Shown here: positions 1 to 32,241 of the stretch, piece by piece
Layout of the letters: each line of letters starts with the position of its first letter
How positions within the stretch are numbered: the first letter of the stretch is position 1
Virus record (IMG/VR): IMGVR_UViG_3300049432_000023
Span: 1 to 32,241 of that record
Strand: one strand, 5' to 3'
DNA: 32,241 bases
DNA from: a virus
Position numbers and translations under genes: made by a program
The notes under the pieces: generated by a model
Told to the model about the DNA's origin: nothing
Seen by the model: only the letters and a program-made list of their open reading frames with translations
The model's database searches: none

Positions 1-132
1 GACGGCCTGTGGTTCGCGGACACCTGGGAGGAAGCCGACACCATCCGCCGTTCCTACGTCGCAGCGCCCGGCCATGACCGAGCGGCCATCGTCTACCGGA
101 ACCGTGACTCACGACCGAAGGAGCAGGCATGA
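1..132 (+). CDS. C-terminal part of a hypothetical protein (truncated by window start)
   Basis: Frame 1 is open from the first base to the TGA at 130-132 and reads 43 residues (DGLWFADTWEEADTIRRSYV...). The composition is mixed and soluble, with no recognisable motif. The stop overlaps the next start as ATGA, the usual junction in this genome, which supports it as a real gene end. The N-terminus lies outside the window, so function cannot be judged. Confidence 0.6.
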   Translation, partial: DGLWFADTWEEADTIRRSYVAAPGHDRAAIVYRNRDSRPKEQA

Positions 133-344
133 AGTTCTTCCCGTGTTGGGCTTGCAGGGGAACTGGCAGTATCCCCGGTCCCTATCACCCGTCCCCGTGC
201 CAGAACTGCGACGGCAAAGGGGAGGTCGCCACGCTCGATAAGTACGACCGAGCACGGCGTCGCCTGAATGACGCATTTCGCCTTGACCGAGGACGCGAAT
301 CGACGCCTACCATGCCAAGGAACGGGAGAAGCGAATGGTGTTGA
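129..344 (+). CDS. Small DnaJ-type zinc-finger protein, possibly frame-broken
   Basis: The ATG overlaps the preceding TGA and has AAGGAG at 118-123 as ribosome binding site. The 71-residue product has CWACRGTG (residues 6-13) and CQNCDGKG (24-31), two CxxCxGxG elements as in the DnaJ central zinc domain. No J domain is present, so this is a stand-alone zinc module; similar small phage proteins exist, but their role is unknown. After about residue 54 the annotated frame becomes less natural. The -1 frame is open from 287 to a TAG at 381-383 and reads RIDAYHAKEREKRMVL, a more plausible tail. That suggests an indel near 287-300 or a frameshift. Confidence 0.65.
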   Translation: MKFFPCWACRGTGSIPGPYHPSPCQNCDGKGEVATLDKYDRARRRLNDAFRLDRGRESTPTMPRNGRSEWC

Positions 345-368
345 TCGGCACTTCAGGAAGGGACGGCG

Positions 369-632
369 ATGGATAGGGACAACGAGACACGCCTGCTGTC
401 GTTCTTGGAGAACTACGGGCGGCATTTCGAGTGGTGCGAGACGCGAGGACCGGACGTGCCGCCGCCGGGTGTTCGCGTTCCCTGCACCTGTGGGTTCGCG
501 GGCATCCTCGACGCGGAGAGCCGTCGTCTGTTCCCACGCATGTACGGCTTGCCCTACCCCGATCCGGTGGACGTACCCGCCGCTCGTGACCGGAACGATT
601 CATCTCAGCCGCCAGAGGGACGTGAAACGTGA
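369..632 (+). CDS. Hypothetical protein with CxC motif
   Basis: The ATG follows GGAAGGGA at 357-364. The 87-residue product begins MDRDNETRLLSFLENYGRHF, likely helical, followed by a cysteine cluster (WCE, PCTCGFAG around residues 39-45). The C-terminus is proline-rich and polar. The stop overlaps the next start as GTGA, indicating translational coupling. The cysteines fit the zinc-binding trend of the neighbouring genes, but they are too few for a confident domain call. Function unknown. Confidence 0.6.
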   Translation: MDRDNETRLLSFLENYGRHFEWCETRGPDVPPPGVRVPCTCGFAGILDAESRRLFPRMYGLPYPDPVDVPAARDRNDSSQPPEGRET

Positions 633-820
633 AGGACTACGGCGGGCTGCCTCACCAGCATCAATGGGAGATGTCAGGCCTGGTCATCGACACCTACCCG
701 CCGCAATCGACGTGGTACTGCGTCTGTGGCGCGGCCTCTCACGACGGGGGGACGACGCTCTGCGATATCAAGCACTTCGGACAACCGACAGGGGAGCCGG
801 ATGCCGACGAAGGTACGTGA
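629..820 (+). CDS. Small HxH/CxC hypothetical protein
   Basis: The GTG start shares GTGA with the previous stop. The product is 63 residues, with HQHQW near the N-terminus, then a WYCVCGAAS motif, and C and H further on (TLCDIKH). This H-CxC-C-H arrangement could hold one zinc ion, which is inference. It resembles the short zinc proteins around it in size and junction style. No known family is recognised. Confidence 0.6.
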   Translation: MKDYGGLPHQHQWEMSGLVIDTYPPQSTWYCVCGAASHDGGTTLCDIKHFGQPTGEPDADEGT

Positions 821-983
821 GCTGACCCCGATCACGCAGGCGAAGAAGGACGACCGAGCGTGCCCGATCTGCCACCCTCGGAAGGACCGACTCCGCGAGG
901 ATCAGGTCTGGGGAGTGTGTCCCACGAACCGGAAACATGAGCACGCGGTGCCGAGTACCAGCTCGACCCATGGGGAGAGTTGA
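801..983 (+). CDS. Small zinc-ribbon-like hypothetical protein
   Basis: The ATG at 801 has GGGGAG at 791-796 and overlaps the previous gene by 20 bp. The 60-residue product has RACPICHPRKDR (CxxCH) and later GVCPTNRKHEH, giving C-C...C...H ligands for one zinc. An earlier in-frame start exists at 726 but would overlap deeply and has no ribosome binding site. The TGA overlaps the following ATG by one base (TGATG). Function unknown. Confidence 0.55.
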   Translation: MPTKVRELTPITQAKKDDRACPICHPRKDRLREDQVWGVCPTNRKHEHAVPSTSSTHGES

Positions 984-1348
984 TGGGCGACTGGATCGAG
1001 ATCGACCTGCCCGACATGAGCGACGTGCCGCTGCACCCCGAGCCCTGGGGCATGGAGTACGGGGCGTGGGGACCACGGGCCATTGTGGTGTGGTCACCGC
1101 GAGCTCGGATCTACCATCTTCCCGGCGAGCTCGGAGAGTACGGCCTGAGTCTTGGGGCTCGTCGCGCTTGCAACCAGTACAGCGGCACGGGGGCAACCTT
1201 CATCCTCCGGTTCACTCAGGGTTGGGGGCTGGTGCCGTGCCAACGCTGTTTCACGCGAACAGGGCGTCCTCGCCGAAAGTATCGCCCGGCTACCGGCTGG
1301 TGGCTCTCCCCGTCGCGGATCACACACTCGCGTCAGGACGAAACGTGA
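983..1348 (+). CDS. Hypothetical protein with C-terminal CxxC
   Basis: The ATG follows GGGGAGAG at 972-979. A TTG at 980 is in frame, but the ATG is preferred. The product is 121 residues. The first 60 are acidic and aromatic (MGDWIEIDLPDMSDVPLHPE...), then RIYHLPGELGEYGL, a lone cysteine (RRACNQ) and VPCQRCF. A C...CxxC pattern late in a short protein is common in actinophage proteins of unknown function. The last 35 residues are unusually Arg/Ser/Thr-rich, so the true end could be affected by a frame error. Confidence 0.5.
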   Translation: MGDWIEIDLPDMSDVPLHPEPWGMEYGAWGPRAIVVWSPRARIYHLPGELGEYGLSLGARRACNQYSGTGATFILRFTQGWGLVPCQRCFTRTGRPRRKYRPATGWWLSPSRITHSRQDET

Positions 1349-1459
1349 GCAGGTCCCCAGCGCGGACAAAGGCCCATCGCCTGCCGTTGCGGCTTACGCG
1401 TGAGGAGGATTCGGGCGTTGGTCCCGTAGGCCTGCTCCGCACTCGGGCAAGGAGGAAAC
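1349..1459 (+). other. Short gap without a convincing gene
   Basis: No frame here gives a plausible start with a ribosome binding site. Frame 1 stays open, but the protein is Arg/Pro/Ser-rich and runs through the two better-supported genes that follow. GAGGAGG at 1401-1407 leads only to very short ORFs. No tRNA-like or strong hairpin structure is seen. It may be a decayed or frame-broken gene. Confidence 0.4.
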
Positions 1460-1627
1460 GTGAACCTCCTCTCCGACGAAGAACTCCGCGAGCGGATCAG
1501 GACCGATCCCGAAGCCCGCCGAGCCATCGCGAAAGCCAAGCGCCGGGCAATGGTAGGCCAGGGAATCACCGCCGAGGAGCTACCGGAGTTCCTTGCAGCG
1601 TTCTGGAAGAGGTTGGAGGAAGGGTGA
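1460..1627 (+). CDS. Small helical hypothetical protein
   Basis: GTG at 1460 follows AAGGAGGAAAC (from 1449), one of the best ribosome binding sites in this arm. The 55-residue product is charged and probably all-helical: VNLLSDEELRERIRTDPEAR, then KAKRRAMVGQG, then a second helix ending FWKRLEEG. No cysteines, membrane segment or known motif. The stop shares GTGA with the next gene. It is hidden inside a longer spurious frame-1 ORF. The strong start and coupled end support it. Confidence 0.6.
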   Translation: MNLLSDEELRERIRTDPEARRAIAKAKRRAMVGQGITAEELPEFLAAFWKRLEEG

Positions 1628-1833
1628 GCACGGACCTCGACGACATCCTCGGAGACGAGCGGCCGGTGTTCAGCCCGAAGTGTCCACAGTGCGGTCGTTT
1701 CTTCGGCGGCACTGTCATGGTGACCTACAACGGGTTCGGTGACGTCGTGAAGTCGGAGGCGACCTGCGGTCGATGCGGGGACATCACGCCCGAGCTGGTG
1801 TGCTGGTCGGGTGACCTTCGTGAGGATTGGTGA
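1624..1833 (+). CDS. Zinc-ribbon protein (two CxxC knuckles)
   Basis: The GTG start overlaps the previous TGA. The product is 69 residues. CPQCGRFFGG and, about 24 residues later, CGRCGD form a classic zinc ribbon with a beta-strand-like link (TVMVTYNGFGDVVKSEAT). A short acidic N-terminus precedes it. Stand-alone zinc ribbons in phages may bind nucleic acid or a host enzyme, but nothing here identifies the partner. Confidence 0.65.
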   Translation: MSTDLDDILGDERPVFSPKCPQCGRFFGGTVMVTYNGFGDVVKSEATCGRCGDITPELVCWSGDLREDW

Positions 1834-1857
1834 CGCGATGAGAGGATCAGGCAAGCC

Positions 1858-2133
1858 ATGAGGAAGATCCTACGACGGGGTGAGTTCATCCAGACTCCGG
1901 TTCCGGGCGAGTGCCGCCGCAAGGTCGAGGTTAAAGTCCTCGGCCCGAGTGACAGCATCCGAACGCGAGACTGGGACCCCGACGCTAGCCACATCGTTGT
2001 CCAGTTCCTGATCCTTGAAGAACCCGAGTCGGACGACGGCCACTTCGATGACGAGCTGGGCTCGATTCAGGTAAGGCTCTCTGACCTTGCGGTGCTGCTT
2101 GCGGACGCGAGTGGAGATTCAGACCGTGCTTGA
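1858..2133 (+). CDS. Hypothetical acidic protein
   Basis: The ATG at 1858 opens a 91-residue frame. The product looks beta-rich (KVEVKVLGPSDSIRTRDW, then HIVVQFLILEEPES) and acidic at the C-terminus (DSDRA). No cysteine pairs, unlike its neighbours. The ribosome binding site is weak (AGGATCAGG region). Its end overlaps the proposed start of the next gene by 8 bp. Function unknown. Confidence 0.6.
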   Translation: MRKILRRGEFIQTPVPGECRRKVEVKVLGPSDSIRTRDWDPDASHIVVQFLILEEPESDDGHFDDELGSIQVRLSDLAVLLADASGDSDRA

Positions 2134-2362
2134 TGGACGTGAGTACGAAGAGTTGCGACGACAGGCCGAGGATCAGGTCGCTGCCGAGAAGGACGGCGGC
2201 TACGCGGCCGGTGACGCTCCGTACTACGATGCTGACGCCATTCTTGCCCTCTTGGCCGAACGTGAGCAGTGGAGGAGCTCGGCCACTGAGTGGGCCAAGG
2301 TCGCAGCCCGCCACGGACACACCGAGGGTGGTATCCGATGTGCGTGTGAGGACGAGGTATGA
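2126..2362 (+). CDS. Hypothetical helical protein
   Basis: GTG at 2126 is preferred because GGAG (2112-2115) lies about 10 bases upstream. GTG at 2111 in the same frame is the alternative. The product of about 78 residues begins VLDGREYEELRRQAEDQVAAE and continues YYDADAILALLAEREQW, suggesting two helices. It ends in a short CAC motif. Related short actinophage proteins with AILALLAEREQWR-like segments are of unknown role. The stop shares ATGA with the following start. Confidence 0.6.
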   Translation: MLDGREYEELRRQAEDQVAAEKDGGYAAGDAPYYDADAILALLAEREQWRSSATEWAKVAARHGHTEGGIRCACEDEV

Positions 2363-2525
2363 GACTTGTGCTCTACAAGCAGGCAACCCCCCCCGCTGGG
2401 GCTTCATCTTGAACCGCCTCGGCGGTCGGAACCATCGGGCGCTCATCGGCTTTGCGCTCGGCCTCGGTCGCTGGTGCCTGTCCTTCGTCTGGCGCAAAGC
2501 GCCTCGAACGAGGAGCCACCCGTGA
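2359..2525 (+). pseudogene. Small gene interrupted at a run of eight C
   Basis: An ATG coupled to the previous gene (ATGA) starts MRLVLYKQATPP and hits TGA at 2410-2412. The C run at 2387-2394 lies in codons 10-12. In the -1 frame after the run the sequence continues RWGFILNRLGGRNHRAL and on to SFVWRKAPRTRSHP, ending at 2525 with the usual GTGA overlap with the next gene. Both ends therefore behave like one gene of about 55 residues split by the homopolymer. Either a base is missing from the assembly, or ribosomes slip on C-CCC-CCC. The joined product is basic and aromatic, function unknown. Confidence 0.6.
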
Positions 2526-2677
2526 TCACGGTCAACTCGACGTTCATGGACCAGGGCTACTGGGCTGAGTGCTCCGAGTGCGACTGGATCGGGACAGCGC
2601 GGACGACTAATGACGAAGCCGTGGCTGACGGGAACATGCACGACTGCCCGACCGAGCTTGGGAACGTGCGGAAGTGA
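2522..2677 (+). CDS. Small zinc-knuckle protein
   Basis: The GTG start shares GTGA with the preceding frame. The product is 51 residues: WAECSECDWIGTA followed by MHDCPTE gives a CxxC...HxxC ligand set. This C-C-H-C layout is typical of short phage zinc proteins. It ends with a GTGA overlap with the next gene. Exact function unknown; it belongs to the zinc-protein cluster of this arm. Confidence 0.6.
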   Translation: MITVNSTFMDQGYWAECSECDWIGTARTTNDEAVADGNMHDCPTELGNVRK

Positions 2678-2896
2678 GCGGCTATGTGACGGGCGAGATG
2701 ACCGGCCTAGACGACTACTGGGACGATCCACGGTGCGACGCTTGCGGCAGGGCGGGGAGCGACGTAGCCCGGTGCCTTGGACTTCATCGCCATGTGCGGC
2801 AACTGCGACCTGAATCTCTGCCGTAGCTGCTTCGGGAACCCGCTCACGGACGATCTGACGGCGGACTGGTGCGAGGGGTGCGCTGGCCGTGGGTGA
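2674..2896 (+). pseudogene. Multi-CxxC zinc protein in two frames
   Basis: GTG at 2674 (GTGA overlap) reads MSGYVTGEMTGLDDYWDDP then RCDACGRAGSDVARC and stops at 2824-2826. The +1 frame, open from 2768, reads LDFIAMCGNCDLNLCRSCF and then DWCEGCAGRG to TGA 2894-2896, which meets the next start. Together they give four CxxC pairs, as expected of one double zinc-ribbon or treble-clef protein of about 74 residues. The shift must fall between 2768 and 2826. The second half could instead be a separate gene from ATG 2792 (34 residues). An assembly indel is the simplest explanation. Confidence 0.5.
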
Positions 2897-3239
2897 GGAG
2901 TACCGAGTGGTCTGGCAGCGCGAGCCCGACGAGGACACGGACCCTGATGCGCCGTGGCCCCGCCCAGCACGGCGACCTCAGACCCGCGTGTATCAAACGC
3001 GCAAAGCCGCTCACCGCTGGTGGCTCATCGTCCAGGGGCGGATGGCGGAAGCGACCGGCCGCGATCCTGATGCCTATGCTTGCTGCTCGGGCGATATGTG
3101 CGGGTGTGGAGGCAAGACCAATGCCGACCTTTGGGCTGAGACGGCGGAGCGAATTCCTCCCCTGAAGCTTGCTCGGATCGAGGTCAGAAACGTCGGCCCG
3201 TGGGACATGTTAGAGGAAGGGGCTGATCATGCCTGGTAA
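2889..3239 (+). CDS. Hypothetical protein with cysteine cluster
   Basis: GTG at 2889 with AGGGG about 11 bases upstream. The product is 116 residues. An acidic N-terminus (MGEEYRVVWQREPDEDTDPD) is followed by RVYQTRKAAHRWWLIVQGR, then ACCSGDMCGCGGKTN, a dense cysteine patch (four Cys in eight residues), and a C-terminal helical part. The repeated WW and cysteine knot-like patch suggest a small metal-binding fold. No family is recognised. Confidence 0.6.
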   Translation: MGEEYRVVWQREPDEDTDPDAPWPRPARRPQTRVYQTRKAAHRWWLIVQGRMAEATGRDPDAYACCSGDMCGCGGKTNADLWAETAERIPPLKLARIEVRNVGPWDMLEEGADHAW

Positions 3240-3423
3240 GGCTTTGGAGTGGACTCATGAGCTCGAGGCGTTGTACGACCGCATCGAGAAGCTGAGCTAT
3301 GAGATCCATCGCGGCGGCGGGCCTGCCGAGGTCACCGGCTCGCTTGATATGGCTCTCCCGCACCTCGAGCGGGCGGCCAAGCGGCTCATGGGTATCTTTA
3401 CGCCAAAGGATCCCCAGCTATGA
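3229..3423 (+). CDS. Hypothetical helical protein
   Basis: The ATG follows GAGGAAGGGG at 3211-3220. The 64-residue product has two probable amphipathic helices (THELEALYDRIEKLSYEI and PHLERAAKRLMGIF) with a glycine-rich linker. No metal ligands. It overlaps both neighbours, the downstream one as ATGA. Function unknown. Confidence 0.6.
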   Translation: MPGKALEWTHELEALYDRIEKLSYEIHRGGGPAEVTGSLDMALPHLERAAKRLMGIFTPKDPQL

Positions 3424-3614
3424 CCGCCACTCGCGGGACGACGGACGGCGGCATTTACATCGTGTCAGGCAAGGCGGTCGGCGAGGTCCTGGCGTGGTTC
3501 TGCGACAACTGCCAGAGCGAACTCTCGACGGTTGAGCAGGCTTGGGAGCTGGGCGGGTGGACCCATTGCCCCTTCTGCGGGACGGCGTTGAACTGGGAAC
3601 AAGCCCGTGCTTAG
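3420..3614 (+). CDS. Zinc-ribbon protein
   Basis: ATG coupled to the previous stop (ATGA). The product is 64 residues: WFCDNCQSEL and HCPFCGTALNWE are two CxxC knuckles about 27 residues apart, a textbook rubredoxin-type ribbon. It is the last plus-strand gene before the minus-strand operon. Its TAG at 3612-3614 overlaps the minus-strand TAA at 3611-3613, so the two transcription units converge tail to tail with no gap. Confidence 0.65.
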   Translation: MTATRGTTDGGIYIVSGKAVGEVLAWFCDNCQSELSTVEQAWELGGWTHCPFCGTALNWEQARA

Positions 3615-3778
3615 CGGCCTTGCCGTATCCACGGCTCAATCGTGGCAGCCGTCCACACTGGCCCCATCGCCAGTCGCGCATCCGGCTCTGGGAGCTTGCC
3701 CCGCCGATACCACTGAGCCACAAGCCCCCGGCTCACACCGAGGGCTTGGGCAATTTCCGCTATCCCGTAGAGCTTCAT
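3611..3778 (-). CDS. AlpA/MerR-like helix-turn-helix DNA-binding protein
   Basis: A 55-residue product starting MKLYGIAEIAQALGVSRGLV. The segment GIAEIAQALGVSRGLVAQWYRRGKLP is a winged HTH of the HTH_17/excisionase type, followed by the typical WTAATIEPWI strand and helix. The ATG overlaps the preceding minus-strand stop as ATGA, so it is the second gene of a two-gene operon. Proteins of this family act as excisionases or small repressors. No integrase is visible here, so a regulatory role is more likely (inference). The longer 141-residue reading in this frame is antisense read-through of the upstream gene. Confidence 0.75.
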   Translation of the reverse strand: MKLYGIAEIAQALGVSRGLVAQWYRRGKLPEPDARLAMGPVWTAATIEPWIRQGR

Positions 3779-4053
3779 GCCGCCCCGTGGTTCTGGCCGG
3801 CGCAGGAGCAGTCGCAGTCCGAGCCCGTGGCCTCGGTGCAACGCTTGCCGCAGGTGATTTCGGGGACCAGGCGGGCGCGGATCCGCTTGACCTGAGCGAG
3901 CTGGCCGCAGGAGCATCGGACGTACCCACCGAGGCGCTTGCTGGGAGCCACGAACAGCGAGGTTCCCTGGTTGCTGAGGAGCTCGTCCACCGTGGCCGTG
4001 GCCTTCGAGCCGCATCCCTTGCACTTGCCGACACACCGAGCCGCCGTCTCCAT
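3775..4053 (-). CDS. Cysteine-rich zinc protein, first gene of minus-strand operon
   Basis: The 92-residue reading starts at the ATG at 4053, which has AGGAGG six bases upstream. An in-frame ATG at 4074 would add METRRNE and lies at the predicted transcription start, so a leaderless form is possible. Cysteine motifs are CVGKCKGCGSK, RCSCGQLAQVKR, and a C-terminal CGKRC...CDCSC group. The middle part (VAPSKRLGGYVRCSCGQLAQVK) resembles a zinc beta-ribbon. Its stop is coupled to the HTH gene, suggesting the two act together, for example in controlling this locus. That is inference. Confidence 0.7.
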   Translation of the reverse strand: METAARCVGKCKGCGSKATATVDELLSNQGTSLFVAPSKRLGGYVRCSCGQLAQVKRIRARLVPEITCGKRCTEATGSDCDCSCAGQNHGAA

Positions 4054-4080
4054 CTCGTTCCTCCTGGTTTCCATGCCGTA

Positions 4081-4109
4081 ATCTTAGGTGACGGGGCGGA
4101 GGATGTCAA
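4081..4109 (-). promoter_or_regulatory. Sigma-70-type promoter of the minus-strand operon
   Basis: On the minus strand, TTGACA (4109-4104) is a perfect -35, followed by exactly 17 bases and TAAGAT (4086-4081) as -10. The predicted start is at about 4074, on the A of an in-frame ATG. TTAGGT at 4084-4089 and ACCTAA at 4127-4132 form an inverted repeat around the promoter and could be operator half-sites. Confidence 0.75.
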
Positions 4110-4180
4110 CAGGGATGACGGACATTACCTAAAGTCGCTGGTCCTGGACGCGAAGGAGGCATCCCATCCCGAAAGCTGAT

Positions 4181-4711
4181 GTGAAACACGACGAGTGCAT
4201 CTGCTCGCGGCACCGTTCCCACCAAGGGTGCAGCGGGGAGTGCTCCTGTCTTCGCCCCGACCCGAAGTTCAAGCAACCCGCGGGGGAGGAGGAAGCCGAC
4301 CGTGACCTCGCCGCGCTGGAACGGATGGTGCAGCGCTTGCGGCCGCTTTATCGCCGCGCTCATCAGTTCGCCTACGCCGGAGGCTCCTCATCCGGCTTCG
4401 AGGCCCGAGTGAAGATGGGCACCACCCACCCCACCGAAGACGTAGCGTTGGACACCCGAAGGATGGGCGTTCGTTCAAGACTCTCATCAGCCTGGGACCT
4501 CCTCGACTCAGCCATCGGTGACGTGCGGGAAGCAGAAAGGCAGATCGTCGCAGCCTACGGAGGAACGGTGAAGCGCAACCGTGACGGTTCCCCTCTTCGT
4601 GGACCGGGGATGAAGGAAGAGGAAGGGTTCCCCAAGACGGTTAAGACCAAAGAGTTCGAGAAGTACCAAGAGGCGCAGCGAAGGCGGGAGGCCAATGAAG
4701 CTGGTCTATGA
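4181..4711 (+). CDS. Hypothetical protein with N-terminal Cys/His cluster
   Basis: A 176-residue product from GTG 4181. The N-terminus has CICSRHRSH...CSGECSC, a zinc-like cluster. The rest is charged and helical (ADRDLAALERMVQRLRPLY; SAWDLLDSAIGDVREAERQI). The strong ribosome binding site AAGGAGG (4153-4159) is 21 bases from the GTG but only 6 from an in-frame ATC at 4166, which would add IPKADV. No ATG, GTG or TTG lies between, so the start may be a rare ATC or a sequencing error for ATG. Function unknown. Confidence 0.65.
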   Translation: MKHDECICSRHRSHQGCSGECSCLRPDPKFKQPAGEEEADRDLAALERMVQRLRPLYRRAHQFAYAGGSSSGFEARVKMGTTHPTEDVALDTRRMGVRSRLSSAWDLLDSAIGDVREAERQIVAAYGGTVKRNRDGSPLRGPGMKEEEGFPKTVKTKEFEKYQEAQRRREANEAGL

Positions 4712-4877
4712 GCGCAACAAGGGGCGGCTCTGCTTCAACTGCGGGACGGCGCCTGCCTACGCGAAGAGGCGGTGTGAGCCCTGCTACCGCTGGTGGCTGT
4801 CCCGAGGGTACGAGCGGCCGGAAGACCTGCACACGCGGCACGGTGAGAGGCTCGAGCTAGAGGCACGTTCGGGGTAG
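4695..4877 (+). CDS. Small zinc-ribbon protein
   Basis: The ATG overlaps the previous gene by 17 bp. The 60-residue product has LCFNCGTAPAYAKRRCEPCYRWW: CxxC and CxxC about 12 residues apart, then an aromatic basic tail (SRGYERPEDLHTRHG). The short spacing resembles a treble-clef or HNH-type zinc half, but no catalytic His-Asn-His is seen. It is the last gene of the zinc-protein arm before a new promoter. Confidence 0.65.
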   Translation: MKLVYERNKGRLCFNCGTAPAYAKRRCEPCYRWWLSRGYERPEDLHTRHGERLELEARSG

Positions 4878-4886
4878 CTCGGGGGC

Positions 4887-4915
4887 TTGTAATTCCACCA
4901 CAGTCATTCTAGGAT
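4887..4915 (+). promoter_or_regulatory. Plus-strand promoter candidate
   Basis: TTGTAA (4887-4892), a 17-base spacer and TAGGAT (4910-4915) lie in a 98-bp gap (4878-4975), the longest intergenic stretch in this part. The predicted start at about 4922 falls on a TTG in frame with the next gene. It would serve the C2H2-like gene and perhaps the virion genes that follow in one direction. Confidence 0.55.
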
Positions 4916-4975
4916 TTCGGATTGAAGTGCGGGATTGTGCCTTCGGGCCGATCCCTGTGCTCCACCCCCAGAATC

Positions 4976-5269
4976 ATGGCGCTCATTTTCGTTGACCTCT
5001 TGCCGTGCGACCAATGCACTTCCCTGTACGAACGGGGAAGTCGCTCACGAGCGACCCATGGTTTCGGCGGCATGAAATACGTCCCGTCCTTCGAGACCGA
5101 AGACGAGCTCGCCCGTCACCGCGTCATCGTCCACGGTGACTTCTGCTGCCCTCGCTGCGAATGGCGCTTCGAGACCCCATCGGGCAGGGTGCGCCACCTC
5201 AAGAAGGATCACCGCCTATCAGCGCGTGAGGTGGCTGGAATCGTTCCCTTCAGGCGGGGCGTGTACTGA
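4976..5269 (+). CDS. C2H2-like zinc-finger protein
   Basis: From ATG 4976 the product is 97 residues. LPCDQCTSLY is followed by FCCPRCEWRFETPSGRVRHLKKDH, that is CxxC, 12 residues, H, 4 residues, H: a C2H2 finger, uncommon in phages. There is no ribosome binding site before 4976. In-frame starts upstream are GTG 4937 and TTG 4922, the latter at the predicted transcription start. Which is used is uncertain. It probably binds DNA or RNA, possibly as a regulator of the following operon (inference). The stop overlaps the next start as CTGA. Confidence 0.65.
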   Translation: MALIFVDLLPCDQCTSLYERGSRSRATHGFGGMKYVPSFETEDELARHRVIVHGDFCCPRCEWRFETPSGRVRHLKKDHRLSAREVAGIVPFRRGVY

Positions 5270-5712
5270 GGAAAACGGCGGTCATCCTAGCCGCCCTCCT
5301 AGCCTTCCCTCTTCAACCAACCGACGCGAGACCGCTGCACAGACCTTGCGATTTCACCTGGTTCACCGGCAAGCACTCCCAGCCGTCGAGCGAGGCCGTG
5401 TACGCGATGGGCGACTGTTTCTCTCGCCGCTTCGGTGTGGACCCAGCCGCGACCCGATGCCGGATCGAAGCCGAAAGTTCAGGCTACGCCTACGCGCACC
5501 GTGACGGCTCGAGGTTCTACGGAGCGTTGCAGATCGGTTACGACCCCGACCACCCGAAACGTGAGGAGTGGGGCGCGTACTGGGGCGCCGTCGCGAAGTG
5601 GGCTCAGGTGAAGAAACCGTGGCCGGGACCGTTCAACGCAAGGGCTTCGGTCCTTGCTGGCGTGTGGCACGCAGCGCACTACGGCTGGGGAGCGTGGACG
5701 ACTTGCCGCTGA
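5266..5712 (+). CDS. Secreted lysozyme/transglycosylase-fold protein with CTG start
   Basis: The frame is open from 5230 after a TGA and has no ATG, GTG or TTG until 5398. CTG 5266 shares CTGA with the upstream stop and is preceded by GGCGGGG. It gives a clean signal peptide, LRKTAVILAALLAFPLQPTDA, then RPLHRPCDF... The mature part carries RIEAESSGY (E70 as candidate catalytic Glu) and FYGALQI (residues 84-90), the ES...GxxQ pattern of SLT/Rpf-type lysozyme folds. About 148 residues. A secreted muramidase may loosen the cell wall or block superinfection. It lies far from the lysis genes, so it may be virion-associated or early. Confidence 0.65.
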   Translation: MRKTAVILAALLAFPLQPTDARPLHRPCDFTWFTGKHSQPSSEAVYAMGDCFSRRFGVDPAATRCRIEAESSGYAYAHRDGSRFYGALQIGYDPDHPKREEWGAYWGAVAKWAQVKKPWPGPFNARASVLAGVWHAAHYGWGAWTTCR

Positions 5713-5722
5713 GGGGGACCGC

Positions 5723-5911
5723 GTGAACGACCGAGCCAAGCGTCTCCTCCTCGCTGCGTCTCTATCCGCCGTGAACCTCATGGCGTCCATCCCCGACGCA
5801 TGGGCCTGGTCACTTCAACCTCTGCGTCAAGCCTTGATGCGCGAGTCGAGAGCAGCGGTGAACAGGGAACGGATGAAGCAGAGCGTGGCCCGGGACCTCG
5901 AACGCCTCTAG
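5723..5911 (+). CDS. Small protein with hydrophobic N-terminal segment
   Basis: GTG at 5723 follows GAGGGGGA (5711-5718). The 62-residue product has a short basic start (MNDRAKR), a hydrophobic stretch (LLLAASLSAVNLMASIPDAW) that could be a signal anchor or secretion signal, and a basic helical tail. It sits directly after the secreted lysozyme-like gene and may work with it at the membrane, but no family is recognised. Confidence 0.6.
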   Translation: MNDRAKRLLLAASLSAVNLMASIPDAWAWSLQPLRQALMRESRAAVNRERMKQSVARDLERL

Positions 5912-5930
5912 CCAAGAAGGGGCAACCTTT

Positions 5931-6329
5931 ATGAGCGGTGGAACCGGCTACAGGCCCCTTCTCATCAAGCAAGGCTCCACGTTCGATGAGACGTGGACGT
6001 GGTATCCCGGTGGGGCCTACAACGTCGCCACGAAGACCGCTATCGGATCTCCGGTAGACCTCACGGGTTGGTCGGCCCGGATGCAGATACGTCGCCGAGC
6101 AGAAGACCCCGGCCCACCCCTGCTCAGTCTCACCGATGGGGACGGGATTACTCTTGGGGGCGAGGCAGGGACCATCCGCATCGTCATCGACGCCGACGTG
6201 TCCTCTGCTTGGACGTGGCGATCGGGCGAGTACGACCTCGAGATGGTCGACCCCGACGGCAAGCCGTGGCGCAAGCTCGAAGGCGACGTGAAGGTGTCAC
6301 CTGAGGTCACGCGAGAAGAGGAAAGCTAG
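5931..6329 (+). CDS. Phage structural protein with Ig-like/BppU-type N-terminal fold
   Basis: ATG with AAGGGG (5917-5922). The 132-residue product follows a pattern seen in many siphovirus tail regions: LLIKQGSTFDETWTW, then PVDLTGWSARMQIRRR, SLTDGDGITLGG, IRIVIDADVSSAW, YDLEMVDPDGKPWRKLEGDV and a final VSPEVTRE. This is the beta-sandwich often found at the head of fibre or baseplate accessory operons. It opens the fibre gene block here. Probably an adaptor between tail tip and fibre (inference). Confidence 0.65.
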   Translation: MSGGTGYRPLLIKQGSTFDETWTWYPGGAYNVATKTAIGSPVDLTGWSARMQIRRRAEDPGPPLLSLTDGDGITLGGEAGTIRIVIDADVSSAWTWRSGEYDLEMVDPDGKPWRKLEGDVKVSPEVTREEES

Positions 6330-6722
6330 GTGCCCGGGGACGACCCCGAAGTATTCGTCCTCGAAGGCGACCCAGAAGTCTTCGTCCTCGAGGGCGCAGA
6401 ACCAGAGGTAATCATCCTCGAAGGCGACGTTGAACCAGAGGTCATCGAGGTCAGCATCGCTGGCCCCCAAGGCCCCCCCGGTGTCGGTCTCCTGGTCCGC
6501 GAACCGCTGATAGGTGACATCGACGGCAGCAACCGAACCTTCCTGACCTCCGCCCCTTACAAGCCGGGGACGACTCAGCCTTTCTGGAACGGGTTGCTCC
6601 AAGCCCCCGGAGAAGACGCCGACTACACCGAGACCGCAGCCGACGAAGTGACGTTCAGCGTCTCAGCGGTTCCCGAATCCGGTGACACCGTATCCATCGT
6701 GTATGTGAAGGAGAGCACATGA
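6330..6722 (+). CDS. Tail-fibre-associated protein with acidic repeats and collagen triplets
   Basis: GTG at 6330 follows AGAAGAGGAAAG and abuts the previous TAG. The N-terminal 35 residues are a near-repeat of DPEVFVLEG-type units (DPEVFVLEG twice, then EPEVIILEG and EPEVIEVS). A short collagen-like GPQGPPGVG follows. The C-terminal domain (FLTSAPYKPGT...FWNGLLQAPGEDADY...GDTVSIVY) is the small beta domain common in phage fibre proteins. It also resembles the end of the next protein (EEVYLNGILQESGAGTDY). 130 residues. Confidence 0.7.
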   Translation: MPGDDPEVFVLEGDPEVFVLEGAEPEVIILEGDVEPEVIEVSIAGPQGPPGVGLLVREPLIGDIDGSNRTFLTSAPYKPGTTQPFWNGLLQAPGEDADYTETAADEVTFSVSAVPESGDTVSIVYVKEST

Positions 6723-7882
6723 CGACCACCCGCATCAGAGGGAACAAGCAGATTCAGGACGGCACCATCGAAGACGCCCAGATCGCGTCCGCTGCCGCCA
6801 TCGCACTGTCCAAGCTGGCCGAGGCCGTCCTGCAGGCCGACGGCGGGCAGGCGATGACGGGAGACCTTCCGGCGGGTGGTCATGCCATCACTGGACTCGC
6901 AGACCCGACGAACGCCCAGGACGCAGCGACGAAGGCATGGGTGTTGGCGAACTCAGCCGGGCCAACGACCTCCGCCACCGTCCGAGCGGCGACGACCGCC
7001 AACATCACGCTCTCAGGGACGCAGACAGTCGACGGTGTCGCGCTCTCGGTTGCGGACACGGTGCTCGTCAAGGCACAGACGCTCCCGAAGAACAACGGCC
7101 TGTACGCCGTGGCATCGGGGGCTTGGACTCGCCTTGCAGGCATGGATGCCTGGGCCGAGGTGCCTGGGGTCATCGTCTCTGTCGAAGAGGGAGGTCAGGC
7201 CGACACGCTGTGGCTCTCCACGGCGGATGCGGGCGGCACGCTCGGCACGACCGACATCACATTCATCCAGCTTCCGGGACCCTCTGATCTTCTCGCCGGC
7301 GCGGGGCTCACCCGAACCGGTCAGACTGTGGACGTGGTGGCGGGTGACAACTCCCTCGTCGTCAATGCCAACGAGTTGCATGTGAAGCTGGACGCGAACG
7401 GCGGCGTGGAACTCGGGTCTTCGGCGGGTCTCGACGTGAAGCTCGATGGCGGCACATTGGGCAAGGGGTCTGCCGGGGTCAAGGTCGCTTCTGGCGGGGT
7501 GACGGGAACCGAACTCGCCTCTTCGGTTGCCGGGGACGGTCTCGCCGGTGGAGGCGGCTCGGCGCTTTCGGTGAACGTGGACGGCTCCACGATCGAAACA
7601 AACGCCGACGCTCTGCGAGTGAAGGACGCTGGTATCACGGCGGCGAAGCTCGGGGCGAACGCGAGGCGAGTGGTTCGCGAGACACCAACGGGAGCGGTGG
7701 ACGGTGCCAACACGTCCTACACCCTCGCCAACACTCCGACGGCGGGCTCAGAGGAGGTTTACCTCAACGGGATCTTGCAGGAATCGGGAGCGGGCACGGA
7801 TTACACGATCAGCGGCGGGACCATCACGTATCTGACCGCGCCCGGCACCGGCGACCGTCTGCGCGTGTCGTACATGCACTGA
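6719..7882 (+). CDS. Tail fibre protein
   Basis: ATGA overlap start; 387 residues. The N-terminus IRGNKQIQDGTIEDAQIAS and the AAAIALSKLAE segment are typical of siphovirus fibre proteins, as is MTGDLPAGGHAITGLADPTNAQDAATKAWV. A central domain with TANITLSGTQTVDGVALSVADTVLVKAQT is also recurrent in fibres. The C-terminal 60 residues form the VDGANTSYTLANTP...EEVYLNGILQESG domain shared with the upstream gene. Low-complexity Gly/Ala/Ser/Asp repeats lie between. Likely trimeric and involved in host binding. Confidence 0.8.
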   Translation: MTTTRIRGNKQIQDGTIEDAQIASAAAIALSKLAEAVLQADGGQAMTGDLPAGGHAITGLADPTNAQDAATKAWVLANSAGPTTSATVRAATTANITLSGTQTVDGVALSVADTVLVKAQTLPKNNGLYAVASGAWTRLAGMDAWAEVPGVIVSVEEGGQADTLWLSTADAGGTLGTTDITFIQLPGPSDLLAGAGLTRTGQTVDVVAGDNSLVVNANELHVKLDANGGVELGSSAGLDVKLDGGTLGKGSAGVKVASGGVTGTELASSVAGDGLAGGGGSALSVNVDGSTIETNADALRVKDAGITAAKLGANARRVVRETPTGAVDGANTSYTLANTPTAGSEEVYLNGILQESGAGTDYTISGGTITYLTAPGTGDRLRVSYMH

Positions 7883-9333
7883 TGGCCCGCACCCAGCCGA
7901 CCGGCAAACAGATCGCGGACGGTTCGATCCAGCGCGACGACGTCGACATCACCACGGCGGGACAGGCGCTCGTTCGCAAGCTCGTCCAGGGCGGCGGCGT
8001 CCTGCTCTCATCGACGGGAGCGGATGCCGGAACAGGTGACGTTACGGTCACGGGCGACGTCGCCACGGACCCGCTATTCGACGCCAAGGGCGACGTCATC
8101 GTCGGGTCTGCCAACAACGCGGCAGGAAGACTTGGGGTCGGTGCAGACACACAGGTTCTCACCGCCGACGCGGCACAAAGTCTCGGAGTGAAGTGGGCTG
8201 CTCCCGCGGGAGGTGCTCCGTCCGGTTCGGCGGGTGGCGACCTCGCGGGAACCTATCCGAATCCCACGGTAGCGAAGGCGTCCGGCACGCTGGCCCTTGC
8301 GGGCGCGGTCACGACAGATACCTCAACCGGGGCCATCACCGACCTCTCGATCACGAACGTGGTCTACCGCTGGAACGGAGCCTCGGCTGCCACGCTGCAC
8401 GGCATCGCGGCTCCCGCTGAGGGCCGCGTAGTGATCGTGGAAAACGTGACGACGAACCAAACGCTGACCATCGCCCATCAGTCCGCGACGGAGACCACCG
8501 CGGGGCGACGAATCATCTGCCAGGACGCGGCGGACTTTGCTCTCAACGCTGGTTCGTCCGTGCTGCTGGAGTACGACAACACGACCGCACGGTGGCGCGT
8601 TGTCCTGCTAGGAACGCACGGTGGCGCGGCAACGGCAATCGGGAGCGCGTACGGCGGCGATGCGGGAGGACTCGCATCTCGCGCTGGGCATATCCACAAC
8701 ACCGGTGCGGGAACACCAAGCACTCAGGCGTTCGGGGACGCTGCCGCTACAGGGTCGGGCCCCGCTGCGGCGATGACGGACCACAAGCACGCGATGATGG
8801 CGTCACCAGCTCGGACTCCTCTGGCTGCCATCACACCGTGGAGTGAGGAATCCATCGGCACCATGCTCGCGGCAATCGCATCCATTGCTCCCGCCTCCGG
8901 TGCATGGGTGACTGCTCAGACAGGGCTCTACGTCCCCTTCACCATCGAAGCGAGCTTCACCGCCAAGAAGATGTTCTGGTACAACGGTGCGACGGCAAGC
9001 GGCAACATCGACGTGGCGATCTACAACGACTCCGGGGCTCGCCAGGTCAGTCAGGGATCGACTGCTCAGTCGGGAATCAACGCCATCCAAGAGGTGGATA
9101 TCGGAGACACCGTGCTCGCCCCCGGTCGCTACTGGATGGCGATTGCGGGCGGCGCGACTTCGCTGACGTTCTTCGCCGTCCTGCCCACGCTCGCCATGCT
9201 CCGCGCTCTCGGTTGCTACACGCAGGCGGCTCTCGGAACTTCACCTGCGCTGCCGAGTACCGCTACGTGGGTGTCTCCGGCAACGGCAGAGCGCATCCCG
9301 GTGTTCGGGATTCTCGGAGGTCCGGTGCCGTGA
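7882..9333 (+). CDS. Tail fibre protein with C-terminal receptor-binding-like domain
   Basis: The ATG overlaps the previous TGA by one base. 483 residues. The N-terminus (TGKQIADGSIQRDDVDITTAGQ) is a fibre attachment motif. DPLFDAKGDVIVGSANNAAGRLGVGADTQVL is the common fibre repeat with variants across many phages. SAGGDLAGTYPNPTVAK is another fibre signature. The last 165 residues (ITPWSEESIG... to VFGILGGPVP) are a beta-rich domain repeated as the next gene. The domain probably recognises the cell surface. Confidence 0.8.
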   Translation: MARTQPTGKQIADGSIQRDDVDITTAGQALVRKLVQGGGVLLSSTGADAGTGDVTVTGDVATDPLFDAKGDVIVGSANNAAGRLGVGADTQVLTADAAQSLGVKWAAPAGGAPSGSAGGDLAGTYPNPTVAKASGTLALAGAVTTDTSTGAITDLSITNVVYRWNGASAATLHGIAAPAEGRVVIVENVTTNQTLTIAHQSATETTAGRRIICQDAADFALNAGSSVLLEYDNTTARWRVVLLGTHGGAATAIGSAYGGDAGGLASRAGHIHNTGAGTPSTQAFGDAAATGSGPAAAMTDHKHAMMASPARTPLAAITPWSEESIGTMLAAIASIAPASGAWVTAQTGLYVPFTIEASFTAKKMFWYNGATASGNIDVAIYNDSGARQVSQGSTAQSGINAIQEVDIGDTVLAPGRYWMAIAGGATSLTFFAVLPTLAMLRALGCYTQAALGTSPALPSTATWVSPATAERIPVFGILGGPVP

Positions 9334-9863
9334 CCAACCCGGTCATCACGCCGTGGAGCAAGGAGTCCATTGGGAGGTTCTTGTCCGCACAGTCTGTCGC
9401 TGCGCCTGCTCTAGGTGGCGGTGGGGCAACTGGTGGTGTGAACAACCGTGTGCTGTACGTCCCGTTCACGCTCCGCGAGTCCGTCACCGCGAAGAAGATG
9501 TTCTGGTACAACGGAACCACTCCGCTGTCCAATCACGTTGACGTGGGAATCTACGATGAGACCCAGGCCAAACTCGTCTCTACGGGGTCAACCGTTCAGA
9601 CCGGCGCGTCCGTAACCCAAGAAGTTGACATTGCCGACACTGTGATCCCGGCAGGTCGTAACTGGATGGCGTTCGTGACGGACGTCATCAGTTCCAACAC
9701 GTTCCTCGGGGCTCTGTCTGTGAGCCAACATCAGTGGAGAGCAATGGGCTGCTACAAGAACTCCTCTGACGTTTTCCCGCTGCCCTCTCCTGGAGTGTTC
9801 GCAGTAGGCGCCGCGTCGGTGTTCCTCCCGATATTCGGCATCATCTGTGGTCCAGTCCCATGA
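9330..9863 (+). CDS. Stand-alone paralogue of the fibre C-terminal domain
   Basis: GTG with GTGA overlap; 177 residues. Nearly its whole length aligns with the end of the preceding fibre: ITPWSKESIG, YVPFTLRESVTAKKMFWYNG, VDVGIYDETQAKLVSTGST, QEVDIADTVIPAGRNWMA and a final IFGIICGPVP. It has no shaft or attachment region. It is therefore a detached copy, which might form a mixed tip, a second receptor specificity or a fibre chaperone. Confidence 0.75.
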   Translation: MTNPVITPWSKESIGRFLSAQSVAAPALGGGGATGGVNNRVLYVPFTLRESVTAKKMFWYNGTTPLSNHVDVGIYDETQAKLVSTGSTVQTGASVTQEVDIADTVIPAGRNWMAFVTDVISSNTFLGALSVSQHQWRAMGCYKNSSDVFPLPSPGVFAVGAASVFLPIFGIICGPVP

Positions 9864-9919
9864 CCTCCTTCGGTGAAGTCCTCCAAGCACAGACGAATCC
9901 CATGAGCGAGAAGGAGTGA
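9860..9919 (+). CDS. Very short coupling ORF
   Basis: ATG overlaps the preceding stop (ATGA) and reads MTSFGEVLQAQTNPMSEKE before TGA 9917-9919, which overlaps the next GTG. Only 19 residues. It may simply carry ribosomes from the fibre gene to the HNH gene; its GAGAAGGAG end also supplies the ribosome binding site for that gene. Confidence 0.4.
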   Translation: MTSFGEVLQAQTNPMSEKE

Positions 9920-10224
9920 GCAGGAGGACGAAGCCCCTGCCGAAAGGCTGGGAGAAGACGCGCAAGCGCATCCTCGAGCGTGATGGATACAGGTGCCGAG
10001 GCATCGATGGTCCATGTGGACGAAGAGCAACTGAAGTGGATCACGTCATCCCAGCCTTCGAGGGTGGAGGAGACGAGGACTCGAACCTCGTCAGTCTGTG
10101 CAGGCCCTGTCACGCCACGAAGAGCGGCAGGGAAGCTAACCGAGCCTCACGGCGTGTGCCTCGTCTGACGTACGCGCAGAGGAAACGTAGGACGCTTGAG
10201 CCTCACCCGGGGTTGCTGCGATAA
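9916..10224 (+). CDS. HNH endonuclease (packaging-associated)
   Basis: GTG with GAGAAGGAG upstream; 102 residues. Residues 25-35 give YRCRGIDGPCG, then EVDHVIPAFEGGGDEDSNLVSLCRPCHATK: D42-H43, N57, C62/C65 and H66 complete the zinc-bound HNH site together with C27 and C34. HNH proteins next to terminase genes in cos phages stimulate terminase cleavage (established for HK97-type phages). Position immediately left of the putative cos region and terminase small subunit fits that role. Confidence 0.9.
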   Translation: MSRRTKPLPKGWEKTRKRILERDGYRCRGIDGPCGRRATEVDHVIPAFEGGGDEDSNLVSLCRPCHATKSGREANRASRRVPRLTYAQRKRRTLEPHPGLLR

Positions 10225-10476
10225 GCAACTGAGAGGTTGCGCTTTCACACAAGTGGGGTTGCGTGGGCAGCGCAACTCACAAACCCCCCTAGGGTGGGGC
10301 ATACCCCCCACCCCCGCGCCCACACGGACCGGCGGGTCATTAGGGTGAGAGATCGCCCCCGGGTTTGGTTGCCTGTAAGCGCAACCCCAAGGTTGCATCC
10401 CCATGCACCCCCCCCTGTACAGAAGAAGCAACGGCAGCCGACACGGCACGCCGGGCGACACGCGCAAGGAGGCCCG
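10225..10476 (+). other. Non-coding repeat-rich region, candidate cos packaging site
   Basis: 252 bp with no credible ORF between HNH and terminase small subunit. GGTTGC occurs at 10211, 10235, 10257, 10367 and 10391, with inverted GCAAC at 10225, 10272 and 10381, forming several short hairpins. GGGTGGGG (10292-10299) pairs with CCCCACCC (10306-10313). ACCCCCC recurs at 10283, 10303 and 10407. Such clustered repeats beside terminase genes fit terminase binding sites and a cos nick site. The exact ends cannot be seen. Confidence 0.6.
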
Positions 10477-10917
10477 ATGGGTTCCAGAGGTCCAGTCCCG
10501 AAGAGAAGCACGACCCGAGCTGGTCACAGGGCGAAGGGCGACAAGCCCGAGACGATCGAGTCACACGCGATCTGTTCAGTTCCCGATCCCGACCCCGCTT
10601 GGGACCTTGCTGCGCTGGCTTGGTATGAGTCCCTCCCCAAGAGCGGTCAGAGCCGCTACTACGAGCCGAGTGATTGGCAGGTCGCCAAGATCACGGCTTC
10701 GATGCTCTCGAAGCTCCTGAGCGCCGATCGACCGAGCGCGGAGCTCTTCAAGGCCGTCGATGCCGCGATGGACAAGCTCGGCGTGACGGAAGGCGCGAGG
10801 CGTCGCATGCGGATCGAGGTCAATCGGCCCGGTCAGGACGCCGAGGGTGACCCGAAGGTGGTCGAGGCGGCGAAGAAGGCCGTGACCGAGCGGTATCTCA
10901 AGCTGGCGAAGGGGTGA
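10477..10917 (+). CDS. terS: Terminase small subunit
   Basis: ATG follows AAGGAGG (10467-10473); 146 residues. The N-terminus MGSRGPVPKRSTTRAGHR is the hallmark of P27-type small terminases. A helical body follows (WYESLPKSGQSRYYEPSDWQ, ITASMLSKLLSADRPSAELF, GVTEGARRRMRIEVNR). The protein recognises the packaging site and feeds DNA to the large subunit. The in-frame extension upstream to 10237 lacks a ribosome binding site and lies in the cos-like region. The stop is coupled to terL by GTGA. Confidence 0.9.
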   Translation: MGSRGPVPKRSTTRAGHRAKGDKPETIESHAICSVPDPDPAWDLAALAWYESLPKSGQSRYYEPSDWQVAKITASMLSKLLSADRPSAELFKAVDAAMDKLGVTEGARRRMRIEVNRPGQDAEGDPKVVEAAKKAVTERYLKLAKG

Positions 10918-12536
10918 GCGTAGAGGTTCCTCCGAAGGCCGCGATCTTCGCTCCCGAAGGCTGGCCGGCGTGGCCGGAACGAACCATCTTCGTCCAGGTC
11001 GCGGACTGGTGCTACAAGCACCTCGTCCAACCGGACGGTCCGAACGCCGGGGACCCGTGGGAGTTCACCGACCAGCAAGCCCTGATCCTCAGCTACTGGT
11101 TCGCCTTCGACGCCGAGGCCAAGTGGCTGTTCCGCCGCGGGACCGTGCGGATGATGAAGGGATGGGGCAAGGACCCTCTCGCCGCGGTTCTGTCGATGGT
11201 GGAGCTCTGCGGCCCGAGCCGGGTAGACCCGATGACCAAGAGTGGTGTGAGATACCGCTCACCGTGGGTGGACATCGCTGCGGTGTCCAGGGACCAGACC
11301 CGGACCACGATGCGGTTGTTCCCGCAGATGGTTCCGAAGCCGACGGTCGAGCGGTTCAGTCTCGACGTCAACAAGGAGATCATCTACGCCGAGGGTGGCG
11401 CGGGAGTCATCCAGGCGGTGACGAGTTCGCCGGCCTCGCTCGAGGGGGGCAGGTCGTCGCTGGTCATCCGCAACGAGGTCCAGTTCTGGTTCTCCACCAA
11501 CGAGGGTCATGCGATGGCCGAGGTCATCGACGGGAACCTTGCGAAAGGTAGAGGCGGAGACGCGAGGGCACTGTCCTTCTGTAACGCTCATGTTCCCGGT
11601 GAGGATTCGGTCGGAGAGCGGGAGTGGGACGCCTGGCAGGCTATCCAGCGGGGCGACACTCGCGTCAAGGACGTGTTCTACGTCGCCTACGAAGCTCCAC
11701 CGCAGACGGATTTGACGGACGAGACGAGTCTCAAGGCGGGGCTTGAAGCGGCCCGGGACGACTCGAAGTGGCTGGTGGTCGATCGCCTTGTCGCTGAAGT
11801 TTGGGACCCGCGGACCACGCCGAGCGAGGCGCGGAGGAAGTACCTGAACCAGGTGGTCGCCGCGGAGGACGCGTGGCTGACGCCGCACGAGTGGCGCTCC
11901 TGCGAGGTCCCGGACGCCGTGCTGGAGCTCGGGACGCAGGTCACGCTCGGGTTCGACGGCTCGAAGAGCGAAGACCACACAGGGCTGGTTGCAACAAGGG
12001 TCGAGGACGGCTGCGAGTTCGTGTGGGGTCATTGGGACCCACAGACAATGGGCGGCGAGATCGACCGGGTCAGGGTGGATGCGGCGGTCGCGAAAGCGTT
12101 TGAGGACCTCGATGTCGTCGCGTTCTACTCGGACCTCCACCCGTTCGAGTCCTACGTCGATGCGTGGGAACGGGAGTTCGGCCGGGTCGATAGATACCGG
12201 GGGCTCTGCATAGGGGCCAGCCCGAAGCACGCGATCGCGTGGGACATGCGGGGGCGCTCCGTGGACTTCACCCGAGCGGCCGAGCGGTTTCACGCTGAAG
12301 TCACGGACAAGGTGCTGAAGTTCGCGCCGTCCAGTGTGTTGACGGAGCACGCGCTCAACGCACGTCGAAGGCCAGGTCGGGCTGGGGTGACGTTCGGCAA
12401 GGAGACGCGAGAGTCAACCCGTCGGGTGGACCTTCTCGCGGCGTGTGTGCTTTCTCGGCTCGCGTGGCACGACTACATGGCGTTGCCGAAGCTCAAGAAG
12501 CGCAGAGCGAGAACCGGCAAGGCTGTATTCGCTTGA
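10914..12536 (+). CDS. terL: Terminase large subunit
   Basis: GTGA-coupled start; 540 residues. ATPase motifs: a degenerate Walker A, MMKGWGKD (80-87), and a Walker-B-like SSLVIRNEVQFW (181-192) with E188 as probable catalytic carboxylate. The usual Asp before it is replaced by Asn. The C-terminal nuclease half starts VTLGFDGSKSEDHTGLV (D348) and has VVAFYSDLHPFESYV (about 401-415) and a late RRVDLLAACVLSRLA. The motor pumps DNA into the procapsid and cuts it at the ends. Length and motif order are normal for actinophage large terminases. Confidence 0.92.
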   Translation: MSVEVPPKAAIFAPEGWPAWPERTIFVQVADWCYKHLVQPDGPNAGDPWEFTDQQALILSYWFAFDAEAKWLFRRGTVRMMKGWGKDPLAAVLSMVELCGPSRVDPMTKSGVRYRSPWVDIAAVSRDQTRTTMRLFPQMVPKPTVERFSLDVNKEIIYAEGGAGVIQAVTSSPASLEGGRSSLVIRNEVQFWFSTNEGHAMAEVIDGNLAKGRGGDARALSFCNAHVPGEDSVGEREWDAWQAIQRGDTRVKDVFYVAYEAPPQTDLTDETSLKAGLEAARDDSKWLVVDRLVAEVWDPRTTPSEARRKYLNQVVAAEDAWLTPHEWRSCEVPDAVLELGTQVTLGFDGSKSEDHTGLVATRVEDGCEFVWGHWDPQTMGGEIDRVRVDAAVAKAFEDLDVVAFYSDLHPFESYVDAWEREFGRVDRYRGLCIGASPKHAIAWDMRGRSVDFTRAAERFHAEVTDKVLKFAPSSVLTEHALNARRRPGRAGVTFGKETRESTRRVDLLAACVLSRLAWHDYMALPKLKKRRARTGKAVFA

Positions 12537-12549
12537 CGAAGGGCGGGCC

Positions 12550-13926
12550 GTGACCACGACGCTGACTGAAGCTCAGGTGCTCGACACGGTCAAGGAGGGG
12601 CTCGACTGGCGCAGCGCCGAACGGGCGCGGCTCGAGCGCATCTACCTATACCTCCGAGACCCCGACCCGACGACGATGCTGGACCTGGACACGCGCTCCA
12701 GGGGTCCTCTTCGCTGGCTGGCGCGGGACGTGAGTCCGACCGTGCAGCGCCTTGCGGAGATGTCTCGGGTGAACATGCTCCGCTACGTCGTGGATGCCTC
12801 GGCTCAGGACATGTTCGTGGATGGGTTCCGGGCACCGAAGTCCGAGGTCGAAGAGCCGGCGTGGAGGGCATGGCAGCTCAACCGGATGGACGCCCGTCAG
12901 ATCGGTATTCACCGTTCGGTGCTGTCCTACGGGGCCTCATACGTCACCGTGCTCCCCGGCACTCCGGTCCCGGTGATCCGGGGTGCCAGTCCGAGGAAGA
13001 TGACGGCGGTCTACGGCGACGACGAGGACTGGCCCGAATACGCGGTTGAGGAGAGACGGCACCCGAAGAAGGGATGGAAGCTATACCGCGTCTACGACTC
13101 GCAGCGGTGTTGGTGGGTCGAAGAGGACGACGCCGGCAAGCAGAGAGTGGACCGCTACCAGTTGCACGAGATCGGGAAGTGTCCGGTGGTCCGGTTCGTC
13201 TCCTCGGTGGATGATGACGGGCGCATCACGGGTGTTGTCGAGCCACTCATCCCGCTCCAGGACCAGATCAACGTGACCACGTTCGGTCTTCAGGTCGCGC
13301 AGCACTACGGGGCTTTCCGCCAGCGGTACATCATGGGCTGGACGGGCGACACCGAAGAAGAGACGCTGAAGGCGAGTGCGAAGAAGATTTGGGCGTTTGA
13401 GGATACAGACATCACCGTGGGGGAGTTCGGCCAAACGGACCTCTCCGGGTATATCAACTCCCGCGAGGCTTCGCTTCGCCATCTCGCGACGGTCTCTCAG
13501 ACGCCGGTCCACGAACTGCTCGGGCAGATGGCTAACCTAAGCGCGGAAGCTTTGGTTGCTGCCCGGAACAGCCACAACTCCAAGGTGAGGGAAGAGGAAG
13601 TCACCCTCGGCGAGTCACACGAGCAGGTGCTCGAGCTGACCGGCGAGATCGCGGGGGAGATGACCGACCCCCAGGCGTACGTTCGCTGGCGTGACACCGA
13701 AGCGCGGTCGCTGTCCCAGGTGGCCGACGCACTCGGCAAGCTGGTTGTCGGTCTCGGCGTGCCGCCGCAGGAGCTTTGGGAGCGCATCCCCGGTGTGTCT
13801 CAACAGGAAGTGGAGCGGTGGAAGGAGGCGGCGAAGCAGGCCGACGCCATTGCACAACTCAACGAGATCCTCAACAAGCAGTCGGTCGTCCCCCCGACCC
13901 CTGAGCCCGTCCCAGTCGGGCAGTGA
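12550..13926 (+). CDS. Portal protein (SPP1 Gp6-like)
   Basis: GTG preceded by AAGGGCGGG; an earlier in-frame reading from 12445 overlaps terL and lacks support. 458 residues. Features of the Gp6 portal family: N-terminal helices, RVNMLRYVVDASAQDMFVDGF, VLSYGASYVTVLPG, GVVEPLIPLQDQINVTTFGL, TPVHELLGQMANLSAEALVAARN. A charged C-terminal helix follows. The dodecameric ring is the DNA entry and exit point and the tail attachment site. The stop is GTGA-coupled to the MuF-like gene. Confidence 0.92.
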   Translation: MTTTLTEAQVLDTVKEGLDWRSAERARLERIYLYLRDPDPTTMLDLDTRSRGPLRWLARDVSPTVQRLAEMSRVNMLRYVVDASAQDMFVDGFRAPKSEVEEPAWRAWQLNRMDARQIGIHRSVLSYGASYVTVLPGTPVPVIRGASPRKMTAVYGDDEDWPEYAVEERRHPKKGWKLYRVYDSQRCWWVEEDDAGKQRVDRYQLHEIGKCPVVRFVSSVDDDGRITGVVEPLIPLQDQINVTTFGLQVAQHYGAFRQRYIMGWTGDTEEETLKASAKKIWAFEDTDITVGEFGQTDLSGYINSREASLRHLATVSQTPVHELLGQMANLSAEALVAARNSHNSKVREEEVTLGESHEQVLELTGEIAGEMTDPQAYVRWRDTEARSLSQVADALGKLVVGLGVPPQELWERIPGVSQQEVERWKEAAKQADAIAQLNEILNKQSVVPPTPEPVPVGQ

Positions 13927-14510
13927 CACCGGCAGCCCGACTGCTCAGCGTCCAGCACCGCGCACATCAGATAGCGATTCGGGCTCAAGCGATCCGCGAC
14001 GCCTATACGTTGTGGCGTTCGTGGACACCGGGGGACGACGCGAGCTGGCGAAGGATGCTCGCTCTTGCTCAACCCGTGGTCGCTGCGCGGCATGGCGTGA
14101 GTTCAGCGGTAGCGGCGCGGTACTTCGAGCAGATGGCGGCGCTGGCCGGGAAGAGAACAAGAGCGAGCATCGCAGCCCCGCTCCCAGAGGAACAAGTACA
14201 GGCAAGCCTCACCGCTACGGGTTTGGTGGGGACGGTCGTCGCGCTCAGTCGCGGCGCCTCGCTGCAAGCGGCGGCGCAGACGGGGTTCGTGCGGTTCTCC
14301 GGTGGCCTCAGTCGCCTCGTGCTGCTCGGCGGCAGAGAAACCGTTGTTTCCTCCGCTGCGCGCTCTCGGGTTCAGTGGGAACGAGAGACGGGCGGGGACG
14401 CGTGCGAGTTCTGCCAGATGCTTGCCGACCGAGGTCCGGTCTACAGCGAGGAATCCGCCGATTTCCCTGCCCATGATCATTGTGAATGTTCCGCAGTTCC
14501 GTTGTTCTGA
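13923..14510 (+). CDS. MuF-like head morphogenesis protein
   Basis: GTGA-coupled start; 195 residues. The first two thirds are helical and alanine-rich. The C-terminal domain GDACEFCQMLADRGPVY followed by HDHCECSAVPLF is the zinc-like signature of the minor head protein MuF family. MuF proteins sit at the portal vertex, assist capsid assembly and may be injected. Shorter than typical MuF proteins but complete, directly between portal and scaffold as usual. Confidence 0.85.
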   Translation: MTPAARLLSVQHRAHQIAIRAQAIRDAYTLWRSWTPGDDASWRRMLALAQPVVAARHGVSSAVAARYFEQMAALAGKRTRASIAAPLPEEQVQASLTATGLVGTVVALSRGASLQAAAQTGFVRFSGGLSRLVLLGGRETVVSSAARSRVQWERETGGDACEFCQMLADRGPVYSEESADFPAHDHCECSAVPLF

Positions 14511-14553
14511 GTTGTCAACCGCTTCCCGACACGGGAGGCAGAGGGAGGCCGAC

Positions 14554-15096
14554 ATGGCTGAGGAGAAGAAGGACGAAGAGAAGAAAGACGGCGACGAGGG
14601 AAAAGCCGCTGAGTCAGACGCGCTGAAGAAGGCGGAAGATGCGCTCGCTGCCGCGCAGAAGGACGTGGAGCAGTGGAAGGGCCTGAGCAGGAAACATGAG
14701 GGTCAGGCCAAGAGCAACGCCGACGCGGCCAAGAGGCTAAAGGACGCGGAGGACGCTCAGAAGACCGCCGAGCAGAAGCTCGCGGACAGCATGAAGGACT
14801 TGCAGGACCGGCTGAACGCAACGGAGGCACGCGCCATGCGAGCCGAGGTCGCTTCAGCCAAGGGGCTCACTGCGGCGCAGGCGAAGTACCTGCAAGGCAG
14901 CACGCAGGAGGAGATGGAAGCTTCGGCGGACGAGCTCGTCACCAGCTTCAAACCGGCCGACAAGGACGGGGAGCCCGACAAGGGCATAGACAACGGCAAA
15001 CCGAAGGAGGCGCTTCGAGGTGGAGCGACTTCGACGGACGCCGCGAAGGACGTGACCGGAGCGGAACTGCTCAAGCAGATGCCGCACGGTCGTTAG
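14554..15096 (+). CDS. Capsid scaffolding protein
   Basis: ATG after GAGGGAGG (14541-14548); 180 residues. Highly charged, Lys/Glu/Ala-rich coiled coil (about residues 20-95), a weaker central part (KGLTAAQAKYLQGST, typical of actinophage scaffolds) and a polar C-terminus ending LLKQMPHGR. Position just before the major capsid gene identifies it. It shapes the procapsid and leaves before or during packaging. Confidence 0.88.
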   Translation: MAEEKKDEEKKDGDEGKAAESDALKKAEDALAAAQKDVEQWKGLSRKHEGQAKSNADAAKRLKDAEDAQKTAEQKLADSMKDLQDRLNATEARAMRAEVASAKGLTAAQAKYLQGSTQEEMEASADELVTSFKPADKDGEPDKGIDNGKPKEALRGGATSTDAAKDVTGAELLKQMPHGR

Positions 15097-15108
15097 GCAA
15101 GGCCCGCC

Positions 15109-15134
15109 GGGGATTCGGCGCGGCCTCGATCCCC
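15109..15134 (+). promoter_or_regulatory. Hairpin upstream of the capsid gene
   Basis: GGGGAT (15109-15114) and ATCCCC (15129-15134) form a 6-bp stem with a 14-base loop. It directly precedes the capsid ribosome binding site AAGGAGG (15135-15141). No T-run follows, so it is not a terminator. It may protect the 5' end of a processed capsid mRNA or tune its translation. Confidence 0.4.
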
Positions 15135-15150
15135 AAGGAGGGAACAGATC

Positions 15151-16203
15151 ATGCGCAACATCCCCATGATGGCCGCGAAGGTCATCGGGTACGTGTCGGG
15201 CAAGCCGGTGTACGAGATCGCCGGTGGCGCCGACAACGGCTTCATCCCCATCAAGGCCACCGCGGTCATCGACGCGGGACTCTCGCTCCTCGAGCGTGAG
15301 ACCGTGTTGGCGAACCTCGTGTGGCGCGACGCGGTCCCGGACTTCCGGGGCAAGCTGAACGACACCGTCTCGATCAGGCTGCCCGCCTACGCGGTGGCGA
15401 ACGTCCGGGATCTCCGGTCGTCCGATCCTCGCGTGCGCTCGAAGCTCTTCGAGCGGAAGGTCGATGTGACCCTGAACAAGGGGCTCCAGATCGACATCCC
15501 CCTGTCCGACGAGGAGCAGACGCTCGACATCACGAACTTCGCCACGCAGGTCATCCAGCCCGGACTCAACGCCATCGTCCGCGGTTACGAGGACGCGGTC
15601 GTGGAAGTGATGGAGAGCGCCGACTACGGTGCCAACACCGTGGAGGTCTCTGCGACGAACGTGGACAACCCGGACTCGGGCGTGTACGCCGCGCTTGTGG
15701 ACGCGAGGGCGCTCCTGAACGCCGCCCGCGTGCCGATGGCCGGCCGCGCCGCGGTGATCGGCTCCAGCCTGGAGTCGCAGGCCCTCAAGGACCCGCGCCT
15801 CGCCAGGGCGGACCAGTCCGGCTCGGACTCCGCGCTGCGCAACGCCGAGATCGGGCGCCTCGCCGGGTTCACGCTGTACTCGGCCCCGGCCACCGACCCC
15901 GACAAGGGCTACGCGTTCCACAAGAGCGCGTTCGTCCTGCCCTCGGCGGTGCCGAACGTCCCGGACGGTGCTCCGTGGGGCGAGAAGCGGTCGCAGAACG
16001 GGTTCACGATCCGCGTCGTGCAGGTGCTCGACTCCACCACGATCGAGAACATCGTGGCGTTCGACGCCTGGCTCGGCTCGGGCATCGTGACCGACCGCGG
16101 CTCCATCGACGGTGACGGCCGGTTCGTCCCCGCGGTGGACCCGGACGAGAGCGGTGCCGAGGACCTGTTCGTCCGCGCCGTCGAGCTGACCGCAGCGTCG
16201 TAA
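15151..16203 (+). CDS. Major capsid protein (P22 coat-like)
   Basis: ATG with AAGGAGG nine bases upstream; 350 residues. SLLERETVLANLVWRDAVPDFRGK, NDTVSIRLPAYAVANVRDLR, ERKVDVTLNKGLQIDIPLSDEE and ITNFATQVIQPGLNAIVRGYED match the P22-type coat protein seen in many actinophages, an HK97-fold protein. No cleavage-protease gene is present and the separate scaffold supports unproteolysed assembly. GC at third positions is especially high, as expected for a strongly expressed gene. Confidence 0.92.
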   Translation: MRNIPMMAAKVIGYVSGKPVYEIAGGADNGFIPIKATAVIDAGLSLLERETVLANLVWRDAVPDFRGKLNDTVSIRLPAYAVANVRDLRSSDPRVRSKLFERKVDVTLNKGLQIDIPLSDEEQTLDITNFATQVIQPGLNAIVRGYEDAVVEVMESADYGANTVEVSATNVDNPDSGVYAALVDARALLNAARVPMAGRAAVIGSSLESQALKDPRLARADQSGSDSALRNAEIGRLAGFTLYSAPATDPDKGYAFHKSAFVLPSAVPNVPDGAPWGEKRSQNGFTIRVVQVLDSTTIENIVAFDAWLGSGIVTDRGSIDGDGRFVPAVDPDESGAEDLFVRAVELTAAS

Positions 16204-16210
16204 CAACGAA

Positions 16211-16882
16211 GTGAGGCGCGTCACCCTTATCCCTTTCCGATCAGGGAACGACGACCGTCGGATGATGCTCTGGGATTGGGCTCGCCCCTTCCTGGAGCAG
16301 ATCGGGTGGCCGATCTTCGAGGGTGACGCACCTCACGACGTGTTCAACCGAAGCGCCGCCATCAACGCGGCAGCACGAAAAGCCGGGGAGTGGGACGTGG
16401 CGCTCATCGCCGATGCCGACACGGTTCAGCAGGTGAGCGCAGCACACGAAGCGGCTGAGATCGCAGGGGACGGACTGGTCATCCCCTGGACGCACCGGAT
16501 CAAGCTGAGTGCCGAAGGAACCGAGAAGCTTGCACGGCACGGCACTGGAGCGGTCACGGATTGGGACCGCGACAAGCGCGATACGACGAGACCGTGGGGA
16601 GGAGGTGCAACGGTGGTCGTGTCGCGCACGACGTTCGAGGCCGTCGGTGGCTTCGATGAGAACTTCCGCGGATACGGGAACGAGGATCTCGCGTTCCGCG
16701 CCGCCGTTGAGACGTTGGTAGGGCCGACTCAGAGGACGGCAGGGCTGGTGTGGCATTTGCACCATCGGCCCGTACCGAGAGTCGGGACGGTCTTAGCGGC
16801 AACGCGGGAGAATCAGACGCGCTGGAACCTCTACCGCGCAGCGAACGGGAAGCCTGACGCGATGCGCGAGCTCGTGAGATGA
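16211..16882 (+). CDS. GT-A family glycosyltransferase
   Basis: GTG eight bases after the capsid stop, weak ribosome binding site; 223 residues. VTLIPFRSGNDDRR starts the nucleotide-binding fold. VALIADADTV carries the DxD metal site (D68, D70). GGATVVVSRTTFEAVGGFDENFRGYGNEDL (split over residues 131-160) is the acceptor-side motif of GT2/GT27-like enzymes with the catalytic ED pair (158-159). It transfers a sugar from a nucleotide sugar. The acceptor is unknown; its place after the capsid gene suggests virion protein or host surface polymer. The stop is ATGA-coupled to the methyltransferase. Confidence 0.85.
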   Translation: MRRVTLIPFRSGNDDRRMMLWDWARPFLEQIGWPIFEGDAPHDVFNRSAAINAAARKAGEWDVALIADADTVQQVSAAHEAAEIAGDGLVIPWTHRIKLSAEGTEKLARHGTGAVTDWDRDKRDTTRPWGGGATVVVSRTTFEAVGGFDENFRGYGNEDLAFRAAVETLVGPTQRTAGLVWHLHHRPVPRVGTVLAATRENQTRWNLYRAANGKPDAMRELVR

Positions 16883-17493
16883 GCGTTCGTACCCGCCTGG
16901 CGGACGTGAGGGAGGTTCTCACCCGTCCCCCACAAGTCCACGAGGGAGCGCCGAGCGGTGTGTGGAACACGCACGCCGACTGCTACCGCTTCCTCGCTGA
17001 GAATTGTTCGGAGAAGACCCGAACACTCGAAACGGGACTCGGAGTGTCCACGGTGCTGTTCGCTGCGTGGGGAACAGAGCACACCTGCGTCGTTGGGAGC
17101 CAGCAAGAGGTAGACGCCTGCAAGGACTACCTCGCTGCCCGCGGGTGGTCGCAGGATCGCATCACATTCGTCATGGGTTCCACGGCCGACGTGTTGCCTG
17201 GGTTCACCCCGCCCGCACCGTTCGACGTGTTCCTGATCGATGCCTGTCACGGGTTCCCGTTCCCCGCGCTCGACTGGTTCTACGGGGCGAGGTGGCTCAA
17301 GCCCGGTGGGCTGCTTGTCTTCGATGACATGCAGATACCCGCGGTGGCCCACACGATCGGTTGGTTCCTCGACCTCGACCCACGGTGGGAGGAGGTAGAG
17401 CGCAACGGTAGGTGGGCAGCGTACCGGAGGCTCTCTGGCGACGACCTGGCCGAGGAGTGGACGGAGCAACTGTTCCTCGGTGACCCACGGTAA
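16879..17493 (+). CDS. Class I SAM-dependent methyltransferase
   Basis: ATG overlapping the previous TGA; 204 residues. ETGLGVSTVLFA (51-62) is motif I, FDVFLIDACHGF holds the mid-strand Asp (D121), and LKPGGLLVFDD (140-150) is the post-motif characteristic of Methyltransf_24-type small-molecule or sugar O-methyltransferases. Between two glycosyltransferases it probably methylates a sugar, for example to cap a glycan. No DNA methylase target motif is present. Confidence 0.85.
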   Translation: MSVRTRLADVREVLTRPPQVHEGAPSGVWNTHADCYRFLAENCSEKTRTLETGLGVSTVLFAAWGTEHTCVVGSQQEVDACKDYLAARGWSQDRITFVMGSTADVLPGFTPPAPFDVFLIDACHGFPFPALDWFYGARWLKPGGLLVFDDMQIPAVAHTIGWFLDLDPRWEEVERNGRWAAYRRLSGDDLAEEWTEQLFLGDPR

Positions 17494-17521
17494 GATTCTC
17501 CCCTCGGAGGAGGCTAGTCGA

Positions 17522-17830
17522 TTGCTCGGATGCCGCTGGTGTCGCCCTGACTGGTTTGGTGGAGAGCCATGTGGCGAGGGGCATCTTGGTATCGACTATG
17601 GCGATCGAGGCACGGGCATCGAGGTGTGGCTGGAAGGCTTCGAGGTCGGTAATCGCACGCGGGAATCGTGCGCCGAGGAAGGATTCGCTGTGTTTCTGCA
17701 CCAACGCATCGAAGATAGCAGGTGTGCTCATGCCGTCTGTTGTCAATGCGGCGGTAGGGAGGTCTGCTGGGAACGGTATGAGGGTGCAGTCCGCGTAGTT
17801 GTACGAAGGGTTCTCCGCTCGGCCTCGTGA
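17522..17830 (+). CDS. Uncertain Cys-rich ORF between sugar genes
   Basis: TTG 17522 has GGAGGAGG (17506-17513) eight bases upstream, and the frame ends in a GTGA overlap with the next gene, the normal junction here. The 102-residue product starts LLGCRWCRPDWFGGEPCGEGH and has a later CCQCGG, so it could bind zinc. But codon use is less GC-biased than in its neighbours and composition is odd. An antisense frame over the same region looks more protein-like yet would overlap the methyltransferase by about 190 bp. The plus strand is preferred; confidence is low. Confidence 0.4.
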   Translation: MLGCRWCRPDWFGGEPCGEGHLGIDYGDRGTGIEVWLEGFEVGNRTRESCAEEGFAVFLHQRIEDSRCAHAVCCQCGGREVCWERYEGAVRVVVRRVLRSAS

Positions 17831-18456
17831 GAGTTTTCCATCGCGTGTTCCTAGACGAACCCATCCCGGACGAGTACGAAGAGAACTGGGAGAAGCTGAA
17901 GGCCCTCCACCCCACATGGGGATTCGAGTCGTGGGAGCGCAGCGAAGACCTCGAACTGCGGAATCGGGAGTTGTTCGACAGCTTCACCGACTTTCCCGCG
18001 GCCTACGGGTTCCGCGCCGACATCGCCCGATACGAGCTCCTCGCAAAGTTCGGTGGGTGCTACGTCGATACCGACGTGGAACCGCTTCGTCCGTTCGACA
18101 GCCTGCCCGAAGATGTTCCCTTCGTCGCGTGGTGCTCGGAGAAGGAACTCGACCCAGCGGTCATCGGCTCGCCGGCTCATCATCCCGCCATCGAGTTGTT
18201 GGTGGACGACCTCGCGGAGGTTCACAAGTGGAGGAAGACCGGGAAGAAGATGACCCCCCCGGGGAGCACGGGGCCGACCTACATCACGTCTCGCTGGCGC
18301 CGTAGGGACGACGTGTTGAGGCTCCCGCCGATTGTGTTCTTTCCGTACCACTGGAGCGGGAAGCCGTACAGCCCTTGGCCGCGAGAGAGCTTGGCAGTTC
18401 ATCGCTGGAGAAGTGGTTGGAAGACACCGCGAAGACGGATAGGGGCCACACCATAG
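17827..18456 (+). CDS. GT32-like glycosyltransferase with DxD motif
   Basis: GTG with GTGA overlap; 209 residues. VFHRVFLDEPIPDEYEENWE matches the start of Gly_transf_sug (OCH1-like) enzymes. GFRADIARYELLAKFGGCYVDTDVEPLRPF (in two parts, 61-90) contains the conserved R-D and DTD (81-83) sites. The end LAVHRWRSGW matches the family's HxWxxSW terminus. Such enzymes transfer hexoses, often mannose or galactose, onto surface glycans. It works in the same cassette as the upstream GT-A and methyltransferase genes. Confidence 0.85.
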   Translation: MRVFHRVFLDEPIPDEYEENWEKLKALHPTWGFESWERSEDLELRNRELFDSFTDFPAAYGFRADIARYELLAKFGGCYVDTDVEPLRPFDSLPEDVPFVAWCSEKELDPAVIGSPAHHPAIELLVDDLAEVHKWRKTGKKMTPPGSTGPTYITSRWRRRDDVLRLPPIVFFPYHWSGKPYSPWPRESLAVHRWRSGWKTPRRRIGATP

Positions 18457-18460
18457 CTCG

Positions 18461-18518
18461 CCTGACCTTGCCCAACCCCACCGCGCCGTGCCCATCCTGA
18501 CCTGACCAACACCGCGCC
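18461..18518 (+). repeat. Imperfect direct repeat between sugar genes
   Basis: CCTGACC and CACCGCGCC occur in the same order twice: 18461-18467 with 18479-18487, and 18496-18507 (CCTGACC in tandem) with 18510-18518. The repeat lies in an 88-bp gap, just before a strong ribosome binding site. It could mark an insertion joint or a regulatory element. Confidence 0.45.
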
Positions 18519-18544
18519 ATAGGAGGCATCGTAGGAGGTGGCTC

Positions 18545-18673
18545 GTGGGATTGCAAGAGCTATCCGCGTGGCTCGAGCAGACCTACGGCGATATGCCGTG
18601 GCAGCAGCGGATCATAGAAGCGTTTTTCAGGCTTCTTGAGGAGGAGCAGCTTCCGAAGTTCAAGTGGAAGTGA
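18545..18673 (+). CDS. 42-residue hypothetical protein
   Basis: GTG 18545 is preceded by AGGAGGT (18533-18539), an excellent ribosome binding site, and the stop is GTGA-coupled to the next gene. The product begins GLQELSAWLEQTYGDMPW, continues with IIEAFFRLLEEEQ, and ends KFKWK. It looks like two amphipathic helices with a basic end. No family recognised. It may be a small partner of the adjacent sugar transferase. Confidence 0.6.
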   Translation: MGLQELSAWLEQTYGDMPWQQRIIEAFFRLLEEEQLPKFKWK

Positions 18674-19344
18674 CCGACCTCGTCTATCCCTTCAAGCCAC
18701 GGCGAGGCGCTGAGGAACTCCGGTACTCGCTGCGGTCGATGGAGAACCTTCCTCATGACCGAGTGTGGATCGTCGGCAAGGAACTCCCGCCGTGGGCTCG
18801 GTCGCTCAACCTGATCTCGGTCCCCGACCGCGGTACGAAGTGGCAGAACATCCCAAGAGCCATTGCCGCGGCGTGCGAGAAGGTCTCCGAACGGTTTGTG
18901 CTCGCGAACGACGACTTCTTCGTCATGGCTCCGGTACAGGAGATGCCGGTTCTCCACCGAGGCCCGCTGGACGAGAAGAAGAAGGGCGGCAGTTACAACC
19001 AGGGCTACGTCGAGACGGCGAAGCTGCTCCGTGACCTTGGGGTCGAAGGGGAGTTGCTCAACTACGAGCTCCACGTCCCGCTCCCCGTCGTCCGTGACGA
19101 CATGGCCGAGGCGCTGAGAATCGCGGAGGGTTTCAAGGGCAGATGCCTCCAGGCCCGGACGCTGTACGGCAACCTCTTCGGGATCGGCGGGGAGCAGATG
19201 GACGACGTCAAGGTCCACGGCTCGCACAGGCCCGCTGAGAGCCCGTTCCTGTCCACCAACGAAGGCTCGTTCGGCCTCGCGGTCGGCAAGCACATCCGAG
19301 CGAGGTTCCCCGAACCGAGCAGATACGAGGTGAGCGATGGTTGA
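18670..19344 (+). CDS. Stealth-like sugar-phosphate transferase
   Basis: GTG 18670 (GTGA overlap) is preferred over GTG 18664. 224 residues. TDLVYPFKPRRGAEELRYSLRS resembles the first conserved block of Stealth/capsular hexose-phosphate transferases, and ERFVLANDDFFVMAPV (75-90) carries the diagnostic DDFF motif. Later blocks are shorter than in bacterial Stealth proteins. These enzymes make phosphodiester-linked sugar polymers. In a phage it could add sugar phosphates to virion proteins or alter a host surface polymer. Confidence 0.75.
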   Translation: MTDLVYPFKPRRGAEELRYSLRSMENLPHDRVWIVGKELPPWARSLNLISVPDRGTKWQNIPRAIAAACEKVSERFVLANDDFFVMAPVQEMPVLHRGPLDEKKKGGSYNQGYVETAKLLRDLGVEGELLNYELHVPLPVVRDDMAEALRIAEGFKGRCLQARTLYGNLFGIGGEQMDDVKVHGSHRPAESPFLSTNEGSFGLAVGKHIRARFPEPSRYEVSDG

Positions 19345-19777
19345 CTTTTACGGCTCCGCGGAGGCGGTCATCACCCGAACAGGTGTGAAGCCGGAAGACC
19401 TCGGCTTCGACGGATTGGAAACCGGGAGGCTCGAGGACTTCCTCGAGGAGCTGCTCACGGAGATGTCGGACCTCATGGACCGCTCGATGCGCAAGAGCTA
19501 CCTCGCTGAAACCATCCCCGCCGGCCTCAACGGACTCGCGGCGGACATCGCGGCGGACGCGGTTAGGGAGATGGTCGCGACCCGCCAAACTCCCGTGGTG
19601 CGGATCGATGACTTCGCGGTGCGGGTCATTCGCACCAACGTGTTCTCACCCGATGCCGAGAAGCGCATGAAGCTCTACGCAGCGGGTCGGGGAGTCGTGT
19701 CGGTGGACCTCGGTGAAGACCAGTTGGCGCCTCTGCCCGACACGATGACGGCGGCTTCGCTCGCTGACGAACTGTGA
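19337..19777 (+). CDS. Head-tail connector (adaptor) protein
   Basis: The ATG overlaps the previous gene by 8 bp; 146 residues. ITRTGVKPEDLGFDGLETGRLEDFLEELL is a helical start typical of gp6/gp15-like connectors; PAGLNGLAADIAADAVREMVATR and a final beta part (FAVRVIRTNVFSPDAEKRMKLY) follow. Position as first neck gene after the capsid block supports a ring protein bound to the portal. Confidence 0.65.
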   Translation: MVDFYGSAEAVITRTGVKPEDLGFDGLETGRLEDFLEELLTEMSDLMDRSMRKSYLAETIPAGLNGLAADIAADAVREMVATRQTPVVRIDDFAVRVIRTNVFSPDAEKRMKLYAAGRGVVSVDLGEDQLAPLPDTMTAASLADEL

Positions 19778-20178
19778 CCCGCCTGTCCATCACCGTCGAT
19801 GACGAGCAGGTTGTTCGGGCCACTCAACATGCCATCACCACGCTCGAGGAACTCATCACCATCGCCTCTGTCATCACTGACGAGGAAGCGATGGCAGAGG
19901 GCGGGGCGGTCACTCCGAAGCTCGGGGCACCGTGGGAGATCACGGGGGTTGGTCCGACCGAAAGACAGATCGTTGCACCGGAGTGGTGGGCGCACTTCCT
20001 GGCCCACGGAACGAGACCACACGGCCCGAACAACGCTCAGTTTCTCGTGTTCGAGGTGAGCGGCGAGATGGTCTTTGCCAGCTTCGTCAGCGGAGTAAAG
20101 GCAACGCACTTCGATGAGAGGGCGGTCGAGCGGGCGAAGAGCAAGGTGGAACAGGCGATCGTCAGGGCGCTCGGATAG
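19774..20178 (+). CDS. Neck protein, HK97 gp10-like minor head-tail protein
   Basis: GTGA-coupled start; 134 residues. The conserved part is PEWWAHFLAHGTRPHGP, then FLVFEVSGEMVFASFVSGVKATHF, then a helix DERAVERAKSKVEQAIV. The WAxFLxxGTxxHGP...V.HPG-like layout is that of the gp10/neck family, with VKATHF in the place of the usual V.HPG. It helps to close the neck and join the tail. Confidence 0.7.
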   Translation: MTRLSITVDDEQVVRATQHAITTLEELITIASVITDEEAMAEGGAVTPKLGAPWEITGVGPTERQIVAPEWWAHFLAHGTRPHGPNNAQFLVFEVSGEMVFASFVSGVKATHFDERAVERAKSKVEQAIVRALG

Positions 20179-20189
20179 GAGGGTTTTAG

Positions 20190-20843
20190 ATGGTCGATTA
20201 CCCAACCAGTCTCGACAGCTTCACGAAGCCGACCTCCTCCGACGACCTCGACACGCCCGGAGTCGAACTCGATGTGGTCACCGCAAACGCTCTCCTCGCT
20301 GTAGAGGCTCTGGAAGCCAAGGTCGGAGTCGATGACTCGGCGGATGAGGCTTCCCTCGATGCACGGATCGCTGCCCTGGAATCCGGCGGCTCACGCTTCT
20401 CTCTCACTATGACCGAGATCCTGTTCACCGAGACGGCGGGAGCGGGGGTCTACACGGCAGAGGTCCCGGTGGATGCGGGGACAGTCCTGATGTCGTTTCG
20501 CACCTACGCGCTGGGTTTGTGGGACGCGACAACCGTCACGTTGGGGATTGGGGATTCAGCAGGGGCCGAGGCGATTGCCGCCGCCGGGTACTGCGACGTG
20601 AAAGCTCTCGAACTCTACGCCCCCACGGGCGTCCTGACGGACTACAGCATCAACAACGCCGGAGGCGACGACGGGACTCAAGATTTCGTGTACCAAGGGA
20701 AGCCCGGCATTCGTTACCCCGCCCCCGACACCATCACCGCCACCGTCACCACTACCGGAGCAGGAGGAGGAACCGGCAGGCTCCTCGTCGTCCTGTTCGG
20801 CTTCGGCCTCCCGCCTGAGCACGTCGACGCAGTGAAGACGTGA
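20190..20843 (+). CDS. Virion structural protein, head- or neck-fibre-like
   Basis: ATG with AGGAGGG (20177-20183); 217 residues. The N-terminus VDYPTSLDSFTKPTSSDDLD followed by a helix (TANALLAVEALEAKVG) is shared with actinophage fibre-like proteins. The rest (from about 70) is a beta-sandwich-like domain with a Gly-rich end. It lies among neck genes, so it may decorate the head or neck. Exact role unknown. Confidence 0.55.
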   Translation: MVDYPTSLDSFTKPTSSDDLDTPGVELDVVTANALLAVEALEAKVGVDDSADEASLDARIAALESGGSRFSLTMTEILFTETAGAGVYTAEVPVDAGTVLMSFRTYALGLWDATTVTLGIGDSAGAEAIAAAGYCDVKALELYAPTGVLTDYSINNAGGDDGTQDFVYQGKPGIRYPAPDTITATVTTTGAGGGTGRLLVVLFGFGLPPEHVDAVKT

Positions 20844-21394
20844 CCGGCTACAGACAACCGGGAGTCGGCTACAGAGACCACATCGGTTATCGGGGAGTGA
20901 GCGTCGTGGTGGAACCGGAACCGCTCCACGTCCTAATGACGCTCTCGGAGTCGGTTGAAGCGATCCTCGACTCCATCATCGAAGCCATCCAACAAGCGGT
21001 GAACGCCAGCCGTACTCGGAGGGAAGGACTCGGCACCGTCAAGTCCGTGGTGCGGGGTGACAGGGCGCGACCGATGCCCGAACTCCCGTCGGTATGGGTC
21101 GTTCCCCAGCCGGCGCAGTTCCAGCAGCAGACGTTCGGTGACGAGGAGACGTGGTCCATGCCCGTCGCCGTCGCTGCGCTGGTGAAGTCCGATGACCCAG
21201 AAGTGGGCGGAAAGACCGCGCAGCGCATCGCCGCCGAAGCGAGAGCCGCCGCGCTCAAGGCTCGGGCTGAGGACGTTGCCATCACAGACGTGCTCTCTGA
21301 GAGCTTCGACCCCACGGCACGATCAAGCGAAAGGAACCGCTCGCTGTTCTGGACGGACGCGACCATCAAGGTCGTGTTCACGGTCTCCGGTTAG
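20840..21394 (+). CDS. Probable tail terminator / tail completion protein
   Basis: GTGA-coupled; 184 residues. A Tyr-rich start (TGYRQPGVGYRDHIGYRG) precedes LSESVEAILDSIIEAIQQAVN. The core is PELPSVWVVPQPAQF...ETWSMPVAVAALVKSDDPEVGG, followed by helix and strand. Position immediately before the tail tube gene and the alpha/beta pattern suit a tail terminator. No close family match is recognised, so this rests mainly on synteny. Confidence 0.55.
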   Translation: MTGYRQPGVGYRDHIGYRGVSVVVEPEPLHVLMTLSESVEAILDSIIEAIQQAVNASRTRREGLGTVKSVVRGDRARPMPELPSVWVVPQPAQFQQQTFGDEETWSMPVAVAALVKSDDPEVGGKTAQRIAAEARAAALKARAEDVAITDVLSESFDPTARSSERNRSLFWTDATIKVVFTVSG

Positions 21395-21415
21395 ACGGAG
21401 GAAGGAGAAGGACCC

Positions 21416-21820
21416 ATGAAGTACGCAGGTAGAGGGCTGGGACTCCTCATCGGGGACTCGGCAGATGTGGTTGGGCAGGTCACGGCGCTCGGTGAGGCGG
21501 GTTCCTCGCGGAACCTCATCGACGCGAGCGCCTACGGCGACGACTGGATGGACTACGTCGTCGGACAGCAGGACGGCTCCGAGGTCCCTGTGGAGATCGC
21601 GTATGACCCGGCAGACTCCGGGCACTCCGCGCTCATCGCGTCCTACGACGCCGGGACGGAAGAGCACTTCGAGATGGAGCACGCGGAGTCCGGGTTCCAC
21701 ATCGGGTTCACGGCGCTGGTGACGAAGTGCGAGCGAGGCGCGGACCTCGCAGGGCTGCTCAAGCTGTCGGCGTCGTTCAAAATCCTGAACCCGGGGGTGG
21801 AGGACGTCGAAAGCTCGTAA
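21416..21820 (+). CDS. Major tail (tube) protein
   Basis: ATG with GGAGAAGG (21403-21410); 134 residues. Beta-rich: LGLLIGDSADVVGQVTALGE, SRNLIDASAYGDDWMDYVVG, VPVEIAYDPADSGH and a final ADLAGLLKLSASFKILNPG. This order is typical of short TP901-1/lambda-V-type tube proteins. It precedes the tail chaperones and tape measure as in nearly all siphoviruses. A hairpin directly follows the stop. Confidence 0.8.
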   Translation: MKYAGRGLGLLIGDSADVVGQVTALGEAGSSRNLIDASAYGDDWMDYVVGQQDGSEVPVEIAYDPADSGHSALIASYDAGTEEHFEMEHAESGFHIGFTALVTKCERGADLAGLLKLSASFKILNPGVEDVESS

Positions 21821-21827
21821 CCAACGA

Positions 21828-21845
21828 GGAGACCCGGGGGTCTCC
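21828..21845 (+). terminator. Hairpin after the tail tube gene, attenuator-like
   Basis: GGAGACC (21828-21834), loop CGGG and GGTCTCC (21839-21845) form a perfect 7-bp GC-rich stem eight bases past the tube stop. No T-run follows, so full rho-independent termination is unlikely. It may lower read-through or stabilise the tube mRNA, giving more tube than chaperone. Confidence 0.45.
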
Positions 21846-21863
21846 ACAGGAAGGAGTGCGCCC

Positions 21864-22241
21864 GTGGGACTTACCCGGGAAGAGATCCTCGCCGGTATCA
21901 GCAAGCGCCGGCAGAAGGTGGAACCACTCGACATGGAGGAGTGGGGCGGGACGGTGTTCATCCGTCTTCTCTCGGCAGCGGAACTGAAAGAGGCCGGGTA
22001 CTTCGATGGCACCGACCCGGCCGCGCTGCCCATCAATCTCATGACCGCGTGCCTGAGCGATGAGCAGGGACATCGGCTCTTCGCGAAGGAAGACCTCACC
22101 GCGCTCGCGGAGTCGGACTTTCCCACGACGGTGAAGGTATTCGAGAAGGCAGCCAAGGTGTGCGGCCTCACCGACTCCGACGTTGAGAAAGCAGCCGCGG
22201 CTTTCGTCGAAGCCCAGCCCGGGGACAGCTCTTCAAGCTAG
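21864..22241 (+). CDS. Tail assembly chaperone, short form (gpG-like)
   Basis: GTG with AAGGAG (21852-21857); 125 residues. GLTREEILAGISKRRQKVEPL, WGGTVFIRLLSAAELKEAGYF and VFEKAAKVCGLTDSDVEKA match the G-type chaperone. It binds the tape measure and tube subunits during tail assembly and is not kept in the virion. A second product is made by a -1 shift near the end (see next feature). Confidence 0.85.
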   Translation: MGLTREEILAGISKRRQKVEPLDMEEWGGTVFIRLLSAAELKEAGYFDGTDPAALPINLMTACLSDEQGHRLFAKEDLTALAESDFPTTVKVFEKAAKVCGLTDSDVEKAAAAFVEAQPGDSSSS

Positions 22242-22498
22242 CCCTGGCGCTGGGCATTCCTGCGTTTGAGCTCCAAGAGCGGATCGACGCCGACGAGCTC
22301 GCGGAGTGGGCGGGGTTCGAGCGGGTATACGGCCCGATCCTCCTTCACGATCGCCTCGACGCCGCCTCTGCACGCATCGTGCAGGGCTATCGCGGCGGTT
22401 TGGCCGAGGACTACATGCCGAAGTGGGACGCTCCGGTTGCCCAGTCCCCCGAAGAGATGATTGGCGTGCTGAGGCGCCTCAAGCGAAAGAAGGGCTGA
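22187..22498 (+). CDS. Tail assembly chaperone extension (gpT part of gpGT, -1 frameshift)
   Basis: The -1 frame opens after a TGA at 22184-22186 and reads ...RGQLFKLALALGIPAFELQE, then DELAEWAGFERVYGP and on to MIGVLRRLKRKKG at TGA 22496-22498. It lacks a start of its own, so it must be made by frameshift from the short form within 22187-22241. CCCGGGGAC (22218-22226) is a candidate slip site, though not a classic heptamer. LALALGIP...DELAEW is typical of gpT domains. The stop overlaps the tape measure ATG (TGATG). Confidence 0.75.
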   Translation, partial: ESSRGFRRSPARGQLFKLALALGIPAFELQERIDADELAEWAGFERVYGPILLHDRLDAASARIVQGYRGGLAEDYMPKWDAPVAQSPEEMIGVLRRLKRKKG

Positions 22499-24585
22499 TG
22501 GCTTCGTCAACTCTTTCGATCATCGTCAACGCCCGCGACGAGGCGACCTCCACTCTCAACCGCGTTGCTCGTTCGGGGCAGCAGATCGGCACGGCTCTCT
22601 CCACTTCGGCAGGGAAGGGAACGACCGCGATCAACCGCGTGAACCAATCCTCCTCCAAGTTCACCTCGACGCTGAAGAAGATCGGTTCCTACGTCGGCGT
22701 CGCCTTCGCCGTCACTGAGGTTGTGCGGTTCGGCAAGGCCGCAATCGCAGCCTATGAGGGCGTCGAGAAGCAGCAGTCTCTCATCGAAGGTGGGCTTCAG
22801 AGGATCGGCCAAGCGGGACAGCTTGAGGGTCTGATATCGGATCTGAGAGGTGTCTCCGCCGAGACTGTGACGCTTCAGGGGAACACCGACCAAGTGGCGG
22901 CGGCGGTGCTCAACGTCGGCCATACCTACTTCGCTTCGCTCGGCCCACAAGCCGGCAAGGTGCTCGCCGGTGTGACGCAAGGCATCCTCAACATCAGCGC
23001 GGCGACCCACAAGTCGTTGGGGATGCTCCAGCGGTCGCTGACCAACTCCATCGTCAACACGCCGGACAAGGCCATCGGTATCCTCAACAAGCTCGGCATC
23101 GCTACCGCGGAGCAGGCGGCTCACTGGACGAAGCTCGCGAGCGCGGGCAAGCTGGTCACCCTTCGGCAAGAGGAAATCAACGCCGTTACCGGCGCGTATC
23201 CCGGAGCCGCAAAGGAGTCGGCCACGGCTTCCGACAAACTCGCCAAAGCGATAGACGACATCAAGATCAAGCTGGGCAAGGTGCTCCTGCCGATCGTGCA
23301 GGTAGGTGCAGCGTTCGCGGATCTTCTGTCGAAGAACTCCGCGCTGGTAGCGGGCTTCATTGCGCTAGGCGGCGCGATGATGCTGGCAAAGACGCGGCTG
23401 GGCACATTCATAGCGGGGCTTGGGAGTGCCCGGTTCGGCATCGCTGCGTTCGTCGCAACGCTCGGCACGATGTCCATCATCGATGACCTCAGCTCGCACG
23501 TCAGCGAGTCCACGAACAAGGCCATCGAAAACCTCAAGGCGGCGTTCAGCGACGGCAAACTCAGCGCCAAGGAGTTTGCCGATTCCCTGCACGTCTCCTC
23601 CAGCATCGCGCAGGGAGCAATCCACGGCATCACGTTCGGCCTCGCCGGCGGGGCGCTGTTGAGTAACTCCGAGGTGTGGAACGCGCTCGCGAAGAACACG
23701 GACGGTGCCCGCGAGGCGTTCCAGTCCTTCTTCGCCGACGCCCGCGCTGGTGGAGCGACGTTCAGCCAGCTTGGCAGGGCCATCATGAGCGCGAATCTTC
23801 CGCTGGACGCGCAGATGGGTCTGATGGACGCGCTGCGAGCCGTCTTCCCGGAAGTGGCGCAGGGCGCGCAGAAACTCTCGCAGAAGATCGAGAAGGTGAA
23901 GAACGCGACGCAGGTCTTCGCGGGCATGGGGAAGAAGGACTTCCGGGCATGGGCGCACGACGCACGCAAGGCCGCGCACGACACGCTCCTCGGTCTCGGC
24001 AGCGTCGAGATCGCCTCCCACAAGACCGCTCGGGGGTTCCTCCGCGACTCCAAGCAGATGGCGCGGGCAGCGCAGCAGCAGGCCCACGCGATGCACGACC
24101 TCGCCAGCAAGTCCCAGGATTGGGTCCCGGCGAAGTACAAGCAATGGCTCGTTGACCTCGGCCCCGCTGCGGTGGCGAACTTCGAGGAGTTGACTCACAC
24201 GAACCAGCAGCGGGCGGTCGGAGACTGGAAGAGCTCAGAGGGAGCCACGAAGAAGTACGGGGACGCGATCAACAAGCTGAAGACCAAGCCCATCGACCTT
24301 GTGACGCATGCGACGCAGACGCTCATGAGCAACCTCGATAACCTCATCCAGCGTTCTCCCATCTTCATCGACATCTACCTGAGGCAGCACGGCAAGCTCC
24401 CCGGCGGTACTGGGGGGACACCTCCGCCGCCGCCTGGCCATACCCCCGGCGCCTCTGGCTCGGGATTCGGCCCGTCCTTCGTCCCGGTTGCCAGCGGTGG
24501 AGCGCCGATTGAGGTGGGCGTGTCCATCGAGCGCCGCCGCTTCGTGGATGCCTCCGACTACGAGGCGCGTTACAAGGGTTTCTGA
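22498..24585 (+). CDS. Tape measure protein
   Basis: ATG 22498; the frame is open from 22306 but that part is the chaperone shadow. 695 residues. The N-terminus LSIIVNARDEATSTLNRVAR is typical of tape measures; long helices, hydrophobic stretches near 282-330 (VLLPIVQVGAAFADLL; LVAGFIALGGAMMLA) and Gly/Pro-rich hinge near 640-665. At about 0.15 nm per residue the tail would be near 100 nm. No lysozyme or peptidase domain is evident. Confidence 0.9.
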   Translation: MASSTLSIIVNARDEATSTLNRVARSGQQIGTALSTSAGKGTTAINRVNQSSSKFTSTLKKIGSYVGVAFAVTEVVRFGKAAIAAYEGVEKQQSLIEGGLQRIGQAGQLEGLISDLRGVSAETVTLQGNTDQVAAAVLNVGHTYFASLGPQAGKVLAGVTQGILNISAATHKSLGMLQRSLTNSIVNTPDKAIGILNKLGIATAEQAAHWTKLASAGKLVTLRQEEINAVTGAYPGAAKESATASDKLAKAIDDIKIKLGKVLLPIVQVGAAFADLLSKNSALVAGFIALGGAMMLAKTRLGTFIAGLGSARFGIAAFVATLGTMSIIDDLSSHVSESTNKAIENLKAAFSDGKLSAKEFADSLHVSSSIAQGAIHGITFGLAGGALLSNSEVWNALAKNTDGAREAFQSFFADARAGGATFSQLGRAIMSANLPLDAQMGLMDALRAVFPEVAQGAQKLSQKIEKVKNATQVFAGMGKKDFRAWAHDARKAAHDTLLGLGSVEIASHKTARGFLRDSKQMARAAQQQAHAMHDLASKSQDWVPAKYKQWLVDLGPAAVANFEELTHTNQQRAVGDWKSSEGATKKYGDAINKLKTKPIDLVTHATQTLMSNLDNLIQRSPIFIDIYLRQHGKLPGGTGGTPPPPPGHTPGASGSGFGPSFVPVASGGAPIEVGVSIERRRFVDASDYEARYKGF

Positions 24586-25617
24586 GTGCCCTGGTCCATC
24601 GACATCCTCTCTCTCGACGGCGCATCCACGGTTGTCTCCGCAGCCCCGTTCAAGTCCGGTCGTTCAACGCAGGCGGTGGACGGCGAAGGCGTTCTGGAGG
24701 TGGAGCTTCGACCTCCTGACGTTGCAGGCGGCGACTGGCTGCGTGGTCAACGCAGGCTGCTGCTGAAGGACTCAGCCGGTACTCCACGCTTCCAGGGCTG
24801 GCTCGACCGGCTCGAGAGAGCGGGGAACCCCGGCGCGGTCGGCTACCGAGCAACCGCGAGAGGGCTCCGTTCGGTGCTGGACCGTCGCATCGTCCACGGT
24901 GACGTGAACCAGGTCCACGTCCGAGCAACGGACATCGTGAAGGAACTGGTGCTCGTCCACATCCAAGCCCAGACCTTCGACAAGACCAACTTCTCCGACG
25001 GGACGACAGAGGGCACCGCGCCCTTCCGTGACCGGCGGTACTGCGACGGCACGGTCATCTCCGAAGGCATCAGGGAACTCGCCGAGATGGACCCGGGCGG
25101 GTTTGCCTGGGAGATCGACGAGCTGGGACAGCTCAACATGTGGGTCGGCACCAACACCCGCGGAACCAACCGCAGCGGTTCGGTGACCCTTCGCCCCGAA
25201 GACGTGAACGACTGGCAATACGTCGGGGACACCGCGGACCTCGTGACGTTCGCGATGGGCCTCGGCGGCGACTCGAGCTCGTGCAGCCGGCCCAGCACGA
25301 CAGTGAACGACTCTCTGCAATCCACCTACGGGCGTCTGGAAGCCGTCGTGGAGGACAGCACCGACGACACCGACGAGCTCGGGGAGAAAGCCCAGGAGGA
25401 ACTCCGGGCCCGGATAGCGTCTCGCTCCGCTCTTCGCGCCACATGGATCGAAGGCAGAGGGCCGTGGTCCTTCGGTGACGTGGTTTTGGGAGACGTGGTG
25501 AACGCGGAGCTCGGGGCGGAATTCGGCGGGGACGCCCACCTTCGGCTCACCAGCACTTCAGTGACGATGGAACCCGGCCTTCACGAGTTCGTAGAAACCA
25601 CCTGGGAGGCTGCGTAG
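24586..25617 (+). CDS. Minor tail protein (distal tail / Gp37-like)
   Basis: GTG directly after the tape measure stop; 343 residues. PWSIDILSLDGASTVVSAAPFKSG and GTPRFQGWLDRLERAGN give the start of a Siphovirus Gp37-like tail protein; WEIDELGQLNMW and SRSALRATWIEGRGPWSFGDVV complete the late part, with the typical LGD...VNAELG pattern. It likely forms the tail tip ring below the tube. One base overlaps with the next gene. Confidence 0.75.
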   Translation: MPWSIDILSLDGASTVVSAAPFKSGRSTQAVDGEGVLEVELRPPDVAGGDWLRGQRRLLLKDSAGTPRFQGWLDRLERAGNPGAVGYRATARGLRSVLDRRIVHGDVNQVHVRATDIVKELVLVHIQAQTFDKTNFSDGTTEGTAPFRDRRYCDGTVISEGIRELAEMDPGGFAWEIDELGQLNMWVGTNTRGTNRSGSVTLRPEDVNDWQYVGDTADLVTFAMGLGGDSSSCSRPSTTVNDSLQSTYGRLEAVVEDSTDDTDELGEKAQEELRARIASRSALRATWIEGRGPWSFGDVVLGDVVNAELGAEFGGDAHLRLTSTSVTMEPGLHEFVETTWEAA

Positions 25618-28600
25618 TGGCGAAGGTCTACCGCTCCGGTCAAGCCGCCGCCGTCAAGGATCTCTCGCGTGACGTCAAGCGTCCCTGCAAGTGTGCGCCG
25701 GCCAAACCTGAGAACGCGTACATCACCTATGACCAATTGGGCAGACACCGCAACCATCGCTTCAGAGGAATCTGGGGCTGCGACGAAGTCACCGAAGACG
25801 CCGACGGGATCACGGTCAAGCCGGACGGCTACAACTGGCGCATCCGCGAGGTCAACGCCGCGGGAGCCGACCAGTGGAACGGGAAGTACCCGAGCGGCAG
25901 TCTTCCGAACCGAGAAGGTGACCCCTTCCTCGCCAGAGAGGCCATCAGAGGCCACGGCTTCCACCACGGCCACTACTACGAATCCTCCTGGCAGGCGTAC
26001 AACGCCAACGGTGTCAGTGAATGGTCCGACTGGTCCCCCAAGACGCAGTTCCTCGAGACCGTCCAGCCGCTCGCTCCCACCATCACCCTGTTCGACGTCG
26101 ATCAGCACAAGGACCGGGTGGAGTGGACGAACCCCACCGACCCCGGCAACGTCCTCATCCACCACAAGGACACGCTGGAGAACATCATCCAGATCGCCAC
26201 GGGTTCGGGGTTCTCCAACATCGTCCTGCACGCCACGGTCAAAGCGGGGCTGGACGGCCACCACGTCTTCAAGCACACGAAGCCCGGAGGAGCTACTTGG
26301 TACTGCCGGGTCGGAGCCAAAACCCAAGGCGGGCTGATCGAGTGGTCCCCGACCGTCACCGGCTCCAAGGTTCTGCCACCCACCCCGACGACGCTCACCT
26401 CCGGTGACGTCTCGTTCAAGGACGGCGCCAGAGAGTACGTCCGGGCCCACGTTGACTTCACCTACGGGGGAAGCTACGACGACGACGACATCAAGGCCGC
26501 CGTCCTCGAGTATCAGTACGAGACCGGGAACCCGGTAAACGGCGACGACGTCCACGGCCCGGTTATCAAGCACTTCCAGCCCGGGGACTCGATCACTGGA
26601 CATTGGATCATCAAGAAGCTCCGACCCGGAAGGAAGCTCCGCCTGCGGTGGGCGGTCAAGGACACCAAGGGCCACCAGTCCGCGTTCACCGCCTGGTCCT
26701 CGGTCATCACCGTCACCGACCCCGCGTCTCTTCCTTCGCTGGCTGGTCTGGCGATCGACGTCGACCAGCACAAGATCGAGATCGGCTGCACGGACCCGGA
26801 TGACCCGAACTTCACCGGCCAGCGTCACGAAGCCGTGCGGGTTTTCCACTTCCAAGTTTGGCGTGGAGCTGTCACCTCAGGGACTTTGGTCTACGAAGCG
26901 ACCCGGCTGAAGCATCCCACCAAGGTCTTCAAAATCCGCAAGCCCGGGACCGACACGTTCAGCTTCCGCGCTCGCCCGGTGGGATACGACGGCGGTTTCG
27001 GTTCGTGGGCGGGAACGGTCACCGGAACGGTCGCAACGCCCCCAACACCCGCCACCCTTGTCTCAGGCGACGTCACCTACAAACACGGTGGGAAGCACGA
27101 GACGACGGCTCTCGTCGCGTTCACCTACGCCGGCTCCTACACCGACGACAACATCGTTGCGGCGGGTTTGGAGTGGCAGCACGAACCGCACTCTCTCTCG
27201 GGGTCGGACGACTGGAACGGCCCCCGAACGAAACGCTTCAAGCCCGGAGATACGGTCACCGGGGCATGGCGCCTGGAGAAGCTGAAGCCCGGGTGGAAGC
27301 TCAAGCTCCGCTGGTTCGTGAAGGACTCCAAGAGCCATCAGAGCGCGTACTCCACGGTCTCGGCTGAGTTGACCGTCCCCACGCAGAAGACCCCCGGCGC
27401 GGCCACGAGCGTCAAGGTGAAGGCCGGACGCGACTCGGCTGCGGTGACGTTCGAGTGGCCTACCGCGTGGTCGGACGCGAGCACAGAGGACTTCGGGCCG
27501 GACCAGGTCGAGCGGGCAAAGGTCACGCTCCTCAAGTCGGACGGGACGACGGTCTGCACCTACCCCGACACGGGAACGCAGCTCGTGCGGGAGTCGAAGT
27601 CGAACACGGTCCACTTCCCCCTCCTCGATGACACCGGTGCGAAGGTGTTGGGAAGGCCGTTCAAGGCCAAGGTCGAAGTCATCGGCCACGGTGAGGTCAC
27701 GGCGGCGGCTGGAACGGCCGCAACGGGCACGAACCCCATCGACACCACGACGGCCACTGTGGGCTCTGACGGCTCCGCGCCCGCCAGTTCGCCAACCCCC
27801 ACCCTCATCGGTGGTCCGACGTTCATCTACTTCAAGTGGGACCCGCTCACCAACCCCGACTCCGTTACCTACGAAGTCCACATGAGCACGTCTTCGGGGT
27901 TCACCCCCGGTGCAGGAACGAAGCTCGCTGATGTGACGGGCACGGGGTTCGTGGCGAAGAAAACCGCAGTCGGCGCAGACCTTGCCTACGGGACCACCTA
28001 CTACGGCAAGCTCATCGCCAAGGACGTCGACGGTTCCGCAGCGGCTTCCTCCCAAGGCTCCGCGTCAATGGTGCAGATCGCCACGATCGACGTCGCAGCA
28101 AACGCCATCACCGGCACCGAAATCTCCAACGGGGCCATCTCCACCCCGAAGCTCAATGCGAACGTCATCACCGCGAACGAGATCGCAGCGGGGGCAGTCA
28201 TCGCGGGGAAGATCGCGGCCAATGCCATCACCTCCGCTGAGATCGTGGCCGGGACCATCGTGGCCTCCGACATCGCCGCCGGGACCATCACGGCAGACCG
28301 GCTGAACATCACCACGCTTTCTGCCATCACGGCGGACTTGGGGACGGTCACGGCGGGAACTATCACCGGCGCGACCATCAAGACCAGCAGCGGGACAACC
28401 CGGTGGGAAATGACGTCCGGGTCGGCTGACACTCTTGTCGGCTACTACTCCGGCACCCTTACGGGGAGTGTTGCTGTCACCGGGGCAGGACTCCAACTCA
28501 CCGGGTACGGGACCGGTATGGGTATCAACATCTTGGCCTCTGGTATCTGGATCGGGTCCAGTGTCGGGAGTTCCAAGGTCGGATTCTTCGCCGCGCCGCC

Positions 28601-28742
28601 GATCGTACAACCGGCAGTTGGCGGGGGAGCAGCTACTTTCGTGGCGAACAGCGACACGGCTGTCAACAAGGCATCTACATTCGATGGCTACACCATCGGC
28701 ATGGTCGTGCGGGCGCTACGAAATCTCGGACTCTTGTCGTAG
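25617..28742 (+). CDS. Large tail-tip protein with FN3-like repeats
   Basis: GTG overlapping the TAG; 1041 residues. After a basic, Cys-containing start come several fibronectin-III-like domains. Two of them, from about 255 and 475, are clear copies (TSGDVSFKDG / VSGDVTYKHG; KHFQPGDSITG / KRFKPGDTVTG; LRLRWAVKDTKGHQSA / LKLRWFVKDSKSHQSA). Residues about 829-923 form a regular AGTI/ANAI-type repeat of the J-protein C-terminal shaft (NAITGTEISNGAIS...VAGTIVASDIAAGTITADRL). The end is Gly-rich beta. This is probably the tail-tip host-recognition protein. Confidence 0.85.
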   Translation: MAKVYRSGQAAAVKDLSRDVKRPCKCAPAKPENAYITYDQLGRHRNHRFRGIWGCDEVTEDADGITVKPDGYNWRIREVNAAGADQWNGKYPSGSLPNREGDPFLAREAIRGHGFHHGHYYESSWQAYNANGVSEWSDWSPKTQFLETVQPLAPTITLFDVDQHKDRVEWTNPTDPGNVLIHHKDTLENIIQIATGSGFSNIVLHATVKAGLDGHHVFKHTKPGGATWYCRVGAKTQGGLIEWSPTVTGSKVLPPTPTTLTSGDVSFKDGAREYVRAHVDFTYGGSYDDDDIKAAVLEYQYETGNPVNGDDVHGPVIKHFQPGDSITGHWIIKKLRPGRKLRLRWAVKDTKGHQSAFTAWSSVITVTDPASLPSLAGLAIDVDQHKIEIGCTDPDDPNFTGQRHEAVRVFHFQVWRGAVTSGTLVYEATRLKHPTKVFKIRKPGTDTFSFRARPVGYDGGFGSWAGTVTGTVATPPTPATLVSGDVTYKHGGKHETTALVAFTYAGSYTDDNIVAAGLEWQHEPHSLSGSDDWNGPRTKRFKPGDTVTGAWRLEKLKPGWKLKLRWFVKDSKSHQSAYSTVSAELTVPTQKTPGAATSVKVKAGRDSAAVTFEWPTAWSDASTEDFGPDQVERAKVTLLKSDGTTVCTYPDTGTQLVRESKSNTVHFPLLDDTGAKVLGRPFKAKVEVIGHGEVTAAAGTAATGTNPIDTTTATVGSDGSAPASSPTPTLIGGPTFIYFKWDPLTNPDSVTYEVHMSTSSGFTPGAGTKLADVTGTGFVAKKTAVGADLAYGTTYYGKLIAKDVDGSAAASSQGSASMVQIATIDVAANAITGTEISNGAISTPKLNANVITANEIAAGAVIAGKIAANAITSAEIVAGTIVASDIAAGTITADRLNITTLSAITADLGTVTAGTITGATIKTSSGTTRWEMTSGSADTLVGYYSGTLTGSVAVTGAGLQLTGYGTGMGINILASGIWIGSSVGSSKVGFFAAPPIVQPAVGGGAATFVANSDTAVNKASTFDGYTIGMVVRALRNLGLLS

Positions 28743-28753
28743 GGAGGGCAACG

Positions 28754-28951
28754 GTGAGCGAGACGAACGGAAAGACCGCGATCGCTGAGACGGTCGAGGA
28801 GACAACACAGACCTTCGAGCGCGTCGTCGTCCTCACCTTCGACGGGGACCGAGTGACGTGCCAGGTCGAGGGCGGTTCCGTCTTCGAGGCTCCGTCTCTC
28901 CTTCGTCGCGGGGCGAAGCAGATCGAGGCGCAGCTCACCGGCGACGCATGA
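28754..28951 (+). CDS. Small hypothetical protein
   Basis: GTG after GGGAGGG (28742-28748); 65 residues. Acidic start (SETNGKTAIAETVEETTQTF) then a beta hairpin-like part (VVVLTFDGDRVTCQVEGGSVF) and RRGAKQIEAQL. No known motif. ATGA-coupled to the next gene. Position between tail tip and endolysin is usual for small accessory proteins. Confidence 0.65.
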   Translation: MSETNGKTAIAETVEETTQTFERVVVLTFDGDRVTCQVEGGSVFEAPSLLRRGAKQIEAQLTGDA

Positions 28952-29172
28952 AGTGTCCGAAGGACGGTGAGGACGCGGCCATCCTTGCGACCGAATGGTC
29001 CGGGGCCGAACCCGTTGACCAGTTCACCGACGAAGACAACAACCCCCACATCCACGACCCGAAGACGTTCAGACGCACCTACCGCTGTCCGAACGGCCAC
29101 GAGTTCACGCGCAAGGGACAGGTCCCGTGTCCGAGCTGCTCATGGCCGAAGGTGAAGGAGAAGAAGAAGTGA
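28948..29172 (+). CDS. Zinc-ribbon protein before the endolysin
   Basis: ATGA-coupled; 74 residues. KCPKDGED at the start, then YRCPNGHEF and VPCPSCSWPKVKEKKK: C...C...CxxC with His, a zinc ribbon with a very basic tail. It may bind nucleic acid. Its stop shares GTGA with the endolysin gene. Confidence 0.65.
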   Translation: MKCPKDGEDAAILATEWSGAEPVDQFTDEDNNPHIHDPKTFRRTYRCPNGHEFTRKGQVPCPSCSWPKVKEKKK

Positions 29173-29873
29173 GCTACAACGACCGCATCGACAAACGCTT
29201 CGGCCCGGGGTTCCCTAACTGCGCCGCAAACACGGGCCGGGTGAGCGTCCGTCTCGACTTCGGCCTCGGTGACGTGTTCACCGTCCAGTTCCAGTCCGGC
29301 GCCGTCGTCCCCCTGCTCCAGGCTGTTGCCACCATCAAGGCCATCAACGACAACCCCGCAGACCCCCGGACGTACAAGGTCAAGGCAGCGGGGCACAGAA
29401 CGCACGGCGGCTACGACGTGTCCATCGCGGGGACGTACTCATGCCGCCCGATCAACAACCCGTCTCAGCCCGGATCGCAGGACCCCTCGCCGCATTCGTG
29501 GCCCGTCGCAATCGACATCAACCCGCCTACGAACGGATGGGGCTCGGGAGACGGGGATCATCCGTTGTGGTTCCGCCAAGCGTTCCTCGACCAGGGATTC
29601 AAGTGGGGCGGGGACTATGGTGATCCGATGCACTACGAACATCTCAGTTGGGCCGGCGAATGGGACGGCACCTATCCCGAGGAGGATGGCATGGACGACC
29701 GCTTCACGAAGTTCCTGGAAGCACTCGGCAGCAAGGACGACCCGAAGAAGCCCGCCACCCCAGAGGGTGCCGCACAGAGGCTCAAGGCCGCGGAGAAGGA
29801 CGGGGGAACGGTTCCAGGCAAGCCCGTCCTCGTGCAGCACATCCACAAGGCCACCGAGGCCACGGAGCATTGA
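29169..29873 (+). CDS. Endolysin, M15-family peptidase
   Basis: GTG 29169 (GTGA overlap, AAGGAG upstream) rather than GTG 29127, which lies deep in the previous gene. 234 residues. SPHSWPVAIDIN (H109 and D116, the HxxxxxxD zinc pair) and GDPMHYEHLSW (H155 as third ligand, D152 in the place of the general base) fit M15 D-Ala-D-Ala carboxypeptidase or L-Ala-D-Glu peptidases. It would cut peptidoglycan peptides at the end of infection. The C-terminal 60 residues are charged and may form a wall-binding or linker part. Confidence 0.85.
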   Translation: MSYNDRIDKRFGPGFPNCAANTGRVSVRLDFGLGDVFTVQFQSGAVVPLLQAVATIKAINDNPADPRTYKVKAAGHRTHGGYDVSIAGTYSCRPINNPSQPGSQDPSPHSWPVAIDINPPTNGWGSGDGDHPLWFRQAFLDQGFKWGGDYGDPMHYEHLSWAGEWDGTYPEEDGMDDRFTKFLEALGSKDDPKKPATPEGAAQRLKAAEKDGGTVPGKPVLVQHIHKATEATEH

Positions 29874-30544
29874 GTACCGAGGACGCAAAGGGGAATCACC
29901 ACGGCGAGGACGGCAGGTTCGTCAGCCCGCACCAGTTTGAGCGCGACCAGGACGAACATGCGAGGGAGCACGACGAGGAGAGGGCTACTGCCGAGAAGAC
30001 GGCCCAACGACTGGAGCGTGAGGTAGAGCAGACCGCTCGGCGTTTGGAGCGGGTGGTTGAAGAGACGGCAGCGAGGATCGAGAGGAGCGTCCAGGCTGCG
30101 CTCGCGGCGGTCGCGGAGACGGCACGGGTCCACGCCGAGGCCCACTCCAAGGAGCACCTTGCCCACGAGCGTGTCCACTCGGTCGAGGCGGATCAGGTGT
30201 ACAGAGCCGAGGCTCAGCAGCAAGCCCGGGACAAGGTGCAGGCCGACGCCCTGGCCGAGTACAAGAAGGCGAACAACGAGTGGAGCGGGACGGTTCGGGA
30301 GCTGACCGCGAACTTCCCGCAGCGCGTCGAACAGGACGCGAAGTTCGCTGCGATCGAAAAGGATCTCAGAACGAACACCTCTTCCATCGCCGATCTCCGA
30401 GAGGTCGTCCTCAAGGAGTTCTCGCAGCAGGGCGGCAGGAGCGCGGGTATCAGCTCCACGGCCAAGGCCGGCTACTCGATCCTGGCTGCGGCCGGACTGA
30501 TCCTCGGTCTCATCGCCACGGTCATCGCGTTGACAAGGAGGTAG
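29870..30544 (+). CDS. Coiled-coil protein with C-terminal membrane anchor
   Basis: TTG start sharing TTGA with the endolysin stop; 224 residues. Residues about 25-165 are a long Glu/Arg/Ala-rich coiled coil (REVEQTARRLERVVEETAARI and similar). A C-terminal transmembrane segment follows (YSILAAAGLILGLIATVIAL) and a final TRR. Located between endolysin and holin, it is likely part of the lysis cassette, perhaps an accessory holin or a membrane tether. Spanins are not expected in a Gram-positive host. Confidence 0.65.
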   Translation: MSTEDAKGNHHGEDGRFVSPHQFERDQDEHAREHDEERATAEKTAQRLEREVEQTARRLERVVEETAARIERSVQAALAAVAETARVHAEAHSKEHLAHERVHSVEADQVYRAEAQQQARDKVQADALAEYKKANNEWSGTVRELTANFPQRVEQDAKFAAIEKDLRTNTSSIADLREVVLKEFSQQGGRSAGISSTAKAGYSILAAAGLILGLIATVIALTRR

Positions 30545-30548
30545 GAGC

Positions 30549-30884
30549 ATGGACACTGGACAGGTAGCACTCACCCTCGGCTTCGTGGCGCTCGCCATCG
30601 AAGTCATCATCGCCAACATCCGCCACCTCTTGGACGTCACCGACCGGGCACCGAAGATCCTGTACGGATTGCTCGCCATCGGACTCGGGCTGGTGTCGGC
30701 GTTCGCGTTCGGCATCAACGCTTTCGCCCACGACGGCCCCGTGACTCATCTGGGGGATGTGTGGGGACGGACGCTCACGGGCCTCGTCGCGGCTGGCGGC
30801 TCGCACGTCGTCCACGTCTTCCTCTCGCGGGTGTCCCCCGGTGCCCCGACGACGAAGGGCGTGAAGCCGCGGCCCAAAGGCTGA
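30549..30884 (+). CDS. Holin
   Basis: ATG with AAGGAGGT (30535-30542); 111 residues. Hydrophobic segments at about 6-24 (VALTLGFVALAIEVIIANI), 38-60 (ILYGLLAIGLGLVSAFAF) and a weaker one at 75-93. The C-terminus is basic (TTKGVKPRPKG). Size, membrane pattern and location after the endolysin fit a phage holin that opens the membrane at lysis. Confidence 0.75.
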   Translation: MDTGQVALTLGFVALAIEVIIANIRHLLDVTDRAPKILYGLLAIGLGLVSAFAFGINAFAHDGPVTHLGDVWGRTLTGLVAAGGSHVVHVFLSRVSPGAPTTKGVKPRPKG

Positions 30885-30885
30885 C

Positions 30886-31467
30886 GTGAACCGTAACGAG
30901 GAAATCGTTCGCCTTTACCGGGACGAGGGTCTGACCCAAGCCCTGATCGGAGAGCGATTCGGCATCACGGAGTCCCGCGTGTGCCAGATTCTCGTGAGCA
31001 TGGGCCTCGGTGGTTTGAGAAGTGAGAGACGCGCACGAGAACAAGCGTTGGAGGCCGCACGGTGTATCGAGGCTGAGGAGACCAGGAGAACTGAGCGGAG
31101 GCAGGACGACGAGGTTCTGACCTCCATGTGGCTGGCCGGCGCGTCTACGGCAGAGATCGGCAAGCGTTTCAACATCGACCGCAGCGTCGTCGGACGACGG
31201 GCGAAGACCCTCGGACTGCCTCAGCGGACTCGCGGCGGGTGGGGGTCCTCAAGGGAACGGCGGGACGGGGCAGACGACGGGGCCATGCCATCGAAGATCA
31301 CGGACGTTCTCGCCGAACGGGAGATTGCAGCGGTGGTGGACGCTGCGCGTTGTCTGTGTGGCGGTGAGGTCGTGGAAAGGTGCGGCTGGTGCTCTCTCCG
31401 CTTGTGCGAAGACTGCGCTCGCATGACGAGTAGCGGTATCCGCTGCGGAGGATGCGTGGCGGCGTGA
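30886..31467 (+). CDS. Protein with two HTH domains and a C-terminal zinc module
   Basis: GTG two bases after the holin stop; 193 residues. HTH 1 (about 4-41: IVRLYRDEGLTQALIGERFG, then ITESRVCQILVSMGL) and HTH 2 (about 75-112: LTSMWLAGASTAEIGKRFNI, then DRSVVGRRAKTLGL) are sigma-region-4 or resolvase-like. The C-terminus has CLCGG, CGWC, CEDC and CGGC (156-190), a cross-brace-like double zinc fold. It is probably a DNA-binding regulator. The combination of domains is unusual and does not match a family I know. Confidence 0.7.
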   Translation: MNRNEEIVRLYRDEGLTQALIGERFGITESRVCQILVSMGLGGLRSERRAREQALEAARCIEAEETRRTERRQDDEVLTSMWLAGASTAEIGKRFNIDRSVVGRRAKTLGLPQRTRGGWGSSRERRDGADDGAMPSKITDVLAEREIAAVVDAARCLCGGEVVERCGWCSLRLCEDCARMTSSGIRCGGCVAA

Positions 31468-31488
31468 AGGACGGGAAGGTCCCCTGAC

Positions 31489-31599
31489 GTGCTCGACCTC
31501 AAGCTCCTCGCCGACGCCATCCGGGAGGTAGGCGACAAGATCCTCGTGAAGCTGGACGAGATCGCATCCACGCTTGAACAGATCAGGGACGGCAGGTAG
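31489..31599 (+). CDS. 36-residue helical protein
   Basis: GTG with GGAAGG (31474-31479); reads LDLKLLADAIREVGDKILVK and continues LDEIASTLEQIRDGR. A single amphipathic, possibly coiled-coil helix. Last protein gene before the tRNA cluster. Function unknown. Confidence 0.5.
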   Translation: MLDLKLLADAIREVGDKILVKLDEIASTLEQIRDGR

Positions 31600-31608
31600 A
31601 CTCACCCT

Positions 31609-31683
31609 CGCACCGTGGAGCAGGCCGGTCAGCTCGCCGGGCTCATAACCCGGAGGTCGTGGGTTCGAATCCCACCGGTGCAA
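31609..31683 (+). tRNA. tRNA-Met(CAT), initiator type
   Basis: The cloverleaf is complete: acceptor CGCACCG/CGGTGCA, D stem GAGC/GCTC, anticodon stem CCGGG/CCCGG with loop CTCATAA, T stem GTGGG/CCCAC with loop TTCGAAT, discriminator A. Three initiator marks are present: C1-A72 mismatch (31609 with 31682), three G-C pairs flanking the anticodon loop (GGG/CCC), and A11-U24 in the D stem. The anticodon loop is the same as in bacterial tRNA-fMet. CCA is not encoded. Confidence 0.9.
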
Positions 31684-31732
31684 CGATATGACACTCCGAA
31701 GTCGATCATCGGCGTAAGACGTTCCTCCCCCT

Positions 31733-31818
31733 GGAGGGGCTAGCCGACAGACGGCGACGGCACCTGTTTCGAAAACAGACGAGCGCAAGCCTTGAGAGTT
31801 CGACCCTCTCCCCCTCCG
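31733..31818 (+). tRNA. tRNA-Ser(CGA)
   Basis: Acceptor GGAGGGG pairs with CCCCTCC, discriminator G as in serine tRNAs, loop TTCGAAA with anticodon CGA, long variable arm, T arm GAGAG/CTCTC with loop TTCGACC. One pair at the base of the anticodon stem (C27-A43) is mismatched. It would read UCG codons, common in this GC-rich genome. CCA is not encoded. Confidence 0.9.
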
Positions 31819-31822
31819 CTTC

Positions 31823-31909
31823 GGAAGCGTCGCCGTGCGGCCAAGGCACCCCGACTGCTAATCGGGCAGGGGCTACGGTCCCTCGCAGGTTCGACTCCTG
31901 CCGCTTCCG
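31823..31909 (+). tRNA. tRNA-Ser(GCT)
   Basis: Acceptor GGAAGCG/CGCTTCC, discriminator G, anticodon stem CCCGA/TCGGG with loop CTGCTAA (anticodon GCT), long variable arm with a GGGG/TCCC stem, T arm GCAGG/CCTGC. It reads AGC and AGU. Only four bases separate it from tRNA-Ser(CGA), so the pair is likely one transcript. Confidence 0.9.
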
Positions 31910-31930
31910 CAAGTAGTCCCGCACGGCCCC

Positions 31931-31973
31931 ACGAACGGCCCTCACCTTCGGGTGGGGGCTCGTTCTTCGTTTC
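31931..31973 (+). terminator. Rho-independent terminator after the late operon
   Basis: GGCCCTCACC, loop TTCG and GGTGGGGGCT form a strong stem (two G-T pairs) extended by GAAC/GTTC with one bulge, followed by a T-rich TTCTTCGTTTC. It closes the rightward virion-lysis-tRNA transcription unit. Confidence 0.75.
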
Positions 31974-32041
31974 AGGACCCCCCTACGTTGGCTCAGAACG
32001 GCCCGTAGCGCCACGGAGACGGGTTCCCTGGTGTCCTGGGG

Positions 32042-32173
32042 CTACAGGGGCCGAGGATGCCAGACGTTCGCTCCCTTGCGGTTGTTGCAGGGCTGGCAAG
32101 CAGCAACGAGGTTGGAGGTCCGATTCGAGCCGCCGAGGGCGAGTGCCCGCTTCTCGGTGGAGAGCCTGTTCAT
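32042..32173 (-). CDS. HNH-like fragment, convergent with the late operon
   Basis: Minus-strand ATG 32173 has AAGGG five bases upstream and gives 43 residues: MNRLSTEKRALALGGSNRTS then NLVAACQPCNNRKGANVW. GGSNxxxNLVxxCxxCNxxKG is the second half of an HNH nuclease. The N-terminal zinc half and the DH catalytic pair are missing; a TGA lies upstream in frame. It is either a decayed homing-type nuclease or a small zinc protein derived from one. Confidence 0.55.
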   Translation of the reverse strand: MNRLSTEKRALALGGSNRTSNLVAACQPCNNRKGANVWHPRPL

Positions 32174-32180
32174 ACTGACC

Positions 32181-32209
32181 CTTATGCTTGAGCGACCTCA
32201 CGTAGTCAA
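32181..32209 (-). promoter_or_regulatory. Minus-strand promoter candidate for the HNH-like gene
   Basis: On the minus strand TTGACT (32209-32204), 17 bases, then CATAAG (32186-32181, 4 of 6 matches to the consensus). The predicted start is at about 32173-32174, at the ATG of the HNH-like gene. The remaining bases to the window end hold nothing further that I recognise. Confidence 0.45.
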
Positions 32210-32241
32210 GGCCCAGGCGTTATATTGGACCTCCCAAAACC

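What the first reader, a model, noticed from the sequence alone, without database searches (positions are those of the whole stretch)
31609..31683. Phage-encoded initiator tRNA (fMet type)
The tRNA has all three bacterial initiator signatures: C1-A72 mismatch, three G-C pairs next to the anticodon loop, and A11-U24. Most phage tRNA-Met genes are elongators or Ile-CAT types, so an initiator is uncommon. The genome also uses GTG as often as ATG, at least one CTG start and perhaps an ATC start, and many coupled 4-bp overlaps. A dedicated initiator could raise initiation at weak starts or replace a host tRNAfMet lost during infection. The link is inference.
Basis: partly seen in the sequence, partly recalled or inferred. 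Interest (0 to 1): 0.78.

Follow-up and report, generated by a model that had tools for sequence, protein, structure and literature searches.

The report
Phage-encoded initiator tRNA, known kind
A tailed phage of Actinobacteria carries its own copy of the tRNA that starts protein synthesis; the gene is real and well preserved, but such genes are already annotated in phage T5 and occur in many other phages, so it is an ordinary though under-labelled feature.

Summary
Window 31609-31683 (+) is a tRNA(CAU) with all the bacterial initiator marks: C1xA72, A11-U24, G29-G31:C39-C41, a CUCAUAA loop, and also the minor formylase determinants G2-C71, C3-G70 and A73. Profiles built from actinobacterial CAT tRNAs put it 32 bits on the initiator side. 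It is not a captured or chimeric host gene: there is no exact copy in 84,980 species genomes, the nearest host gene found matches 67 of 75 bases, and two acceptor pairs differ by compensatory double changes. It lies behind the late genes of an actinophage-like genome, followed by two tRNA-Ser genes and a terminator-like hairpin.

Phage initiator tRNAs are known: T5's record says 'initiator tRNA fMet', and initiator-type genes occur in Bixzunavirus, Micromonospora pMLP1 and Xanthomonas DoCa5, among others. The proposed link to GTG starts fails a small comparison: phages with the gene show 10-53% GTG starts, phages without it 25-48%. Replacement of a host tRNAfMet lost in infection remains the most plausible role, but it is inference.

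The parts
31609..31683 (+). initiator tRNA (fMet type, anticodon CAU); no encoded CCA (followed by CGA)
   Evidence: ARAGORN, Rfam 62.5 bits, initiator-versus-other profiles 61.8/29.7 bits
31733..31819 (+). tRNA-Ser(CGA), weak: Rfam 25.2 bits, below the gathering score of 29
31823..31910 (+). tRNA-Ser(GCT)
   Evidence: Rfam 43.8 bits
31937..31960 (+). terminator-like hairpin closing the tRNA group
   Evidence: 31925-31975 folds at -26.3 kcal/mol, z -4.29
31489..31599 (+). 36-codon open frame ending 9 bases before the tRNA; suggests the tRNAs are cut from a late polycistronic transcript (inference)
   Evidence: crude gene call; no sigma-70-like promoter found at 31200-32241

Best explanation
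It is a functional phage-encoded initiator tRNA. It is probably transcribed with the late genes and the two tRNA-Ser genes, cut out by host RNase P, given its CCA end by the host enzyme, charged by host MetRS, formylated, and used by IF2 at phage start codons. Its most likely benefit is to top up or replace tRNAfMet when the host pool is depleted during infection, whether by host degradation or by a tRNA-cutting defence. Shown: the gene, its initiator identity elements, its independence from any sampled host gene, and its order with the tRNA-Ser genes and hairpin. Inferred: transcription, processing, charging, formylation, and the benefit.
For: All initiator identity elements are present. The acceptor stem has C5-G68 and C6-G67 where the nearest actinobacterial gene has G5-C68 and G6-C67, with C1xA72 kept, which suggests selection on a working tRNA. 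Formylation determinants are as reviewed in PMC9976931: C1-A72, A73, G2-C71 and C3-G70 match; position 4-69 is A-U instead of G-C. Supplying a tRNA against a tRNA-cutting defence is shown for tRNA-Tyr and tRNA-Lys in PMC11555353.
Against: No expression or charging data. The nearest relative found, G001 (portal 67% identical), has no tRNA in 41.6 kb, so the gene is accessory. The anticodon loop is canonical, without the loop changes that PMC10264068 reports for nuclease-evading phage tRNAs. The host is unknown, so no defence or tRNA decay could be tied to it.
Confidence: 0.6

Rival explanations
1. The initiator tRNA raises initiation at weak GTG starts and coupled overlaps of this genome.
For: GTG is the commonest start in a crude gene call of the window (28 of 50). 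The relative without tRNAs showed fewer GTG starts (14 of 66; 36%).
Against: Across eleven phages, GTG fractions overlap: with an initiator-type tRNA 0.53, 0.20, 0.21, 0.48 and 0.10; without 0.36, 0.34, 0.48, 0.29, 0.37 and 0.25; four-base overlaps do not separate them either. From general knowledge, host tRNAfMet already reads GUG.
Confidence: 0.07
2. tRNA-dependent lysogeny: the phage integrates into the host tRNAfMet gene without rebuilding it and carries its own copy to keep the lysogen alive.
For: The mechanism is shown for actinobacteriophages with tRNA-Lys, Ile2 and Leu (PMC10865867). The window is an actinophage-like genome.
Against: No integrase was found among the window proteins scanned; the record is probably a fragment, so one may lie outside. 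No fMet case is in the list of PMC10865867 identified as using it. The two tRNA-Ser genes are not explained.
Confidence: 0.1
3. A host initiator gene captured by accident, or a chimeric or provirus-edge assembly, with no function.
For: Many IMG/VR pattern hits lie close to a contig end, where a host tRNA gene could flank a provirus. This tRNA is 560 bases from the end of the window.
Against: No exact match in 84,980 species genomes; best host gene found 67 of 75; compensatory acceptor changes; it sits 9 bases behind a frame that continues the phage gene series, with two further tRNAs and a hairpin.
Confidence: 0.06

Closest known systems
tRNAfM of Escherichia phage T5 (AY543070, 32428-32505)
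   Same: Phage-encoded initiator tRNA, annotated as 'initiator tRNA fMet', in a tRNA region that also holds tRNA-Ser(GCU); mismatched 1-72 in its sequence.
   Different: T5 has a large tRNA set and a divergent fMet without the GGG/CCC stem (18.2 against 10.3 bits); the window gene is more canonical and has two companions.
tRNA-Met of Bixzunavirus mycobacteriophages (Colt, I3)
   Same: Initiator-type by GGG stem, A11-U24 and mismatched 1-72; Colt 57.9 against 21.5 bits.
   Different: A x C at 1-72; 30 Rfam tRNA matches in Colt; labelled only tRNA-Met.
tRNA of Micromonospora phage pMLP1, Xanthomonas phage DoCa5 and Erythrobacter phage R6L
   Same: Initiator-type by profile, +17.0, +27.4 and +28.0 bits, in small phages.
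   Different: The only Rfam tRNA match in each record; R6L has C-G at 11-24, and DoCa5 and R6L lack the full GGG stem.
Initiator tRNAfMet of cyanophages and of huge phage 1-SewaA
   Same: Reported in the literature: PMC4810235, PMC10747093.
   Different: Large phages with many tRNAs; sequences not compared here.

Membership tests
Bacterial initiator tRNA (tRNAfMet) | Mismatch at 1-72 | tested here: met
   C1 x A72
Bacterial initiator tRNA (tRNAfMet) | Three G-C pairs at the anticodon end of the stem (G29-31:C39-41) | tested here: met
   CCGGG/CCCGG
Bacterial initiator tRNA (tRNAfMet) | Purine 11 - pyrimidine 24 | tested here: met
   A11-U24
Bacterial initiator tRNA (tRNAfMet) | Scores as initiator, not as elongator Met or Ile-CAT | tested here: met
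   61.8 against 29.7 bits; the elongator and Ile2 genes were pooled in one model
Bacterial initiator tRNA (tRNAfMet) | Formyltransferase determinants C1-A72, A73, G2-C71, C3-G70, G4-C69 | tested here: inconclusive
   Major C1-A72 and minor A73, G2-C71, C3-G70 present; 4-69 is A-U (sequence; determinants from PMC9976931)
Bacterial initiator tRNA (tRNAfMet) | Charged with Met, formylated, used at start codons | not testable with these tools
   needs experiment
tRNA-dependent lysogeny (PMC10865867) | Phage tyrosine integrase and attB in the host gene of the same isotype | tested here: inconclusive
   No integrase in the window proteins scanned; the record may be incomplete and the host is unknown
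Anticodon-nuclease-resistant phage tRNAs (PMC10264068) | Changes in the anticodon loop relative to the host | tested here: not met
   Loop CUCAUAA is the same as in the nearest host genes

The most novel reading that the evidence does not exclude
The small set fMet, Ser(CGA), Ser(GCT) was kept because tRNA-targeting toxins of the actinobacterial host hit tRNAfMet and tRNA-Ser, so that this phage replenishes exactly the tRNAs a defence removes.
Probability: 0.12. Interest if true: 0.5.

Novelty: new member of a known kind. Interest (0 to 1): 0.17.

Why it matters
It is one more clear phage initiator tRNA, and the comparison shows that such genes are often labelled only tRNA-Met or not annotated at all, sometimes as a phage's only detected tRNA. 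A systematic relabelling would let the replacement, defence and lysogeny hypotheses be tested for the tRNA on which all translation starts.

Tried and rejected
Elongator or Ile-CAT identity: rejected by profile scores. Host contamination: no exact match. GTG or overlap link: small comparison, no association. Evasion of anticodon nucleases by loop changes: the loop is canonical. Relatives of the tail protein, endolysin and major capsid in IMG/VR: none confirmed; only portal gave five, none with a tRNA. Exact search for the 5' 45 bases of the tRNA in IMG/VR: none. Host tRNA-Ser(CGA) genes for comparison: matches too weak to use. The VapC target paper PMC5175351 is not held.

Full report
What is there. 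The window is the whole of an IMG/VR virus record of 32,241 bases. ARAGORN finds tRNA-Met(cat) at 31609-31684, tRNA-Ser(cga) at 31733-31819 and tRNA-Ser(gct) at 31823-31910. Rfam gives the first 62.5 bits and the last 43.8; the middle one reaches only 25.2, below the gathering score. A hairpin with a T-containing tail follows at 31937-31960 and folds far better than shuffles (z -4.29). A 36-codon frame ends nine bases before the first tRNA, and no sigma-70-like promoter was found nearby, so the tRNAs are probably cut from the late transcript; this is inference.

Initiator identity. Read by position, the tRNA has C1xA72, G2-C71, C3-G70, A11-U24, G29-G31 paired with C39-C41, loop CUCAUAA and A73. 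To test the type formally I took CAT tRNAs from actinobacterial genomes. Those with A11-U24 all had a GGG/CCC stem and almost all an irregular 1-72; those without had neither mark, apart from one case with a mismatched 1-72. The split into two profiles was made on A11-U24 alone. The window tRNA scores 61.8 against 29.7 bits. The training sequences separate widely, but that is not an independent test.

Origin. No exact copy of the tRNA exists in 84,980 species genomes. A 45-base core of it is shared with 85 stretches, mostly Gemmatimonadota with some Actinobacteria. The best full-length host gene found is from an uncultured actinobacterium, 67 of 75 identical; pairs 5-68 and 6-67 are changed on both sides with pairing kept. 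The terminase and portal proteins are closest to phages of Actinobacteria (44.5% to Gordonia phage GMA4, 39.1% to Thermobifida phage P1312), and terminase, portal, protease and capsid genes are present. This speaks for a phage gene with its own history and against a chimeric assembly. The nearest relative found, G001, has no tRNA in its 41.6 kb record, so the gene is accessory.

How unusual. T5's record names an initiator tRNA fMet at 32428-32505. By the same profiles, CAT tRNAs of Mycobacterium phage Colt, Micromonospora pMLP1, Erythrobacter R6L, Xanthomonas DoCa5, Caulobacter CcrSwift and others score as initiator-type, while Bipper's and one of 44RR's do not. In pMLP1, R6L and DoCa5 it is the only Rfam tRNA match of the record. 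Reviews and papers also report phage initiator tRNAs (PMC4810235; PMC10747093). The phages examined were chosen by similarity to this tRNA, so no frequency can be given.

Function. A crude gene caller gives 28 GTG and 21 ATG starts here. Applied to parts of eleven phages, a second version gives GTG fractions of 0.53, 0.20, 0.21, 0.48 and 0.10 with an initiator-type tRNA and 0.36, 0.34, 0.48, 0.29, 0.37 and 0.25 without; four-base overlaps range likewise. In the stretches used, the phages of the second group carry no tRNA-Met. The window alone differs from G001, but the caller's result for G001 moved from 21% to 36% GTG between versions, so the difference is not safe. The sample is small and the phages unrelated; it gives no support to the link but does not exclude an effect.

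What remains is replacement or topping-up of tRNAfMet. Supplying tRNAs is a shown counter-defence for tRNA-Tyr and tRNA-Lys (PMC11555353). Loop mutations of the kind described for nuclease evasion (PMC10264068) are absent, so if the gene answers a nuclease it does so by supply, not by resistance. That paper also reports that mycobacteriophages avoid tRNA-Ser(cga), which this phage has. tRNA-dependent lysogeny (PMC10865867) is a live rival, but no integrase was seen in the window and the record may be incomplete.

Verdict. Interest is low.

Noticed in passing
KY006853 61558-61631; CP058906 28255-28328; NC_073026 1656-1728: Three small phages carry an initiator-type tRNA as their only Rfam tRNA match; in R6L and DoCa5 it is not annotated and lies just downstream of the terminase gene.
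   Followed up: partly
window 32042-32173 (-): A 43-codon frame reading GGSNRTSNLVAACQPCNNRKG, which resembles the C-terminal part of an HNH endonuclease by eye; a different frame there had no Pfam match, this one was not scanned.
   Followed up: partly
window 16211-16882, 17827-18456, 18664-19344: Proteins matching a phage galactosyl transferase family (phrog_1721), a DXD sugar-binding region (PF04488) and, weakly, Stealth CR2 lie between the capsid and tail genes.
   Followed up: no
window 30886-31467: A protein with a sigma-70 region 4-like helix-turn-helix sits just before the tRNA group.
   Followed up: no
window 31733-31819: tRNA-Ser(CGA) scores weakly and has UUCGAAA as its loop; a host comparison failed for lack of good matches.
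   Followed up: partly
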